Made by a program: the position numbers and the translations under genes | The notes under the pieces: model-generated | Database searches by the model: none | The model's input: the letters and a program-made list of their open reading frames with translations, nothing else | Told to the model about the DNA's origin: nothing | Assembly: GCA_002256245.1 (NCBI GenBank) | Contig: NKIU01000002.1 | Location: forward strand, 124,001 to 188,000 | Direction: 5' to 3' | DNA length: 64,000 bases | Source of the DNA: Pseudorhodobacter sp. PARRP1 | Lineage (GTDB): Bacteria > Pseudomonadota > Alphaproteobacteria > Rhodobacterales > Rhodobacteraceae | In this document: positions 1 through 64,000 of the stretch, in pieces | Layout of the letters: each line of letters opens with the position of its first letter | Position numbering within the stretch: position 1 is the first letter of the stretch

Positions 1-683
1 CTTCCAACGTTGGCACCGCGCATATCGCGATGATGATCGGGGGCGAGCGTCAGCAGGCGTTTTTGAAATCGCTGGGGTTGTTTGATGCCTCGCCTGTCGA
101 ATTGGTCGAGGCCAAGGGTGCCAAACCGTTGCGCCCGGCGCGCTGGCCGGAAATCGTGACGATCACGGCGGCTTATGGGCATGGTATTTCGGGCAGCCCG
201 CTGAACCTTGCCGCCGCTTATGCCAGCATTGCCAATGGCGGTATCAAGGTGACGCCGACGCTGTTGAAGCGCACCGAACCGATGCAGGGCCCGCGTATCT
301 TGTCGAAGGCGGTGGCGTTGCAGGCCGTTGGCATGATGCGCCGGGTTGTGACCGAAGGCACCGCAAGTTTGGGCGATGTGCCGGGCTACGCGGTTGCGGG
401 CAAGACCGGCACCGCCGAGAAAACCCGCAAGGGCGGCGGCTATATCAAGGACAAGGTGGTGAACACCTTCGCAAGCGTGTTCCCGGCCAATGATCCGAAA
501 TATGTGCTGGTGGTGACGCTGGACGAGCCTTCGGAAAATACCGGATCAAAACCGCGCCGCACCGCAGGTTGGACGGCTGTTCCCGTCGCTGCCGAGATTA
601 TCCGCCGTGCCGCGCCCTTGCTTGGCCTGCGGCCACAGGTTGAAGCCGCCAGCTTGGATGGGCTAGTAGCCGTCAAGAATTGA
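1..683 (+). CDS. ftsI: Peptidoglycan transpeptidase FtsI/PBP3, C-terminal part
   Basis: Partial gene: the reading frame is open from base 3 and the start lies outside the window. The protein is the septal class B penicillin-binding protein that cross-links peptidoglycan at the division site from the periplasmic face. The first visible residues are SNVGT, the end of the SxN active-site motif. The KTGT motif (AGKTGTAEK) is at about 402-413. About 227 residues of the transpeptidase domain are present. Identification as FtsI rather than another class B PBP rests on the position just upstream of murE-murF-mraY, the usual dcw order. murE starts 15 bases after the stop. Confidence 0.93.
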   Translation, partial: SNVGTAHIAMMIGGERQQAFLKSLGLFDASPVELVEAKGAKPLRPARWPEIVTITAAYGHGISGSPLNLAAAYASIANGGIKVTPTLLKRTEPMQGPRILSKAVALQAVGMMRRVVTEGTASLGDVPGYAVAGKTGTAEKTRKGGGYIKDKVVNTFASVFPANDPKYVLVVTLDEPSENTGSKPRRTAGWTAVPVAAEIIRRAAPLLGLRPQVEAASLDGLVAVKN

Positions 684-698
684 ACTTGGGGGATCAAG

Positions 699-2180
699 GT
701 GGCAGATCGGGCAAAGACACTCGCAGATTTGGGGCTGACCGCCCGTGATGGCCGCAATCCTGTGATTGGCGGCCTTACGCTGGACAGCCGCGCGGTGGCG
801 CCCGGATATCTGTTTGCCGCGATGCCGGGGGCAGCGGTGCATGGCGCGACGTTCATCGCGACAGCCCTTGAGAAGGGCGCGGTGGCGATCCTGACCGATG
901 CAGCGGGGGCGGCCCTTGCTGCCGAGGCGTTGGCGGCTTCGGATGCGGCGCTGATCGTCGCCCAAGACCCGCGTGAGGCGATTGCGCGCGCGGCAAGCCT
1001 GTGGTTCGGCAGCCAGCCTGCCACGATGGTGGCGGTGACGGGCACCAATGGCAAAACCTCCGTGGCCACTTTTGCGCGGCAAATATGGACGGCGCTGGGC
1101 CATGCAGCGATCAACATCGGCACCACTGGGGTTGAAGGGGCATGGACGGCTCCTTCCGCGCATACCACCCCCGATCCGATCACCCTGCACCGGATGCTCA
1201 GCCTTGCCGCCGCCGATGGCGTGACCCATGCCGCGATGGAGGCATCGAGCCACGGGCTTGATCAGCGCCGGATGGATGGCGTGCGGCTGAAGGCTGCGGG
1301 ATTCACCAACTTCACCCAAGACCATCTGGATTATCACCACACGTTCGAGGCCTATTTCGCCGCCAAAGCCGCGCTGTTTGACCGGGTGCTGCCCGAAGAC
1401 GGCGTGGCGGTGATCAACATGAACGACCCCAAGGGGCACGATCTGGCGCTGATCGCCGTGGCGCGCGGCCAAAGCCTGATCTCGGTTGGGTCGGGTGAGG
1501 GCTGCGATCTGCGCATCCTTGGCCAGCGCTTTGACGCGGGCGGGCAGGATGTGCGCTATGCGTGGAAGGACACGCCCTATCAGGTGCGTCTGAACCTGAT
1601 CGGCGGGTTTCAGGCCGAGAATGTGGCGCTGGCGGCGGGTCTGGTGATTGGCGCGGGGGCATCGCCGCGCGAGGTGTTCGCCGTGCTGCCGCAACTGACC
1701 GGCGTGCGCGGGCGGATGCAGCTTGCGGGCACGCGCAAGAATGGCGCTTCGGTTTTCGTCGATTACGCCCATACGCCCGATGCGTTGCAAACCGCTTTGC
1801 GGGCGTTGCGGCCGCATGTGATGGGCCGGGTGATCGTGGTGTTTGGCGCAGGGGGCGACCGGGACACCACCAAGCGCCCACTGATGGGGGCTGCGGCGCA
1901 GGCCAACGCGGATGTGCTGTATGTCACCGATGACAATCCGCGCTCGGAAGACCCCGCGCTGATCCGGGCCGCGATCATGGCGGCTTGCCCCGAGGCGAAC
2001 GAGGTCGGCGACCGCGCCGAGGCGATCTTGCTGGCCGTCGATGCACTGCAACCCGGCGACGCGCTGCTGGTGGCGGGCAAGGGGCACGAGTCGGGGCAGG
2101 TCATCATGGGCAACATCTACCCGTTTGATGACGTAGAGCAGGCGAGCATTGCCGTCGCCGCATTGGATGGATTGCTATGA
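699..2180 (+). CDS. murE: UDP-MurNAc-L-Ala-D-Glu:meso-diaminopimelate ligase
   Basis: Cytoplasmic Mur ligase that adds meso-diaminopimelate to the UDP-MurNAc dipeptide using ATP. It has 493 residues, normal for MurE. The ATP-binding loop GTNGKT is at residues 115-120. The DNPR motif at residues 412-415 selects diaminopimelate over lysine, so the wall is of the DAP type. The start is GTG at 699, with a GGGGGA ribosome site about 6 bases upstream; upstream in-frame ATG codons are lacking. It follows ftsI by 15 bases and overlaps murF by 4 bases (ATGA), so ftsI-murE-murF-mraY is one coupled transcription unit. Confidence 0.97.
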   Translation: MADRAKTLADLGLTARDGRNPVIGGLTLDSRAVAPGYLFAAMPGAAVHGATFIATALEKGAVAILTDAAGAALAAEALAASDAALIVAQDPREAIARAASLWFGSQPATMVAVTGTNGKTSVATFARQIWTALGHAAINIGTTGVEGAWTAPSAHTTPDPITLHRMLSLAAADGVTHAAMEASSHGLDQRRMDGVRLKAAGFTNFTQDHLDYHHTFEAYFAAKAALFDRVLPEDGVAVINMNDPKGHDLALIAVARGQSLISVGSGEGCDLRILGQRFDAGGQDVRYAWKDTPYQVRLNLIGGFQAENVALAAGLVIGAGASPREVFAVLPQLTGVRGRMQLAGTRKNGASVFVDYAHTPDALQTALRALRPHVMGRVIVVFGAGGDRDTTKRPLMGAAAQANADVLYVTDDNPRSEDPALIRAAIMAACPEANEVGDRAEAILLAVDALQPGDALLVAGKGHESGQVIMGNIYPFDDVEQASIAVAALDGLL

Positions 2181-3622
2181 CAGCGCTTTGGACCTCTGCC
2201 GATGCCGTAACCGCGACGGGCGGGCAAAGCACCGCGAAATGGAAGGCCAAGGGCGTGTCGATCGACACCCGCACGCTGCAACCGGGCGATTTGTTCGTGG
2301 CGCTGAAAGACGTGCGCGATGGGCATGATTTTGTGGCCGCTGCGCTGAAGGCGGGTGCTGCCGCCGCGCTGGTCAGCCGCATCCCCGAAGGCGTGTCGCC
2401 CGATGCGCCGCTGCTGATCGTGGATGACGTTTTGCAAGGGCTTGAAGGTCTGGGGCGTTTTGCGCGCGCGCGCACCACGGCCAAGGTTGTCGGCGTCACC
2501 GGATCGGTCGGCAAAACCTCGACCAAGGAAATGCTGCGCCGGATTTTAGCGGGGCAGGGCCGCGTTCATGCCGCCGAGGCCAGCTATAACAACCATTGGG
2601 GGGTGCCCCTGACCCTCGCGCGGATGCCCGCCGATGCCGATTTCGCAGTGATCGAGATTGGCATGAACCACCCCGGCGAAATCGCGCCGCTCGCCCGCAT
2701 GGCCGATCTGGATGTGGCGCTGATCACCATCGTCGCCGCCGCGCACCTAGAAGCGTTCAATGATCTGGCCGGCATCGCGCATGAGAAAGCCTCCATCTTC
2801 GAAGGCCTGCGCGCGGGGGGCACCGCCATCTTTCCCGGTGATCAAACCGTCACGCAGATTCTGCGCGAGGCCGCCGTCAAGGCGGGGGCAAAGGCCGTTA
2901 ACTTTGGCACGAACGCGGATGCCGACTATCAGCTGAGCCAAGTGACCCTCTGCGACACCGCCACCATTGTGCAGGCCACGCGCTATGGCACGCCAATCCT
3001 GTTCAAGGTGCTGACCCCGGGCCGCCATTTTGCCGCCAATGGCTTGGGTGCGCTGGCTGTCGCCGATGCACTGGGGCTTGATCCGATGATCGCCGCAAGC
3101 GATCTGGGCCAATGGCAGCCCCCGGCGGGCCGTGGCACCCGCGAACACATCACCCTTGATATTGTTGAGGAAACCAGCTTCGATCTGATCGACGACGCCT
3201 TCAACGCCAACCCGACCTCGCTTGCCGCAGCACTGGATGTGCTGATCGCCGCCACCCCGAAAGACGGCGTGGGCCGCGTCGGCAAGGGCCGCCGCATCGC
3301 AATCCTGGGCGATATGCTGGAACTTGGCCCGACTGAGATCGCGTTGCACGAGGCCGTGGCCGATCATCCCGGCCTGAACAAGATCGACCTGATCCACTGT
3401 GTCGGCCCCCGCATGAAGGCGCTTTACGCCAAACTGCCGCGCGGCCAACGCGGCGAATGGGTGGCCGACGCGCGCGAGCTTGCCAACCACCCGCGCAGCC
3501 TGATTGACGCCGGGGATATCCTGCTGGTGAAGGGCTCGAAGGGCATAAAAGTCAGTCTGATCGTTGACGCCCTGCGCAAATTGGGGCAGGCAGCGGCCAA
3601 AGCGCCACAAGGAGAAGCGTAA
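2177..3622 (+). CDS. murF: UDP-MurNAc-tripeptide:D-Ala-D-Ala ligase
   Basis: Adds D-Ala-D-Ala to the UDP-MurNAc tripeptide, the last cytoplasmic step of precursor synthesis. It has 481 residues and the Mur ligase plan: N-terminal UDP-binding domain, central ATPase domain with GSVGKTS at about residues 109-115, and C-terminal domain ([10 protein letters not shown] about residue 375). The ATG overlaps the murE stop as ATGA, and its own stop shares one base with the mraY start (TAATG). Both junctions point to translational coupling. Nothing about it is unusual. Confidence 0.97.
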
Positions 3623-4704
3623 TGCTATACTGGCTCACCGAGTTTTCGGATGGCGGCGACGTCTTCAACCTGTTTCGCTACATCACCTTCCGCGCGGGCT
3701 GCGCCTTTGCCACCGCGCTGATCTTCGGTTTCATCTTTGGCCGCCCGCTGATTGACCTTTTGCGCCGCAAGCAGGGCAAGGGCCAACCGATCCGCGACGA
3801 TGGCCCGCAAAGCCACTTCATCAAGGCGGGCACGCCGACGATGGGGGGCTTGCTGATCCTGTCGGCGCTGATGGTCTCAACCCTGATGTGGGCGCGACTG
3901 GATAACCCTTACGTCTGGATCGTGGTGCTGGTGACGCTGGCCTTCGGGCTGATCGGCTTTGCGGATGACTACGCCAAGGTCACCAAGCAGAACACCAAGG
4001 GCGTCTCGGGCCGGGTGCGGATGATCGCGGGCCTCGCTATCGCGGCGATGGCCACCTATGCCGCGTCAAGCTTTCATCCGCCCGAATTGACCAACCAGCT
4101 TGCGCTGCCGTTCTTCAAAAATGTGCTGCTCGATTTTGGCGTGTTCTTCATCCCGTTCGGCATGATCGTCATTGTCGGCGCCGCCAATGCGGTGAACCTC
4201 ACAGATGGTCTGGATGGCCTGGCCATCATGCCGGTGATGATCGCAGGCGGCACCTTGGGGGTGATCAGCTACATCGTCGGCAACTTCAACTTCGCCGAAT
4301 ACCTCGGCGTGCATTTCGTCCCCGGCACCGGCGAGCTTCTGGTATTCGCCGCAGCCCTGTTTGGCGGTGGCCTTGGCTTTCTGTGGTATAACGCCCCCCC
4401 CGCCGCAGTCTTCATGGGCGACACAGGCTCGCTCGCCCTCGGCGGCGCTTTGGGTGCCATTGCCGTCTGCACCAAGCACGAGATCGTGCTCGCAATCGTC
4501 GGCGGTCTGTTCGTGGTCGAGGCGCTGTCGGTGATCATCCAGGTGCTATACTTCAAACGCACTGGAAAACGCGTGTTCCTGATGGCCCCGATCCACCACC
4601 ATTTCGAGAAAAAGGGCTGGGCCGAGCCGCAGATCGTGATCCGGTTCTGGATCATCAGCGTGATCCTCGCGATGATCGGCCTTGCTACGCTGAAAGTGCG
4701 CTGA
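3622..4704 (+). CDS. mraY: Phospho-MurNAc-pentapeptide translocase
   Basis: Polytopic inner-membrane enzyme that transfers phospho-MurNAc-pentapeptide to undecaprenyl phosphate to make lipid I. It has 360 residues and about ten hydrophobic segments. The family motifs are present: FADDYAKV (catalytic Asp pair), [13 protein letters not shown], and the C-terminal HHHFE loop. The start overlaps the murF stop by one base. A strong intrinsic terminator follows 7 bases after the stop, so the ftsI-mraY unit ends here and murD, normally the next dcw gene, is transcribed separately. Confidence 0.98.
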
Positions 4705-4711
4705 ACCACAG

Positions 4712-4741
4712 AAAACCCGGTGCGATAAGCGCCGGGTTTTA
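4712..4741 (+). terminator. Intrinsic terminator after mraY
   Basis: Twelve-base-pair stem (4712-4723 with 4729-4740, one T-G pair), loop GATAA, and a right arm ending in TTTT. It lies directly after the mraY stop and closes the mur operon. Confidence 0.9.
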
Positions 4742-4812
4742 TTCAAACAAGATTAAAATTTGCGTCCCGCCCCCGCGGCCTCGCCCCTGCGGGTCTTGGC
4801 CGCGGTCAGCGA

Positions 4813-4898
4813 TTTCATCTTGGTAAAAATACTCCCGCCGGAGGCTTCTGCTGCTGATGCAGGGAGCCTCCGGCGGGAGTATTTAAGCCAAGATGAAA
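4813..4898. repeat. Large palindromic copy of a dispersed intergenic repeat
   Basis: Two arms of 33 bases (4813-4845 and 4866-4898) match at about 30 positions around a 20-base centre. Each arm contains GCCTCCGGCGGGAGTATTT and ends with an outer TTTCATCTTGG or its complement. The same core recurs at 8758-8791, 40464-40547 and 46911-46943, always between genes. It looks like a REP-type element. Confidence 0.9.
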
Positions 4899-4912
4899 CC
4901 CGCAGCCCGCGC

Positions 4913-5611
4913 TTAGGAACCCGGCAGCAGGTTGAACAAGCTGCGGTCGCCGAACATCAGTCCGGAATTGCTGCCGAAGTTATAGGTCGCGCCGATCTTG
5001 GCATAGGTTTCCGAACCGGCATCGGTGTTGAGCGCGCCCAACTCGGCGAACATTTTCGAGCTTTCGCCAAGACCGAACGAGCCGCGCAGGCCGTAGCGGG
5101 TCAGCGAGGTGCCATCAATCTTGCCGTGATCCAGCGACGCGCCCAGACCGACGCCGTTGCCCATCACCATACCACCGCTGATGCCCAACGCATTGCCACT
5201 GCCGTTGCCATCCTCGGCATGCGCGACATAGCCCTGCACGCCGCCGTTGCCGAAATTCTGTGCGGCCTCAACACCGTAAAGGCTGGTGCTGCCGCCGTTC
5301 ACCGAATCCAGCCCGTAAAACGCGCCAAGCGCCGTGCTGTCGCCCAGCTTGTAGGTGGCGTGGGTGACGAAATTCGTCGCCGTCTCATCGGCGAAGTTCA
5401 AAAGGTTGACGCCCAGATCCATCTGCATGCCGAACTGCGGCCCAAAGGCCAACTCGACCGAGCCGCTGATATTGGTCTTCGCCACCGAGAAATCATCGGT
5501 AAACCCAGATTGCGACAGCTTGACCTGGCCCCCCGTCATCTCTGCCTGCGCGGCGGACGCGATCAGGGCAAGGCCAAGGGCGGCAAGGATGTGCGTGCTA
5601 AAAACCTGCAT
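4913..5611 (-). CDS. Small outer-membrane beta-barrel (porin-like) protein
   Basis: A secreted protein of about 232 residues. It has a signal peptide (MQVFSTHILAALGLALIASA, cleaved near AQA) and then alternating Gly/aromatic/polar segments such as YGLRGSFGLGESS and YAKIGATYNFGS, typical of outer-membrane strands. I infer an 8- to 12-stranded barrel like the small porin-like proteins of Rhodobacteraceae; no channel residue can be assigned. ATG at 5611 is preferred because AAGAAAG lies 8 bases upstream; an in-frame GTG at 5620 is three codons earlier. The C-terminus (NLLPGS) is not the usual terminal Phe/Trp. It sits between mraY and murD on the opposite strand, with its own promoter region facing 5612-5817. 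Confidence 0.7.
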   Translation of the reverse strand: MQVFSTHILAALGLALIASAAQAEMTGGQVKLSQSGFTDDFSVAKTNISGSVELAFGPQFGMQMDLGVNLLNFADETATNFVTHATYKLGDSTALGAFYGLDSVNGGSTSLYGVEAAQNFGNGGVQGYVAHAEDGNGSGNALGISGGMVMGNGVGLGASLDHGKIDGTSLTRYGLRGSFGLGESSKMFAELGALNTDAGSETYAKIGATYNFGSNSGLMFGDRSLFNLLPGS

Positions 5612-5817
5612 AATAGTCACTTTCTTGTTTTTGACTGCGTTGCGAAAGCATAAGCGTGCGGCGCAGGTGCTGCCAGCTAAGACGCTGCGCCAAGCAAAGC
5701 CGCGTCGCCAGTGTTGCGCTGCGGACTCAGATCACCGAACGGCAAGTTTCGCCAGTGGCCTTGACGACTCCAGCCTGCCGAGCGACTATCTCGCAAGCCT
5801 CAATTTAAGGGAAAGTT

Positions 5818-6264
5818 ATGACTCGCCCGACGCAAGATATAGAACTTCAAGCCAGTGTTGCAGAATTTGCCATCGCGCCGCCTTTGCGTGTTTTACGCGA
5901 CAAAATAGACCGCCTGAATGTCTCGGCAGATACCAAAGCATTGTTGATGGATATTGCTGCCATCACACTCAAAGTTGGCGAGAAGATCTTGGCCTTTGGC
6001 CGCAAAGTTTTGGATTTTGTGTTCAATTTGGCCGTTCGGTTTCAAAATGTCGGTTTTGGCGTGATCCTTGCGCTGGCACTTTCGGCGGTCTTGGCTTCGA
6101 TCCCGCTGCTAGGCCCACTGATTGCGGCTATATTGACCCCGATCATGCTGGCCTTTGGCATCCTGCGCGGCGCGCTACAAGACTTCAAAGATGCCGCTCT
6201 GCGTGGCGAACTTGACGCGCTAGAGCGTCGTATGGCCATCATGTCAGCTCATGCGGCGCTGTGA
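5818..6264 (+). CDS. Hypothetical membrane-associated protein, partner of TerB-like gene
   Basis: Not recognised. It encodes 148 residues. An amphipathic N-terminal half contains a helix-rich stretch (residues about 20-60). A strongly hydrophobic region of about 50 residues (VILALALSAVLASIPLLG and PLIAAILTPIMLAFGI) would form two membrane segments or a hairpin, and a charged C-terminal helix (DALERRM) follows. The start ATG has AAGGGAAAG 3-11 bases upstream. The next gene starts immediately after its stop (TGA then ATG), so the two are an operon. The pair is less G+C-rich than its neighbours and interrupts the mraY-murD order, which may indicate insertion. Confidence 0.6.
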   Translation: MTRPTQDIELQASVAEFAIAPPLRVLRDKIDRLNVSADTKALLMDIAAITLKVGEKILAFGRKVLDFVFNLAVRFQNVGFGVILALALSAVLASIPLLGPLIAAILTPIMLAFGILRGALQDFKDAALRGELDALERRMAIMSAHAAL

Positions 6265-7032
6265 ATGGCCGCGGTCAAACACACCGCCGACCCGATGGCG
6301 AAGTTTGAAGGTATCACTCAGGTCATCTCTGATAGCCTGCGCTTCAAGCGCAAACTGGCAATTGGCGAGGATGCCTATACTTCGATCAAGCTGGGCCGCG
6401 CGATTAGCAAGATCTGGGACGTCGGTGGCGTTGCCGCCACGGGCGCCGGAGTTGCAGCGTCTGGCACAGTTGCGGGCACGTTTTTCGGCTCGACAGGATT
6501 GCTTGCCAGTATTGGCTTGGGTGCTGCGGCTGTCACTCCGGTGGGCTGGGTGGTCGCCGCTGCAGTTGTGTCTGGCGGCGCCTACTATGGCGTCACCAGC
6601 GCTATTGGACGCTATACTGGCTCACGGGTCGATGTGATCCCGCGCTATATTAATTCTCCGATTGATCAGCTTGGCGCGGCATTGCTGGATATGATGGGGG
6701 CATTGTCGCTGAAGGTTGCGATGATGGACGGCGTCATTGACCCGTCAGAGCGCACGGCCATGTTGGGCTATTTCGTATCGGAATGGGGCTATGATTCCGA
6801 CTACGCCACCAAAGCTTTGCAGTTACTCGAGGAAAATGGACTTTCGCAGCCTATCAAGCCGATGACAGCGGCCATCGCCAAGTTTGTGAGTGACCATCCG
6901 GACTGCAATTTCAGCGCCTTTAAGTCCGAAATTATTTCTCTTTTACGCGAAGTCGCAGAATCGGACGGCGTGATTGACGAAAGAGAAGAATTGGCCATTG
7001 AAGCGATAGCTGTGGCCTTGGGGAACGCTTAG
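6265..7032 (+). CDS. TerB-like domain membrane protein
   Basis: 255 residues. An N-terminal charged region is followed by Gly/Ala-rich hydrophobic segments (about residues 55-112, for example LLASIGLGAAAVTPVGWVVA) that probably form a membrane hairpin. The C-terminal part carries two acidic helical repeats, MMDGVIDPSERTAML and AESDGVIDEREELAIEAI, the DGxID(P/E)xE pattern of TerB-type (tellurite-resistance B) metal-binding folds. Assignment to the TerB-like fold is from motif appearance only. Known TerB-like proteins act in stress at the membrane; no substrate can be inferred. It is coupled stop-to-start to the upstream membrane gene and has no visible ribosome site of its own. Confidence 0.72.
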   Translation: MAAVKHTADPMAKFEGITQVISDSLRFKRKLAIGEDAYTSIKLGRAISKIWDVGGVAATGAGVAASGTVAGTFFGSTGLLASIGLGAAAVTPVGWVVAAAVVSGGAYYGVTSAIGRYTGSRVDVIPRYINSPIDQLGAALLDMMGALSLKVAMMDGVIDPSERTAMLGYFVSEWGYDSDYATKALQLLEENGLSQPIKPMTAAIAKFVSDHPDCNFSAFKSEIISLLREVAESDGVIDEREELAIEAIAVALGNA

Positions 7033-7121
7033 GCATAATGCGGGTCTGATCCTATCGCTTTTGTAAACTCTAACAACCCCTTAACACCGCACCCCTAACC
7101 CCTTGATAAATCATACCCCGC

Positions 7122-7147
7122 TCGTGTGTCCACGCGTGGACGCACGA
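7122..7147. promoter_or_regulatory. 26-bp palindrome in the murD leader
   Basis: Left arm TCGTGTGTCCACG (7122-7134) and right arm CGTGGACGCACGA (7135-7147) pair at 12 of 13 positions with no spacer, and the one mismatch is T-G. It ends 64 bases before the murD start. No T-run follows, so an operator is likelier than a terminator. Confidence 0.5.
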
Positions 7148-7211
7148 TGCCGCCTTGCTCCGGCCCCCCGGCTCGGGGCATTGTCTGGGCGATCAAAACC
7201 CGGAGGCTGCG

Positions 7212-8612
7212 ATGATTCCCGTAAAAGGCTGCGAAGGCCAAAAAGTGGCCGTGCTGGGGTTGGGCCGTTCTGGTCTGGCGACTGCGCGCGCACTGGTTGC
7301 CGGGGGGGCCGAGGCGCTGCTGTGGGACGACAGCCCCGAGGCGCGTGCGAAGGCCGAGGCGGAGGGGTTCACCTGCACCGATCTGACCCGTGCGGGGGCG
7401 TTTGAGGGGGTGTCGGCCCTGATCACCTCGCCCGGTATCGCGCATCTTTACCCCAACCCGAACAAGGTGATCGCGCGGGCGCTGGAGGCGGGGGTGCCGC
7501 TCGATAATGACATCGGGCTGTTTTTCCGCAGCTTTGCCGGGCCGGAATGGGATGATTTCGATCTGACACCACGGGTGATCTGCGTGACCGGATCGAACGG
7601 TAAATCGACGACCACGGCGCTGATCCACCATATTCTGGAGGTGGCGGGGCGGGCTACGCAGATGGCGGGCAATATCGGGCGCGGGGTTTTGGATATCGAG
7701 CCTGCGCAGGATGGTGAGGTGGTGGTGCTGGAACTGTCGTCCTATCAGACCGACCTTGCCCGCAGCCTGACGCCGGACGTGGCGGTTTTCACGAACCTCT
7801 CACCCGACCATCTGGACCGCCACGCCGGGATGGGCGGCTATTTTGCGGCCAAGCGGCGGTTGTTTTCGGAAGGTGGGCCGGATCGTGCGGTGATCGGCGT
7901 GGATGAGGTCGAGGGGCGGTTTCTGGCCAATCAGATGTCGGAGGGCGCGCAGGATGATCGGGTGATCCGGATCTCGTCAGGGCAGAAGCTGGAGCAGTTT
8001 GGCTGGTCGGTGTTTGCCCGCAAGGGGTTTCTGGCCGAATGGCGGCGGGGCAAGCAGGTGGCGTCGATGGATTTGCGCGGCGTGGCGGGGTTGCCGGGGG
8101 CGCATAATCATCAGAATGCCTGCGCGGCCTATGCGGCTTGTCGGTCTTTGGGGATCGGGCCGAAGCTGATCGAGGCGGCGTTTCATTCGTTCGCGGGGCT
8201 GCCGCATCGCAGTCAGTTGGTGGGAGAGCGGGCCGGGGTGCGGTTTATCAATGACAGCAAGGCCACCAATGTTGATGCCGCCGCCAAGGCTTTGCAGGCG
8301 TTTCCGAAGATCCGCTGGATTGCGGGCGGGATGGGTAAGGAGGGCGGGATTGCCGGGCTTGTGCCGCATCTGGGATCGGTGGTGAAGGCTTACCTGATCG
8401 GGCATTCGGCGCGGGAGTTTGCGCTGGAATTGGGTGACACCCCTTATGAGATTTGTGAGACGATGGAGCGGGCGGTGGCCCGGGCGGCGGAGGAGGCGGA
8501 GGCGGGGGAGGTGGTGTTGCTGGCGCCGGCTGCGGCCTCGTTTGATCAGTATCCGAATTTTGAGGTGCGGGGCGATGATTTTGCCGCGCGGGTCAGGGCT
8601 TTGCTGGGGTGA
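7212..8612 (+). CDS. murD: UDP-MurNAc-L-alanine:D-glutamate ligase
   Basis: Cytoplasmic Mur ligase that adds D-Glu to UDP-MurNAc-L-Ala. 466 residues from ATG 7212, which has CGGAGG about 6 bases upstream; the frame is open further upstream (to 7155) but those residues lack similarity to the family start. The N-terminal Rossmann motif is [10 protein letters not shown], the ATP loop GSNGKST begins near residue 127, and the C-terminal HSAREF region is present. In the usual dcw order murD follows mraY directly; here 2.5 kb of unrelated genes intervene. murD also has its own leader and terminator and is not followed by ftsW. That makes it a monocistronic wall gene in this strain. Confidence 0.97.
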
Positions 8613-8621
8613 GTTGGGGGT

Positions 8622-8644
8622 GGTCCCAACTCGGGACCTTTTTT
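8622..8644 (+). terminator. Intrinsic terminator after murD
   Basis: GGTCCC (8622-8627), loop AACTC, GGGACC (8633-8638), then six T. It starts 10 bases after the murD stop. Confidence 0.85.
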
Positions 8645-8757
8645 GTTGTAGCGATTTCAAATGGTTAGGGGTGTAGATTTAAGAAAGTCTTAACCTTTGG
8701 GCTGTTTTGCGGGTGTTTTTGCACGCCGGGGCGGGGCGGTGGACATCGGCTGTGGAA

Positions 8758-8791
8758 GCCTCCGGCGGGGATATTTTAGCAGAGAGGATGA
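8758..8791. repeat. Half copy of the dispersed repeat
   Basis: GCCTCCGGCGGGGATATTT at 8758-8776, followed by a degenerate tail ending in GGATGA, matches one arm of the palindromic repeat at 4813-4898. The opposite arm is absent. It lies between the murD terminator and the NUDIX gene end. Confidence 0.8.
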
Positions 8792-8821
8792 CCAAAGCGG
8801 CGGACAATTTCGCGGCTGCTG

Positions 8822-9454
8822 TTACAGGCGGCGGAAGGTGGGGATGGGGCCGGAGTTGTCGAAGAACGGCACGCCGGGTTGGGTTTGACCGGCCAGTATG
8901 GCGCTGGCTTCGGCCAGAACCACCTCGGTTATGAAGGGCAGATCGAGGGCGCGGGCGGCGGAAAGGCCGATCCAGTGCAGATGCGAAAGCTCGGTCAGGG
9001 ATTCCGAAAAATTCTCGGTCTCGCCCACCGCATGTGCCGCCGGGGCGAGGAAAAACCGCGCGTCAAAGCGGCGCGAGCGGCCCGGTGGGGTGATGGCGCG
9101 GAACATGAAGCGCAGGGTGCCGGGGGCGGGGTTTGGCAGCGAAAGCCCGGTTTCCTCGGTCAACTCGCGCAGGGCGGCGGTTGTCAGCGTGCCGGGGCTT
9201 GGCGCATCGGCGGGGCAGTTCAGCGTCAGGCGGTGCGCGCAATCGGCGGTCAGGCCGGGCAGGCCATCTGTGGCATCCGCCGCATCGACGCCGCCACCGG
9301 GGAAGACGTATTTCGAGGGCATGAAGGCGGCCGCGTGGCCGCGCTGGCCCATCAACACCTCAAACCCCGCAGCGGCGGGCCGCCACAGCACCACGGTTGC
9401 GGCGGATCGCACCAGATCGGGCGGCGTCGCTTGGGGCGGGGTGGCGGGGGTCAC
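8822..9454 (-). CDS. NUDIX hydrolase with split NUDIX box
   Basis: 210 residues from GTG 9454, which overlaps the stop of the upstream DUF983 gene as GTGA; an upstream in-frame start at 9508 would overlap that gene by 58 bases and is less likely. NUDIX enzymes cleave nucleoside diphosphates linked to another group. The box is recognisable as FPGGG followed, after about 40 residues, by RELTEETGL. Standard boxes have 5+1+7 residues between these elements, so this one has an insertion, as in NUDT7/NUDT19-type enzymes that act on CoA derivatives. The CoA link is inference. It forms a two-gene unit with DUF983. Confidence 0.9.
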   Translation of the reverse strand: MTPATPPQATPPDLVRSAATVVLWRPAAAGFEVLMGQRGHAAAFMPSKYVFPGGGVDAADATDGLPGLTADCAHRLTLNCPADAPSPGTLTTAALRELTEETGLSLPNPAPGTLRFMFRAITPPGRSRRFDARFFLAPAAHAVGETENFSESLTELSHLHWIGLSAARALDLPFITEVVLAEASAILAGQTQPGVPFFDNSGPIPTFRRL

Positions 9455-9903
9455 GGCGTCTCTGGCGCGGGGTCGGTGCCGCCAAAGCCGTGCATCCGTT
9501 TGGCCCATTGCAGCGCCACCAACGCGCCTTTCAGCCGCGGCAGCAGATAGAGCGACAGCGCCACGGTGCCGATCGAGAACATGGTGATCAGCGTCGCAGG
9601 CTCGGGGCGGTATTTCACGAAGACAAACATCAGGATCGGGGCCATCAGGTGGCCGACGATCAGGATGGTCAGGTAGGCCGGGCCATCATCGGCGCGTTGC
9701 GGGGTGAAATCCTGCGCGCAGACCGGGCAGCTTTCGCGCACTTTCAGATAGCCTTTCAGCATCGGGCCTGCGCCACAATTCGGGCAGCGCCGTGCCCAGC
9801 CCCGGCGCAACGCGGGCCAGGTCGGACGCTCGGCCAGCGCATCATGTGCGTGCGGGTCTGCGCGTTGAACATCAGAGGCCAGGTGCAGGGCAGTATCGGT
9901 CAT
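9451..9903 (-). CDS. DUF983 zinc-ribbon membrane protein
   Basis: 150 residues. The N-terminal part has two CxxC pairs (CPNCG and CPVC, about 18 residues apart) that would form a zinc ribbon. Two hydrophobic segments follow (ILIVGHLMAPILMFVFV and ITMFSIGTVALSLYLL), then a Lys/Arg tail. This matches the DUF983 family, whose function is unknown. It is translationally coupled to the NUDIX gene (overlap of 4 bases). The start ATG is at 9903; the 221 bases between it and the EF-hand gene are a divergent promoter region. Confidence 0.88.
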   Translation of the reverse strand: MTDTALHLASDVQRADPHAHDALAERPTWPALRRGWARRCPNCGAGPMLKGYLKVRESCPVCAQDFTPQRADDGPAYLTILIVGHLMAPILMFVFVKYRPEPATLITMFSIGTVALSLYLLPRLKGALVALQWAKRMHGFGGTDPAPETP

Positions 9904-10124
9904 CGGAAAATCCTGAAAGCTACAACTTTGACTTACCCGATATGGGAACAGAAGTTGAGGGGTGACATGGGGGGGCGGTGCTATGTCGCAAGTTGTGTCA
10001 CTTTTGCGCGCAAGAAGCCCGATTGCAAAAACTGGTGCCTGCCCGCGACGGAAACCGGAAGCTGCGGCGTTTATCTGGGTATGAACGCCATGGCAGAGGC
10101 TGTGGCGACATTGAGGAGAACGCG

Positions 10125-10736
10125 ATGTTTAAGAGCAAATCGGCACTGAACGCCAAAGTGGCACGCTATTCGGCGCTGGCAGGCAACCCCAAGCTGGCAG
10201 GGTCTGCGCTGGTGGTGGCGGCGGCCCTGATGGGGGTGGCGGCCTATGCACAGGATGCAACCCCGCCGAAGCCGCCGCATGGTGGGTTTGATTTTGCCAC
10301 GATGGATGCCGACAAGGATGGCAAAGTGACCAAGGCCGAGGTTGAAGCGTTCCGCGCCGCCAAGGTCAAGGCGATGGATACCAATGGCGACGGCAAGATC
10401 TCGGCTGACGAGATGGCCGCCCCGCGCATTGCGGCGGTGACCGAGCGGATCAAGACCCGCGCGGCGGATATGGTCAAGGAGATGGACACGGATGGCGACG
10501 GGCAGGTGTCGGCGGCCGAAATGGCGGCGCGTCCGGGGCCAGAGATGATGTTCGACAAGATCGACGCCAACAAGGATGGTGCGGTGACGCAAGAGGAAGT
10601 CGATGCGGCGCGCAAGGCGATGCATGAAAAGCATGGCAAGGGGCATGGCAAGCATGGCCACCATGGCAAGCCGCGTCCTCCGATGGAAGATGACATGATG
10701 GGCGGCCCGGATGATGGCCCCGATCCGGCCAACTGA
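10125..10736 (+). CDS. Secreted EF-hand calcium-binding protein
   Basis: 203 residues from ATG 10125 (GAGGAGAA 5-12 bases upstream). A long N-terminal region with a hydrophobic stretch (GSALVVAAALMGVAAYAQ) is a probable signal peptide or anchor. Four EF-hand loops follow: DADKDGKVTKAE, DTNGDGKISADE, DTDGDGQVSAAE and DANKDGAVTQEE, each with Asp/Asn at the calcium positions and a terminal Glu. The C-terminus is His/Lys-rich (HGKGHGKHGHHGK) and then acidic, suggesting extra metal binding. It lies just upstream of an ECF sigma operon with a periplasmic metal-sensor gene, and may be its target or sensor. An in-frame start at 9978 is rejected because it adds a non-secreted prefix. Confidence 0.88.
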   Translation: MFKSKSALNAKVARYSALAGNPKLAGSALVVAAALMGVAAYAQDATPPKPPHGGFDFATMDADKDGKVTKAEVEAFRAAKVKAMDTNGDGKISADEMAAPRIAAVTERIKTRAADMVKEMDTDGDGQVSAAEMAARPGPEMMFDKIDANKDGAVTQEEVDAARKAMHEKHGKGHGKHGHHGKPRPPMEDDMMGGPDDGPDPAN

Positions 10737-10905
10737 GGTGGCGTGATCTGACGCCAGATGCCCGACCGCGGTGATGTGCCGCGCGGGGTCTGGCGGGGGG
10801 CTGGTCTGGGCGGCGGGGTTTGCAGATGGGGGCCCCGCCGTCTTATAAGCAGTTAAGCTTGGTTGCCTTTCCGCCGGTGTGGGGGGGCCTGATATCAGGA
10901 TGATG

Positions 10906-11496
10906 ATGCCGCGCGATACGCTTGCAGATCTGTGCGATGAGGCGCTGGTGGTGCTTTATGCCAACGGCGACCCGGATGCGGCGCGGCTGCTGGCCAAGCG
11001 GCTGGTGCCGCGCGTGATGGGCTATGCGGCGCGGATGCTGGCCGACCGGGCCGAGGCCGAGGATATCGCCCAAGAGGCGATGCTGCGGTTGTGGCGGGTG
11101 GCGCCTGACTGGCGGCAGGGCGAGGCCAGGGTCTCGACCTGGATCTACCGGGTGGTGGCCAATCTGTGCACCGACCGGTTACGCGCGCGCAGGCGGCAGC
11201 GGGCCGAGGCGTTGGATGATGTGGCCGAACCCGCGGATGGTGCGGCAAGCGTGGTGGCGGGGATGATCGAGGCCGACCGGATGGCGGCTTTGGACCGCGC
11301 CTTGGCCGCCTTGCCCGAGCGCCAGCGCGAGGCGGTGGTGTTGCGGCATATCGAGGGCTTCAACAATCCCGAGATCGCCGAGATCTTGCAGATTGGTGTG
11401 GAAGCGGTGGAAAGTCTGACGGCGCGGGGCAAGCGGGCATTGGCGGCGGTTCTGGCGGGGCAGCGGGCGGCATTGGGCTATGAGGAGGCGGAGTGA
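10906..11496 (+). CDS. ECF RNA polymerase sigma factor
   Basis: 196 residues. Region 2 includes LADRAEAEDIAQEAMLRLWR and WIYRVVANLCTDRLR (about residues 45-95). Region 4 is a helix-turn-helix including LPERQREAVVLRHIEGF and NPEIAEILQIGVEAVESL (about 135-175). No region 1.1 or 3 is present, so it is an extracytoplasmic-function sigma factor. Three tandem ATGs begin at 10900; the third (10906) has CAGGA at proper spacing. Its stop overlaps the next start (TGATG). The next two genes encode a one-span membrane protein and a periplasmic heavy-metal-sensor-like protein, the usual arrangement for sequestration and signal input. Confidence 0.92.
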   Translation: MPRDTLADLCDEALVVLYANGDPDAARLLAKRLVPRVMGYAARMLADRAEAEDIAQEAMLRLWRVAPDWRQGEARVSTWIYRVVANLCTDRLRARRRQRAEALDDVAEPADGAASVVAGMIEADRMAALDRALAALPERQREAVVLRHIEGFNNPEIAEILQIGVEAVESLTARGKRALAAVLAGQRAALGYEEAE

Positions 11497-11840
11497 TGGA
11501 TGATCTGGATGATCTGTTGACGGGCGCGAAAGCGGTGTCGATGCCGCCTTCGGATGCGCTGATGGCGCGGGTGCTGGCGGATGCGGCGACGGTGCAGGCG
11601 GGGTTTGTGGCCGTGCGGCCTGCGGTGGTGGTTGCGCGCGCGGGTTGGCTTGCGCGGTTGGCGGCGGTGTTTGGCGGTGCAGGCTCGCTGGCCGGGGTGA
11701 GTGCTGCGGCGGTGATGGGGTTGGTCTTCGGCTTTGTGCAACCCGATGGCATTGGGGCGGTTGCGGATATCTGGGTTGGTTCTGATGTGGCTCAGCTTGA
11801 TCTGATGCCGCAGGTCGATGTGCTTTTGGCAGAGGAATAG
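11496..11840 (+). CDS. Small single-span membrane protein, probable anti-sigma component
   Basis: 114 residues from ATG 11496, coupled to the sigma gene, with GAGGAGG upstream. The N-terminal 50 residues are cytoplasmic-type and include LDDLLTGAKAVSMPPSDALM. One membrane segment follows (GSLAGVSAAAVMGLVFGF), then a short acidic periplasmic tail. There is no recognisable zinc-binding anti-sigma motif. The anti-sigma role is inferred from the position directly after an ECF sigma gene and from the membrane topology. Confidence 0.65.
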   Translation: MDDLDDLLTGAKAVSMPPSDALMARVLADAATVQAGFVAVRPAVVVARAGWLARLAAVFGGAGSLAGVSAAAVMGLVFGFVQPDGIGAVADIWVGSDVAQLDLMPQVDVLLAEE

Positions 11841-11843
11841 GTG

Positions 11844-12362
11844 ATGAGCGAGACGGGGATGCCGGAGACTGGGATGCCGCAGGGGCCGGGTCGGGGGTTG
11901 CGGATCGCGCTGGCGGTGTCGGTGGCGCTTAATCTGGCGGTTGCGGGGCTGTTTGCGGGGTCTGTGCTGAAGGATCACGAGGACGGCGGTCCGCGCGGGG
12001 TGCGTGAGATCGGCTTTGGTCCTTTCTCGGAGGCGCTGAGCCGTGAGGATCGCCGCGCGCTGCGGGGCGCGCTGATCGCCAAGATGCCCGAGTTGCGGCA
12101 GGCGCGGCACGAGGCGCGGCAGGATGCGCAGAACCTGCTGGCGGTGTTGCGCGCGACGCCATTTGATGCAGCCCAACTGACAGCGGTGCTGGAGGCGCAG
12201 CGGGTGCGGATGGCGGGGCGGTTCGAGGTGGGGCAGTCGCTGATGCGCGATCTGCTGGTGGGCATGACGCCCGAGGCGCGGCAGGCGTTTGCGGATCGGC
12301 TGGAAAACCGCTTGCAGCATGATCCGAAGGGCGATGAGGCGGGCGGGCCGCCCAAGCCCTGA
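11844..12362 (+). CDS. Periplasmic heavy-metal-sensor (CnrX/Spy-like) protein
   Basis: 172 residues from ATG 11844; a GTG one codon upstream is also possible. An N-terminal membrane anchor (IALAVSVALNLAVAGLFAGS, about residues 19-38) is followed by a mostly helical periplasmic domain. That domain carries the paired helical segments typical of the metal-resistance/Spy family: SREDRRALRGALIAKMPELR, ARHEARQDAQ and MTPEARQAFADRLENRL. CnrX-type proteins sense metals and release an ECF sigma through the anti-sigma factor. No His/Met cluster typical of nickel sensing is seen, so the ligand is unknown. It is the last gene of the three-gene operon. Confidence 0.8.
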   Translation: MSETGMPETGMPQGPGRGLRIALAVSVALNLAVAGLFAGSVLKDHEDGGPRGVREIGFGPFSEALSREDRRALRGALIAKMPELRQARHEARQDAQNLLAVLRATPFDAAQLTAVLEAQRVRMAGRFEVGQSLMRDLLVGMTPEARQAFADRLENRLQHDPKGDEAGGPPKP

Positions 12363-12386
12363 CGCGGGCCTGACGCGGCGGTGCGC

Positions 12387-12419
12387 CCCAAGCCGTTCGA
12401 GTTGGCCCAAGCCGTTCGA
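12387..12419. repeat. 14-bp direct repeat between convergent genes
   Basis: CCCAAGCCGTTCGA occurs at 12387-12400 and again at 12406-12419 in the 62-base gap between the metal-sensor gene and the PleD-like gene. No terminator stem is evident; the role is unknown. Confidence 0.75.
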
Positions 12420-12424
12420 AACCC

Positions 12425-13816
12425 CTAAGCGGCGGTGCGGCTGATGGTGACTTGATTGCGGCCCGAGGATTTGGCGTAAAGCAGGGCGCGGTCGGCGCGG
12501 CCGATCAGATCGGCCAAGGCATCTTTCACGCAGGGAAGGTTGGCATCCGCCGAGGTGGCAAGCCCGATCGAGACGGTGACGCGCAAGGTGCCCATGTCAC
12601 CGATGCGCACGGGGCTTTCTTCGATCGCGTGGCAAAGGCGCTCGGCAATGCCACGGGCATGGGCCAAGGATGTTTCGGGCAGGGCAATCAGAAACTCTTC
12701 CCCGCCGATGCGGGCCAGCAGATCGCCGTCGCGCAAGTTGCGGTTCAGCCGTGCTGCGACCTCGATCAACACCGCATCGCCCGCAGCATGGCCCCAACGG
12801 TCGTTCACCGATTTGAAACGATCCAGATCAACCACCATCACCGCATATTCCTGCCCGGTGCGGCGCGAGATGTCGGCAATCGCGGCCAGTTGCGCCATGC
12901 CGTAGCGGCGGTTGTGCAAGCCTGTCAGGCTGTCAATCACCGACAGGCGCAGGCTGTCTTGCACCGACGCGCGCAGCGCATCGGCGGCGCGTTTGCGCGC
13001 AAGCAGGCGCGACAGGCGCAGCGCAAGTTCTTCAGCCGGGATGCCGTGGGCGACCAGATCATGCGCGCCAAGATCAAAGGCAACCTCGGCCCCAATCGCG
13101 GCGCCATGGCTGGATTGCACACAAAACGCCGCGTGGCGGGAGTGTGTGCGCGAGCGCAGGTCGGACATCAGCCGCAAGCCAGACCCCGGGCCGTTGAAAT
13201 CGGATTCGATCACGAACACATCGGGTATGGCACCGGGGCCTGCGCCCTCGCTCATCGCTTCTTCTGCGGTCATTGCGACAACCCGTTCGGCCAGATGCGG
13301 GGCCATTTCGCGCCGCAGTTTCAGCGCGATTTCGCTGCGCTGGGTGATCAGCGCGATCATGCCGGGTTGGATGAAGGGCGCTGCCGCCTCGGCCAGACCG
13401 AGCATGGCGATGCCGTCGTGGTGCTGGGCGAAACCTGCCACCTCATCGCGGGCGCGCATGAAGCTGCGGATGCGGGCGAGCAGGGTTTGGTCATCAATCG
13501 GCTTTGGCAGGAAATCATCGGCACCCGCGCGGAAGGCGGCACAGCGCGCGGCAGGGTCCGCCAACGCCGAGCAGACAATGATCGGCACGTGCTGCAAGGT
13601 GGGGTCAGCGCGCAGCCGTTCAAGCAGACGCTGCCCCGGCATATCGGGCAGCGCAAGTTCCAGCAAAATAAGATCGGGGGCTTCGCTTTGCGCCAGTTTC
13701 AGGCAGGTGGCCCCATCTGCGGCCAGCACCGGAGTGTAGCCAGCAGCCGTCAGCCTGACCTTCATGACGATGCGATTCGTCGCAACATCGTCCACGATGA
13801 GAATCTTGCCGACCAT
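12425..13816 (-). CDS. pleD: PleD-like response regulator diguanylate cyclase
   Basis: 463 residues with two receiver-like domains (about 1-125 and 150-275) and a GGDEF domain (about 290-455). It converts two GTP to c-di-GMP. The active site is GGEEF at residues 371-375 and an inhibitory RxxD site (RDGD, 362-365) lies five residues upstream, so product feedback is expected. The first receiver keeps the acidic pair D9/D10 and K105, but the phosphoacceptor position holds Glu (E53 in DLILLELALP), not Asp. The second receiver is degenerate, as in Caulobacter PleD. With Glu at 53 ordinary phosphorylation is not expected; activity may be constitutive or set by dimerisation. Divergent from a DUF3572 gene. 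Confidence 0.93.
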   Translation of the reverse strand: MVGKILIVDDVATNRIVMKVRLTAAGYTPVLAADGATCLKLAQSEAPDLILLELALPDMPGQRLLERLRADPTLQHVPIIVCSALADPAARCAAFRAGADDFLPKPIDDQTLLARIRSFMRARDEVAGFAQHHDGIAMLGLAEAAAPFIQPGMIALITQRSEIALKLRREMAPHLAERVVAMTAEEAMSEGAGPGAIPDVFVIESDFNGPGSGLRLMSDLRSRTHSRHAAFCVQSSHGAAIGAEVAFDLGAHDLVAHGIPAEELALRLSRLLARKRAADALRASVQDSLRLSVIDSLTGLHNRRYGMAQLAAIADISRRTGQEYAVMVVDLDRFKSVNDRWGHAAGDAVLIEVAARLNRNLRDGDLLARIGGEEFLIALPETSLAHARGIAERLCHAIEESPVRIGDMGTLRVTVSIGLATSADANLPCVKDALADLIGRADRALLYAKSSGRNQVTISRTAA

Positions 13817-13834
13817 TGTCGCAACGCCTGAATT

Positions 13835-13878
13835 AAGGGTTAAGCTTGTCGTTCCACTGTGCCGCCGAAAGGGTTAAG
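13835..13878. promoter_or_regulatory. Paired AAGGGTTAAG direct repeats in the pleD leader
   Basis: AAGGGTTAAG lies at 13835-13844 and at 13869-13878, 34 bases apart, in the 134-base gap between pleD and DUF3572. The TTAA cores resemble CtrA half-sites, which are spaced as TTAA-N7-TTAA; here the spacing differs (TTAAGGGTTAA in the first). Operator function is a suggestion only. Confidence 0.4.
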
Positions 13879-13950
13879 AAATCCTTTCTGAAATGATAAC
13901 CATTGCGCCGCAAATTCCGTGCGAGATGTGCAAAACATGGGGAAAACAGC

Positions 13951-14232
13951 ATGAATAGGCGGGAATCTGCTGAAACTCTGGCGCTGCAGGCCTTTGCCTG
14001 GCTTCTGGCACAGGACGATCTGGTGGGAATATTCCTTAACGCGACGGGGGCGGGGCAGGGCGATTTACCAAAGCTTGCGCTAGACCCGGTGTTTCTGGGC
14101 GCGGTCTTGGATTTTCTGATGGAGGACGACGCGCGGGTGATGGGTTTTTGCGATGCGGCGGCCTTGCCCTATACGGCGGTGATGCAGGCGCGCCCCGCGC
14201 TGCCGGGGGGCGAATTGCCGAACTGGACCTGA
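13951..14232 (+). CDS. DUF3572 family protein
   Basis: 93 residues from ATG 13951 (GGGGAAAA upstream); the frame is open from 13903 but without a ribosome site. The sequence fits DUF3572: helical N-terminus (ESAETLALQAFAWLLAQDD) and a core FLGAVLDFLMEDDARVMGF. It has no signal peptide and no catalytic motif. Function is unknown. The family is typically encoded next to pleD in Rhodobacterales, as here, and may relate to cell-cycle control; that is inference from context. Confidence 0.85.
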   Translation: MNRRESAETLALQAFAWLLAQDDLVGIFLNATGAGQGDLPKLALDPVFLGAVLDFLMEDDARVMGFCDAAALPYTAVMQARPALPGGELPNWT

Positions 14233-14309
14233 TTGCGTTTTGGCCGGACTGCGGGCAGGTTGCCGCCAATATAGGGCTCGGTCAGCTGGCTGACCACTTG
14301 GAGACGAGC

Positions 14310-14996
14310 ATGATTGACGCGCTGATTTTCGACAAAGACGGCACTCTGTTTGATTTCCGCCTGTCGTGGGGGGCGTGGACGCGCAGCCTGCTTGCAGAAT
14401 TGGGCGACGCCGACGGGCGCTTGGCGCAGGTGTTGGGCTATGATGCGGCGCGCAATGATTTTGCCCCAGACAGTCCGGTGATCGCGATGACCACGCCCGA
14501 GATTGCCGATATTCTGCTGCCGCATCTGCCGGGGTTGCCGCTGGCGGAGTTGCTGGCGCGGATGAACCAGTTGGCGGCGGATGCGCCGATGGTGCCAGCG
14601 GTGGATTTGCCTGCGGTGTTGGGGGCTTTGCGGGCGCGCGGGTTGAAGCTGGGGCTGGCGACGAATGACACCGAGGTTCCGGCGCGGCGGCATCTGGATG
14701 GCGCGGGGGTGCTGGGGTTGTTCGATTTCGTGGCCGGATGCGATTCGGGCTATGGCGGCAAGCCCGCGCCGGGGCAGCTTATGGCCTTTGTGGCGCACTG
14801 CGGGCTGGTGCCTGCGCGGGTTGCCATGGTGGGGGATAGTCTGCATGATCTGGACGCCGGGCGCGCGGCGGGCATGAAGGCGGTGGCAGTGCTGACCGGG
14901 ATTGCCACGCGCCCCGATCTGGAAGACCATGCCGATGTGGTTCTGACCAATATCGCGGGTTTAGGGGCCTGGATTGACGGCTTGAGCGCCGCCTAA
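14310..14996 (+). CDS. HAD-family phosphatase (phosphoglycolate-phosphatase-like)
   Basis: 228 residues from ATG 14310, with GGAGA 5 bases upstream. All four HAD motifs are visible: DKDGT (residues 8-12; nucleophile and acid/base Asp), the Thr/Asn of LATNDTE (motif II), K of GGKPAPG (motif III) and GDSLHD (motif IV). The cap is helical (C1 type). This fits phosphoglycolate phosphatase or beta-phosphoglucomutase-like enzymes; the substrate cannot be assigned. It is 78 bases after DUF3572, and 122 bases before the methyltransferase gene. Confidence 0.9.
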   Translation: MIDALIFDKDGTLFDFRLSWGAWTRSLLAELGDADGRLAQVLGYDAARNDFAPDSPVIAMTTPEIADILLPHLPGLPLAELLARMNQLAADAPMVPAVDLPAVLGALRARGLKLGLATNDTEVPARRHLDGAGVLGLFDFVAGCDSGYGGKPAPGQLMAFVAHCGLVPARVAMVGDSLHDLDAGRAAGMKAVAVLTGIATRPDLEDHADVVLTNIAGLGAWIDGLSAA

Positions 14997-15015
14997 CCGA
15001 AGCGTCGCGCAAAAA

Positions 15016-15031
15016 CGACACATTTGCGTCG
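15016..15031. promoter_or_regulatory. CGAC-type palindrome upstream of the mttB-like gene
   Basis: CGACACATTTGCGTCG is a 16-base near-palindrome (12 of 16 self-complementary) about 88 bases before the methyltransferase start. A similar motif, GCGACACCATTTGTCGC, lies upstream of soxB at 40570-40586. A shared regulator is plausible. Confidence 0.45.
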
Positions 15032-15081
15032 GGAACGTGGTGCGCTAACACGTGGCGTTTCGTTCATCTTAGGCTCCAGCA

Positions 15082-15101
15082 GTGGCCATGGTTCTGGCCA
15101 C
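15082..15101 (+). promoter_or_regulatory. Leader hairpin before the mttB-like gene
   Basis: GTGGCCA (15082-15088), loop TGGTTC, TGGCCAC (15095-15101): a perfect 7-bp stem a few bases upstream of the ribosome site GGAGAC. It may affect translation initiation. Confidence 0.4.
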
Positions 15102-15118
15102 AGGAATGGAGACGCCGA

Positions 15119-16678
15119 ATGAGCGATGATGCAAGCCGCAAGCGCAGCCGTGCCGGGGGCCGTGCGGGCAACAAAAGCCGTGCAGGCAGCGCGATTATTG
15201 ATCAGATGCCGTGGCGGATTCCGGTTAACAACGACCGCCCGATCGAGCCTTTGGACGCCGATGGCGTGCAGGCGGTGCACAAGGCCACGATGCGGATTCT
15301 AAAGGAAATCGGCATCGAATTTCTGAACCCTGACGCCGTGGCGCATCTGAAGCGGGCAGGCTGTGTGGTGAACGGCACCAACGTGAAGATGGACGAAGAT
15401 TTCGTCATGGAGATGCTGTCGCACGCGCCGGAAAGCTTCACCATCACCCCGCGCAACCCCGAGCGCGCGTTGATCATGGGCGGCAAGCATATGCTGTTTG
15501 TGAACGTCTCAAGCCCGCCGAACGCCTGGGATCTGGAGCGCGGCAAGCGCACCGGGGATTTCGCGACGTTCAAGGAATTCATGAAGCTGACGCAGTATTT
15601 CAACTGCATCCATATCGCGGGCGGCTATCCGGTGGAACCGGTGGATATCCACGCCTCGATAAGGCATCTGGATTGCTTGTATGAAAAGCTGACGCTGACC
15701 GACAAGGTGGTGCATGCCTATTCCTTGGGGGCCGAGCGGGTTGAGGATGTGATGGAGATGGTCCGCATCGCGGGCGGTCTGAGCCATGAGGAATTTGACG
15801 CCAAGCCGCGGATGTACACCAACATCAACTCGGTCTCGCCGTTGCAGCACGACTATCCGATGCTGGATGGCGCAATGCGGCTGGCAAAACGCGGCCAACC
15901 CGTGGTGATCACGCCGTTTACGCTGGCGGGGGCGATGGCGCCGGTGACGATGTCGGGTGCTGTGACGCTGTCGCTGGCCGAGGGGTTGGCGGCGGTGGCG
16001 CTGTTGCAGTTCATCAACCCCGGCTGCCCGGTGGCTTTGGGCACCTTCACCAGCAACGTCGATATGAAATCGGGCGCGCCGGCGTTTGGCACCCCGGAAT
16101 ACATGCGCGCGACACAAATGACTGGGCAGTTGGTGCGGCATTACAAGCTGCCGATGCGCTCGTCTGGCACCTGTGCGGCCAACGTGCCGGACGGTCAGGC
16201 GATGTGGGAGACCAGCAACAGCCTATGGGCGGCGGTGCAGTCGCGCACCAATATGGTCTATCACGCCGCGGGCTGGCTGGAGGGCGGGCTGATCGCCAGC
16301 CCTGAAAAGTTCATCATGGACTGCGAAGTGCTGCAGATGATCCAGCGCTATTTTGAGGATTCGGTGACGGCCACCACCCCGGATGATCTGGCGTTTGAGG
16401 CGATCAAGGGCGTGGGTCCGGGCGGGCATTACTTTGGCTGCCAGCACACCCAAGACCGCTATGCGACGGCATTCTATGCCCCGATCGTGTCAGATTGGCG
16501 CAACTATGAGGCCTGGCAGCAGGATGGCGCGATCTGGACGGTGGAGCGCGCGCACCGAATCTACAAGCAGATCATCGCGGAATTTGAAGCGCCCGAGATG
16601 AACGGCGATCATCAAGAGGCGTTGCGGCAGTTTGTCGCCAAGCGCAAGCAAGAGGGTGGCGCGCCGACAGATTTCTGA
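15119..16678 (+). CDS. Trimethylamine methyltransferase (MttB) family protein, non-pyrrolysine
   Basis: 519 residues, close to MttB length. MttB-type enzymes move a methyl group from methylamines to a corrinoid protein. True MttB has an in-frame UAG for pyrrolysine; this frame has none, so it belongs to the larger non-pyrrolysine branch, which includes glycine betaine methyltransferase (MtgB). The conserved core is visible as TLAGAMAPVTMSGAVTLSLA and LAGAMAP/GTCAANVPDGQA. The N-terminus is basic and low-complexity (RKRSRAGGRAGNKSRAGS). Start ATG 15119 with GGAGAC upstream. No corrinoid protein gene is adjacent. A hairpin and a palindrome shared with the sox operon lie in the leader, suggesting methylated-amine use. 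Substrate is inference. Confidence 0.92.
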   Translation: MSDDASRKRSRAGGRAGNKSRAGSAIIDQMPWRIPVNNDRPIEPLDADGVQAVHKATMRILKEIGIEFLNPDAVAHLKRAGCVVNGTNVKMDEDFVMEMLSHAPESFTITPRNPERALIMGGKHMLFVNVSSPPNAWDLERGKRTGDFATFKEFMKLTQYFNCIHIAGGYPVEPVDIHASIRHLDCLYEKLTLTDKVVHAYSLGAERVEDVMEMVRIAGGLSHEEFDAKPRMYTNINSVSPLQHDYPMLDGAMRLAKRGQPVVITPFTLAGAMAPVTMSGAVTLSLAEGLAAVALLQFINPGCPVALGTFTSNVDMKSGAPAFGTPEYMRATQMTGQLVRHYKLPMRSSGTCAANVPDGQAMWETSNSLWAAVQSRTNMVYHAAGWLEGGLIASPEKFIMDCEVLQMIQRYFEDSVTATTPDDLAFEAIKGVGPGGHYFGCQHTQDRYATAFYAPIVSDWRNYEAWQQDGAIWTVERAHRIYKQIIAEFEAPEMNGDHQEALRQFVAKRKQEGGAPTDF

Positions 16679-16697
16679 TTTCTATCAAAGTGTTACA

Positions 16698-16729
16698 GGG
16701 GCCTGCGCCAAGATGTGCGCGGGCCCTTT
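16698..16729 (+). terminator. Terminator after the mttB-like gene
   Basis: GGGCCTGCGC (16699-16708) pairs with GCGCGGGCCC (16717-16726) with one wobble and an 8-base loop; a short T-run (TTT) follows. It lies 20 bases after the stop. Confidence 0.75.
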
Positions 16730-16816
16730 GCATGTCTGGCGCGGGTTTTCGCGCAATGCACCGTCTGCGGTTTGGTAATTGTTAACGCCCTGCACCTAAG
16801 CTGAGATGCGAATCAA

Positions 16817-17419
16817 ATGGCGAGTTTCCCGATGCACGGCCTGATCAACCGCTCGATCCAGTGTTTTTTGCGCGACACCTACGGCAATGCCGGCTGGTCG
16901 GCGATTTCGGCTGCGGCGGGTCTTGGCTTTGACAATTTCGAACCGCTGTTGATCTATGACACCGCCCTGACCGAACGGGTCATCGCGGCGGCAGCGGGGT
17001 ATCTGCAGCGCCCGCGCGAAACCGTGCTGGAAGATCTGGGCACTTATCTGGTCTCACACCCCAATCTTGAAGGCTTGCGGCGGCTGTTGCGCTTTGGCGG
17101 CGTCAGTTTTCTGGATTTTCTGAATTCGATGGAAGATTTGCCAGAACATGGCCGCTTGGGCCTGCCCGATCTGGAAGTGCCCGAGTTCGCGCTGACGGAT
17201 CTGGGCGAGGGGCGGTTTTTGCTGCATGTGTCGCAACTGATCGACGGTGTGGGCCATGTAACCGTGGGGCTTTTGCGTGCGATGGCCGATGATTATGGCG
17301 CGCTGGTGGTGCTGGATCATGTGGGCGTCGAGGACGGGCGCGAGGTGGTTTCGGTGCATCTGCTGGACCATGCCTATGCAGAAGGGCGGCGATTTGAACT
17401 CGCCATGCCGGGGGGCTGA
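16817..17419 (+). CDS. H-NOX-like (HNOB) protein lacking the heme ligand
   Basis: 200 residues with the length and pattern of the heme NO/oxygen-binding domain: MHGLINRSIQ at the start (M6 matches the usual family start, so ATG 16832 is an alternative), W27, LGTYLV (74-79), FGGVSFLDFL (93-102), PDLEVPEF (117-124). When aligned to soluble guanylate cyclase beta (FLQNLDALH, proximal His), the equivalent stretch here is FLNSMEDLP, so P109 replaces the heme-ligating His; H111 lies two residues later. The YxSxR propionate-binding motif is also lost (VSQLI, 138-142). Heme binding in the normal way is therefore doubtful. Coupled to the diguanylate cyclase gene 3 bases downstream. Confidence 0.85.
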   Translation: MASFPMHGLINRSIQCFLRDTYGNAGWSAISAAAGLGFDNFEPLLIYDTALTERVIAAAAGYLQRPRETVLEDLGTYLVSHPNLEGLRRLLRFGGVSFLDFLNSMEDLPEHGRLGLPDLEVPEFALTDLGEGRFLLHVSQLIDGVGHVTVGLLRAMADDYGALVVLDHVGVEDGREVVSVHLLDHAYAEGRRFELAMPGG

Positions 17420-17422
17420 GCG

Positions 17423-18415
17423 GTGCCGGGGGCGACATTCACCAAAGCCGCACTGTCACGGATGATGCCGATGCATATCGGGCTGACGGCGGCGGGCAAG
17501 ATTACCTCGATGGGGCCGACGCTGGCCAAGCTGATTGAGGGGCCAAGCCCGATTGGCGCGGCGTTTCTGAAGGTGTTTGCGGTGCGCAGGCCTGCGGGCA
17601 TCACCTCGATGGAGGATTTGCGGGCACGGGCGGGTGTCAGGCTGCATGTCGATCTGCGCGGAAAAGGTGATACATTTCGCGGCCTTGCGGTGCCGACGGG
17701 GGACGGCGGGATGCTGTTGAACCTGTCGTTTGGCATTCGGCTGATTGATGCGGTGCGCCAACACGCGCTGACCGATGCCGATTTTGCCGCAACCGATATG
17801 GCGGTGGAAATGCTGTATCTGGTTGAGGTCAAGCAAGCGGTGATGACCGAGTTGCGGCGGCTGAACCTGCGTTTGCAGGGCGCGAAGGCCACGGCAGAGG
17901 AACAGGCGCTGACCGACACGCTGACAGGTTTGCGCAACCGGCGCGCGCTGGACGTGTCGCTGCCTGCGCTGATTGCGCAGGGTTTGCCGTTTGGGCTGAT
18001 GCATATTGATCTGGATTACTTCAAGCAGGTCAACGATACGCTGGGCCATGCGGCGGGTGATCTGGTGCTGCGGGAAGTGGCGAAGGCTTTGGTGATTGAA
18101 ACCAGAACCTCGGATATCGTGGCACGGGTGGGGGGCGACGAATTTGTCGTGCTGCTGCCAGGGCTTTCGGACCCCAAGCGTTTGACACAGATTGCGCGGC
18201 GCATCATCGAGCGGTTGACGCAACCGATTGATTTTGAAGGCACGCCTTGCCAAATTTCGGCCTCGATTGGGCTTACGATTTCGACGCTGTATGACCCGCC
18301 CGATGCAGAGCGGATGTTGGGCGACGCGGATGCGGCGCTTTATGCCTCCAAACGCGCGGGGCGGGGGCAGGCGCAATTCTATGCCGTCAGCGGCGATGAT
18401 CTGTTGTCAGCATGA
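17423..18415 (+). CDS. HNOBA-GGDEF diguanylate cyclase, partner of the H-NOX-like protein
   Basis: 330 residues from GTG 17423. Residues about 10-130 match the H-NOX-associated (HNOBA) domain seen in H-NOX-regulated kinases and cyclases. A helical linker (about 130-165, LYLVEVKQAVMTELRRLNLR) leads into a GGDEF domain with LTDTLTGLRNRR, an intact GGDEF (237-241) and an RxxD inhibitory site RTSD (228-231). It should make c-di-GMP and be product-inhibited. In Shewanella and Legionella, H-NOX controls a c-di-GMP enzyme encoded next to it; the same pairing holds here though the sensor lacks its heme ligand. It ends at a hairpin shared with the convergent cysA gene. Confidence 0.9.
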   Translation: MPGATFTKAALSRMMPMHIGLTAAGKITSMGPTLAKLIEGPSPIGAAFLKVFAVRRPAGITSMEDLRARAGVRLHVDLRGKGDTFRGLAVPTGDGGMLLNLSFGIRLIDAVRQHALTDADFAATDMAVEMLYLVEVKQAVMTELRRLNLRLQGAKATAEEQALTDTLTGLRNRRALDVSLPALIAQGLPFGLMHIDLDYFKQVNDTLGHAAGDLVLREVAKALVIETRTSDIVARVGGDEFVVLLPGLSDPKRLTQIARRIIERLTQPIDFEGTPCQISASIGLTISTLYDPPDAERMLGDADAALYASKRAGRGQAQFYAVSGDDLLSA

Positions 18416-18417
18416 AG

Positions 18418-18444
18418 GTTTCTGGCGGTCAGACCGCCAGAAAC
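18418..18444. terminator. Bidirectional terminator between cyclase and cysA genes
   Basis: GTTTCTGGCGGT (18418-18429) pairs perfectly with ACCGCCAGAAAC (18433-18444) with loop CAG; TCTTT follows on the plus strand and AACCTT... on the minus. The right arm includes the cysA stop. Confidence 0.8.
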
Positions 18445-19148
18445 TCTTTGACGAAAGCCGTGGCCGGGCGGGCGCGGATGTCTTGCGGGCGGCCGATTTG
18501 TTCGATCCGGCCCATCGACATCACCACCACCAGATCGGCAAGCTCCATGGCTTCGTCTTGATCGTGGGTGACGAAAATCGTGGTCAGGCCGGTGGTGTCG
18601 TGAATTTCGCGCAGACCGGCGCGCAGTTCCTTGCGCACGCGGGCGTCCAATGCGCCGAAGGGTTCGTCCAGCAGCAGCATGCGCGGCTCGATCGCCAATG
18701 CGCGGGCAAGGGCGACACGCTGGCGCTGGCCGCCCGAAAGCTGGCTGGGATAGCGCGCGCCGATGTCGGGAAGCTGGATCAATTCCAGCAATTTGGTAAC
18801 GCGGCGGGCGATCTCAGCCTTGGCGGGGCGCTGGGCGCGGGGGCGGGCGCGCAGGCCGTAGGCGATGTTTTCAAACACCGTCATGTGGCGGAACAAGGCG
18901 TAGGATTGAAACACAAAGCCCGCGCGGCGGTCTTGCACGGTCAGGTTGGTGGCGTCGGTTGCATCAAAAAGCACCCGGCCTGCGGTGGGGAATTCGAGGC
19001 CGCCCAGAATGCGCAGCAAGGTGGTTTTGCCAGAACCAGAGGGGCCGAGCAGGGCAACCAAAGCCCCCGAGGGGATCGAAAGCGAGACCGGATGCAGGGC
19101 TGCGGTCGCGCCGAACTCTTTGGAAATATGGTCAATTTCGATTTGCAT
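18429..19148 (-). CDS. cysA: Sulfate/thiosulfate ABC transporter ATPase CysA, short form
   Basis: ATP-hydrolysing subunit of the sulfate importer. 239 residues from ATG 19148 with AAAGG 8 bases upstream; an upstream in-frame start at 19202 would run into cysW. Walker [10 protein letters not shown], signature [15 protein letters not shown], Walker [12 protein letters not shown] and the His switch VTHDQDEA are all present. Typical CysA proteins have about 350 residues with a C-terminal TOBE-like regulatory domain; that domain is absent here. Last gene of the sulfate operon, 11 bases after cysW, ending in a bidirectional terminator. Confidence 0.94.
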
Positions 19149-19159
19149 AGGCTGGCCTT

Positions 19160-20050
19160 TCACGGGCGATGGGCGGCGGCAAGCTGATCGGCAAAGCGCC
19201 ATTCCAGCAAGGTTTTCAGGGTAAGGGTCAGCAGCGCCAGCAGGGCCAGAACGGCGGCGAGGCTGAAGGCTGCGACCGAGAGGTATTCGTTATACAGCAT
19301 CTCAATCGTGATCGGCATGGTGGCGGTCTGGCCGCGTATTTTGCCGGACACCACCGCGACCGCGCCGAATTCTCCCATGGCGCGGGCGTTGCACAAAAGC
19401 ACGCCATACAGCAGCGCCCAGCGGATGTTGGGCAGGGTGACGGTGAAGAAAATGCGCCAGCCCGATGCGCCAAGGGTGAGGGCGGCTTCTTCCTCGGCGC
19501 GGCCCTGTTCGATCATCACCGGGATCAACTCGCGCGCGACGAAGGGGAAGGTCACGAACATTGAGGCGAGGATGATGGACGGCAGCGCGAAGACGATGGG
19601 ATAGCCTTGCGCGACCATCCAGCCGCCGATGGCGGTATTGGCGCCGAAGGTCAGCACCAGGCAGAGGCCTGCGACGACAGGCGAGACGGAAAACGGCAGG
19701 TCGATCAGCGTGATCAGCAGGGCTTTGCCGCGAAAATCGTATTTGGTGATAAGCCATGCCGCGGCGATGCCGAACACGGCGTTCAGCGGCACGGCGACGG
19801 CGGCCACGATCAGGGTGAGTTTGATCGCCGAAGTAGCCTCGGGGTTGGCGAGGGATGTGACGGCCTCGATTGCGCCTTTCGACAGGGCTTCGGCGAAGAC
19901 GGCGACGAGGGGGGCGAAGAGCAGGAATGCCAGGAATAGCACGACAACCGCGATCAGCGCGTAGCGGAAACCGGGGGATTCGGTGGTGACGGGGCGGTGC
20001 GTTGGGGGGCGGTGCGCAGGGCGGCTGTGGGTGATCGGGGCGTCAGACAT
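19160..20050 (-). CDS. cysW: Sulfate ABC transporter permease CysW
   Basis: Inner-membrane permease of the sulfate/thiosulfate importer. 296 residues from ATG 20050, with CGGAGGA 6 bases upstream. Six hydrophobic segments and the EAA loop ([21 protein letters not shown]) are visible. The start lies 8 bases inside the cysT gene end. The N-terminus is longer than in enteric CysW and is His/Pro/Arg-rich ([15 protein letters not shown]). Confidence 0.95.
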
Positions 20051-20879
20051 AGCCAATCCTCCGGCGGCTGAAGACTTGGATGGCGTTGATCAGCAAGAGC
20101 ATTGCGAAGGAAATCAACAGCATGGCGATGCCGATGGCGGTGGCGCCGACGTAGTTGAACTCCTCTAGCTTGATGACGATCAGCAAGGGGGCGATTTCGG
20201 TTTTCAGGGGGATGTTGCCTGCGATGAAGATGACCGAGCCGTATTCGCCAACCGCGCGGGCGAGCGACAGCGCGAAACCTGTCATCGCGGCGGGGGCCAG
20301 CATCGGCAAGACCACGCGGCGCAATGTGTAGGCGCGGGTGGCGCCAAGGGTGGCGGAGGCCTCTTCGACTTCGCGCTCGATTTCCGCGACCACGGGTTGC
20401 ACGGTGCGGGTGACAAAGGGCAGGCCCACGAAAATCAGCGCGATCAGGATGCCCGATTGGGTGTAGGCGATCTTGAAGCCAAGGTCGCGGGCGATGGCAC
20501 CAAACGCGCCGTTCGGGGCGTAAAGGGCGGTTAGCGCGATGCCCGCGACGGCGGTGGGCAGCGCGAAGGGCAGGTCAACGGCGGCGTCCAAAAAGCGGCG
20601 ACCGGGGAAGCGGTAGCGCACCAAGACCCACGCGAGGGCCACGCCGAACACCAGGTTGATCAGCGCAGCGATGAGGGAGAGGCGGAACGACAGGTAAAGC
20701 GCGCCCCAGATGCGGGGGGTGTTCACCTCGGCCCACAGGCTTGGCAAACCAGCGGTGGCGCCCTTCAGAAGAAGGGCGCCGATGGGCAACAGGACGACAA
20801 GCGACAGCAGGGTGAGGGTGATCCCGGCACTGAGTGCCATGCCGGGAAGCGGGGAGCGGTTGATCAGGGGGCTGCGCAT
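20043..20879 (-). CDS. cysT: Sulfate ABC transporter permease CysT (CysU)
   Basis: Second membrane subunit of the sulfate importer. 278 residues from ATG 20879; longer in-frame starts up to 21038 lie inside the sbp gene and are rejected. It shows the family pattern FRLSLIAALINLVFGVALAW, LPFALPTAVAGIALTALYAP and the EAA loop EEASATLGATRAYTL. The start is 4 bases after the sbp stop and its stop overlaps cysW, giving a tight sbp-cysT-cysW-cysA unit. Confidence 0.95.
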   Translation of the reverse strand: MRSPLINRSPLPGMALSAGITLTLLSLVVLLPIGALLLKGATAGLPSLWAEVNTPRIWGALYLSFRLSLIAALINLVFGVALAWVLVRYRFPGRRFLDAAVDLPFALPTAVAGIALTALYAPNGAFGAIARDLGFKIAYTQSGILIALIFVGLPFVTRTVQPVVAEIEREVEEASATLGATRAYTLRRVVLPMLAPAAMTGFALSLARAVGEYGSVIFIAGNIPLKTEIAPLLIVIKLEEFNYVGATAIGIAMLLISFAMLLLINAIQVFSRRRIGYV

Positions 20880-20883
20880 CGGG

Positions 20884-22005
20884 TCACTTCGCGGTGTAGA
20901 TCTGGTCGAAGGTGCCGCCATCAGCGAAGTGGGTTTTCTGCGCCTCGGCCCAGCCGCCGAAGTGGGAGATGTCAACCAGTTCCAGTTTCGGGAAGCGGGC
21001 AACGTCTGCCGGATCGGCCTTTGAGGTATCCCAGCCACGGTAAAAGTCTTTGAAGATAATGGCTTGGGCTTCGGGGGTGTAGAGGAAGTTCAGATAAGCC
21101 TCGGCCAGTTTGCGTTGATCATCGTTGTGGATGTTGGCTTCGACAAGGGCGACGGGCGGCTCGGCGAGGATGGAAATTGAGGGGACGACGATATCGAATT
21201 GATCGTCGCCGAGTTCCTTTTCGGCAAGGTAGGCCTCATTCTCCCAAGCCAGCAGCACATCGCCGATACCGCGCTGGGCGAAGGTGGTGGTGGCATCGCG
21301 CGCGCCCTTGTCCAGCACCGGCACATGTTCCAGCAGGGTTTTGACATAGGCTTGCGGGTCTTGGCCGTTCTTTTCGGCCCAAGCCCAAGCGGCAAGGTAG
21401 TTCCAACGCGCGCCGCCAGAGGTTTTCGGGTTGGGCGTGATCACTTCGACGCCGTCTTTCACCAGATCGCCCCAATCCTTGATGCCCTTCGGGTTGCCCT
21501 CGCGCACCAGAAACACGATGGTCGAGGTGTAGGGCGAGGAGTTGTGCGGCAGTTTGGATTGCCAATCGGCGGGCAGTTTGCCTTCCTTGGCGATCTTGTC
21601 GATGTCGGCGGCAAGCGCGAGGGTGACGACTTGGGCATCAAGGCCCTCGATCACCGCGCGGGCTTGGGCACCAGAGCCGCCGTGGCTCGCCTCAATCGTG
21701 GGCGCGGGGTTGCCTGCGGCGGTGTAGCTTTCGATGAAAGCGGCGTTGAGGTCTTTGTAAAGCTCGCGCGTCGGGTCGTAGCTGACGTTCAGCAGGGTTT
21801 CGGCGCGCAAGTCTTGGGCGGCAAAAAAGCTGAGATACAGCGCCGACAGGGTGATCAGCGCGGCTTTGCCGAACCATTTTTCACGCACTGGGAAGCCGGT
21901 GAATTCGCGGTCTCCGGTGGTGATGGTGACGCGGCCATCGGGGTGGCGCTGGGTGACGGTGCCTTGGGCTGTGATGTTGCCGGCGATGGTGACGGTGGTC
22001 AGCAT
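20884..22005 (-). CDS. sbp: Sulfate-binding periplasmic protein with an N-terminal extension
   Basis: Periplasmic receptor of the sulfate importer. 373 residues from ATG 22005 (AGGAGA 6 bases upstream). The mature domain begins at about residue 69 ([19 protein letters not shown]) and keeps the sulfate-binding signature [14 protein letters not shown] and the [12 protein letters not shown] segment. The hydrophobic secretion segment ([17 protein letters not shown]) is preceded by about 45 residues ([15 protein letters not shown] ... [18 protein letters not shown]) that look like a small beta-rich unit, not a normal signal-peptide n-region. No internal start with a ribosome site was found. The extension may be a fused small gene or an annotation limit. 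Confidence 0.92.
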
Positions 22006-22079
22006 GGGTTTCTCCTGCGGGATGGCTTGGCGCTTGGCCGGAAAGGGAAGGGCGGGGATGAGGCCGAGGATTGGCGTTG

Positions 22080-22304
22080 TCATCGCGCAAAGGCGTCCAA
22101 GGGCTCGATGCGGGCTTCCCACAGGCGGGCGTCGCGGCCATCGAGCAATTCTTGCACCGCTGCTTGCGGATCGCGGGTGAAACGGACCAACGGGCTGCCC
22201 GAGACGCGGTGGGCGCGGCCGGTGCGGCGGTCGATCAACGAGACTTGGTAGGCGCAGGACATCGGCGCCGCGTTGCGGAAAGCTGATTGGGGTGCTGCGA
22301 ACAT
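22080..22304 (-). CDS. Small protein heading the sulfate transport operon
   Basis: 74 residues from ATG 22304 with AAGGAG 7 bases upstream. Not recognised. It contains [20 protein letters not shown] and a charged C-terminal helix ([20 protein letters not shown]), no signal peptide and no cysteine cluster. It is 74 bases upstream of sbp on the same strand and 277 bases from the divergent Lrp gene, so it is the likely first gene of the sulfate operon. Its good ribosome site and codon pattern support it as real. Confidence 0.65.
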
Positions 22305-22473
22305 TTTGGTCTCCTTTGGGATCGAGTGTGTCGATGCACTAATAACGACAGAGTTGATCGTGTTTGGCAACGGAAAAATAACGCTCTTTTTTGTCGTGAT
22401 TATAGAAGGATTTTCTCTTGCGTGTGTTTTCAATGGGTTACGGGTGATTTTCGGGCGGAAGTCAGGATTTAAT

Positions 22474-22487
22474 CTTGTTAAAACAAG
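22474..22487. promoter_or_regulatory. CTTGTT/AACAAG palindrome in the lrp-sulfate intergenic region
   Basis: CTTGTTAAAACAAG is a perfect 14-base palindrome (6-bp arms, AA centre) in the 277-base A+T-rich region between the divergent small ORF and the Lrp gene. Candidate binding site of the adjacent regulator. Confidence 0.4.
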
Positions 22488-22581
22488 GGATTGGATCGGA
22501 TTTGAAAAATATCACGATAAAGATGATAGACATTTAGAATTTTTGCCTCATCCTGAAGGCAGAACCAGAAGGGGAGCCGCC

Positions 22582-23055
22582 ATGGCCGAACTTGATCAGA
22601 TTGATCGCAAGATTGTCGCCGCGCTGATGCGCGATGCGACGCTGCCGGTGGCGCAGATCGCCGACCGGGTGGGGCTGTCGCAGACGCCGTGCTGGAAGCG
22701 GATTCAGCGGCTGGAGGCGACGGGAATCGTCACCGGACGGGTGGCGATGGTCGATCCGGCGCGGCTGGGATTCGGGCTGACGGTGTTTGTCGAGGTGGAA
22801 GCCGTGGATCATTCCGCCGAATGGCGTGCGGCGTTTATAGCGGCCACCGAGGCTATTCCTGAGATTATGGAAGTGTATCGCATGGCGGGGGAAATGGATT
22901 ACCTGCTGCGGATCTCGGTGGGTGATACCGGCGATTTTGATACGCTTTACAAGCGGTTGACCGATGCGGTGGCGATCAAGAACTTCACCTCGCATTTCGT
23001 GATGGAGCGGATGAAGTATGGCACGGCCTATCCGGTCGATACGCAGCGGCGTTAG
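22582..23055 (+). CDS. Lrp/AsnC family transcriptional regulator
   Basis: 157 residues from ATG 22582 (GGGGAG 5 bases upstream); an in-frame start at 22273 is rejected. N-terminal helix-turn-helix (PVAQIADRVGLSQTPCWKRI, about residues 20-40) and a C-terminal RAM/ligand domain with VFVEVEAVDHS and the motif GEMDYLLRI. Lrp proteins bind DNA as dimers/octamers and sense amino acids. It is divergent from the sulfate transport operon, so it may regulate it; ligand unknown. Its stop overlaps that of the convergent esterase gene by 4 bases. Confidence 0.92.
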   Translation: MAELDQIDRKIVAALMRDATLPVAQIADRVGLSQTPCWKRIQRLEATGIVTGRVAMVDPARLGFGLTVFVEVEAVDHSAEWRAAFIAATEAIPEIMEVYRMAGEMDYLLRISVGDTGDFDTLYKRLTDAVAIKNFTSHFVMERMKYGTAYPVDTQRR

Positions 23056-23654
23056 CGCAGGTGTTTGCGCAGGAAATCCTCGGCCAAGGCGATGCCTGCG
23101 GGGGTGATGGCGTGGCCGACGCCGGGCAGCAGGTGCAGGGTGGTTTTGACGCCTGCATTCGACAAGGCGGCCTCGGCATGGGTGGCCTCGGTTGTGGGCA
23201 TCACCGGGTCGGTGGTGCCGTGGACCAGCAAAACGGGGGTGTGCAGGGCCGGGGTCAGCGGCGTCGGGCTGGCGAGGCGCATCGAGAATGCCGCGACCGC
23301 ACCGACCGGCCAGCGGCCCGAGGCGACGGCGTCCAGCGCCATGATCGCGCCTTGCGAGAAGCCCAGCAGGGCGACGTCATGCAGGCGGTTTTGCAGGCCG
23401 TGGGCGGTGATGATTGCGGTCAGGATGGCGTCAAAATCGGCGCGGGCCTCGGCCACGCGGGTGGGGCGGTTGGCGGCGGTGACGCCGTTGATGGAAAACC
23501 ACTGCCGCCCCGGCCCGCCGAAATCATAGGGCTGCGGCGCGTCGGGGCTTTCGACCTCAACCCCGAGGCTTTGCGCGATCTGCGCGCCAATCGGGGCAAG
23601 GTCGGCACCGTTGCTGCCGACACCGTGCAGCGTTATCAGCAGCTTGCGGGTCAT
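23052..23654 (-). CDS. Alpha/beta hydrolase (carboxylesterase/MhqD-like)
   Basis: 200 residues, the size of the small carboxylesterase/phospholipase family. Oxyanion region LITLHGVGSNGADL, nucleophile elbow LGFSQGA, catalytic Asp in VLLVHGTTDPVMP and catalytic His in LPGVGHAI are all present. Cytoplasmic. In Bacillus the homologous MhqD is induced by quinones with a ring-cleavage VOC protein and a DoxX protein. Those two types are encoded just upstream here. Overlaps the GST gene by 4 bases (ATGA). Substrate inferred only. Confidence 0.9.
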   Translation of the reverse strand: MTRKLLITLHGVGSNGADLAPIGAQIAQSLGVEVESPDAPQPYDFGGPGRQWFSINGVTAANRPTRVAEARADFDAILTAIITAHGLQNRLHDVALLGFSQGAIMALDAVASGRWPVGAVAAFSMRLASPTPLTPALHTPVLLVHGTTDPVMPTTEATHAEAALSNAGVKTTLHLLPGVGHAITPAGIALAEDFLRKHLR

Positions 23655-24586
23655 TTATCCCAATCCAGTGCTGGGCCCACGGGCACAAGGCCGACAGGGT
23701 TCAGGGTTTTGATCGAGTAATAGCCGCGTTTGATATGGTCGATGCTGACCGTCTCACGCACGCCGGGAATCGCCAGAACGCGCAGCATGTAGGCTTGCAA
23801 ATGCGGGTAGTCGGCGATGCGTTTCAGGTTGGTTTTGAACAGGCCATGGTAGGCTGCATCAAAGCGGATCAGGGTGACAAAGGCGCGGATGTCGGTTTCG
23901 GTCAGCGCGGCCCCGTGCAGATAGGGGCGGTTGTCCGAGAGGCGGGATTCGAGGCTGTCGAGGCAGGCGAACACATCGGCGAAGGCCTGCTCGTAGGCGG
24001 CTTGGGTGGTGGCAAAGCCCGCGCGATAGACGCCGTTGTTCAGGGCGGGATAGATCGCGTCGTTCAGCGCGTCGATCTCGGCGCGCAGGGCGAGGGGGTA
24101 AAGATCGGGGCCAGAGGCGAGCGTGCCGAAGCCAGAATTCAGCATCCGCAGGATGTCGGCGGATTCGTTGTTGACCAGTGTGTTGGTGTGTTTGTCCCAC
24201 AGAACCGGCACGGTGGCGCGGCCCGAGACATGCGGGTCTGCGCGGGTGTAGATTTCGTGCATGTAGGTGGCACCGTGCAGGTGATCGGGCGTGCTGCCGG
24301 GGTAGGTGCCAAAGCGCCAGCCCTGATCGGTCAGCGCGGGTTCAACCACCGAGACGGTGATCGCAGCCTCTAACCCCTTGAGTTTGCGCGCAATCAGCGT
24401 GCGCGAGGCCCATGGGCAAATCAGCGCGACGTAAAGGTGATAGCGCCCGGCCTCGGCCTTGAAGCCGGATGCGCCGTCGGGGGTGATCCAGTTGCGGAAG
24501 CTGGATTGCTGGCGCACAAAGCCGCCTTGCGCATCTTTTGCCTGCACTGGCTGCCAGTTTTCCTGCCATTTGCCATCGACCAGCAT
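23651..24586 (-). CDS. Glutathionyl-hydroquinone reductase-type GST
   Basis: 311 residues, the length of Xi-class glutathione transferases (YqjG/ECM4). The active-site motif is CPWA in LYVALICPWASRTLI, with the Cys nucleophile that reduces glutathionyl-hydroquinones using glutathione. The C-terminal helical domain (AYEQAFADVFACLDSLESRL) follows. Its start abuts the stop of the VOC gene and its end overlaps the esterase gene, so the three are one operon. The gene supports a quinone-detoxification role for the operon. Confidence 0.92.
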   Translation of the reverse strand: MLVDGKWQENWQPVQAKDAQGGFVRQQSSFRNWITPDGASGFKAEAGRYHLYVALICPWASRTLIARKLKGLEAAITVSVVEPALTDQGWRFGTYPGSTPDHLHGATYMHEIYTRADPHVSGRATVPVLWDKHTNTLVNNESADILRMLNSGFGTLASGPDLYPLALRAEIDALNDAIYPALNNGVYRAGFATTQAAYEQAFADVFACLDSLESRLSDNRPYLHGAALTETDIRAFVTLIRFDAAYHGLFKTNLKRIADYPHLQAYMLRVLAIPGVRETVSIDHIKRGYYSIKTLNPVGLVPVGPALDWDK

Positions 24587-25396
24587 CTACGCGGCCTTCG
24601 GGGAAAGCGTGATCGGGGTGCCCCAAGGATCGGTCAGGGCGGCGGGCAGTTTGGCGCGCAGGGCGGCAAGGGGGCTTGGGTCCACCTTAATCTCCAGATC
24701 GGCAAGCCCGGTTGAGGGGAAGGTGCGCGGGCCAGCGCCACGGCTGTTCCAGGTGTTGGTGGCCAGATGGTGGTGATATCCGCCCGCGCCGTAGAAGGCG
24801 GCTCCGGGGTAGTGGGTGGTGATCTCAAAGCCCAAAGCGCCGTTGTAGAACGCCTCGGCCTCTGGCACCGCACCGGTTTGCAGATGAACGTGGCCAATCA
24901 CCGTGCCCGCAGGCGCTTGGGTGAACGGGCCCTTGGCGGAGGCTGCAAGGTTGTTCAGATCCAGCGCATTGGTCGCCATTTGAATCTGGCCGTTCTGGTG
25001 CTTCCATGCCATGCGCGGGCGGTCGATATAGACCTCTATGCCGTTGCCTTCGGGGTCTGACAGATAAATCGCCTCGGAGACTAGGTGGTCGGAGGCGCCT
25101 TCCAACGGCAGGCGGGTTTGCGAGGCGTGCAGCAGCCACGCGCCCAGATCGGCGCGGCTCGGCAGCAGGAAGGCGGTGTGAAACAGGCCAGCCTCTTTCG
25201 GGCTGCGCCGCCGCGCGGCCTTGTCGGCGCGCAACTCCAGCAGGGTGGTGTTGCCGACGCCAAGGCGCAGGGTTTCGCCATCATTGCCAAGTTCGGCGAG
25301 GCCAAGGGCTTGTTTATAAAAGGAACCGACACGCCCGATGTCATTCACCGTCAAGGCGACGCGGCCGATTTCCATGGGGGCTGATGCAGTGGACAT
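24587..25396 (-). CDS. VOC-family dioxygenase (CatE/MhqO-like)
   Basis: 269 residues with two tandem vicinal-oxygen-chelate modules. The first runs about 10-125 (VALTVNDIGRVGSFYKQALG; YLSDPEGNGIEVYID with a possible Glu ligand). The second runs about 165-265 (GHVHLQTG, HHHLATNTW). The domain order and length match extradiol ring-cleaving CatE/MhqO-type proteins, which use a metal-bound catechol or hydroquinone. Metal residues cannot be fixed without a structure. It is 21 bases downstream of the DoxX gene. Confidence 0.9.
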   Translation of the reverse strand: MSTASAPMEIGRVALTVNDIGRVGSFYKQALGLAELGNDGETLRLGVGNTTLLELRADKAARRRSPKEAGLFHTAFLLPSRADLGAWLLHASQTRLPLEGASDHLVSEAIYLSDPEGNGIEVYIDRPRMAWKHQNGQIQMATNALDLNNLAASAKGPFTQAPAGTVIGHVHLQTGAVPEAEAFYNGALGFEITTHYPGAAFYGAGGYHHHLATNTWNSRGAGPRTFPSTGLADLEIKVDPSPLAALRAKLPAALTDPWGTPITLSPKAA

Positions 25397-25417
25397 GTCG
25401 ATGCTCCGATGTTCAGG

Positions 25418-25831
25418 TTAGTTCAGTTTGCGGCCAAGGGCGGCTGCGCCATCACCCAGCAGGGCCTGCACCACAAGGGCGACGATCCAGAATGCGGGGT
25501 ATTCCCATCCGCCGTTTTCGTTGGAAAACCAGAAGCCAGCGGCAAAATGCACGGTGACGATGGCCCCCAGCAACACGGGAATCAAGGCCAATGCGACGAT
25601 GCGGGTGCGGTAGCCGGCGATCAGCGCGATGCCGCCCAGCAGCTCAACCGCGATCACCAGATAGGCGAGCGGGCCGGGCAGGCCGATGCTTTGGAAAAAG
25701 CCAGCGGTGCCAGCCGGGGTGAAGACGAAAATTTTCAGGCCAGCATGGGCAAGAAACAACGCGCCAAGGCTGACGCGCAGCAGAAGGGCTGCAAGGTCGG
25801 GGCGGGCGGCGGTGGAGGGTAGGGCAGTCAT
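25418..25831 (-). CDS. DoxX family membrane protein (MhqP-like)
   Basis: 137 residues from ATG 25831 with GAAGGA 9 bases upstream; an in-frame start at 25915 is rejected. Four hydrophobic segments: LLLRVSLGALFLAHAGLKIF, LAYLVIAVELLGGIALIAG, IVALALIPVLLGAIVTVHFA and PAFWIVALVVQALLG, with the conserved HAGLKI motif. DoxX proteins sit in the cytoplasmic membrane and are linked to quinone or sulfide oxidation chemistry. First gene of the operon; its 108-base leader separates it from the LysR gene on the same strand. Confidence 0.9.
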   Translation of the reverse strand: MTALPSTAARPDLAALLLRVSLGALFLAHAGLKIFVFTPAGTAGFFQSIGLPGPLAYLVIAVELLGGIALIAGYRTRIVALALIPVLLGAIVTVHFAAGFWFSNENGGWEYPAFWIVALVVQALLGDGAAALGRKLN

Positions 25832-25939
25832 TGCGATAATCCTTCGGGGTGGATGGGATGATCGCAACATAACTCTTGCGGATATGATTGATAATTGCGG
25901 CACGGGGAAGATCATTGCATCCCAAATGGAAGGGATGGT

Positions 25940-26821
25940 TCAGGCGGGGGGCGACAGGTGTTGGGCCAGAAAGTCGATCAGCACCCGTATCTTCAGCGCC
26001 AGATGCCGCCCCGAGGGGTAAAGCGCAAACACCGTCATCGGCGGCTCTTCAAAGCGGGTCAGCAGGCGCACCAGCCGCCCGTTGGCAAGGCTGTCGGCCA
26101 GCACGAAATCGGGCGATGCGGCGATGCCCAACCCCGCCTCGGCGGCAATCATGCAGGCCGAGGCGTTGGAGAAGGTCAGGCGGCCTGCGACGGCAACGCT
26201 TTGATTTTGCGCAAAAGTCCACCGGTTTGGGTCGCGGTAATTGGTGTCGATCAGGCAATTGTGCGCGGTCAGGTCTTGCGGGGTTTGCGGCGTGCCATGC
26301 GTGGCGAGATAAGCGGGCGCGGCGGCGACGATCAGCTGCGCGTGGCACAGTTTGCGCGCGATCAATGTGGTGTCGCGGGGCTTTCCCACCCGCACCGCCA
26401 TATCAAAACCTTCATCGACAAGGTTTGCAAGGCGGTCGGAAAACTGCACTTCAAGCGCGATATCGGGGTGGGCCTTGGCGAATTCGGCCAGCAGCGGGGC
26501 AAGCCGGATGGTGCCAAAGCTAAGCGGCGCGCTGAGGCGGATCTTGCCGCGCGGCAGCAGGGCGGCGTTGCGGGTTTCGGTATCCAGCGCGTCAAATTCG
26601 TCAATCAGGTTGCGCAGGCGCTCAAAATAAACCTGCCCGGCTTCGGTGGCCGAGAGGGCGCGGGTTGTGCGGTGCAACAGCCGCACGCCCAGATCGGATT
26701 CAAGCCGCGCCACCAGCTTGGAGGCTTGGCCGGAACTGGTGCCAAGCCGCTGCGCAGCGGCTGCAAAGCTGCCGGTCTCCAGCACAGTCACGAACATGCG
26801 TTCGCTTGGCAGCCGATCCAT
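25940..26821 (-). CDS. LysR-type regulator, likely of the quinone-type operon
   Basis: 293 residues. N-terminal winged helix (MFVTVLETGSFAAAAQRLG, SGQASKLVARLESDLGVRLL) and a C-terminal effector-binding domain (LSAPLSFGTIRLAPLLAEF). It resembles the DsdC/YhjC subgroup of LysR regulators. It is transcribed in the same direction as, and directly upstream of, the DoxX-VOC-GST-esterase genes, with a 108-base A+T-rich gap containing TGATTGATAATTG that could bind it. Regulation of that operon is inferred from position. Confidence 0.92.
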   Translation of the reverse strand: MDRLPSERMFVTVLETGSFAAAAQRLGTSSGQASKLVARLESDLGVRLLHRTTRALSATEAGQVYFERLRNLIDEFDALDTETRNAALLPRGKIRLSAPLSFGTIRLAPLLAEFAKAHPDIALEVQFSDRLANLVDEGFDMAVRVGKPRDTTLIARKLCHAQLIVAAAPAYLATHGTPQTPQDLTAHNCLIDTNYRDPNRWTFAQNQSVAVAGRLTFSNASACMIAAEAGLGIAASPDFVLADSLANGRLVRLLTRFEEPPMTVFALYPSGRHLALKIRVLIDFLAQHLSPPA

Positions 26822-26942
26822 TCGCGCACTTTCACCGGGTAATCGGGCGAAGCATAGCGCGATTACTGCGGCAGGGGAAGCAATGGCGAGAATGGCCGCG
26901 GTGCAACAGGTGGCGGGAGAAGATCAGATTATTTCGGAAAAG

Positions 26943-27017
26943 TGGCAGCCCGTAGGGGAGTCGAACCCCTCTTGCCTGGTTGAAAACCAGATGTCCTAAC
27001 CGATAGACGAACGGGCC
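26943..27017 (-). tRNA. tRNA-Glu(TTC), copy 1
   Basis: On the minus strand the 75-base gene reads GGCCCGT...ACGGGCTG-CCA. The acceptor stem pairs with one G-T pair; the anticodon stem CTGGT/ACCAG carries a 7-base loop TTTTCAA, giving anticodon TTC (Glu). The T-arm GGGGTTCGACTCCCC is standard and CCA is encoded. Identical to copy 2 at 27971-28045. Confidence 0.97.
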
Positions 27018-27071
27018 ACTGGCGCACCTCCTAAGGGGTTGGCGCGCGGGGTTCAAGAGGGGAAAAGCGCC

Positions 27072-27869
27072 TTAACCGTCGATTTTTGCGCCCATCAGCG
27101 CGATGGCCTGCTCATAAACCTTGGCGGCGTTCCATTCTTTGATCACGGCAAAGTTCGGCTCGCCTTCCTGATAGCCTTTGCCGGGTTGCCAGCCCTTTTG
27201 CGCGAGGTAGTTGGCGGTGGTGGCCAACGCATCGGTCATGTTGGTCAGATCAATCCGGCCGTCGCCGTTGCCATCTTGGCCATAGGCCAGCGCATTGCCG
27301 GGCAGGAATTGGGTGTGGCCCAACTCGCCATGTTTCGCGCCCACGGATTTCGCGCTGATCGAGCCTTGATCGACCAGCAGCAGCGCGCCGATCAGATGCG
27401 GGCGGAAGAAGTCGGTGCGGCGGCAGTCGAAGGTCAGGGTGGCGATGGCGGACACCACGTTGGTGTCACCCATGAAATTGCCAAAGCCGGTTTCCATGCC
27501 ATGAATCGCCAGCAACACGCCTGCGGGCACGCCATAGCGGGCCTCTAGCCCGGCGTAGAAATCGGGGTTTTTCTTTTTGCGCGCGCGGCCCTGCGAGATG
27601 ATGGCATCGGCGCCGCGCACGTTCAGGAACTTTTGCAGCGTGTATTTGAAGCTTTTCTGGTTGCGATCCGCCGCGATGGTGGCCTTGGAATAGCTGGCCC
27701 CGAGCAGGGCCGCACGCCCGGCTTCGCCCACGCCTTCGGCCTTGGCCTCTTGCGCCATATCGGCTTTCCAGGCGTCAAACCCGGCCGAGGTGTTGCTGCA
27801 CGGCGCCGCAAGCGCGGGGGCGGCAAGGCCCAGGGAAAGGATCAAAGTGGCGAAGGATTTGTTAAACAC
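27072..27869 (-). CDS. Lytic murein transglycosylase (MltB-type)
   Basis: 265 residues if started at GTG 27869, which gives a clean signal peptide (FNKSFATLILSLGLAAPALA). An ATG at 27959 would add 30 residues of less secretory character; the ribosome sites of both are weak, so the start is uncertain. The MltB fold is evident in ADAIISQGRARKKKNPDFY, HGMETGFGNFMGDTNVVSA (catalytic Glu in METGFG), ALLLVDQGSISAKSV and GELGHTQFLPGNALA. It cleaves the glycan strand forming 1,6-anhydromuramic ends in the periplasm. It sits between two identical tRNA-Glu genes. Confidence 0.88.
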   Translation of the reverse strand: MFNKSFATLILSLGLAAPALAAPCSNTSAGFDAWKADMAQEAKAEGVGEAGRAALLGASYSKATIAADRNQKSFKYTLQKFLNVRGADAIISQGRARKKKNPDFYAGLEARYGVPAGVLLAIHGMETGFGNFMGDTNVVSAIATLTFDCRRTDFFRPHLIGALLLVDQGSISAKSVGAKHGELGHTQFLPGNALAYGQDGNGDGRIDLTNMTDALATTANYLAQKGWQPGKGYQEGEPNFAVIKEWNAAKVYEQAIALMGAKIDG

Positions 27870-27970
27870 GTTGGGCACCCAGCAAGGAATTGTTGCGGGC
27901 AGAATAGCCACGCCGCAGGCTTGCGCAAGGGGGCTGACATTAATCAGCGAAAACAGCATGTTGGTGGAAG

Positions 27971-28045
27971 TGGCAGCCCGTAGGGGAGTCGAACCCCTCT
28001 TGCCTGGTTGAAAACCAGATGTCCTAACCGATAGACGAACGGGCC
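27971..28045 (-). tRNA. tRNA-Glu(TTC), copy 2
   Basis: The same 75-base sequence as copy 1, with encoded CCA and anticodon TTC. It lies upstream of the transglycosylase gene on the same strand, so both tRNA genes and the enzyme gene could share a transcript. Confidence 0.97.
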
Positions 28046-28094
28046 ACTGAGGGCGGTGTTTAAGGGCAGAGCTTGCGCTTCGCAAGAGGAAAAA

Positions 28095-29837
28095 TCACGC
28101 TTTTGCGGCATCTTCCAAGCGAAATTGCACGCGGGTCTTGCCGCCCCATGTGTTCAGTTCCAGCCGGCCCGCCAGATGAAAGCGCTGGTGCCCCGCGTTT
28201 TCCAGCGCTGGGCCAAGATCGGTGTCGAAAGCGCCGAAAGCGATGCCTTCCAGCCGCGCGCCCATGCTGTCGCCAAAGCTGATTTTCAGATGTTTTTCGC
28301 CGACGCGCCGGGTGGTGATATTTGTGTCGGCAAAGGCAAAGCGCGGGGCGGGGGCGGATGCGCCGAATGGGCCAGCGGCGTCGATTTGCTCGACAAATCC
28401 GGGGGTTGCAGCGGTGGGCATCAAGAGGCTGTCGATGCGCAGGTCTTCGCGCCCGCCTGCGCCCGCGCCCTGTTTGGCCAGAAGTTCTGACAGACGCTCC
28501 ATCGCGGCATCAAGTTTATCGCGCGCGACGGTCAGGCCTGCGGCCATCTTGTGACCGCCGCCTTTTAACAGCAGGCCTTCGGTGGCAAGCCGGTGGATGG
28601 CGGCCCCCAGATCAACCCCGGTGACCGAACGGGCGGAGCCTTTGCCCTCATCGCCATCAAAACCGATCACCACGGCGGGGCGGTGGCTGGCCTCTTTCAG
28701 GCGGGCGGCGACGATGCCGACGACGCCGGGGTGCCAGCCGTCGCCTGCGGCCCAGACGAGCGGGCCGTCCATGCCGCGCATTTCGGCTTGCGCCAGCGCC
28801 TCTTCGCGCACGCGGGCTTCGATATCGCGGCGCTCGGTGTTCAGAACGTCGAGGCGTTCGGCGAGGGCCGCGGCCTCGGTCGGGCTGTCGGTTGAAAGCA
28901 GCCGCGCGCCGAGGTCGGCTTGGCCGATGCGGCCGCCTGCGTTGACGCGGGGGCCAAGCAGGAAGCCAAGCGCATAGGGGGTGGGGGCCTGATCCATGCG
29001 GGCGATGTCGGCCAGCGCGCGCAGGCCCGCGCGTTCGCGGCGCGCCATCACCTTGAGCCCCTGGCGCACGAAGGCGCGGTTGACGCCGATCAGGGGCGCG
29101 ACATCGGCGACGGTGGCGAGGGCGACAAGATCAAGCAGCGCCATCAGATCAGGGCCTTGGGTGCCATCGGCGCGCAGTTGCCGGTTGGCCTCGACCAGCA
29201 TCAGGAACACCACCGAAGCGGCGCAAAGATGGCCGAGATCGCCGTCTTCATCCTGACGGTTGGGGTTTACCACCGCAAAGGCGGCGGGCAGGGTTTCAGC
29301 GCCCAAGTGGTGATCCAGCACCACCACATCGCATTTGGCGGCAGCGATAGGATCAAAGCTGAGCGTGCCGCAATCGACACACAGGATCAGGTCGTGTTTG
29401 CTGCCAAGCTCTGCCATGGCGGGGACGTTGGGGCCGTAGCCTTCGTCAATGCGGTCGGGGATATAGAGCGTGGCAGCCGCGCCCATCGCGCGCAGCCAGA
29501 TGATCAGCAGGGCGGCGGACGAGCCGCCATCGACATCATAATCGGCAAAGATTGCAATGCGTTGACGGGTTTTGACCGCGTGCAGGAAGCGGGCCGCCGC
29601 TTTGCCCATATCGCGCAGTTTCAGCGGATCGGGCAAAAGATCGCGCAGTTGCGGCGCAAGGAAGGCGGGGGCGTCTTGGGGCGTGACGCCGCGCGCGACA
29701 AGGGTGGCACATAGGGCGAGCGGCAGGCGGGTGATCTGGGCCATCGCCTCGGCCAGACGTTCGGCTTCGTCAGCGGGGCCGATCCAGCGGCGCTGGGTCA
29801 GCGAGTGTTCGACGGAGAGGAAGCTGCGCGCTGTCAT
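28095..29837 (-). CDS. recJ: Single-stranded-DNA 5'-3' exonuclease RecJ
   Basis: 580 residues from ATG 29837; in-frame codons up to 29924 are rejected as they lack similarity. DHH-family nuclease used in recombinational and mismatch repair. Phosphoesterase motifs: ADYDVDGGSSAALL (motif I), CVDCGT, LDHHLG (DHH) and GPRVNAGGRIG, and the C-terminal DHHA1 GGGHKMAAGLTV. The C-terminal domain includes an OB-like region ending in WGGKTRVQFRLEDAAKA. 89 bases separate it from glpX, transcribed in the same direction. Confidence 0.96.
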   Translation of the reverse strand: MTARSFLSVEHSLTQRRWIGPADEAERLAEAMAQITRLPLALCATLVARGVTPQDAPAFLAPQLRDLLPDPLKLRDMGKAAARFLHAVKTRQRIAIFADYDVDGGSSAALLIIWLRAMGAAATLYIPDRIDEGYGPNVPAMAELGSKHDLILCVDCGTLSFDPIAAAKCDVVVLDHHLGAETLPAAFAVVNPNRQDEDGDLGHLCAASVVFLMLVEANRQLRADGTQGPDLMALLDLVALATVADVAPLIGVNRAFVRQGLKVMARRERAGLRALADIARMDQAPTPYALGFLLGPRVNAGGRIGQADLGARLLSTDSPTEAAALAERLDVLNTERRDIEARVREEALAQAEMRGMDGPLVWAAGDGWHPGVVGIVAARLKEASHRPAVVIGFDGDEGKGSARSVTGVDLGAAIHRLATEGLLLKGGGHKMAAGLTVARDKLDAAMERLSELLAKQGAGAGGREDLRIDSLLMPTAATPGFVEQIDAAGPFGASAPAPRFAFADTNITTRRVGEKHLKISFGDSMGARLEGIAFGAFDTDLGPALENAGHQRFHLAGRLELNTWGGKTRVQFRLEDAAKA

Positions 29838-29926
29838 GGCGTGGGTGTGCCCGACAGCGCGGCCTGGAGCAAGGCGGAATTTGAAAAATTCCGGCACGAT
29901 TTCCGTATCGGAAATCGGTTGCACCT

Positions 29927-30892
29927 TTATTTCATTGGGCTTTTATACAGCATCCGGCGCACCGATCCGGTTTTGGAGCGCATCAGGATGGTTTCGGTGG
30001 TGATCCAGCCCGGTTCGATCTTGATGCCTTGCAGGATCGAGCCTTGGGTGACGCCGGTGGCGGCGAAGATCACGTCGGCGGTGACCATCTCATCGCGGGT
30101 GTAGATGCGGTTCAGGTCGGTGATGCCAGCCTTGAAGGCGCGGGATTTTTCGTCGTCGTTGCGGAACAGCAGTTTGCCGTAGATCTGGCCGCCCATGCAT
30201 TTCAGCGCCGAGGCCGCCAGCACGCCTTCGGGGGCACCGCCGGAGCCCATATACATGTCGATGCCGGTGATTTCGCTTTCGGCACAATGGATGACGCCCG
30301 CCACGTCGCCATCGGTGATTAGGCGGATGGCGGCCCCGGTGGAGCGGACCTCGGCGATCAACGCCTCGTGCCGGGGGCGTTCGAGGATGCAGACGGTGAT
30401 CTCATCGGCGGCGACACCTTTGGCGCGGGCGAGGGCGCGGACGCGGGCGGCGGGGGGCATGTCGAGGGTTACGGTGTCGGGGGCATAGCCGGGGCCGATG
30501 GCGAGTTTTTCCATATAGACGTCGGGCGCGTGCAGCAGGGTGCCGCGCGGGGCCATGGCGATGACGGTCAGCGCGTTCGGCATGTCTTTCGCCGTCAGCG
30601 TGGTGCCTTCCAGCGGGTCGAGTGCGATGTCCACGGCGGGGCCGCGGCCGGTGCCGACTTCCTCGCCGATGAACAGCATCGGGGCCTCGTCACGCTCGCC
30701 TTCGCCGATCACCACGACGCCCGCGATATCGAGCAAATTCAACTGGTCGCGCATGGCGTTGACGGCGGCCTGATCGGCGGCCTTTTCGTCGCCGCGCCCG
30801 ATCAGCTTGGCCGAGGCGAGGGCTGCGGCTTCGGACACGCGGGCGAGGCCGAGCGAAAGCAGGCGGTCTTGAAATTCGGTGACGTCGGCCAT
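29927..30892 (-). CDS. glpX: Class II fructose-1,6-bisphosphatase
   Basis: 321 residues. It hydrolyses fructose-1,6-bisphosphate in gluconeogenesis; some GlpX enzymes also act on sedoheptulose-1,7-bisphosphate. Conserved elements: GEGERDEAPMLFIGEEVG, DPLEGTTLTA (metal/substrate Asp and Glu), AITDGDVAG-type region RLITDGDVAGVI, and MGSGGAPEGVL. Start ATG 30892. It is followed by recJ and preceded by hom (208-base gap) on the same strand. Confidence 0.95.
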   Translation of the reverse strand: MADVTEFQDRLLSLGLARVSEAAALASAKLIGRGDEKAADQAAVNAMRDQLNLLDIAGVVVIGEGERDEAPMLFIGEEVGTGRGPAVDIALDPLEGTTLTAKDMPNALTVIAMAPRGTLLHAPDVYMEKLAIGPGYAPDTVTLDMPPAARVRALARAKGVAADEITVCILERPRHEALIAEVRSTGAAIRLITDGDVAGVIHCAESEITGIDMYMGSGGAPEGVLAASALKCMGGQIYGKLLFRNDDEKSRAFKAGITDLNRIYTRDEMVTADVIFAATGVTQGSILQGIKIEPGWITTETILMRSKTGSVRRMLYKSPMK

Positions 30893-31100
30893 GGGGTGTC
30901 CTTGCGGCGAGAAGAGGAGAGGTTTTCCTTCGTCTAGCCGGGGGCGGGGAAGGCGGCAAGGATGGTCGCGCTAACAGTTTGGCTGCGCTGAGGTAATCTG
31001 CCGCGTTGCAGGGTTTTGAGGGCGGCGCTTTCACGCGATGCGGGTGTGACACCGGATTATGTGGCGCTGCCACGCCCGCGCGCGTGGAGACGAATCGCGA

Positions 31101-32405
31101 TCAGACTTCCTCAATCCGCAGCGCAACCGGGGCCCCGACCATCACGCCGGTGCCGACAAAGCGGGTGGTGGCGTGGTCGATATCGGCGCGGGTGGCTTTG
31201 TGGGTGACGATCAGCACGGTGGCCTTGTCGCCTTCGTGGTCATACTGGCGCATCTGGTCGATGGAGACGCCGGCATCGCCGAGGCAGGTGGCGATTTTCG
31301 CCAAAGCGCCGGGTTTGTCCAGCAGGGTCATGCGCAGGTAATAGCTGGCCGGGGTGGCCGATTGCGCGGCTTGCGGGGTGGCAAGCGTGCTGGCGGGCTG
31401 GCCGAAGGTGGGCAGGCGCAGGCCACGGGCAAGGTCGATCACGTCGGACATCACGGCGCTGGCGGTGGGGCCCATGCCCGCGCCGGGACCGCGCAGCACA
31501 ATCTGGCCGACAGAATCGCCTTCCAGCACCACCATGTTGGTGCCGCCTTGCAACTGGCCGAGCGGGCTGTCGGCGGGCACAAGGCAGGGGGTCATGCGTT
31601 GTTCCAAGCCCCGCCCGGTCATCTGCGCCACACCGAGCAGTTTGATGCGGTAGCCCATGTCGGCGGCGAGTTTGATATCGTCGATCGAGATTGCACCGAT
31701 GCCTTCGAGTTCGACCGCGTCAAAGCTGACTTGGGTGCCGAAAGCGATGGCGGCGAGAAGGGAGAGTTTGTGGCCTGCGTCGATGCCGCCGACATCGAGG
31801 TTCGGGTCGGCCTCCAGGTAGCCCAACTGCTGGGCGGCGTCGAAGACTTCGGCATAGCTGAGGCCTTCGTTCTGCATCCGGGTCAGGATGTAGTTGCACG
31901 AGCCGTTCATCACGCCCATCACGCGCTTGATCTGATTGCCCGCGAGGCCTTCGGTCAGCGCCTTGATCACCGGGATGCCACCTGCGACGGCGGCTTCAAA
32001 GCGGATGACGCGGCCTGCGGATTCGGCAGCAAGGGCGAGGGCTTGGCCGTGGTGGGCCAGCAGCGCCTTGTTGGCAGAAACCACGTCTTTGCCAGCGGCG
32101 ATGGCGGCTTCGGTGGCCAGTTTGGCGGGGCCTTCGTGGCCGCCCATCACCTCGATGAACACATCAACGTCGTCGCGCTTGGCCAGCGCCACGGGATCGA
32201 CTTCCCACGCATAGGCCGAGAGATCGGCGTCGCGGTTCTTGGATTTATCGCGGGCCGAGACGGCGGTGATCTGCACGGGGCGTCCGGTGCGTTTGGCGAT
32301 CAGATCGGCGTGTTGCTGCACGATCTTGACCACGCCAATCCCGACGGTGCCCAGTCCGGCAAGACCAATGCGCAAGGGTTTGGCAGACATTGGTGCAGCG
32401 GACAT
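31101..32405 (-). CDS. hom: Homoserine dehydrogenase
   Basis: 434 residues; reduces aspartate semialdehyde to homoserine for threonine and methionine synthesis. N-terminal Rossmann motif GLAGLGTVGIGVV, the catalytic core NYILTRM ... LGYLEADPNLDVGGIDAGHK with the conserved GGIDAGHK-type loop, and a C-terminal ACT domain (YYLRMTLLDKPGALAKIATC, about 350-430) for feedback. Start ATG 32405 has GGAG 9 bases upstream; a second ATG (32390) is possible. Followed at 208 bases by glpX. Confidence 0.96.
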   Translation of the reverse strand: MSAAPMSAKPLRIGLAGLGTVGIGVVKIVQQHADLIAKRTGRPVQITAVSARDKSKNRDADLSAYAWEVDPVALAKRDDVDVFIEVMGGHEGPAKLATEAAIAAGKDVVSANKALLAHHGQALALAAESAGRVIRFEAAVAGGIPVIKALTEGLAGNQIKRVMGVMNGSCNYILTRMQNEGLSYAEVFDAAQQLGYLEADPNLDVGGIDAGHKLSLLAAIAFGTQVSFDAVELEGIGAISIDDIKLAADMGYRIKLLGVAQMTGRGLEQRMTPCLVPADSPLGQLQGGTNMVVLEGDSVGQIVLRGPGAGMGPTASAVMSDVIDLARGLRLPTFGQPASTLATPQAAQSATPASYYLRMTLLDKPGALAKIATCLGDAGVSIDQMRQYDHEGDKATVLIVTHKATRADIDHATTRFVGTGVMVGAPVALRIEEV

Positions 32406-32481
32406 GGGGGACTACTCCGTTTCAGATTGCTTGCGCCGGGTGTTAGCCGATGGCGGGCCGGGGCGCAACGCGGGCGTGCGG

Positions 32482-32703
32482 TTATCGGGTGCTGTCGAGG
32501 GCGCGCAGGGCGGCGGCGCGGGCTTTGAGCGCTGACACCGGGCCGGCCAGCGGATCGACAGGGATCGTCTGATCGGTGCCTGCGATCAGTTGATCGGTTG
32601 GCAGCAGGCTGGGAGTCGGCAGATTGGTGCGCGCGCCAGCGTCCACTTCGGGAAACTGGGCACAGGCCGACAGGGTAAGGATCAGAGCAAGGGCGCGCGT
32701 CAT
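32482..32703 (-). CDS. Small lipoprotein
   Basis: 73 residues from ATG 32703. It has a very short lipoprotein signal, MTRALALILTLSACAQF, with lipobox LSAC; Cys14 would be lipidated. The mature part is Pro/Leu/Asp-rich (TPSLLPTDQLIAGTDQ, DPLAGPVSAL) and lacks a known domain. An in-frame ATG four codons upstream (32715) has AGGA close by, so the start may be there. Gene ends 76 bases before hom. Confidence 0.6.
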   Translation of the reverse strand: MTRALALILTLSACAQFPEVDAGARTNLPTPSLLPTDQLIAGTDQTIPVDPLAGPVSALKARAAALRALDSTR

Positions 32704-32778
32704 GTCTGGGAGCATATCCTGCGCAACGGGCGGGGGCAATGCGCAGGGTGGGTGCTGGCGGTCTGCAAAAACACCAAG

Positions 32779-32843
32779 CCGCCCCGGGCTTGACCCGGGG
32801 CCTTTGGTCGATGCGGTGAGGCCCCGGATCAAGTCCGGGGCGG
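32779..32843. repeat. CCCCGG-type inverted repeat (second REP family)
   Basis: Left arm CCGCCCCGGG ... GGGGCCT (32779-32803) and right arm AGGCCCCGG ... CCGGGGCGG (32819-32843) are near-complementary, 25 bases each, around a 15-base loop. This matches a widely scattered alphaproteobacterial repeat type and lies between the lipoprotein and pirin genes. Confidence 0.8.
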
Positions 32844-32860
32844 CGCAGGGATACAGGGAT

Positions 32861-33772
32861 TTAATGCGCGGGTTTTATGAAGGTGCCGTTGCGCAACTCG
32901 GTCATCGCTTGCTGCAACTCGGCCTTGGTGTTCATCACGATGGGGCCGTGCCATGCCACGGGTTCCTGGATCGGCGCGCCCGACACCAGCAGAAAGCGGA
33001 TGCCGTTTGGCCCGGCCTGCACGGTGATCTCATCGCCCTTGCCGAACTCGATCAGGGTGCGATTGCCGGACAGGTCGCGGATATTGAGTTCCTCACCCTT
33101 ATATTCCTTTTCCAGCAACACGCCGCGCGGACGGGAACTGTCGGCAAACTTGCCAGCGCCTTCAAAGACATAAGCGAAGGCATGGCGGCGGGTGTCGATC
33201 CGAAACGTCTTTTTCTTTTCCGGCGGCACATAGACATCCAGATATTGCGGATCGGCGGCGATGCCATCGACGGGGCCGGTTTTGCCCCAGAAACTGCCGA
33301 CGATCACCTTCACGATGCTGCCGTCGTCATCCATGATTTCGGGGATGTCGTTTGATTTGACATCCTGATAGCGCGGCGGCGTCATTTTCTGCGCTTTCGG
33401 CAGATTGGCCCAAAGCTGGAAGCCGTGCATCTGGCCCTTGGCGTTGCCCTTTGGCATTTCTTGGTGAAGGATGCCTGACCCTGCGGTCATCCATTGCACA
33501 TCGCCGCCCTTCAGCGTGCCGCGATTGCCAAGGCTGTCGCCATGTTCGACCGCGCCCGCCAGCACATAGGTGATGGTCTCGATCCCACGGTGCGGGTGCC
33601 ACGGGAAGCCCGCCATATAGTCGCGCGGGGTTTCGCCACGGAAATCGTCGAACAGCAGGAAGGGATCGAACTGGGTCGGGTCGCCAAAGCCGAAAGCGCG
33701 GTGCAGATGCACGCCTGCGCCTTCGATATGCGGTTGGGCGGTGGATTGGTTCAGAACGGGGCGGAGAGACAT
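32861..33772 (-). CDS. Pirin family protein
   Basis: 303 residues from ATG 33772 (AGGAGC 7 bases upstream; earlier in-frame starts lack a ribosome site). Two cupin domains. The first keeps the metal-binding pattern FPWHPHRGIETITYVL (two His) and VQWMTAGSGILHQEMP (His, Glu), as in pirins/quercetin dioxygenases that bind Fe. The C-terminal domain resembles a second cupin. Function may be quercetinase-like or redox regulation; unassigned. Single gene, with 123 bases to the Tad-type cluster. Confidence 0.92.
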   Translation of the reverse strand: MSLRPVLNQSTAQPHIEGAGVHLHRAFGFGDPTQFDPFLLFDDFRGETPRDYMAGFPWHPHRGIETITYVLAGAVEHGDSLGNRGTLKGGDVQWMTAGSGILHQEMPKGNAKGQMHGFQLWANLPKAQKMTPPRYQDVKSNDIPEIMDDDGSIVKVIVGSFWGKTGPVDGIAADPQYLDVYVPPEKKKTFRIDTRRHAFAYVFEGAGKFADSSRPRGVLLEKEYKGEELNIRDLSGNRTLIEFGKGDEITVQAGPNGIRFLLVSGAPIQEPVAWHGPIVMNTKAELQQAMTELRNGTFIKPAH

Positions 33773-33895
33773 GAGGTTGCTCCTGTGATTGCGTTGGAGC
33801 ACATGTAGGACGCGTGCATCCATGCGACAATGCGTGAATGCACAGGGGTGTTGTGCGGATTTACGCAGGTCGGCCCGCCTGATCGTGTTTTGCGA

Positions 33896-34459
33896 TCAGG
33901 AGCAGGTCACCCCCGTCATGCACAGTTTCGGAACGAAGCGCGGCCGCGTCACCACGAACTGTTTCATGATCTCGTCATTCATCCCGACATCAAAAGCCGG
34001 ATGATAGCTGACCTCGGTTTCCACGATGATCACGCGGTCGCCGTCTGCCATCGCCGGGATGCGGTAGGCGTAGTTGGCGATGGTGCCAGTGGTCAGCGGC
34101 AGCATCGCGCCATCGGGAGAGCGCGACCAATCGACCTCGAAGCGGGAGTTGGCGTTCGACCACGTGACCGAGGTTACGCGGATTTTCACGGTCTGGTCGC
34201 CGTCGATCAGATACCGCATCAGATCGCGCATCCCGGTGACGTAGTTGGTGGGCAGCGTCACCATCTCACGCGAGATCATGTCGGAAATGGTATAGGCGGC
34301 CTTTTGCGCGGTGTTGACCGAGCGGAAGGCATCCCAATAGACGAACAGCGCCAGATACGACCACAGCATGAACGGCAGCACGATGATGGCCTCGGCCATC
34401 AGCACGCCGCTTTCGTCACGGCCAAAACGGCGCAGCAGGTTGCGAAGCGATTTCATCAT
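33896..34459 (-). CDS. TadE-like pilus/surface protein 2
   Basis: 187 residues. N-terminal basic segment, then a hydrophobic helix with the pilin-like context DESGVLMAEAIIVLPFMLW; Glu in AEA is at the place of pseudopilin Glu5. The rest is a periplasmic/extracellular domain with two C-terminal Cys (KLCMTGVTC). TadE-like proteins are minor pseudopilins of the Flp/Tad secretion system. Last gene of the cluster, 7 bases after the next; ribosome site AAGGGA. Confidence 0.8.
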   Translation of the reverse strand: MMKSLRNLLRRFGRDESGVLMAEAIIVLPFMLWSYLALFVYWDAFRSVNTAQKAAYTISDMISREMVTLPTNYVTGMRDLMRYLIDGDQTVKIRVTSVTWSNANSRFEVDWSRSPDGAMLPLTTGTIANYAYRIPAMADGDRVIIVETEVSYHPAFDVGMNDEIMKQFVVTRPRFVPKLCMTGVTCS

Positions 34460-34466
34460 GTGTCCC

Positions 34467-35000
34467 TTAACTCGGTTCGGTCACAAAGGCCGACGTCGCA
34501 ATCACGCCGTAGCCGCCGTTGCCGTCTTTTGGCAAACCAAGGCCGATGCCCGTGGTGGGGAACAGCGCATCCTGCACGACACAGACGCGCACCAGCATGA
34601 TATCATTCTGTTGGCCGATTTGCAGCGAAGTTACTGGTTGGATGTCTTCAGAGCGGTCGATGCAGGCGACACCCGTTGTCGGCAGCGCCCAGGTCGAGGT
34701 GCTGATGCGGGTCATCTCGATTGTGATGTTGGCTTGGCAATCTTTGAAGATCACCGTGCGCTTGCAGATTTCCTTTTTCAGCAGGGCAGCGTCGGGCAGG
34801 GTGTAATGGCCCAAACGCAACTCGCGCATGGTCATGTCCACCGATTGCTCGAGCATGATCGAGCGGATCATCAGCAGCCCGCTTTCAAACGAGGCCATGA
34901 AGATGGTGATCAACAGCGGCACCGCAAGGACAAATTCCATCGCAGCGGTGCCGTCCTCGCGCCGGAGTGCACGCAGAAGGCGCTTGATGGGGCGGATCAT
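34467..35000 (-). CDS. TadE family protein
   Basis: 177 residues. Short basic leader, then a hydrophobic helix (REDGTAAMEFVLAVPLLITI) with the AxMEF-type context of TadE pseudopilins, and an extracellular domain with cysteines (C at about 86, 92 and 122-124). Minor pilin of a Tad-type system. The start overlaps the upstream TadG gene stop by 4 bases, so it is translated from the same mRNA. Confidence 0.85.
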   Translation of the reverse strand: MIRPIKRLLRALRREDGTAAMEFVLAVPLLITIFMASFESGLLMIRSIMLEQSVDMTMRELRLGHYTLPDAALLKKEICKRTVIFKDCQANITIEMTRISTSTWALPTTGVACIDRSEDIQPVTSLQIGQQNDIMLVRVCVVQDALFPTTGIGLGLPKDGNGGYGVIATSAFVTEPS

Positions 35001-36679
35001 TGGGTCAACCTCAGTTGGCTGATGTTACTGGCGATGGCGCGGAAGGCTGTGCGGATTTGCAGGCCCGAGGCGTTGAAGTAATGCGCAGCCGAGGTCGAGC
35101 AGTTGCGGATCTGGGTCTGGCCGTTGGTCGGGGCCTCGAACGCGATGCCATAGACGATCACACCTTGGCCTTTGGCCAGCGCGCAAATCTGTTGCAACTG
35201 GTTGTCCATCGAGGTGGTCGCGGTCTGGCTGCGGAAAGCGGCCATGCGGTTGGTGTATTCGGTGTTGCGCGCGGTTGTGGTGCTGCCCAGACCGCGGGCG
35301 TAGAACTGCCACGCGACGTAGCTGAGGCGCATCGCGCTCCAGACTTCCGGCCATTTTTGCTGGGTGTAGGCGCCGTTGTTGGTTGAGTTGGTCCAAGGTG
35401 TCGCCTGGAACCTGCTGAGGTGGGGCACCCAGTATTTGTTGCTGCCCGAAATGCTGGACAGGTAAACCGAGTAGTTGCCGTCGTTGTTGCTTTTGTAAAG
35501 GTCGGACCACCCGGTTTTGTAGGCGGTGTTCACCCGCTCTTCGGCGAAATGTTCGCCGTCGGTCATCAGCACGATCACCTTCATCGCTTCGGGATCGGTA
35601 AAGCTGTAGGGGCGCCCGGCAAGGTCGGCGGACATTTTGTTGGCGCCGATCAGTTGCGTGTACATTTGCTGCGCAGAAGGGTCCATCAGCGCCAGACCCC
35701 ATTTCAGCCCGGCGTTGATCGACGTTGCGCCAACCGCGACCAGACCGTTGATCTGGCCTTGCAGGGCGGTGATCGACTCGGATGGCAGGCGGATGATGTT
35801 GGTGGCAATCGGCGGGCACCAGACGTTACCGGCGTTGTTGGTGGCGTTGTAGCCGATGGCATAGGTGGTGTCGGTATAGGACACCCAAGCGTTGGTCTGG
35901 TTGGTGCCCGAATAGGTGTCGGCATGCGCGGTCATCGACATTGCGGTATTGGTCGGCAGCGCGGTCGCGTTATAGACGCTGCTTGGCATATCGACGCATT
36001 GCACGTTCGCCACGGCAGGATCATCGGTCAGTGCCGTGTATTTGCCGCGCAGATCGGGGCCGATGTTGACTTGCCCGTTGAACGGCACAAGGCCGATCGA
36101 AATCTTGTGCTCGGCATCGCTGGACAGCACGGTATCGACAAATTCGTTGGCAGCGGTCTTGAGGTTTGCCAGCTTGCTGTTCGACGCCATCGAGCCCGAC
36201 ACGTCCAGCACCAACATGATCTCGACGTTGGTGACGCGCTGTTCGGCCATCGAATGGCCTTTGGCATCCATCTGGTCTTGCCCGATCAGATGCAGGAAAT
36301 AGGGGTCGGTCGCCGCCGCGGCATCGGCCATCACGTTGCGAAAGTTCATACCTTCGGACACCGTCACGCCTTTGAGATACTTGTCCATACCGGCCTTGGT
36401 GAAATAATCGGCCACCACGGTTCTGGGGTTCAGCGTCTGTGTCAGCGAGGCCGAGGCCAGGGTGGCGCGGTCCAGCGTATTTTGCAGCGTGGTGCGGGTT
36501 TGTTCGTAGCGCATGAGGTCAACCGCGAGGCCCCCCATCATCACCATCAGCAAAAACAGTGTCAGCGCCAGAATGGTCAGCGATCCATCCTGGCTTTTGC
36601 GAAAGCGTTGCAGCGCGGCAAAGCGCCGTTGTGGTCTGCCAGCGCCTTGAAACCCATCGTTCAGCCTGAACATGGACAT
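34997..36679 (-). CDS. TadG-like von Willebrand factor A domain protein (paralogue 1)
   Basis: 560 residues. N-terminal TadG/Flp-associated hydrophobic helix (LTILALTLFLLMVMMGGLAV) after a basic leader, then an outside domain with a VWA fold. The metal-ion-dependent adhesion motif DVSGSM is at about residue 162 and a second region is VIVLMTDGEHFAEE. Such proteins are surface pilus-assembly or adhesion factors. The C-terminus is ISQLRLTQ, close to that of paralogue 2 (LTQLKLTQ). Start ATG 36679 has GGAG 7 bases upstream; ATG 36673 is also possible. Confidence 0.88.
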   Translation of the reverse strand: MSMFRLNDGFQGAGRPQRRFAALQRFRKSQDGSLTILALTLFLLMVMMGGLAVDLMRYEQTRTTLQNTLDRATLASASLTQTLNPRTVVADYFTKAGMDKYLKGVTVSEGMNFRNVMADAAAATDPYFLHLIGQDQMDAKGHSMAEQRVTNVEIMLVLDVSGSMASNSKLANLKTAANEFVDTVLSSDAEHKISIGLVPFNGQVNIGPDLRGKYTALTDDPAVANVQCVDMPSSVYNATALPTNTAMSMTAHADTYSGTNQTNAWVSYTDTTYAIGYNATNNAGNVWCPPIATNIIRLPSESITALQGQINGLVAVGATSINAGLKWGLALMDPSAQQMYTQLIGANKMSADLAGRPYSFTDPEAMKVIVLMTDGEHFAEERVNTAYKTGWSDLYKSNNDGNYSVYLSSISGSNKYWVPHLSRFQATPWTNSTNNGAYTQQKWPEVWSAMRLSYVAWQFYARGLGSTTTARNTEYTNRMAAFRSQTATTSMDNQLQQICALAKGQGVIVYGIAFEAPTNGQTQIRNCSTSAAHYFNASGLQIRTAFRAIASNISQLRLTQ

Positions 36680-37032
36680 ACCCTAACTCCTGCTCGCGGC
36701 GGCCTGTGCGGTGCACAGCGCGGCGAGGCATAGAAACACAGCTTGAAGCGGCATAAGGCGCTAGGGCTTGGGCAAAACTATGGCTTTGGTGTTTCAGATT
36801 GTGGGCGGCCTGTGGCGAAATCGGTGATTCCGGTGACAAACGGTGATGTTGTCCTGAATTGTTGCGAAATTCGGCGCAATCACAGGTAGAAAGGCCCAAA
36901 TCGGCGTTGAAGACCTGCGGCGGGCCTTCGGTTGGCGATCTGGGCGACGAATCAGGTGCGTTGCGTGTCAGGGGCATTGGCTTTGACCGATGCAGGAAAG
37001 GATGGCCCCCGACTTTCATCGGGGGCACCGGA
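36680..37032. other. 353-base gap between the two TadG-like genes
   Basis: It holds a possible promoter for the tadG/tadE genes and, near its left side, a 23-codon minus-strand ORF (36683-36754, MPLQAVFLCLAALCTAQAAA...) that resembles a signal peptide and stops 3 bases before tadG; its ribosome site is poor and it is not claimed as a gene. A terminator-like hairpin lies at 37005-37026. Nothing else was seen. Confidence 0.6.
37005..37026 (-). terminator. Hairpin downstream of TadG-like paralogue 2
   Basis: GCCCCCGA (37005-37012 as read) pairs with TCGGGGGC (37019-37026), loop of 6. It is 7 bases beyond the stop of the minus-strand gene. The following bases are not a clear T-run, so the terminator is tentative. 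Confidence 0.6.
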
Positions 37033-38658
37033 CTATTGGGTCAGTTTCAGTTGGGTCAGGTTCGAGGCGATGGTGCGGAAGGCGGCCTGAATCTGTGCCC
37101 CGTTCTGCGCATCAAAGTAGTGTGCGGGCGACGTGGCGCAGGTTGAAATCTGCGCTTGGCCGTTGGCCGGAGCCTCAAACGCGATGCCATAGACCAGCAC
37201 GTTGTTTTGCTTGGCCAGACCGCAGCTTTGTTGCAGCGAGGTGTTCATGCCAGCGACCGAGTCGTAGTTCTGCACCATGGCGTTCATCTGGTTGGTGTAG
37301 AGCGTGTTACGCTCGGTGTTGGTGCTGCCCAAGGCGCGGGCATAGAATTGCCAGGCGACATAGCTGACCTTCAGATTGGCCCAGACGGTTTCCCAGTTTT
37401 GCTGAACGCCGCCGTTATAGGGGGTGGCCGACCAGTTCCCCAGATGCGGCACCCAGTATTTGTTGCCGGCGTGGGTCGGCTGATACACCGAATAATCGCC
37501 GCCTGCGCTTTTATAGATCGGCGAAGGCCCGGTCTTGTAGGGGTCGGTGACGCGGTTGTGGGCGACATGCTCACCATCGGTCATCAGCACGATCACCTTC
37601 ATCGACTCGGGGTCGGCGTATTCGAACGGGCGGCCCGTCAGGTTGGTGCCCATCTGATTTGCCCCGATCAACTCGTTATACATGCCGCGTGCCGACGGAT
37701 CGAGCAGCGCCAGACCCCATTTCATGCCCAGCGTGATCGACGTGTTGCCGCCTGCGACAAGGCCGTTGATCTGCGATTTCAGCACCGTGGCGTTCTGGCT
37801 GGGCAGGCGCACGATGTTTGACGGCTGTTTGGTGCAGAAAGCTGCGGCGTAATTCGGCAGGGCCGATGCCCCGGTGGGCGAGACGGCGGCGTTGGTGAGA
37901 GAAGTGCCATAGTAATGGTCAGAATAGGCCATCATCGGCAAATCGACGTTGCGCGGGATGCCGGGGGCTGCGAAAACGGCGGGCGGCAGTTCAAGGCAGT
38001 TCACATCGGCAACACCGTGCAGATTGACCGCCTGATATTTGGCGCGCAGCACCGAGCCAAGGTTCACCTGTGCGTTGTAGGGCACGATGCTGATCGAGAT
38101 GCGGTGGTTGGGGTCATTGGCCAGCATGTTATCGACAAACTCGGCCGCTGCGATCTTGAGGTTGGCGATCTTCGCGCCGCTCATCGAGCCTGACACGTCG
38201 AGCACCAGCGAGATTTCGACATTGGTGATCGCCTGCTCGGCACCCGAAGAGCCCACCGCGTCAAACTTGTTGATCCCGATCAGATGCATGAAGAACGGCT
38301 TGGTATCGACGCTGCCCTTCGACACAACGCTGCGGGTGTTCAGCGACTGCACCACATCGACGCTTTGAAGATCGCGGCCGAAGCCTGCCTTTTCGACACA
38401 GTCATTCACCACCGATTGCGGATCAAGGCGCTGGTCAAGGCTTGCGGCCATCAGGGTGCAGCGATCCAGCGTGTTTTGTAGGGCGGTGCGCGACGACTCG
38501 TAGCGGATCAAATCGACGGCAAAGCCGCCCATCATGGCCATCAGCAGGAACAAGACCAAGGCGAAGATGATCAGCGCGCCGTCTTCGTCGCGGTGAAACT
38601 GCTGGCTGCGATTAACCAGATTGCGCGTCAGCGCACGGGCGGAGGGGGCAAAAATCAC
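37033..38658 (-). CDS. TadG-like von Willebrand factor A domain protein (paralogue 2)
   Basis: 541 residues from GTG 38658, which has AAGGAAC 5-11 bases upstream; the long frame to 38877 lacks a suitable start. Hydrophobic helix (ALVLFLLMAMMGGFAV) after a basic leader DEDGAL, then the VWA domain with DVSGSMSG and VIVLMTDGEHVAHN. Closely similar in order and wording to the 560-residue paralogue downstream, for example GIAFEAPANGQAQIS against GIAFEAPTNGQTQIR. It probably arose by tandem duplication. The 353-base gap suggests separate expression. Confidence 0.88.
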   Translation of the reverse strand: MIFAPSARALTRNLVNRSQQFHRDEDGALIIFALVLFLLMAMMGGFAVDLIRYESSRTALQNTLDRCTLMAASLDQRLDPQSVVNDCVEKAGFGRDLQSVDVVQSLNTRSVVSKGSVDTKPFFMHLIGINKFDAVGSSGAEQAITNVEISLVLDVSGSMSGAKIANLKIAAAEFVDNMLANDPNHRISISIVPYNAQVNLGSVLRAKYQAVNLHGVADVNCLELPPAVFAAPGIPRNVDLPMMAYSDHYYGTSLTNAAVSPTGASALPNYAAAFCTKQPSNIVRLPSQNATVLKSQINGLVAGGNTSITLGMKWGLALLDPSARGMYNELIGANQMGTNLTGRPFEYADPESMKVIVLMTDGEHVAHNRVTDPYKTGPSPIYKSAGGDYSVYQPTHAGNKYWVPHLGNWSATPYNGGVQQNWETVWANLKVSYVAWQFYARALGSTNTERNTLYTNQMNAMVQNYDSVAGMNTSLQQSCGLAKQNNVLVYGIAFEAPANGQAQISTCATSPAHYFDAQNGAQIQAAFRTIASNLTQLKLTQ

Positions 38659-39023
38659 GGTCTGTTCCTTTACAAGCCACGTCGGATGCTGCCCCCGCAA
38701 ACACATCCTTTGGCCACTTTGCTGCCCAGAAGTTATGGCAAAATTGTGGCAACCTTGGCAAGCCGGGGGCATTGTGGGGCTGGCTGGAAACACTGAGCGC
38801 GCGGGTTTGCCACTGTGTCGCATCGCGCGACAGTCCGCTGCCAAAAAGATCGCAGAACGCGCCGCAGTATCGCCCAAATTGGACTATTCCGAATCACTTT
38901 CAGTCAAAAGCGGCTCAAATCTGGTTAGAATGTTTGCTGGTTTATTAAGCAAACGGCAGTAGGTGTGAGGGGCGCGGGATGCGCTCTGCCGGGTTGAGAG
39001 ACGGCATTTTGGGAGGAATGAAC
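38659..39023. other. 365-base divergent regulatory region
   Basis: Divergent gap between the TadG-like gene (minus) and glutamate dehydrogenase (plus). It contains an inverted repeat at 38932-38954, a possible -10 (TAGAAT, 38926-38931) and no open frame with a ribosome site. Nothing else was recognised. Confidence 0.55.
38932..38954. promoter_or_regulatory. GTTTGCT/AGCAAAC inverted repeat upstream of glutamate dehydrogenase
   Basis: Perfect 7-base arms GTTTGCT (38932-38938) and AGCAAAC (38948-38954) separated by 9 bases, about 70 bases before the start. Candidate operator of an unidentified regulator. Confidence 0.4.
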
Positions 39024-40457
39024 ATGAGTGTTGCAGGCGAGCCGAGTTTTCGCGAATCCGTGGATATGATGTTTCGGCGGGCGACCGCTTTGATGGACCT
39101 TGGCCCAGGTCTTCAGGAAAAGATCCGGGTCTGTAACTCGACCTATACGGTGCGCTTTGGCGTGCGGTTGCGCGGCAAGATTGAGACGTTCACCGGCTAC
39201 CGCTCGGTGCATTCCGAACATATGGAGCCGGTCAAGGGCGGCATCCGCTATTCGCTGGGCGTCAATCAGGATGAGGTTGAGGCACTGGCGGCACTGATGA
39301 CTTACAAATGCGCGCTGGTCGAGACGCCGTTTGGCGGATCGAAGGGCGGTTTGTGTATCGACCCGCGCCAATGGGATGAACACGAGCTGGAGCAGATCAC
39401 CCGCCGCTTCGCCTACGAGCTGATCAAGCGCGATCTGATCAACCCGGCGCAAAACGTGCCCGCCCCGGATATGGGCACCGGTGAGCGTGAGATGGCATGG
39501 ATCGCCGATCAATACGCCCGGATGAACACCACCGACATCAACGCCAAGGCCTGCGTCACGGGCAAGCCGCCACATGCGGGCGGTATTCAAGGCCGGGTCG
39601 AGGCAACCGGGCGCGGTGTGCAATACGCGCTGCGCGAGTTTTTCCGCAACCCGGAAGATGCGGCGATGGCGGGGCTGTCGGGCGATCTGGATGGCAAGCG
39701 CGTGGTGGTGCAGGGCTTGGGCAACGTGGGCTATCACGCGGCCAAGTTCCTGTCGGAAGAAGACGGCGCCAAGGTGATTGCCATCATCGAACGCGACGGT
39801 GCCTTGATCAACGAGGACGGCTTGGATGTGGAAGACGTGCGCCAGTGGATGAACCGCAACGACGGTTTGCTGGCGGCATACCCTAAGGCCAAGCATGTGG
39901 TGAACGGTGCCGCGGTGCTGGAAATGGCCTGCGATATCCTGATCCCGGCGGCTTTGGAGGGCGTGATCAACCTTGGCAACGCCGCACGCATACAAGCGCC
40001 GTTGATCATCGAGGCGGCAAATGGCCCGATCACTTACGGCGCCGATGAAATCCTGCGCGGCAAGGGCTGCGTCATCATCCCCGACATGTATGCCAACGCG
40101 GGCGGTGTGACGGTGTCGTATTTCGAATGGGTGAAAAACCTCTCGCATATCCGCTTTGGCCGGATGCAGCGCCGCGCCGAGGAAGCCCGCTCGCGGATTT
40201 TGGTCGAGGAGTTGGAGCGGTTGTCGAACGACCAGCATCTGGGTTGGCAGCTGACGCCGGATTTCAAGAAGAAATTCCTGCAAGGCTCGGACGAGTTGGC
40301 GCTGGTGCGCTCTGGCCTCGATGACACCATGCGCACGGCCTATCAGGCGATGCGCGAAATCTGGCATGGGCGGCCTGAGGTGGGCGATCTGCGCGTGGCG
40401 GCCTATATCGTCTCAATCAGCCGGATTGCTGCGACCTACAAGTCGAAGGGGCTGTGA
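39024..40457 (+). CDS. Glutamate dehydrogenase
   Basis: 477 residues. Interconverts glutamate and 2-oxoglutarate with NAD(P). Start ATG 39024 has GGAGG 7 bases upstream; ATG 39018 has the site too close. The substrate-binding segment has GGIRYSLGVNQDEVEALAA and PFGGSKGG; the nucleotide-binding motif is VQGLGNVGYHAAKFL (GxGNxG), with E/D residues not clear enough to choose NAD or NADP. Followed directly by the palindromic repeat that may end transcription, then by the sarcosine oxidase operon. Together they would release ammonia and carbon from methylated amino acids. Confidence 0.95.
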   Translation: MSVAGEPSFRESVDMMFRRATALMDLGPGLQEKIRVCNSTYTVRFGVRLRGKIETFTGYRSVHSEHMEPVKGGIRYSLGVNQDEVEALAALMTYKCALVETPFGGSKGGLCIDPRQWDEHELEQITRRFAYELIKRDLINPAQNVPAPDMGTGEREMAWIADQYARMNTTDINAKACVTGKPPHAGGIQGRVEATGRGVQYALREFFRNPEDAAMAGLSGDLDGKRVVVQGLGNVGYHAAKFLSEEDGAKVIAIIERDGALINEDGLDVEDVRQWMNRNDGLLAAYPKAKHVVNGAAVLEMACDILIPAALEGVINLGNAARIQAPLIIEAANGPITYGADEILRGKGCVIIPDMYANAGGVTVSYFEWVKNLSHIRFGRMQRRAEEARSRILVEELERLSNDQHLGWQLTPDFKKKFLQGSDELALVRSGLDDTMRTAYQAMREIWHGRPEVGDLRVAAYIVSISRIAATYKSKGL

Positions 40458-40463
40458 TCGGCT

Positions 40464-40547
40464 TCATCTTGGTCTAATTACTCCCGCCGGAGGCATCCGC
40501 GATTGGCGGCAGAAGCCTCCGGCGGGGATATTTAAGAACAGATGAAA
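40464..40547. repeat. Palindromic copy of the dispersed intergenic repeat
   Basis: Arms 40464-40495 (TTCATCTTGG ... CCGCCGGAGGC) and 40516-40547 (GCCTCCGGCGGGGATATTT ... AGATGAA) are the same family as 4813-4898. Six bases after the glutamate dehydrogenase stop; a transcript end there is possible. Confidence 0.9.
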
Positions 40548-40569
40548 CGCGAAACTGTGGCGCAGGCTT

Positions 40570-40586
40570 GCGACACCATTTGTCGC
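40570..40586. promoter_or_regulatory. GCGACA/TGTCGC palindrome upstream of soxB
   Basis: Arms GCGACA (40570-40575) and TGTCGC (40581-40586), 5-base spacer CCATT, about 85 bases before the soxB start. Similar to the element upstream of the mttB-like gene (15016-15031). Confidence 0.5.
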
Positions 40587-40670
40587 GGATGGCACAGTTA
40601 TTCGGGCTTGCCTGTTGAATAACCCCTGCAAAGCGGGTTCACTGGCCCGCATGCAGTCAAGGAGCCACCC

Positions 40671-41921
40671 ATGCGTTATTCCGGGTTAAAGGTGATCACC
40701 GAGGGCTTGTTCGGCAACAAGGGCTGGAAGCCCGCGTGGCGCGATGCGGCCCCCAAGGCCGAATATGATGCGATCATCATCGGCGGCGGCGGGCATGGGC
40801 TTTCGACGGCCTATTATCTCGCGAAAAACCACGGGATGACCAATATCGCGGTGTTGGAGAAGGGCTATCTGGGCAGCGGCAATATCGGGCGCAACACCAC
40901 GATTGTGCGGGCGAATTACTACATGCCGGGGAACTCGGAGTTTTACAGCCATTCCCTGAAGCTGTGGGAAGGGCTTGAGGCCGAGCTGAACTATAACGTT
41001 ATGCACAGCCAGCGCGGCCAGTTGATCTTGGCCCATTCCGATGGCCAGCGCGACACGCTGGCGCGGCGCGGCAATGCGATGATCAATCAGGGCGATGATG
41101 CGGAACTTTGGACGCTGGATCAGGTCAAGGAATTCGCGCCCTATCTGGATTACGCGCAGACCCGTTTCCCGATTTATGGCGGTTTGATGCACAAACGCGG
41201 AGGCACCGCGCGGCATGATGCGGTGGCTTGGGGCTATGCGCGCGGTGCGGATCAGCGCGGCGTTGATCTGATCCAGAACTGCGAAGTCACCGGAATTGAT
41301 ATCGAAAACGGCGTCGTCAAAGGCGTGCAGACCACGCGCGGTGCGATCCGCGCCAAGAAGGTTGGCATGGTGGTGGCAGGGCGCTCGTCTCAGGTGGCGG
41401 CGATGGCGGGGATGCGGTTGCCGATTGAAAGCCATGTGTTGCAGGCCTTTGTGACCGAAGGGCTGAAGCCGGTGATCGACTCGATTATTTCCTTTGGCAT
41501 GGGGCATTTCTATATCAGCCAATCCGACAAGGGCGGTCTGGTGTTCGGCGGCGACCTCGATTTCTACGCAAGCTATGCGGCACGGGGCAACCTGCCGATG
41601 GTGGAACACGTGATGGAAGCCGCGATGACTTTGATGCCGATGATTGGGCGCGCCAAGGTGCTGCGGTCTTGGGGCGGGATCATGGATATGTCGGTCGATG
41701 GCTCGCCCATCATCGACAAGACCCATATCGACGGGCTGTTCGTTGATGCCGGTTGGAACTATGGCGGTTTCAAAGCCGTGCCTGCGTCGGGGTGGTGCAT
41801 GGCGCATCTGATGGCCACCGGCGAGTCCCACGAAGTTGCCCGCCGCTTCCGCCTTGACCGCTTCCGCACCGGTCATGTGATGGACGAAGAAGGCACCGGC
41901 AGCCAACATAACCTGCATTAA
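40671..41921 (+). CDS. soxB: Sarcosine oxidase beta subunit
   Basis: 416 residues; catalytic FAD subunit of heterotetrameric sarcosine oxidase (sarcosine to glycine, with 5,10-methylene-tetrahydrofolate and H2O2). FAD motif AIIIGGGGHGLSTAYYLA; conserved NIGRNTTIVRANYY and GWNYGGFKAVPASGWCMAHL. Start ATG 40671 with AAGGAG 8 bases upstream. First of soxB-soxD-soxA-soxG; an inverted repeat and the GCGACA palindrome lie in its leader. Confidence 0.96.
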   Translation: MRYSGLKVITEGLFGNKGWKPAWRDAAPKAEYDAIIIGGGGHGLSTAYYLAKNHGMTNIAVLEKGYLGSGNIGRNTTIVRANYYMPGNSEFYSHSLKLWEGLEAELNYNVMHSQRGQLILAHSDGQRDTLARRGNAMINQGDDAELWTLDQVKEFAPYLDYAQTRFPIYGGLMHKRGGTARHDAVAWGYARGADQRGVDLIQNCEVTGIDIENGVVKGVQTTRGAIRAKKVGMVVAGRSSQVAAMAGMRLPIESHVLQAFVTEGLKPVIDSIISFGMGHFYISQSDKGGLVFGGDLDFYASYAARGNLPMVEHVMEAAMTLMPMIGRAKVLRSWGGIMDMSVDGSPIIDKTHIDGLFVDAGWNYGGFKAVPASGWCMAHLMATGESHEVARRFRLDRFRTGHVMDEEGTGSQHNLH

Positions 41922-41933
41922 GGGAGTAGAGAC

Positions 41934-42200
41934 ATGCGCATACCTTGCCCCCTGTGCGGCAGCCGTGATCGGCGTGAGTTTTATTACTATGGCTCGGAAG
42001 ATTATCTGAAGCGGCCCTCGGATCAGGGCAGCATAGATGATCTGGATAACCATTTGTTCCTGCGTGACAATCCGGCGGGGGTGACGCGGGATGTCTGGTA
42101 TCACGAGGCTGGTTGTGGGGTCTGGATGGTGGTCACACGCAGCACGGTGACGCATGAGGTTCTGGGATCGGAACCCGTTGCCAAGCAGAAGGAAGCCTGA
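41934..42200 (+). CDS. soxD: Sarcosine oxidase delta subunit
   Basis: 88 residues, the normal size. Zinc-site residues: CPLCG near residue 4 and H-x-A-G-C (YHEAGCGVW) near residue 60, plus RREFYYYG. Structural subunit that binds alpha. Ribosome site GGGAG. One base separates it from soxA (TGA-G-ATG). Confidence 0.95.
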   Translation: MRIPCPLCGSRDRREFYYYGSEDYLKRPSDQGSIDDLDNHLFLRDNPAGVTRDVWYHEAGCGVWMVVTRSTVTHEVLGSEPVAKQKEA

Positions 42201-42201
42201 G

Positions 42202-45123
42202 ATGCGGATTGCAGGCAAAGGGCTGGTGGATCGCAGCAAGCCGGTGAATTTCAAGTTTGACGGCAAGACCTATCAGGGCTTCAAGGGCGATACGGTGGCC
42301 TCGGCGCTGCTGGCGAATGGCGTGCGTCTGGTGGGGCGCAGTTTCAAATATCACCGCCCGCGTGGGGTTCTGACAGCGGGTTCGGAAGAACCCAACGCGA
42401 TGATCGAGGTGATCGGGGCCGCCAACCAGACGCCGAACGTCCGCGCCACCATGCAAGAGATTTTCGAGGGGCTGAACGCCCGCAGCCAGAACCGCTGGCC
42501 AAGTCTGCGGTTCGATGTGATGGCGGTGAACGACATGATCTCGCCGTTCCTGTCGGCGGGGTTTTACTACAAAACCTTCATGTGGCCGCGCGCGTTTTGG
42601 GAGGCGATTTACGAGCCGATCATTCGCCGTGCGGCGGGGCTTGGCAGTCTGTCGGGCAAGCATGACGAAGGCCATTATGAGAAAGCCTTTGCGTTTTGCG
42701 ATCTGCTGGTGATCGGCGCGGGGCCTGCGGGTCTGATGGCTGCGTTGGAGGCAGGGCGGGCCGGGGCGGATGTGATCTTGTGCGAGGAAGATCGCCTGTT
42801 GGGCGGTCGCTTGCTGTCGGATGATCTGATGCTTGATGGCAAGCCCGCCGCGGAATGGCTGGCGGCGGTGGAGGCCGAGTTGAAGGCGCTGCCGAACGTG
42901 CGGATCATGCCGCGCACCACGGTGACGGGGGCCTATGACAGCGGCCAGTTCTCGGCGCTTGAACGGGTGGGCCTGCACAAAGGCCCGCGCCCGGATCTGC
43001 CGCGTGAGTGTTTCTGGCGGATTACGGCTGCAAAAACCGTGCTGGCGGCGGGGGCGCTGGAACGCTCGATCGCCTTCCCGATGAACGACCGGCCGGGGAT
43101 CATGCTGGCGAGCGCCGTGCAGACGTACCTTCACAAGTTCGGCGTGGTGCCGGGCAAGCGCGTGACGGTTTTTGCCAACAACGACGGCGCGCGCAACGTG
43201 GCGCGGCAGTTGATCGCGGCGGGCGTGACGGTGGCGGCGATTTTGGACAGCCGCGCCGATGCCAGTGCTGTGGAAGATTGCCCGGTGTATCTGGGCGCGC
43301 AGGTGACCGATACCAAGGGCCGCCACGGCTTGCGGATGATCTCAGGCACCCATGTCGGCGGCGAGTTTGCGCTGGAAACCGACCTTTTGGCGGTATCGGG
43401 CGGCTGGAACCCGACGCTGCACATCACCTGCCATCTGAACGGGCGACCCCGGTGGGAGGCGTCTTTGGCGGCCTTCGTGCCCTTGGCCGATGCGGTGCCG
43501 CATTTGCAGGCGGCGGGTGCCTGCAATGGCGTGTTTGACACTTTGGGTTGCCTGAGCGAGGGCCAGGCCGCTGCTCAGGCCGCCTTGCGCGCGCTGAATA
43601 TGGCGGCGGCGGATGCGGCTTTGCCCAAGGCCGAAGGCTTGCCCTATGTGATCGCGCCGTTGTGGCAAGTGGCGGGCGCGGGGCGGGCTTGGCTTGATTT
43701 TGCCAATGATGTGACCACCAAGGATGTGAAGCTGGCAGCCCAAGAGGGCTATAAATCCGTCGAGCATATGAAGCGTTACACCACGCAAGGCATGGCGCCG
43801 GATCAGGGCAAGAACTCGAATGTGGGCGCTTTGGCGGTGCTGGCCGATACCACCGGGCGGGGGATACCCGAGACGGGAACGACGACGTTCCGGCCACCGT
43901 TCATTCCCACGTCGATTGCTGCGATGGGGGCGGGAGGCCGGGGTGCTGGCTTTGCGCCGCAGCGCTTCCTGACCTCGGATCAGGCCAGCCGCGACCGGGG
44001 CGCGCCGATGATCGAGGCGGGGTTGTGGTATCGCCCCAGCTATTTCCCGAAGCCGGGGGAGACGACGTGGCTCGAGTCGTGCAACCGTGAAATCGGCTAT
44101 GTCCGGGGCGCGGTGGGGGTCTGCGATGTGTCCACCCTTGGCAAGATCGACATTCAGGGCCGCGACGCCGCGCGGTTCCTCGATCTGGTTTATACCAGCA
44201 TGTTCAGCACCTTGGCGGTCGGTCGGGTGCGCTATGGCCTGATGCTGCGGGCGGATGGCTATGTGCTGGACGATGGCACCACGGCGCGGTTGGGTGAAAA
44301 CCACTATCTGATGACCACCACCACGGCGGCGGCGGGCTTGGTGATGCGGCACTTAGATTTCGTGCATCAAAGCGAATGTGCCGATTGGGATGTGCGGTTT
44401 ATCTCTGTCACTGAAAGCTGGGCGCAGTTTGCCGTGGCGGGGCCAAAGGCGCGCGCGCTGCTGAACGGTTATCTCGATCAGCCGCTGGGCGATTTTCCGT
44501 TCATGGCGGCCGGCAATGTCTCGGTCGGAGGTGTTTCGGCGCGGCTGTTCCGCATCAGCTTTTCGGGCGAGGAAGGCTATGAGATTGCGGTGCCGACGCG
44601 CTATGGCGAGGCCTTGTTCCGTGACCTTGTGGCGCGGGCCGAAACCATGGGCGGCGGGCCTTACGGGATGGAAGCGCTGAATGTGCTGCGGATTGAGAAG
44701 GGCCTGATCACCCATGCCGAAATTCACGGACGGGTGACGGCGTTTGATATCGGCGCGCAGAAGATGATCTCGACCAAGAAAGACTGCATCGGCAAGCTGG
44801 CGGCGACCCGTCCGGGCCTGCTGGGGCCAGAGCGTGAGCAGATGGTGGGGCTAAAGCCGTTGGCCGCCGAAAAGATCACCTCGGGCGCGCATTTGTTCGT
44901 GCCGGGGGCCGATCTGACGCGGGTTAATAGTCAGGGCTATCTGACCTCGGTCGGCTATTCGCCGATGTTTGACCGTGATCTGGCCTTGGGCTTTCTGGTG
45001 AACGGTCGCGCCCGGCATGGCGAGACGGTGCGGGTGGTGGACCGTTTGCGTGGCATCGACGTGCTGGCCGAGGTTTGCGATCCGGTGTTCCACGACAAGG
45101 ATGGGGAGAAGTTGCGTGGCTGA
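42202..45123 (+). CDS. soxA: Sarcosine oxidase alpha subunit
   Basis: 973 residues from ATG 42202; the frame is open upstream to 42154 but that lies inside soxD. Domain order is standard: N-terminal ferredoxin-like fold (FKFDGKTYQGFKGDTVASA), FAD/NAD Rossmann (LLVIGAGPAGLMAALEAG, about residues 170-190), and C-terminal glycine-cleavage T-protein-like domain (about 600-970) that binds tetrahydrofolate and takes up the methyl carbon. Its end overlaps soxG by 8 bases. Confidence 0.96.
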   Translation: MRIAGKGLVDRSKPVNFKFDGKTYQGFKGDTVASALLANGVRLVGRSFKYHRPRGVLTAGSEEPNAMIEVIGAANQTPNVRATMQEIFEGLNARSQNRWPSLRFDVMAVNDMISPFLSAGFYYKTFMWPRAFWEAIYEPIIRRAAGLGSLSGKHDEGHYEKAFAFCDLLVIGAGPAGLMAALEAGRAGADVILCEEDRLLGGRLLSDDLMLDGKPAAEWLAAVEAELKALPNVRIMPRTTVTGAYDSGQFSALERVGLHKGPRPDLPRECFWRITAAKTVLAAGALERSIAFPMNDRPGIMLASAVQTYLHKFGVVPGKRVTVFANNDGARNVARQLIAAGVTVAAILDSRADASAVEDCPVYLGAQVTDTKGRHGLRMISGTHVGGEFALETDLLAVSGGWNPTLHITCHLNGRPRWEASLAAFVPLADAVPHLQAAGACNGVFDTLGCLSEGQAAAQAALRALNMAAADAALPKAEGLPYVIAPLWQVAGAGRAWLDFANDVTTKDVKLAAQEGYKSVEHMKRYTTQGMAPDQGKNSNVGALAVLADTTGRGIPETGTTTFRPPFIPTSIAAMGAGGRGAGFAPQRFLTSDQASRDRGAPMIEAGLWYRPSYFPKPGETTWLESCNREIGYVRGAVGVCDVSTLGKIDIQGRDAARFLDLVYTSMFSTLAVGRVRYGLMLRADGYVLDDGTTARLGENHYLMTTTTAAAGLVMRHLDFVHQSECADWDVRFISVTESWAQFAVAGPKARALLNGYLDQPLGDFPFMAAGNVSVGGVSARLFRISFSGEEGYEIAVPTRYGEALFRDLVARAETMGGGPYGMEALNVLRIEKGLITHAEIHGRVTAFDIGAQKMISTKKDCIGKLAATRPGLLGPEREQMVGLKPLAAEKITSGAHLFVPGADLTRVNSQGYLTSVGYSPMFDRDLALGFLVNGRARHGETVRVVDRLRGIDVLAEVCDPVFHDKDGEKLRG

Positions 45124-45646
45124 ACTGATCGCAAAAACCGCCCTTGCGGGGAAGAAACTGGTCGTGGCGGGCACCACTTTGGCCGAGGTGGATCATGGCG
45201 CTGTCACCTCGATCGCGCCCTTTCCGGGGCAGACCGGGGCTGTCAGCGCGGCCTTGGGCTTTGACTTTCCGGCGGTGAACAGCTTTGCTGAGCACGGCGC
45301 TGCAATGATCGTGTGGTCGGGGCGCGAGCAGGCGTTTCTGATCGGCGCAGAATGTCCCGATCTGTCGGGGCTTGCGGCGGTGACAGATCAGTCGGGCGGC
45401 TGGGTCAGCCTGTCGTTGCAGGGGCCTTTGGCGGTGGACGCGTTGGCGCGCTATGTGCCGATGGATTTGCGGCTGAGCGCGTTTCCGGTGGGGCAGGCGG
45501 CGCGGACGCCGCTTTATCATATGTCGATGGTGCTGGTGCGGTTGGCCGAGGACAGCTTCCGGCTGATGCTGTTCCGCTCGATGGCGCAGACGGCGTGGCA
45601 TGAGATCGAGGTGGCGCTGAAAACCCTCGCGGCGCGGGCGGCCTGA
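45116..45646 (+). CDS. soxG: Sarcosine oxidase gamma subunit
   Basis: 176 residues from GTG 45116, with GGGGAG about 8 bases upstream, inside the soxA end. The T-protein-like fold (LQGPLAVDALARYVPMDL, PLYHMSMVLVRLAEDSFRL) is that of gamma subunits, which complete the folate-binding part. The next gene begins on its last base (TGATG), so the M20 gene is part of the operon. Confidence 0.9.
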   Translation: MAELIAKTALAGKKLVVAGTTLAEVDHGAVTSIAPFPGQTGAVSAALGFDFPAVNSFAEHGAAMIVWSGREQAFLIGAECPDLSGLAAVTDQSGGWVSLSLQGPLAVDALARYVPMDLRLSAFPVGQAARTPLYHMSMVLVRLAEDSFRLMLFRSMAQTAWHEIEVALKTLAARAA

Positions 45647-46794
45647 TGCTTTCGGCGCAGGATTTGGCCGGGCTGACGGCGTTCCGGCAAGACCTGCACC
45701 GCTACCCCGAGGTTTCGCGGGCCGAGGCAGCGACAGCGGGGCGGATCGTGCAAGCCTTGGCGGCACTTCACCCCGATCAGGTGGTGACGGGTTTTGGCGG
45801 GCATGGCGTGGCTGCGGTGTTCAATGGCGGCGCGGATGGCCCGACGGTGATGTTCCGCGCCGAGTTGGATGCGCTGCCGATTGAGGAGTTATCCGAGGCC
45901 GCCCATCGCTCCACCATTGCCGGCAAGGGGCATCTGTGTGGGCATGACGGGCATATGACGCTGCTCATGGGCCTTGGCCAGTTGATCGCGCGGGCGCGGC
46001 CTGCGCGCGGGCGGGTGGTGCTGATGTTTCAGCCTGCCGAGGAGGATGGATCAGGCGCGGCTGCGGTGGTGGCCGATCCGCGCTTTGCAAGCCTGCGGCC
46101 CGATTGGGCGTTTGCGATCCACAACATGCCGGGGCTGCCGCTGGGCCATTCCAGCCTGAAGGCGGGGGCGGTGAACTGTGCGAGCCAAGGGTTGAAGATC
46201 ATCCTGAGCGGCAAGACCGCCCATGCCTCGTTGCCCGAAACCGGGCTGTCGCCTGCGCTGGCGCTGGCGCGGTTGATCCCGGCGATTGCGGGCTTGGGGC
46301 AGGGCGGGGCGCTGGGGGCGGGCTATCGGCTGGTTACGATCACCCATGCAAGGCTGGGCGAGGCGGCCTTCGGGATTGCCCCCGGCGCGGCGGAGGTGTG
46401 GGCCACCTTGCGCACCATGGCGGACGATCAGATGGCGGCGCTGCGGGCGGCGGCGATGGATATAGCGCGGGCCGAGGCTGCGGCGCAGGGTTTGGGGATT
46501 CGGTTCGAGCATCACGATGATTTCGCGGCTTCGGTCAATGATGCGCAGGCGGTGGGGGTGTTGGGGCGGGCGCTGGCGACGCTGGCGATGCCCTTTGATG
46601 AGGGTGATTTGCCGATGCGGGCGTCTGAGGATTTCGGGCGGTTCGGGCAGGCGGGCACGCGGTCGGCGATGCTGTTTCTGGGCGCGGGGGAGGGGCATCC
46701 GGCCCTGCATAACCCGGACTATGATTTTCCCGATGCGCTGATCGGGCCGGGGGTGGCGGTTTTCCATCAGGTGATGCGCAATTTGTTGGGCTGA
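45646..46794 (+). CDS. M20 family amidohydrolase coupled to sarcosine oxidase operon
   Basis: 382 residues; M20D-type aminoacylase/hippurate hydrolase fold. Metal site: DLHRYPEVS, ELDALPIEE, LCGHDGHMT (His, Asp, His) and the catalytic Glu of FQPAEEDGSGA. These enzymes cleave N-acyl amino acids or peptides. The start overlaps the soxG stop by one base. The usual sox partners (folate enzymes) are absent, so this hydrolase may supply an N-methyl substrate or clear a side product; that role is inference. A hairpin lies at its stop. Confidence 0.9.
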   Translation: MLSAQDLAGLTAFRQDLHRYPEVSRAEAATAGRIVQALAALHPDQVVTGFGGHGVAAVFNGGADGPTVMFRAELDALPIEELSEAAHRSTIAGKGHLCGHDGHMTLLMGLGQLIARARPARGRVVLMFQPAEEDGSGAAAVVADPRFASLRPDWAFAIHNMPGLPLGHSSLKAGAVNCASQGLKIILSGKTAHASLPETGLSPALALARLIPAIAGLGQGGALGAGYRLVTITHARLGEAAFGIAPGAAEVWATLRTMADDQMAALRAAAMDIARAEAAAQGLGIRFEHHDDFAASVNDAQAVGVLGRALATLAMPFDEGDLPMRASEDFGRFGQAGTRSAMLFLGAGEGHPALHNPDYDFPDALIGPGVAVFHQVMRNLLG

Positions 46795-46828
46795 GGGCTG
46801 GTCCCGCGTTGGGACCAAAAATCAGCCC
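46788..46828 (+). other. Two-stem hairpin at the M20 gene stop
   Basis: Outer stem GGGCTGA (46788-46794)/TCAGCCC (46822-46828) and inner stem TGGTCCC (46799-46805)/GGGACCA (46811-46817), loop GCGTT. A-rich bulge instead of a T-run, so termination is uncertain. Confidence 0.65.
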
Positions 46829-46910
46829 ATATAGATCAAGCGGTTGCGGGATGGCGGTTAGACTTTGTTAACCTTGCTGCCAGCGCAGGCGCTTGCCTCT
46901 GGCGTCGGAA

Positions 46911-46943
46911 GCCTCCGGCGGGGATATTTGAGAACGGATGAAA
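46911..46943. repeat. Half copy of the dispersed repeat before dnaG
   Basis: GCCTCCGGCGGGGATATTT at 46911-46929 followed by a tail ending in GGATGAAA, matching the right arm of 40516-40547. 54 bases before dnaG. Confidence 0.8.
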
Positions 46944-46996
46944 TGCCTGTCGCGCGCCACTGGACAGCGGGGGTGGGTGGGCTGATATAACGGGGC

Positions 46997-48970
46997 ATGA
47001 GTCTGCCTCCCGGTTTCCTTGACGAACTGCGCACCCGCGTCTCGCTGTCCTCGGTTGTGGGCAGGAAAGTCACGTGGGATCTGCGCAAATCCAACCAGGG
47101 CAAGGGCGACATGTGGGCGCCGTGCCCGTTCCATCAGGAAAAATCGGCCAGCTTCCATGTCGATGACCGCAAGGGGTTTTACTATTGCTTTGGCTGCCAT
47201 GCCAAAGGCGATGCGCTGACGTTTATCAAGGAAACCGACAACCTTGGCTTCATGGAAGCGGTCGAGGTTTTGGCGCGCGAAGCCGGGATGCCGATGCCTG
47301 CGCGTGACCCACGTGCGGCACAGGTGGCGGATCGGCGCAGCCAGTTGGCCGAGGTGATGGAAGAGGCGGTGAAGTGGTTTCGGCTGCAACTGCGCACCTC
47401 GGCGGCATCCGATGCGCGGGCCTATCTGGCCAAGCGCGGGCTTTCGGTTGAGGCGCAGGAGCGGTGGGAGATCGGCTTTGCGCCGGATGCGCGGCAGGGG
47501 CTGTATCAGGCGCTGCGGCAAAAGGGCGTGGCGGATGATCTGATCGTGGCATCGGGTGTTTGCGCAAAGCCTGATGATGGCGGCGCGCCTTATGACCGCT
47601 TTCGCGGGCGGATTATTTTTCCGATCCGCGATGGGCGGGGTAGGGCGATTTCGCTGGGTGGGCGGGCGATGGACCCAAACGCGCGGGCGAAATATCTGAA
47701 CGGGCCAGAGACGGAGTTGTTCGACAAGGGCCGCAATCTGTTCAACCATGCGCCGGCGCGTGAGGCTTCTGGCAAGGGTGCGGCACTGATCGTGGCCGAA
47801 GGCTATATGGACGTGATTGCGCTGTCGGAGGCGGGGTTCAAAGCCTCGGTCGCACCGTTGGGCACGGCGGTGACGGAAGATCAGTTGCGGCTGATGTGGC
47901 GGATTTCGGACGAGCCGATTATCGCGCTGGATGGCGACACGGCGGGGATCAGGGCGGCATTGCGGGTGATTGATCTGGCGCTGCCGCTGCTGGAGGCGGG
48001 TAAAGGTTTGCGCTTTGCGGTGATGCCGGGGGGGATGGACCCGGATGATCTGATCAAGGCGCAGGGGGCGGGTGCGATGAAGGCGGTGCTGGACGGCGCG
48101 CTGCCGATGGTCAAGCTGCTGTGGAGCCGCGAGATTGAAGGCAAGACGTTTGACAGCCCCGAGCGCAAGGCGGCGTTGGACAAAAGCTTGCGCGCGCATC
48201 TTAAGCGGATCGCTGATCCGTCGATCCGCGCGCATTACGGTGAAGATATCAAGCAGTTGCGGATGGAATTGTTTGGCCAGCGTCCGCGCAGCGCAAAGCC
48301 GTTTCAGCCGGGTGCGGGGCGGGGCCGCAATCCGCGCTTTGTGCAGGATGGCCCGGTCACGCCGATGCCATCGACCAAAGGCTCGCTGCTGGCGACAGCG
48401 CCCGAGCGGGTCGAGGAAGTGCTGCGCGAGGCGGTTATTCTGGCCACGATGATCTTTCACCCCATGTTGATCCGGCGCTTTGAATCGACGCTGGAACGGA
48501 TTGATCTGATCGGCGAGGGGCACGGCGCGCTGCGCGATCAGTTGCTGCGCGGCGCTGATGCCGATGCGACGGCACTTTATGAACAAATTCAGACCCAAGC
48601 GCCCGCTGCCCTTGATGCCTTGCTGGCCCGCCCCCATGTTCAGATCGCACCGCCGGTAAGAAACCGCGCGGATCACGATCTTGCCGAGTTCTGCATTGCC
48701 GAAGGCTTTGCCCATCTGGAAGCCAGCCGCGGGGCCCGGCGCGAGATTGCCGAGGCCATGGAAGATATTGAGGGTCTGGCCGATGAGGGCCTGACCTGGC
48801 GTATCTCTCAGGCCAATGTTGCGCGGTTTTCGGCATTGGCTGGCCCGAAGGGCAAGACCGCCGAGGGTGTGCTCGCCAGCAATGGCGTGCAGATGGACAA
48901 GGAGGAATTGGAAGGTGCCCGCAGCTTGTGGGACAGCATCCAGTTCTCTAAGGACGCACCGAAGCGCTAG
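46997..48970 (+). CDS. dnaG: DNA primase
   Basis: 657 residues. CHC2 zinc finger near residues 43-68 (CPFHQEK ... CFGCHAKGD), then the TOPRIM/polymerase core (VAEGYMDVIALSE, LDGDTAGIRAAL) and a C-terminal helicase-interaction region with a linker (RPRSAKPFQPGAGRGRNPRF). Makes RNA primers at replication forks with DnaB. The start is ATG 46997. It precedes rpoD by 108 bases, the standard primase-sigma pairing, without rpsU nearby. Confidence 0.97.
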   Translation: MSLPPGFLDELRTRVSLSSVVGRKVTWDLRKSNQGKGDMWAPCPFHQEKSASFHVDDRKGFYYCFGCHAKGDALTFIKETDNLGFMEAVEVLAREAGMPMPARDPRAAQVADRRSQLAEVMEEAVKWFRLQLRTSAASDARAYLAKRGLSVEAQERWEIGFAPDARQGLYQALRQKGVADDLIVASGVCAKPDDGGAPYDRFRGRIIFPIRDGRGRAISLGGRAMDPNARAKYLNGPETELFDKGRNLFNHAPAREASGKGAALIVAEGYMDVIALSEAGFKASVAPLGTAVTEDQLRLMWRISDEPIIALDGDTAGIRAALRVIDLALPLLEAGKGLRFAVMPGGMDPDDLIKAQGAGAMKAVLDGALPMVKLLWSREIEGKTFDSPERKAALDKSLRAHLKRIADPSIRAHYGEDIKQLRMELFGQRPRSAKPFQPGAGRGRNPRFVQDGPVTPMPSTKGSLLATAPERVEEVLREAVILATMIFHPMLIRRFESTLERIDLIGEGHGALRDQLLRGADADATALYEQIQTQAPAALDALLARPHVQIAPPVRNRADHDLAEFCIAEGFAHLEASRGARREIAEAMEDIEGLADEGLTWRISQANVARFSALAGPKGKTAEGVLASNGVQMDKEELEGARSLWDSIQFSKDAPKR

Positions 48971-48986
48971 ATCGGGGAAATCTGAC

Positions 48987-49047
48987 TGATTCGGCTTTCC
49001 CCTGCCGTGATTCGCGCTATTGATTCGAATTGACGGACTCTGATTCG
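48987..49047. promoter_or_regulatory. Four TGATTCG repeats upstream of rpoD
   Basis: TGATTCG at 48987-48993, 49008-49014, 49021-49027 and 49041-49047, with intervals of 21, 13 and 20 bases, in the 108-base dnaG-rpoD gap. The third is part of a palindrome-like ATTCGAAT. A possible -35 TTGACG lies at 49030. May be a regulator array or a promoter region for rpoD. Confidence 0.45.
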
Positions 49048-49078
49048 CCGACACCACCCGTTTTGACCAGGAGCGCGC

Positions 49079-51073
49079 ATGGCCTCGAAAGACACCGACG
49101 ACGGCAAACCCGAAGCCGATGAGGCGGATGTTTCCCTTGATATGAGCCAGGCGGCCGTCAAGAAGATGATCGCCGACGCGCGCGAGCGGGGCTACATCAC
49201 CTACGAACAGCTCAATAATGTGATGCCGCCCGAGCAGGTGTCGTCCGAGCAGATCGAAGATGTGATGTCGATGCTGTCCGAGATGGGCATCAACGTCATT
49301 GAAGACGAGGATGTTGAGGAAGGCGAGGCGGTGGTGGGCGGCGATCTGGTGGAAACCGGATCGGGCGCGCGCGATGTGGCGGTTGTCACCACCACGACCG
49401 AGGCACTGGATCGCACCGACGATCCGGTGCGGATGTATCTGCGCGAGATGGGCAGCGTCGAGTTGCTGTCGCGCGAGGGCGAGATTGCGATTGCCAAGCG
49501 TATTGAGGCTGGTCGCAACACGATGATCGCCGGGCTTTGTGAAAGCCCGCTGACGTTTCAGGCGATAATCATCTGGCGCGACGAATTGTTGTCGGAAGAC
49601 ATTCTGCTGCGCGATGTGATTGACCTTGAGGCCACCTTCGGGCGGTCTTTGGATGGCGAGGAAGGTCTGGTTGGCGCGGATCTGGAGGGCGTCGATGTAG
49701 AGGCCGCTCCGCGCCGGGCAGGTGGCGATGAGCCGGAGCTGGATGCCGACGGCAACCCGCTGATGCGCTCGGACGATGATGACGAGGAAGACGACGGCAC
49801 CTCGATGTCGCTGGCTGCGATGGAAGCGGCGCTGAAGCCGAAGGTTTTGGAAACGCTGGACCTGATCGCGCGGGATTATTCCAAGCTGTCGGAAATGCAA
49901 GATTTGCGGATGTCGGCGACCTTGTCGGAGAAATCGCGGTTCTCGGCGAATGAAGAAACCGCGTATCAGAAATTGCGCAGTGAAATCGTGGTGTTGGTCA
50001 ATGAGTTGCATCTGCACAACAACCGGATTGAAGCGCTGATTGACCAGCTTTATGGCATCAACCGCAAGATCATGGCGATCAATTCCGGCATGGTGAAGCT
50101 GGCCGATGCGGCGCGGATTAACCGCCGTGAGTTCATCGACGAATATCAGGGCTACGAGCTGGACCCGAACTGGCTGGACAAGATGGCCGCCAAGTCGGGC
50201 CGGGGTTGGCAGGCGCTGATCGAGAAAAGCCGCGACAAGGTGGAAGACCTGCGCGCCGAGATGGCGCAGGTTGGCACTTATATCGGCGTCGATATCTCGG
50301 AATTCCGCCGGATTGTGAACCAGGTGCAGAAGGGCGAGAAAGAAGCCCGTCAGGCCAAAAAGGAAATGGTCGAGGCCAACCTGCGTCTGGTGATTTCGAT
50401 TGCGAAGAAATACACCAACCGCGGCTTGCAATTCCTTGATTTGATTCAGGAAGGCAACATCGGCCTGATGAAGGCGGTGGATAAATTCGAATATCGTCGG
50501 GGCTATAAGTTCAGCACCTATGCGACGTGGTGGATCCGGCAAGCGATCACGCGAAGCATCGCTGACCAAGCGCGCACCATCCGTATTCCGGTGCATATGA
50601 TCGAGACGATCAACAAGCTGGTGCGCACGGGTCGGCAGATGTTGCACGAGATTGGCCGCGAACCGACGCCGGAGGAATTGGCCGAAAAGCTACAAATGCC
50701 GCTGGAAAAGGTGCGCAAGGTGATGAAGATCGCCAAAGAGCCGATTTCCTTGGAAACCCCGATTGGCGACGAGGAAGACAGCCAGCTTGGCGACTTCATC
50801 GAGGACAAGAATGCGATCCTGCCGCTGGACAGCGCCATTCAGGAAAACCTGAAGGAAACCACCACCCGCGTTCTGGCCTCGCTTACCCCGCGCGAAGAAC
50901 GGGTGCTGCGGATGCGGTTTGGCATCGGCATGAACACCGATCACACGCTGGAAGAAGTCGGCCAGCAGTTCAGCGTGACGCGCGAACGTATCCGCCAGAT
51001 CGAGGCGAAGGCGCTGCGCAAGCTGAAACACCCGAGCCGCAGCCGCAAGTTGCGGTCGTTCCTGGACCAGTGA
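49079..51073 (+). CDS. rpoD: Primary RNA polymerase sigma factor (sigma-70)
   Basis: 664 residues, the housekeeping sigma factor. Region 1.1 at the N-terminus, a long acidic non-conserved insertion (DDDDEEDDG near residue 235), region 2 with [20 protein letters not shown] (-10 recognition), region 3 and region 4 with [20 protein letters not shown] (-35 recognition). The C-terminus is [14 protein letters not shown] 49079 is preceded by GGAGCGCGC. Followed by a strong terminator. Confidence 0.98.
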
Positions 51074-51093
51074 CACCGCCTGGCTTCATCTTG

Positions 51094-51122
51094 AAAAGCG
51101 CGCCATGATCGGCGCGCTTTTT
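51094..51122 (+). terminator. Intrinsic terminator after rpoD
   Basis: Perfect 11-base stem AAAAGCGCGCC (51094-51104) and GGCGCGCTTTT (51111-51121), loop ATGATC, T-run to 51122. It begins 21 bases after the rpoD stop. A TTCATCTTG word of the dispersed repeat lies just before it. Confidence 0.92.
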
Positions 51123-51323
51123 CTATTGGCGCTGATGCTGGCGGGGGCCATGCAGGCCCCGGCTTGGGTGATCCTGCCATGTGCCGCCATGGTGGCGCTG
51201 ATCAGCCGGTTCATCCCGCTGATCGGTCGGCTTGGCTGGCTGGTCCGAGGCTTGTTCGCGCTGGGTCTGACGGCGATGGCCTACGGCTTTGGGGCGTCGC
51301 TGGGCGCGCGCCTGACCGGTTAG
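51105..51323 (+). CDS. Possible small membrane protein starting inside the terminator loop
   Basis: 72 residues with two hydrophobic segments (GALFLLALMLAGAMQAPAWV and WLVRGLFALGLTAMAYGFG). The ATG lies exactly in the loop of the rpoD terminator, with no ribosome site, so it would need read-through and a start in a structured region. The codon composition and hydrophobic pattern look protein-like; an internal start (ATG 51135) is possible. Uncertain gene. Confidence 0.35.
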   Translation: MIGALFLLALMLAGAMQAPAWVILPCAAMVALISRFIPLIGRLGWLVRGLFALGLTAMAYGFGASLGARLTG

Positions 51324-51335
51324 ACCTTGTCGGTG

Positions 51336-51731
51336 TCAGCCTTCGGCCGCGAAGATCACAAAACGGTTGATCACAAAGCTTGCGACGGCCGCGACGGCAG
51401 AGGTGAGCAGGAACAACCCGACATCCGGCCAGAACTGGTGCGAGACAAGCCGCGTGGTGACGAATGACACCGCGCTGAGGCTGGCGATCTGGGTCAGGGT
51501 GTAAAGCAAAAAGGCCGATCTGTGGGTTGTCTCGGCCCCGAAGGCAAAGTGTTTGTGCGACAGGAAGGCCAACGGGATACACAGCACATAGACTGCCACC
51601 GAGGTTGCAAAAGCCGGGGTTTGCGCAAAGCGGATCAGCCCGGCCGTCGCAAACGAATAGATCAGGCTGAAGCTGCCCCCAACCAGCAGAAATCGCAAAA
51701 AACTGCTGTCGGCCAGCGCGCGCCACGTCAT
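51336..51731 (-). CDS. GtrA-family flippase-like membrane protein
   Basis: 131 residues with four hydrophobic segments (FLRFLLVGGSFSLIYSFATA, SVAVYVLCIPLAFLSHKHFAF, YTLTQIASLSAVSFVTTRLV, VGLFLLTSAVAAVASFVINR), the GtrA pattern; the C-terminus NRFVIF is typical. GtrA proteins move undecaprenyl-linked glucose across the membrane for O-antigen or teichoic-acid modification. Overlaps the upstream GT-C gene by 4 bases; a GT2 gene is divergent, so a gtrABC-like set is present. Confidence 0.88.
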   Translation of the reverse strand: MTWRALADSSFLRFLLVGGSFSLIYSFATAGLIRFAQTPAFATSVAVYVLCIPLAFLSHKHFAFGAETTHRSAFLLYTLTQIASLSAVSFVTTRLVSHQFWPDVGLFLLTSAVAAVASFVINRFVIFAAEG

Positions 51732-53545
51732 GGCGCGGCCGCAACGGGGTTGGCGATCACTTCGAACACCGCAAATTCCTTGCTGGGAAACGTGATCTGG
51801 CGCAGGCCCGCCAGCGATGTTCCGGCCAGCAATGCGGTTGCCACCGTGTCATTGGGGCCATAAGACGCATCGCGGCACAGCACCACATAGTTGGCACCGG
51901 TCTTGGCCAAGGCTTTGGTCATGTTCGTCTCGGTGTAGAAGGCGAATTCGCCATTCCAGAACGCGTCGGCGCTGCGGTGATAGGGGGCGGTCAGCGCATC
52001 GTGATGTGTGAGGCTGATCAAGGGCGCACCGATGTTAAGACGGGTCAGGATGCGCGCTTTGGGAAGCTGATCAAGCTGCGCGATGGCCGCGCGGGTGCGG
52101 CAGCGATCATCCAGCATCTGGTGGGCCAGCGGGTTTGCAGCCGCGGGCGACCCTGTCATGCGCCACAGCGCGCGCGCGTTCCAGTAAATGTCGGCTGGCA
52201 TCAGGATGGCGGCGGTGCAGGCCGCGATCAGAACCGCGCGGCGCGGGCTGGGTTTTTGCAGCCAGCCCTGCACAAGGCCATCGGTGACGTAGCCGACCAA
52301 AAACGGAAAACTGGCGGCGGCCAGCACAAACATGCGCACCTGATAGAAGGTGCCCACCACGCCGACCGCAAGCAGCACGATCATCTGCGCAACAGTTTCG
52401 GATTCGGTCCGCGAGGCTGTGCGAAAGCGCCAAACCCAAAGCGATAGCGCCAGCAGCAGCGCGATGATCTGCGGGAAAACCTCGGCGTAAAACTGGAACG
52501 GGCGCAGGATGAACACAGTCGCAGCGCCCTGAGCCTCGGCTATGTTGTTGCGGATCAGGTTTTGCACCTCAAGGGGCAGGGCGCCGTAGGGGCCAGCAAG
52601 GCAAGGCTGGATCAACGGTGAGACCAGCCACAGACCAGCCAGCGCAATCGCTGTGGTTGCGGCCAGCCGCGCGATAGGCGCGGGCAGCCAGCGGACAGCC
52701 GCAAGCGGCACCATGCAGGCCATGGCAGACACAAGGATCAGCGACAGCACAGGTGTGGCCAAGGCATCGCAATGGGGCACCAACCACTGGGCGGGGGCGG
52801 TCTGTCCAAGATGGCCAAGCAGCGAGACGACCGTCAGCGCGCTGCAAAACCCGATCAGCTTTCGCGCGGCACCGGGGCGATCAAAGCTGGCGCGGATCGT
52901 CAGCATCACCCCCGCCACCACGATCAGCACCACCATCTCAAGCCCGACGATCACCGAACAGGCCGCCGCCGCGCCGCCGATGATCCCGGCGCGCAGCGGA
53001 CGTGTCGGCCAGATCAGCGCATAGGCCATAAGGGTGGTCATCAGCATCTGCACATTGTGGTGGTCGATGTGCCCCGGTGCGAAATGCCGGTTGACGATCG
53101 GCTGCCAGACCATCGCGCTTAAGATCGCAATGCTGGCCGCGTTGGGGCCCAAGACCTTGCGGGTGCCAAAGCCGATCAGCAAAACCATCGCCACCAGCAG
53201 CATGGCAGGCCAGACCAGCAGCGTCAGAGTCTCGGCTTGGGCGATTGGCATGAACTGCTGAAACAGCATGATCATGCCGCCCAATCCCGCATCGACAAAG
53301 CGCGACCAATGCATCGAGAGGCCTGCGGGCGGCAGGACGCGGTATTGCGTCATGTCAAACCAACTTTGCCCGCCAAGCCAATCGCGCACCGACATAAGGC
53401 GCATGATGTCGTCGCTGTCGGCGGTGTAGAAGTGGTCCAGAACAAGCGGATAGCTTTGCGCCGCGCGCCCGATCACAAAGGCAAGCGCCAAAAGCATGGC
53501 AGCTTTGAACAACGTGTCAGCGCGGGTCGTCGGATGTGCGGCCAT
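51728..53545 (-). CDS. GT-C type polytopic membrane glycosyltransferase (GtrC-like)
   Basis: 605 residues from ATG 53545 (AGGAAC 4 bases upstream). At least ten hydrophobic segments. The first outside loop has an acidic DD motif (TADSDDIMRLMSVRDWLGG) and another HIDHHNVQM, as in GT-C enzymes (Asp pairs for lipid-phosphate sugar donors). The C-terminal domain is soluble, with NAG? not identifiable. Likely the sugar-attaching partner of the GtrA and GT2 genes. Substrate unknown; no WWDYG motif of oligosaccharyltransferases. Confidence 0.82.
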   Translation of the reverse strand: MAAHPTTRADTLFKAAMLLALAFVIGRAAQSYPLVLDHFYTADSDDIMRLMSVRDWLGGQSWFDMTQYRVLPPAGLSMHWSRFVDAGLGGMIMLFQQFMPIAQAETLTLLVWPAMLLVAMVLLIGFGTRKVLGPNAASIAILSAMVWQPIVNRHFAPGHIDHHNVQMLMTTLMAYALIWPTRPLRAGIIGGAAAACSVIVGLEMVVLIVVAGVMLTIRASFDRPGAARKLIGFCSALTVVSLLGHLGQTAPAQWLVPHCDALATPVLSLILVSAMACMVPLAAVRWLPAPIARLAATTAIALAGLWLVSPLIQPCLAGPYGALPLEVQNLIRNNIAEAQGAATVFILRPFQFYAEVFPQIIALLLALSLWVWRFRTASRTESETVAQMIVLLAVGVVGTFYQVRMFVLAAASFPFLVGYVTDGLVQGWLQKPSPRRAVLIAACTAAILMPADIYWNARALWRMTGSPAAANPLAHQMLDDRCRTRAAIAQLDQLPKARILTRLNIGAPLISLTHHDALTAPYHRSADAFWNGEFAFYTETNMTKALAKTGANYVVLCRDASYGPNDTVATALLAGTSLAGLRQITFPSKEFAVFEVIANPVAAAP

Positions 53546-53763
53546 GTTCCTGCTTTGATCTGATAATGAACGTCTCGTCATCGCCGCTTTCGCCGCTTTT
53601 TGCAATTCAGCACGCAAACCGCGCAAAAATATGGCCGCTGCGTTGCCGGAATGGGTCACGAAAATTCACGATCCCTGCCGCTTTGCCGCCCCATTCGGCC
53701 TGCATTGATTTGGAAACAATCCAAAGTTCGGACGTGATCGAACGGATGAAAGGGCCTTTTGCG

Positions 53764-54954
53764 ATGACCGAATTGACCATCTTGATGCCTTGCCTCAACG
53801 AAGCAGAGACGCTTGAGGCCTGCATCGTCAAGGCGACTGCTTATCTGGCGCGCTCGGGCATCAAGGGCGAGGTGTTGATTTCGGACAACGGCTCGACCGA
53901 TGGCAGTCAGGCGATTGCGCTGCGGCTGGGGGCGCGTGTGGTGCATGCGCCGCAAAAGGGCTATGGGGCCGCGCTGATCGCAGGCATCCATGACGCCCGC
54001 GGCAAGTTCATCATCATGGGGGACAGCGATGATTCCTATGACTTTTCCCGGCTTGACCCGTTCGTTGAGGCATTGCGGGGCGGGGCCGATCTGGTGATGG
54101 GAAACCGCTTCAAGGGTGGCATCTTGAAAAATGCGATGCCGCCGCTGCACCGATATCTGGGAAATCCGGTGCTTTCCACCATCGGACGCGTGCTTTATCA
54201 GGCGCCGATCGGTGACTTTCATTGCGGGCTGCGGGGCTTTTCGCGCAAGGCGATCCTTGGGCTGGAGTTGGACACACCGGGTATGCAATTTGCGTCCGAG
54301 ATGGTGATCAAGGCGACGCTGCTGGGTTTGAAGATCAAGGAGGTGCCCACCACGCTTAGCCCGGATGGCCGCTCGCGCCCGCCGCACCTGCGCAGTTGGC
54401 GCGATGGCTGGCTGCATCTGAAGCTGCTGCTGACCTTTGCACCCTATTGGCTGTTTCTGTATCCGGGGTTGCTGCTGCTTGCGACCGGGACTTTGGCGTT
54501 CGGGGCGCTGCTGTTCGGCCCGGTTCACATCGGCGGCACGAACTTTGACACCGCCACCCTGATCCTGGCTTCGGCGCTGATCTTGATTGGCTATCAGATG
54601 AGTTGGTTTTCCGCGCTTGCCAAACTTTTTGCGGTGCGCTTTGGGCTGCTGCCGCAATCGCGCCGGTTCAGTCAGGTTGCCGACAAGATTTCGGTTGATC
54701 GTGCCTGCATCGTGGGAGGCATGTTTTTGCTCGTCTCGTTGCTGAGTGCGATTGGCGCGGTGCTGTATTGGGCGCATGCGGGCTTTGGCGATCTGAACGC
54801 CGGGATCATCGCGCGACCTGCGGCCTTTAGCGTTGTGGCGGCCTCGTTGGGGGTGCAGACCATCACCGGTGGGTTCATGTGGGGGCTGTTGCTGCAAAGC
54901 GTGAAAAACCCGCCGCAAAAGGCCAAATTGCCGCTGATCGCCGCAACTGCCTGA
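53764..54954 (+). CDS. Family 2 glycosyltransferase (GtrB/dolichyl-P-sugar synthase-like)
   Basis: 396 residues from ATG 53764 (AAGGG about 9 bases upstream); an in-frame ATG at 53746 is possible. GT2 domain with ILMPCLNEAETLEACI, SDNGSTDGS and the catalytic DxD-type MGDSDDSYDF, then two to four membrane segments near the C-terminus (LLLTFAPYWLFLYPGLLLLA and others). It would make polyprenyl-phosphate-linked sugar, the donor for the divergent GT-C enzyme. A 218-base divergent promoter region lies between them. Confidence 0.92.
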   Translation: MTELTILMPCLNEAETLEACIVKATAYLARSGIKGEVLISDNGSTDGSQAIALRLGARVVHAPQKGYGAALIAGIHDARGKFIIMGDSDDSYDFSRLDPFVEALRGGADLVMGNRFKGGILKNAMPPLHRYLGNPVLSTIGRVLYQAPIGDFHCGLRGFSRKAILGLELDTPGMQFASEMVIKATLLGLKIKEVPTTLSPDGRSRPPHLRSWRDGWLHLKLLLTFAPYWLFLYPGLLLLATGTLAFGALLFGPVHIGGTNFDTATLILASALILIGYQMSWFSALAKLFAVRFGLLPQSRRFSQVADKISVDRACIVGGMFLLVSLLSAIGAVLYWAHAGFGDLNAGIIARPAAFSVVAASLGVQTITGGFMWGLLLQSVKNPPQKAKLPLIAATA

Positions 54955-55001
54955 GATCAGTCTGGGCAACTTGTCCGGTGCATTTGCGCATGGATCATCA
55001 G

Positions 55002-55035
55002 ATTGTGCGGTGCCCCCTGTGCACCGCACAATTTT
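55002..55035 (+). terminator. Intrinsic terminator after the GT2 gene
   Basis: ATTGTGCGGTGC (55002-55013) pairs perfectly with GCACCGCACAAT (55021-55032), 7-base loop, then TTT. It lies 47 bases after the stop, between convergent genes. Confidence 0.88.
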
Positions 55036-55096
55036 CCCGTTGCAGGCGGGATCGTTTTGGGTGGCTGGTGCCCGCGCGGTCAGCGGAGCGGCAGCA

Positions 55097-56413
55097 TCAG
55101 GCGGGGTTGTGCGGCAAAGCTAAGGCATCGCGTTGCAGCACGGCTGCGAAAAAGCCATCGGTGCCATGACGCGCGGGTGTCAGTGACAGATGGCTGCCTT
55201 CGGCCGCACCGGCCAGACCCGGCGCGGCGGCGCTGACAGGCACCACGCGAAACCCGGGGGTCGTGGCCAGAAAGCTGGCGATCTGGGCTTGGTTTTCTGC
55301 GGACAGGACCGAGCAGGTGGCATAGACAAGCCGCCCGCCGGGTTTCACAAGGCGCGCCGCACTTGCAAGAATGCGCGCCTGCAGGGCCACAAGGTTTTCA
55401 AGCCCCAGTTCAGGCGCGCGCCACCGGGCATCGGGATTGCGCCGCCATGTGCCCGTGCCGCTGCACGGCGCATCGACCAGCACGCGGTCAAACCCGGCCT
55501 TGTGCCGTTTGATCCAGCGGTCGGTTTCGCTGGATAGCACCCGCGTTTCGACATTGTGCAGCCCGGCGCGGCGATGGCGTTCGGCGCAGCGCTTCAGGCG
55601 GGTTTCGTTCACGTCGCAGGCGATAATATGGCCTTTGTTCTGCATCTGCGCTGCAAGGGCCAGTGTCTTGCCGCCGGCCCCCGCGCAGAAATCGACCACG
55701 CGCTCGCCGGGTTTTGCATCGACCAGCAGGGCTACAAGTTGCGAACCCTCGTCCTGAATTTCGATTTCGCCGCTTTTCAACCCCGGAAGCCGCGCGAGTG
55801 CTACGCGTTCGTGCAGGCGGATGCCATGCGGCGCAAGCGGCGTGGGGTCGGCGCGCAGGCCCATGCTTGCCAATTCGCGCAGTTTGGCGTCGCGTTTGGC
55901 CTTGATCGGGTTGATGCGCAGATCAAGCGGGGGCGGGGCCAAAGTTGCGGCCATCTCTACGCCGAAGGCCGCGCCAAAACGCTGCTGAAGCGGTGCCATT
56001 GCCCAATCGGGGCATTCAAGGCGGACGGCCTCGGGTATATCCGGGTGGGCTATGGTGTTGCCCGACAAGGCAGCCAGCAGCTTCTGCTCGGCATCGGTCA
56101 GGGCTGTGGGGGAGGATTTTGCGCCATCGCACAGGCGCTTGATCTGCTGCGGGGTTTTGGCCTCGCCAAGGATCAGCCAAGCCAGAAGGCGGTTGCGCGG
56201 GGTGTCGTCGGCAAGGTGCCGGGCCAGCCACCAGCCAAGCCGCGCGCGATGGCGCAACAGCGTGTAAAGCTGTTCAAACATCGCGCCCCGCGCGCGGTCG
56301 TCAAGATCGCGGCGCGCCCGGAAGAAGGCAGAGGTGACAGCATCGGCAGGGCGCGCGGCGGCCTCTACCTCGCACAGCAGATCAAGGGTGGCTTGCAGCA
56401 GAATGGGTGTCAC
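55097..56413 (-). CDS. rsmB: 16S rRNA (cytosine-C5)-methyltransferase RsmB-type
   Basis: 438 residues from GTG 56413 (VTPILLQATLDLLCEVEAA). An in-frame ATG at 56497 would add 28 residues without family similarity. N-terminal NusB-like RNA-binding domain (about 1-130), then a SAM-dependent domain with VDFCAGAGGKTLALA (SAM site), VDAPCSGTGTWRRNPD (motif IV Cys) and VYATCSVLSAEN (motif VI catalytic Cys). It methylates C967 of 16S rRNA in E. coli. Single gene, convergent with the GT2 gene. Confidence 0.93.
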   Translation of the reverse strand: MTPILLQATLDLLCEVEAAARPADAVTSAFFRARRDLDDRARGAMFEQLYTLLRHRARLGWWLARHLADDTPRNRLLAWLILGEAKTPQQIKRLCDGAKSSPTALTDAEQKLLAALSGNTIAHPDIPEAVRLECPDWAMAPLQQRFGAAFGVEMAATLAPPPLDLRINPIKAKRDAKLRELASMGLRADPTPLAPHGIRLHERVALARLPGLKSGEIEIQDEGSQLVALLVDAKPGERVVDFCAGAGGKTLALAAQMQNKGHIIACDVNETRLKRCAERHRRAGLHNVETRVLSSETDRWIKRHKAGFDRVLVDAPCSGTGTWRRNPDARWRAPELGLENLVALQARILASAARLVKPGGRLVYATCSVLSAENQAQIASFLATTPGFRVVPVSAAAPGLAGAAEGSHLSLTPARHGTDGFFAAVLQRDALALPHNPA

Positions 56414-56527
56414 GATCGAGCCATCAGGTTGGACGCGCGCAAGGGCGCAAGCGCAAGGGACGTTTCCCGCGCCGAATGGTGTTTCTCTTACGGGCATTGT
56501 CCGTCATAAGCCAGCAGGGAGGACAAG

Positions 56528-57007
56528 ATGTTCAGCGCATGGAAGCTAGAAAAAGCAACGGCAAGTCTGGTTGACGAGGCGCAGGACCTTGCTGACAAGT
56601 TGGCGCAGGCCAAACCGCATGTCGTGGAAAGCCACGCGGCGGCGGCGCGTTTCTGGGCAGCCTTTTACCTTTCGACAGGGCAGAACCTGCACGCGTTGAT
56701 GGATTGGCCGCCTGCGTCGGTTGTGCGGTTTGCCCGTGCAGCGCAGACAAAAATCGCGGCCCTGCGCAAACAGCGGGCCTATGAAAGCAGCGACGGATTG
56801 GCGGTTTGGCTGCACACGGCACGCGCCGTGACCGAGCCTCGGGTCGCGCCCGTGGTGCGCGACATATGGCAACGGCTGATGGCGGCGGGCCCCAACGCGG
56901 ATTCGATGGCGCAGGATCTGATGCAGGATGCGGGGCTGGCTTTCGATGAAGCGCGCCGTGTTCCGAATGGCTTTGATGTTCAGGATGACGGTTCTGGATC
57001 TGTCTGA
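56528..57007 (+). CDS. Hypothetical protein
   Basis: 159 residues; ATG 56528 with a good GGGAGGA upstream. Helical sequence (LEKATASLVDEAQDLADKLA, RFARAAQTKIAALRKQ) ending in acidic EARRVPNGFDVQDDGSGS. No known motif or membrane segment. It is divergent from rsmB and convergent with the LysR gene, and looks like a real cytoplasmic protein. Function unknown. Confidence 0.75.
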   Translation: MFSAWKLEKATASLVDEAQDLADKLAQAKPHVVESHAAAARFWAAFYLSTGQNLHALMDWPPASVVRFARAAQTKIAALRKQRAYESSDGLAVWLHTARAVTEPRVAPVVRDIWQRLMAAGPNADSMAQDLMQDAGLAFDEARRVPNGFDVQDDGSGSV

Positions 57008-57123
57008 CACAGCGCCGCCGCGGATTGGTCTGCGCGCCGGGCAAGCAGACTTGGGGCCGCGCAGCGCGGGCCTGTGATGTGCCACAGCGCGGGATTTTGA
57101 AGGCGAGCGCGGAGTTTCAGGCG

Positions 57124-57143
57124 GCCAACCGGAAACGGTTGGC
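57124..57143 (+). terminator. Stable GAAA-tetraloop hairpin
   Basis: GCCAACCG (57124-57131), loop GAAA, CGGTTGGC (57136-57143): perfect 8-base stem with a GNRA loop, between the convergent hypothetical and LysR genes. No T-run; may terminate or stabilise transcripts. Confidence 0.55.
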
Positions 57144-57161
57144 TCTCGCGCCGATGCGTGA

Positions 57162-58025
57162 CTATTGCAGCAACAACGTCAGCAGCGAATTGGGGAAACG
57201 GCGCTGTCGCGTGATGGCATAGAACGTTTCCGAGATGCCTTCGATCTGAGCGGCCTCGACAAGAAGGCCTGCGCTCAACTCGTCTTGCACCACGATTGCG
57301 GGCAGCACGGCAAGCCCCGCGTCCTCGCGGGCCAGAAGGCGCAGCATGGCCATGTCGTCTGCCTCGGCGGCGATGACGGGGGCCAGTTGCAAGCGCGCGG
57401 CCAAGGCGTCGAAGGCGAGGCGCAGAGAGGTGCCGGGGCCCGGCAGGATCAACGGCTCTTCGGAAAGCAACGCCAGAAGGGGGCGTGGCATTGCCCCCAG
57501 CCGGGATGGCGTTCCGACCAGGCTTACGGGTTGCGCGGCCAACTGATACACCAGCCAAGGGCTGCCCGCCTCACGGCTTGGCGCAAGGTTTGTCAGCACG
57601 ACGTCGAGTGCCAGCGCATCCAGATCGCGCAGAAGTTCGCTCTGGCCACCAGAGCGCAGCACGACCTCTGCATCCGCGCGCCCGATCAGTGGCCGGACAA
57701 ACTGCATCTGAAAGTTGCGCGACAAGGTGGCCAAAGCGCCCACACGCAACGGGCGGCGCGCCTGCCCGGTTTCGCGCAGGGTCGCCGTCAGATCGTCGGC
57801 GGTGCGAAAGATCGCCTCGGCATGATCCAGCGCGATGCGTCCAGCCTCGGTCAGAACAAGGCCGCGCCCGCGACGCTGAAACAGATCATGGCCCAAGGTC
57901 GCCTCAAGCGTCTTGATCTGGGTCGAAAGTGCTGATTGCGACAGGTTGAGCGCCCGCGCAGCGCCGGTCAGCGTGCCATCGCTGGCGACGCTGCGGAACA
58001 GACGCAAATGGTGCAGGTTCAGCAT
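57162..58025 (-). CDS. LysR-type regulator of the dab operon
   Basis: 287 residues from ATG 58025 (GGAAGGA 6 bases upstream; a GTG five codons earlier is less likely). N-terminal HTH (LRLFRSVASDGTLTGAARAL, LSQSALSTQIKTLEATLGH) and effector domain. It is divergent from dabB with a 108-base gap that contains a T-N-A-type inverted repeat; divergent LysR regulators normally control the neighbouring operon, here inorganic-carbon uptake. CO2 sensing is inference. Confidence 0.93.
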   Translation of the reverse strand: MLNLHHLRLFRSVASDGTLTGAARALNLSQSALSTQIKTLEATLGHDLFQRRGRGLVLTEAGRIALDHAEAIFRTADDLTATLRETGQARRPLRVGALATLSRNFQMQFVRPLIGRADAEVVLRSGGQSELLRDLDALALDVVLTNLAPSREAGSPWLVYQLAAQPVSLVGTPSRLGAMPRPLLALLSEEPLILPGPGTSLRLAFDALAARLQLAPVIAAEADDMAMLRLLAREDAGLAVLPAIVVQDELSAGLLVEAAQIEGISETFYAITRQRRFPNSLLTLLLQ

Positions 58026-58033
58026 ATCAGATC

Positions 58034-58082
58034 CTTCCACATAATAGAACGATATGATCTAAAATATGTATTTTTATGGAAG
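58034..58082. promoter_or_regulatory. CTTCCA/TGGAAG inverted repeat in the LysR-dab intergenic region
   Basis: CTTCCACATAA (58034-58044) and TTTATGGAAG (58073-58082) form arms with 6 perfect outer bases, 28 bases apart. The interior is A+T-rich (ATATGATCTAAAATATG). Candidate binding region for the LysR protein and promoter of dabB. Confidence 0.4.
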
Positions 58083-58133
58083 AGACGCAAGCGCTATCCA
58101 AGCGGCCATACCTTTTGAACAGGAGCCTGCCGG

Positions 58134-59696
58134 ATGAATGCGCTTCCATCCATGACCGTTTTTGCCCCGATATTGCTGCTGGCGGTGGCTGCAATCGCGG
58201 CAAGCCGGCCCAACAACCGGCCCGGCCTGCTGCCACGCTGGGCAGAAGTTGCAGCACTTGCGTCCCTCGGCTTGGCCATTTTTGGGGTCGGGCAACTGCT
58301 GGTCCAGGGTGCCAAGACACTGTCGTTCGGCTCGGGTGCGGGCCTGTTTGCGTTCCGCCTTGATGCGATCACCAGCACCATGACGCTGCTGGTCAGTTTT
58401 GTCGGCTGGGTCGTGGTGCGCTATGCGCGCAGCTATCTGGACGGCGAGGCACGCGAAGGGGCATTTCATGGTCTGTTGCTGGCCACGCTGGCGGCGGTTC
58501 TGGTGCTGGTGCAGGCGGGCAGCTTTGGCGTTCTGGCGCTGGCTTTTGTGGCCGTGGGGCTTGGCTTGCGGCAATTGCTGCTGTTTTACCCCGACCGGGC
58601 CGAGGCGCGGCGCGCGGCGACCAAGTTCACGCTTGTCTGGGGTGCGGGGGACGCCGCATTGATCCTTGCGGCGGGATTGTTTTGGGCGGCGTTCGGCACC
58701 ACCGATCTGGTGGCGGTGGGGGCTGCTGCGCAAAATGGCTTGCCTTTGGCGGGATCGGTGGCCGTGGCGCTTGTGGTGCTGGCGGCGGTCCTTAAAACCG
58801 CGACCTTCCCGCTGCATGGCTGGCTGACCGAGGTGATGGAAGCGCCCACCCCGGTTTCGGCGCTGTTGCATGCGGGCATCATCAACGGCGGTGGCTTGCT
58901 TCTGATCCGTCTGGCCGAGGTGGTGCAGGCCAGTCCCGGCGCCATGGCGGCGCTGGTGATGCTGGGTGGGTTCACAGCGCTTTTCGGCGCGACAGTCATG
59001 CTGACGCAAAGTGCCGTCAAAACCGCGCTGGCCTGGTCCACCGTGGCGCAGATGGGCTTTATGCTTTTGCAATGCGGGTTGGGTCTGTGGCCCCTGGCGC
59101 TGCTGCATATCGTGGCCCACTCGCTTTACAAGGCGCATGCGTTCCTGTCTTCGGGCACGGCGGTGCGCGCGGTGGCTGCGATACGGCGACCGGGGCCGGT
59201 GGCTGCCCCGGGGCTTGGGGCGGTTGCCAAGGCGTTTGCGGTGGCGCTGGTGTTGTATGCCGCCGTTGCGATCGGTTTTGCCGCGATTGCCGGGCCGAAA
59301 TCGGCGCAGGCGGTGGCGCTTGGTGCGATCCTGGTCTTTGGTGTGGCGTATCTGGTCGCGCAGGGTCTGGCGGATGCGGCCCCCAAGGCGCTGACCCAGC
59401 GGACAGCGTTGGCCTCGCTGGGGGCGGCGGTGGCTTATTTCAGCTTCCAGTTGATCGCGGGTGTGCTGTGGGGCGCATCGCTGCCAACCCCACCCGCGCC
59501 GGATGCGTTGGAGTGGGGGTTGATCGTGCTCGCCATCCTGTCGTTCGGTCTTGTCGCCGTGGCGCAGGCGCTGTTCCCGCTTTGGGCGCATCATCCTGCC
59601 GCCGCCGGGTTGCGGGTGCATCTGGCCAACGGGCTATACCTTAACGCCGTTCTCGACCGGCTGATCGGCGGCTTTCGCGCCTCCAGATCGCTTTGA
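58134..59696 (+). CDS. dabB: DabB: proton-translocating NuoL-like subunit of inorganic-carbon transporter
   Basis: 520 residues, membrane protein of the NADH-ubiquinone oxidoreductase chain L/Mrp-antiporter family. About 14 hydrophobic segments; the conserved core KTATFPLHGWLTEVMEAPTP, VSALLHAGIINGGGLLLIRL and HIVAHSLYKAHAFLSSGT. In DAB complexes it couples cation flow to the carbonic-anhydrase-like DabA. ATG 58134 with AGGAG 8 bases upstream. Followed by dabA at 24 bases; the two are an operon. Confidence 0.92.
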   Translation: MNALPSMTVFAPILLLAVAAIAASRPNNRPGLLPRWAEVAALASLGLAIFGVGQLLVQGAKTLSFGSGAGLFAFRLDAITSTMTLLVSFVGWVVVRYARSYLDGEAREGAFHGLLLATLAAVLVLVQAGSFGVLALAFVAVGLGLRQLLLFYPDRAEARRAATKFTLVWGAGDAALILAAGLFWAAFGTTDLVAVGAAAQNGLPLAGSVAVALVVLAAVLKTATFPLHGWLTEVMEAPTPVSALLHAGIINGGGLLLIRLAEVVQASPGAMAALVMLGGFTALFGATVMLTQSAVKTALAWSTVAQMGFMLLQCGLGLWPLALLHIVAHSLYKAHAFLSSGTAVRAVAAIRRPGPVAAPGLGAVAKAFAVALVLYAAVAIGFAAIAGPKSAQAVALGAILVFGVAYLVAQGLADAAPKALTQRTALASLGAAVAYFSFQLIAGVLWGASLPTPPAPDALEWGLIVLAILSFGLVAVAQALFPLWAHHPAAAGLRVHLANGLYLNAVLDRLIGGFRASRSL

Positions 59697-59720
59697 CCCT
59701 TTGCCTTTCAGGAGACTGAC

Positions 59721-62105
59721 ATGTTCATCAAGCACGCAGAAATGGCACCCTTGCGGATTACCGGGCTTCTGGCGGCCGCCGAGGCTGCGGCGCGCGCGAT
59801 CCCGCCTGCTTTCCCGCTGGAGGCGACTGTGGCCGTCAATCCTTTCCTTGGCCAGACGGGCGAGGATCTGGCGATGGCATCGGCGCGTTTGGCGCGGGTG
59901 GCGGGGGTGCGTCTGACGTTGCCGCGCGACAGATATGCCGCCAAAGTCGCCGCTGGCGCGATCACCGACGCGCATCTTGCCGATGCTCTGATCGCCTGTG
60001 CCTCGCCGTTGAAACCCGCCGATCTGTCGGCCCTGAAGGCACGGCTGCACGCCCCGAGCCCCGAGGTTAATGCCCTGCCGACACTGGCCGACCTTGCCGC
60101 ACAGGCGACCGGGCGCGACTGGCCTGCCGTGCTGCAGCGGACGTTCGGGCTGTGGGCGGCAGGGCATTTCGACCGGGGTCAGGCATTGTGGACGCCTGCG
60201 CCGGGGCAGGGGGCCTTCGCCGCGTGGCGCGCTTGGGCCAGCCATGATCTTACACCCGAAACCGCTGGTCTGTCGGGCTTCTGCGCCCATGTGGCCGCTG
60301 CCCCCGACACAGCCGAGCGTGCCTTGTTGCGGGCTTGCGAAACACTGGGGGTCACCGAGGCCGCTGCCGAGACGGCCTTTCATCGGCTGCTGGTCGATTT
60401 GGCCGGTTGGGCACAACATGCCCGCTGGCTTTTGTGGCGGGCCGAACTTGCCGGCGCGTCGGATGCCACGCTGACCGATCTTCTGGCGATCCGTCTGATC
60501 TGGGAGGAGGCGCTTTTTGCACATGCCCCGCAGGTGGATGCCGACTGGCAGCGGATGCTGGCCATTCATGCCCAACCGTTGGCACCCAGCCCCGATCAGG
60601 TGATCGACGCCATTCTGCAAGACGCCAGCGAACGCGCGGATCAGTCGCGCATCGAGGCGATGCTGCCACGGCTGACGAAAGACGAACCCTGCCTGCGCCC
60701 GGCGCTGCAAGCCGCGTTCTGTATTGACGTGCGCTCGGAAGTTTTCCGGCGCGCGTTGGAAAGCGTCGAGGGGGGGATCGCGACCCTTGGCTTCGCGGGG
60801 TTCTTCGGATTGCCGTTGGCCCACCGCAGTTTCGGCTCTGACGTGGTCGAGACGCGTCTGCCGGTGCTGCTGAACCCCGGCCTTTCCTCGCACGGCGGTG
60901 GGCTGCCTGCGGCCGAACAGGCGCTGCGTATCACCGCCCGCACCACGCGCGCCTGGGGTCGGTTCCGGCAGGCTGCGGTCTCGTCGTTTGCCTTCGTCGA
61001 GGCGGCGGGCCCGGCCTATGGCTGGAAGCTTGCCAAGGATGCGCTGGGCCTCGGGGGCAAGGCCGCTTGCCCCGAGCCTGCTCCGCAGCTTGATGTGGCG
61101 CTGAGCCCTGCGCAAAAGTCCGCAACTGCGGCCGCTGTGCTGAAAGCGATGAGCCTGACGCGTGGCCATGCGCGCTTGGTGCTGCTTTTGGGTCATGGCG
61201 CGCAGGTCGCCAACAACCCGCACGAAAGCGCCTATCATTGCGGCGCGTGCGGCGGCCATACTGGCGCGGTCTCGGCGCGGATGCTCGCGGCGCTGCTCAA
61301 TGATGCCGAGACACGGGCGGGCCTGCCGGATCACGGCATCAACCTTGCCGCCGACACGCTGTTCGTGGCCGGGTTGCACAACACCACGACGGACGATGTC
61401 ACGCTTTACGAAGACAGCCCGGCCCCCGAGCATACTCCCGATCTGGCCCAGGCACGCCTGTGGCTTGCGGCTGCGGGCGGTCTTGCACGGGCAGAACGCG
61501 CGCTGCGGTTGCCCGGCGCTGTCGCCTCCACCGTTGCAGCAAGGGCCACCAACTGGGCCGAGGTGCGCCCCGAATGGGGCCTTGCGGGCTGTGCGGCCTT
61601 CATCGCCGCCCCGCGCCGGGCGACGGCAAGAGCCGACCTTGGCGGTCGCGCATTCCTGCACAGCTATGATTGGCAGGCCGATACCGGATTTGGCACGCTG
61701 GAGTTGATCTTGACCGCCCCCGTCGTGGTGGCAAGCTGGATCAGCCTGCAATACTACGGCTCGGCCGTGGCGCCCTCGGCCTTTGGAAGCGGCAACAAAC
61801 TGATCCACAACGTCACCGGCGGCATCGGGGTGATCGAAGGCAATGGCGGTAAACTGCGCGCAGGCTTGCCATGGCAGGTGGTGCATGACGGGGTGCGGCT
61901 TGTCCACGACCCGCTGCGCCTGTCGGTGATGATCGAGGCGCCACAGGCCGCCATCGCCGAGGTGCTGGCCCGCCACGACAGTGTGCGCGCCTTGTTCGAC
62001 AACGGCTGGCTGCACCTTTTCGCGCTGGAGGAGGGCCAGATCGCCGCACGCTACCGGTCGGGCCTGCGCTGGCAAAGCCACGGCAGCAACCGGCAGGCCG
62101 CATGA
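59721..62105 (+). CDS. dabA: DabA: beta-carbonic-anhydrase-like subunit of inorganic-carbon transporter (DUF2309)
   Basis: 794 residues. Soluble, zinc-dependent partner of DabB that converts CO2 to bicarbonate in the cell and so accumulates inorganic carbon. The four expected zinc-site residues are visible: C334 and D336 in [10 protein letters not shown]492 in LLGHGAQ, and C507 in [10 protein letters not shown] (15 residues apart from the His, as in the characterised Halothiobacillus protein). ATG 59721 with AGGAGAC upstream. The protein ends [18 protein letters not shown]. Last gene of the operon. Confidence 0.94.
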
Positions 62106-62179
62106 CCCTGCCCTTTCAGAAAGGTCTGAGGCACGCAGGTGATTGCCGAAATCGCACGTTGGTTGGCTGGTCGCGATGA

Positions 62180-63388
62180 CTATTCGACGATGGTTATCAC
62201 CTTGCCATAGGGCGGCCTGGGCACCGTGTGGGGCACGGCCCACAGGATCGGGAACGACGGTGCAGGCGGCAGGGGCGCGTCCAGATCGGTGAGAATCACG
62301 GCAATCGAGGGGCGGACCACGCGGGCCTTTTCGAACAGATCGTGGAAATCGGTGCCGCCGCCGGTGCGCAGCGGTGCGTCGCGCAGTTGAGCCCATCCGG
62401 TCTGATCCAAGCGCGTCTGGGTAAAGACCGTCTCGTCAAATGCCATGAGATGCGCCTCGGCCCCGGTGCGGCGCACGATGGCTTCGGCTTCGCTGGTGAA
62501 CAACTGCAACGTCTGCGCGTCGATGGAAGACGAGGTATCAAGGCCGATGACGATGCGGGGTCGGTAATCCAGCCGCTGCCGTCCCGGCTCGAACACCGGA
62601 ACCGGGCTGCCCTGCTGTTCGGCATCGGCCATGCGGGCCACCCAACTGCCCGAGGGTCTGCGCCAGCTTGGGCGCGGGCGTTCGGTCAGCGCCAGCGCCA
62701 GCAGGCCGCGCAGATGGATTTCCCAAGGCACGGTATCTGGCGCAAGATCGGCCAGAACCGCGCCAAGGCGGCCTATGCCGGTGCCTGCTTTGCGCCCCGC
62801 CTCGAACGCACGCAGCACGTGGTTGCGCCAATCCGAGGTGGATTGACCTTTGCCCGCGTCTTCGGGCGCGCCACTGGCAAGATCAACCTCAAACCCTTTG
62901 GTCTTGCCCCAGTCGCGCAAGCGCTGGGCGCGTTTGGGGTCACGGTGCAGGGCCATCGCTAGACGGTCCACATCCCATTGTTCCAGCGCGGCAATGGCGC
63001 TTTGCGCGGGCAGCCCGGCTTCGGCCAGCAGCGCGGTCAGGGTCACGGCGGGGCGGGGGATGGCGTGGCCTGCAAGGATCAGTGTCTCATTGATGATGCC
63101 ATCGGCGGCAAGGCCAAAAAGCGAGGGGTCAAATGTCGCGCCAAGTCGTTCGGCCAGACCGGCTTGGCGTGCGGAATGGCGCAGGGCCACGTGCAGCACG
63201 TGATGCGCCACAAGGCCCACCTGCTGGGGCAGGTCCAATGCGTCAAACGCGGGGCCGTAGATGATGACATCGCCCGCCGTGCGCGTGGCCCCGCTGCCGT
63301 CGCGATGCAGGCACCAGAGTGCGAGCACCGCCAGCGTCGCATCGACCTCGCCCAGATGCGCCAGCGCGCGGGCGGCGCGGGTGGTCAT
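62180..63388 (-). CDS. DUF2201-type VWA/metallopeptidase-like protein
   Basis: 402 residues. N-terminal putative metallopeptidase domain with VAHHVLHVALRH (62-71), where the family HExxH is HHVLH, so the catalytic Glu is replaced by His. The C-terminal part is a VWA domain with the metal site LDTSSSID (about residue 297) and GGGTDFHDLF. Such proteins pair with MoxR AAA ATPases in chaperone-type systems. It overlaps the AAA gene by 4 bases (ATGA) and faces the dab operon. Function unknown. Confidence 0.85.
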   Translation of the reverse strand: MTTRAARALAHLGEVDATLAVLALWCLHRDGSGATRTAGDVIIYGPAFDALDLPQQVGLVAHHVLHVALRHSARQAGLAERLGATFDPSLFGLAADGIINETLILAGHAIPRPAVTLTALLAEAGLPAQSAIAALEQWDVDRLAMALHRDPKRAQRLRDWGKTKGFEVDLASGAPEDAGKGQSTSDWRNHVLRAFEAGRKAGTGIGRLGAVLADLAPDTVPWEIHLRGLLALALTERPRPSWRRPSGSWVARMADAEQQGSPVPVFEPGRQRLDYRPRIVIGLDTSSSIDAQTLQLFTSEAEAIVRRTGAEAHLMAFDETVFTQTRLDQTGWAQLRDAPLRTGGGTDFHDLFEKARVVRPSIAVILTDLDAPLPPAPSFPILWAVPHTVPRPPYGKVITIVE

Positions 63389-64000
63389 GGCAGGCCAGCG
63401 GCCCGACGCTCGGCGGCATAAGCGGCATAGGCCTCCGAGCGCGCAAAGGCCTCTTGCCAGCCGTTTTCAAGCGCGCGGGCGATCAACAACTCGAACCCAA
63501 AGCTGGCAAGTTCACTGATAGGCAGCCCGCGCTGCGCCAGACCGCTTTGCCCGCGCAAGTCGGCCAGGATTTCGATGGCGGCGGGCAGCGTGTCTTGCCT
63601 GACTGCGCCGACAAGGCCGTAAACCAGTGCCGTCAGGCCATGCAGGCTGCTTGGGTAAAGCGCGCTTCGTTCAGCGCGGGTGCTGCCCAACATCTGATCA
63701 ATATGGACGGTTGCTGCAATCTCGTCGGCCAGAAGCGCGAATTCGGCAGCGGCAGCGGTGCCTACGGTGCCTGCAATCATCACCTGCCGCAGGGCGCGGT
63801 CTGGCACGCTGCGCATGATCTGGCTTACGCGGGTCCAACTGCGCGGCGTGCAGGCAATCATCTGGCCGCGTCGCAGGCTGGCTTCGGTTGTCTCCAGCAG
63901 GTCTGGGCGGGTGCGGATGAAGGCCGCCACCGATGGATGGATGCCCGCGGGCACCGCATATTGGGTCAGCCAGTCGTCGGCGCTGGCCTGCACGATCATA
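63385..64000 (-). CDS. MoxR-type AAA ATPase, C-terminal part
   Basis: Partial: the frame is open to the window end, so the ATPase core lies outside. The 205 visible residues begin with the end of the AAA module (TPRSWTRVSQIMRSVPD, the pattern at the sensor-2 end of MoxR proteins) and continue as a helical region (TALVYGLVGAVRQDTLPAAI, LASFGFELLIARALENGW). Paired with the VWA gene, as in other MoxR/VWA modules. The Walker motifs cannot be seen. Confidence 0.7.
   Translation of the reverse strand, partial: MIVQASADDWLTQYAVPAGIHPSVAAFIRTRPDLLETTEASLRRGQMIACTPRSWTRVSQIMRSVPDRALRQVMIAGTVGTAAAAEFALLADEIAATVHIDQMLGSTRAERSALYPSSLHGLTALVYGLVGAVRQDTLPAAIEILADLRGQSGLAQRGLPISELASFGFELLIARALENGWQEAFARSEAYAAYAAERRAAGLP

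Follow-up and report, generated by a model that had tools for sequence, protein, structure and literature searches.

The locus described here lies in a stretch of 64,000 nucleotides from Pseudorhodobacter sp. PARRP1 (the window) and consists of two adjacent genes on the forward strand. The first, at 16817..17419 (+), encodes an H-NOX (HNOB) protein of 200 residues and of the type called Group 5. The Pfam HNOB profile (PF07700) matches it with 71.1 bits and an E-value of 1.4e-19, against a cut-off of 25.5, and the protein is thus a member of the family. Its reading frame begins only 5 residues ahead of the canonical start, the internal ATG at 16832 matching the usual 'MHGL' start of the relatives. 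It is the one HNOB protein in the genome (4.35 Mb).

The second gene, at 17423..18415 (+), has a GTG start 3 bases past the H-NOX stop codon and encodes a diguanylate cyclase of 330 residues, composed of an HNOBA/PAS-like N-terminal part, a long helix and a GGDEF domain. A sequence-only reading of this DNA had assigned HNOBA, GGDEF and I-site features to the partner. The latter two are clearly present: the GGDEF domain scores 145.4 bits in Pfam, and both the GGDEF motif (residues 237-241, 18131..18145 (+)) and the I-site RxxD (R228-D231, 18104..18115 (+)), the two features by which a diguanylate cyclase is recognized, are invariant in 63 aligned partners, i.e. that of the window and 62 from a prepared set of 72 partner references. 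The HNOBA assignment (PF07701) is less secure, with 19.6 bits in the window partner against the Pfam cut-off of 23.4, and with matches at E<=0.01 in 52 of the 63 partners (best 1.5e-9). The structural model of the partner has a mean pLDDT of 88.8 and a pTM of 0.57, with a helix at residues 125-168; it matches the beta subunit of soluble guanylate cyclase (sGC) with an E-value of 1.6e-11, but with a TM-score of 0.35 and an rmsd of 18.

The pairing of the two genes is conserved. A cyclase gene follows the H-NOX gene on the same strand in 122 of 123 loci, a count in which the window is represented twice and which includes some duplicates, and the single miss ends after 139 bases. A fusion of H-NOX and cyclase would be evidence of direct contact, and long open frames at four loci (L167-L170) were inspected for this reason. 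The idea was rejected: at none of the four is the cyclase read in frame with the H-NOX, and the extra length lies upstream of the H-NOX start.

Just upstream of the pair, at 15119-16678 (+), lies a gene for an MttB-like methyltransferase (256 bits with TIGR02369, for which the cut-off is 525). An MttB-like gene is found upstream in 43 of the 74 related loci that have at least 1.5 kb of sequence on that side (80 loci were surveyed, 6 of them with too little room). At 12425-13816 (-), at a distance of 3 kb from the H-NOX/cyclase pair, a PleD-like response regulator/diguanylate cyclase (355 bits with NF007135, for which the cut-off is 474) is a further c-di-GMP enzyme. Downstream, at 18429-22122 (-), there is an ABC-transporter-like cluster made up, as judged by eye, of an ATPase, two membrane-protein-like ORFs and a binding-protein-like ORF. 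These ABC genes were set aside as conserved neighbours, a similar ATPase being found in 4 of the 69 related loci with room for it.

The AlphaFold model of the H-NOX protein, obtained with 76 sequences, has a mean pLDDT of 88.0 and a pTM of 0.83. Its best structural matches are the Nostoc H-NOX structures, with a TM-score of 0.80 to 3tf8_A, and the sGC beta chains match it at a similar level (TM ~0.8). The H-NOX fold is therefore retained. In the model, the helix that carries the heme ligand in canonical proteins spans residues 98-115.

It is within this helix that the most conspicuous change is located. The codon CCA at 17141..17143 (+) encodes Pro109, which in the phmmer alignment corresponds to the proximal histidine H105 of the Nostoc H-NOX Alr2278. 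The YxSxR motif is replaced by VSQLI (residues 138-142, 17228..17242 (+)), with V138, Q140 and I142 in the columns where all four canonical H-NOX proteins aligned have Y, S and R. Both substitutions had been noticed in the sequence-only reading, and both are confirmed by the alignment. The protein thus lacks the proximal histidine as well as the YxSxR motif of a heme-binding, NO/O2-sensing H-NOX. Site 78 is a leucine, while the four canonical proteins have a tryptophan there, which in Nostoc H-NOX lies at the edge of the distal pocket and forms a hydrogen bond to the heme (PMC7356049). Two histidines are of interest as possible substitute ligands, namely His111 (CAT, 17147..17149 (+)), proposed as a shifted ligand, and His7 (16835-16837 (+)), which is found at the place of Nostoc Tyr2. 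The only cysteine is Cys16. Taken by themselves, these residue losses do not prove that heme is absent.

A frame error at 17141-17143 would have been a trivial source of the proline, and it was looked for. The closest named relative found, the homologue of Cypionkella aquatica, is equal in length and 94% identical (183 of 195 residues) and has the same proline. The comparison of the two H-NOX genes gives a dN of 0.028 and a dS of 0.42, i.e. a dN/dS of ~0.07. Since the proline is shared and the ratio is low, a frame error can be excluded. The same ratio indicates that the gene is real and is maintained under purifying selection. This bears on the idea that the H-NOX protein, having lost its defining ligand, is a decaying relic without function, which is contradicted by the purifying selection and also by the presence of HNOB matches in 296 of 394 family genomes (a count that takes in canonical copies), by the constant pairing with the cyclase, and by the phenotype of the hnoX mutant of Paracoccus denitrificans (PMC5588039). 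We regard the chance of a relic as next to negligible.

The residues at the heme site were surveyed in homologues from three sets of loci, of which the first comprised 20 loci from higher-scoring divergent HNOB matches, the second the best 80 of 584 by likeness to a window-led alignment, and the third 20 loci picked by hand, with Dinoroseobacter shibae among them (L149 was below threshold and is not counted). The sample is accordingly skewed toward relatives of the window. The 123 rows were reduced to 114 distinct Group-5-type sequences by replacing the window's own locus (L001) with the window row and by dropping nine repeats or near-repeats (L076, L109, L120, L127, L131, L141, L152, L153 and L154). 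With the Group-5 profile at E<=1e-10, 7 of 289 genomes were matched class-wide, four of them from the same family as the window; the matches outside the family are L156, L157 and L158, of which L156, the one whose residues were read, has the canonical histidine and YxSxR. One HNOB match in a family member (G271:C24:241161-241622) contains a TAA stop.

Proline is by far the commonest residue at site 109, being present in 92 of the 114 sequences; His is found in 7, Gln in 5, Arg in 4 and Ser in 2, and Asn, Asp, Lys and Glu occur once each. The combination of Y138, S140 and R142 is found in none of them, compared to all four canonical H-NOX proteins, and the tyrosine position of the motif, Val138 in the window, is a cysteine in 72. 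Leu occupies site 78 in 112 sequences. Other parts of the protein are strictly kept, with Gly75, Gly95 and Gly151 present in all 114 sequences and Pro122 in 113. A cysteine at site 16 is found in 67. Among named records (four of six plasmid matches), Pro109 is present in P. denitrificans HAMBI_2443, P. versutus UW1 and Phaeobacter sp. G2, while Pseudorhodobacter turbinis has Arg109.

On a tree with an outgroup, the distribution of His and not-His at site 109 requires 7 changes; this tree has long branches, which are flagged, and 52 of its 115 inner branches are unresolved. The number of changes gives no direction, and gain and loss of His109 are therefore not separable by it. Trp or His at site 140 is present in six of the seven His109 sequences (L034, L041, L116, L119, L132 and L135) versus 9 of the 107 others (Fisher p 1.2e-5), a grouping that was chosen post hoc, and the best p for co-variation of a single residue with His109 is 0.0014 among 1524 tests. 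Co-variation with His109 is not claimed, as the phylogenetically independent pairs are too few (one on starred branches).

The survey also decides the fate of His111, which the sequence-only reading had put forward as a shifted proximal ligand and for which, as for Pro109, it had recommended a look at homologues. Site 111 is Arg in 102 of the 114 sequences, His in 8 and Trp in 4. The residue is only two positions away from the normal ligand and is conserved in the nearest clade of the window, but this clade of 8 rows (support 97) is defined by a single change to histidine on the tree, and the YxSxR motif is lost as well. Moreover, judging from helix geometry, a shift by two places along helix 98-115 of the model should turn the side chain to roughly the opposite side. 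Judged from these sequences, His111 is a local variant and not a group-wide replacement ligand, and the proposal that it binds the heme has become very improbable.

It is important to note that H-NOX proteins of this kind are already in print. In their review, Lee-Lopez and Yukl describe a very large 'Group 5', in which the proximal histidine is found in <10% of the members and is mostly replaced by proline, and which is said to have no conserved cysteine; the review asks how such proteins sense anything (PMC8738867). The group is founded on the HnoX protein of P. denitrificans (Pden_3719) with its neighbour DgcA (Pden_3720), and GGDEF and MTTB are among the neighbour families in a figure legend (PMC8738867). 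The proportion of His109 found here, 7 of 114, agrees with the published value (PMC8738867). By the features given there, i.e. Pro109, an adjacent GGDEF gene and no conserved cysteine, the window protein belongs to Group 5 (PMC8738867), an assignment that is based on residues and the neighbour gene; in the published similarity network, edges are drawn below 1e-47. A gene of the trimethylamine methyltransferase family (MTTB) is also nearby in the window, as in the published neighbourhoods (PMC8738867). The absence of the axial histidine from the H-NOX proteins of P. denitrificans and Rhodobacter sphaeroides, and the position of the P. denitrificans gene next to a cyclase gene, were reported by Kumar and Spiro in 2017 (PMC5588039). 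The window pair shares with Pden_3719/Pden_3720 the proline at the ligand site and the adjacent GGDEF gene. The copy of P. denitrificans HAMBI_2443 has Pro109 and Arg111 and is without YxSxR. The P. denitrificans protein is 38% identical to the window protein (tblastn, E 5e-25) and differs from it at site 111, which is His in the window. The observation on the window is thus correct, but a Pro-for-His H-NOX next to a cyclase is of a kind already described (PMC8738867, PMC5588039), and the locus adds one more member.

Functional information on such relatives comes from two species. In P. denitrificans, the hnoX mutant underproduces biofilm and loss of dgc leads to overproduction, from which the authors suggest that DgcA is inhibited by H-NOX, with an NO-dependent step assumed (PMC5588039). 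A later group, when testing that model, reports that c-di-GMP was undetectable in P. denitrificans (PMC12582929). The H-NOX of D. shibae is reported to inhibit Dgc1 in the NO-bound state, with Bedrunka 2018 cited as the source (PMC7232146, PMC8846402). We find a single HNOB match in the D. shibae genome (L132, on the DFL 12 chromosome), the genome having been assigned to this species through another of its contigs, in which the 6000 bases tested are identical to plasmid NC_009956.1. On the tree this match clusters within Group 5, and a GGDEF gene comes after it, as in the window, but it differs in having kept His109, unlike most of the group. D. shibae H-NOX is, in the literature searched, the one Group-5-type member with reported biochemistry, and since it keeps the histidine, the members with proline should not be assumed to share its NO response. 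We found no remark on the histidine of this NO-responsive protein in the literature searched; the primary paper may well discuss it.

The D. shibae result lends support to a scenario in which the window protein still binds heme, either through another residue or without any protein ligand, and senses NO in the same manner. His7 would be the best candidate for such a ligand, and a better one than His111. It is present in 103 of the 114 homologues, whereas the four canonical proteins have tyrosine at this site, and the H103G variant of S. oneidensis H-NOX, with a solved Fe(II)CO structure (PDB title 2kil), holds heme despite lacking this histidine. However, His7 is also present in six of the seven His109 sequences and does not therefore look like a replacement ligand. 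The propionate motif and the pocket tryptophan are lost as well. NirK and NirS were not found in the genome, and its two COX1-family proteins are ccoN and ctaD, so that an NO reductase of this family is absent. A search for NnrS gave no match there, but none in any of the control genomes either, and is not counted as evidence. Within the family, HNOB matches are found in 94 of 110 genomes with nirK or nirS versus 202 of 284 without (p 0.003, kinship uncorrected and H-NOX types pooled). This speaks mildly for a connection with NO, although the genome of the window belongs to those without. On balance, we consider heme retention in the window protein to be unlikely.

Another scenario is that the emptied cavity, still hydrophobic, binds a different small molecule, which would then be the signal to the cyclase. 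The columns of the cavity, at sites 10, 14, 74, 78, 87, 101, 105, 148 and 152 (positions taken in part from the Nostoc structures), are mostly still apolar, while the polar residues that hold the heme are lost. In addition, E42, D73, R88, R89 and the ADDYG stretch (sites 157-161) are near-invariant in the 114 sequences and specific to the group, which suggests a specialised function, and the Nostoc and human beta H-NOX domains accept drugs that mimic heme (PDB titles 4iae and 5mnw). The near-invariant charged residues may, however, serve the interface with the partner instead, and the genomic context suggests no ligand. We think this option rather unlikely, if slightly less so than heme retention.

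The explanation that we prefer, and to which we give about even credence, is that the window H-NOX is a Group-5 subunit, most likely without the usual heme, that controls the adjacent cyclase by direct contact in trans. The contact would resemble that of the beta H-NOX domain of sGC, which acts upon the PAS-coiled-coil part of that enzyme. With a proline at the ligand site there would be no His-iron bond, and helix F would then be expected to rest in the 'released' position that is normally brought about by NO. This expectation is by analogy to the H105C variant of sGC beta, which is heme-free and activated-like in both structure and activity (PMC8196705). With the helix in this position, the simplest prediction is that the H-NOX would inhibit the cyclase constitutively, or in some otherwise tuned manner. 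A cyclase held down by contact with a heme-free H-NOX would also fit the P. denitrificans phenotypes, with no need for NO.

In favour of a heme-free subunit we count Pro109, the loss of YxSxR, Leu at site 78, the retained fold, the cyclase downstream in 122 of 123 loci and the dN/dS of ~0.07. Several points weigh against it, among them the NO-dependent step assumed for P. denitrificans (PMC5588039) and the mild association of HNOB matches with nirK or nirS. The alpha H-NOX of sGC is heme-free for a structural reason, its pocket being filled by an N-terminal extension, and not through missing residues (PMC8196705), and the His-keeping relative in D. shibae is reported to respond to NO, so that NO sensing exists within the group (PMC7232146, PMC8846402). 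The suggestion of the sequence-only reading that the pair may sense something other than NO through heme is upheld as far as the missing canonical site is concerned; it fits the data and is already in print (PMC8738867), while the heme-free state itself is to be taken as a proposal.

A comparison with other known systems is useful here. The 'pseudo-H-NOX' of sGC alpha also has the H-NOX fold without heme, the human alpha protein being without the ligand histidine and the moth alpha protein without YxSxR (PMC8196705). It differs in being fused into a guanylate cyclase chain and in having its pocket blocked by the N-terminal extension (PMC8196705), whereas the window protein is free-standing and has no such extension. 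In Legionella pneumophila (Hnox1/Lpg1057) and Shewanella woodyi (SwH-NOX/SwDGC), an H-NOX regulates a neighbouring c-di-GMP enzyme, as proposed here, but these proteins are listed as heme-based NO sensors, and the S. woodyi partner degrades c-di-GMP as well (PMC8738867, PMC8846402). The H-NOX of Vibrio cholerae is capable of heme-free signalling in vitro, but by cysteine oxidation at a zinc site (PMC7108781), and the window protein has Cys16 only.

For Group 5 as a whole, we tentatively suggest, with rather more doubt than for the heme-free subunit in the window, that the proline-type H-NOX proteins, which are the majority form in the family, are not gas sensors but a reinvented H-NOX, that their emptied cavity either binds another metabolite or is a fixed scaffold, in both cases giving c-di-GMP synthesis a new input, and that the few proteins keeping the histidine, D. 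shibae H-NOX among them, either still sense NO or have regained this ability. In annotations and in the literature, H-NOX proteins are usually treated as heme-based NO sensors, and yet most of the members surveyed here are without the ligand. The members with His and those with Pro constitute a directly testable pair for the role of the ligand site. If the proline-bearing members are indeed heme-free, annotations and models that give them NO sensing would be wrong, and many Rhodobacteraceae would have a c-di-GMP input of this kind.
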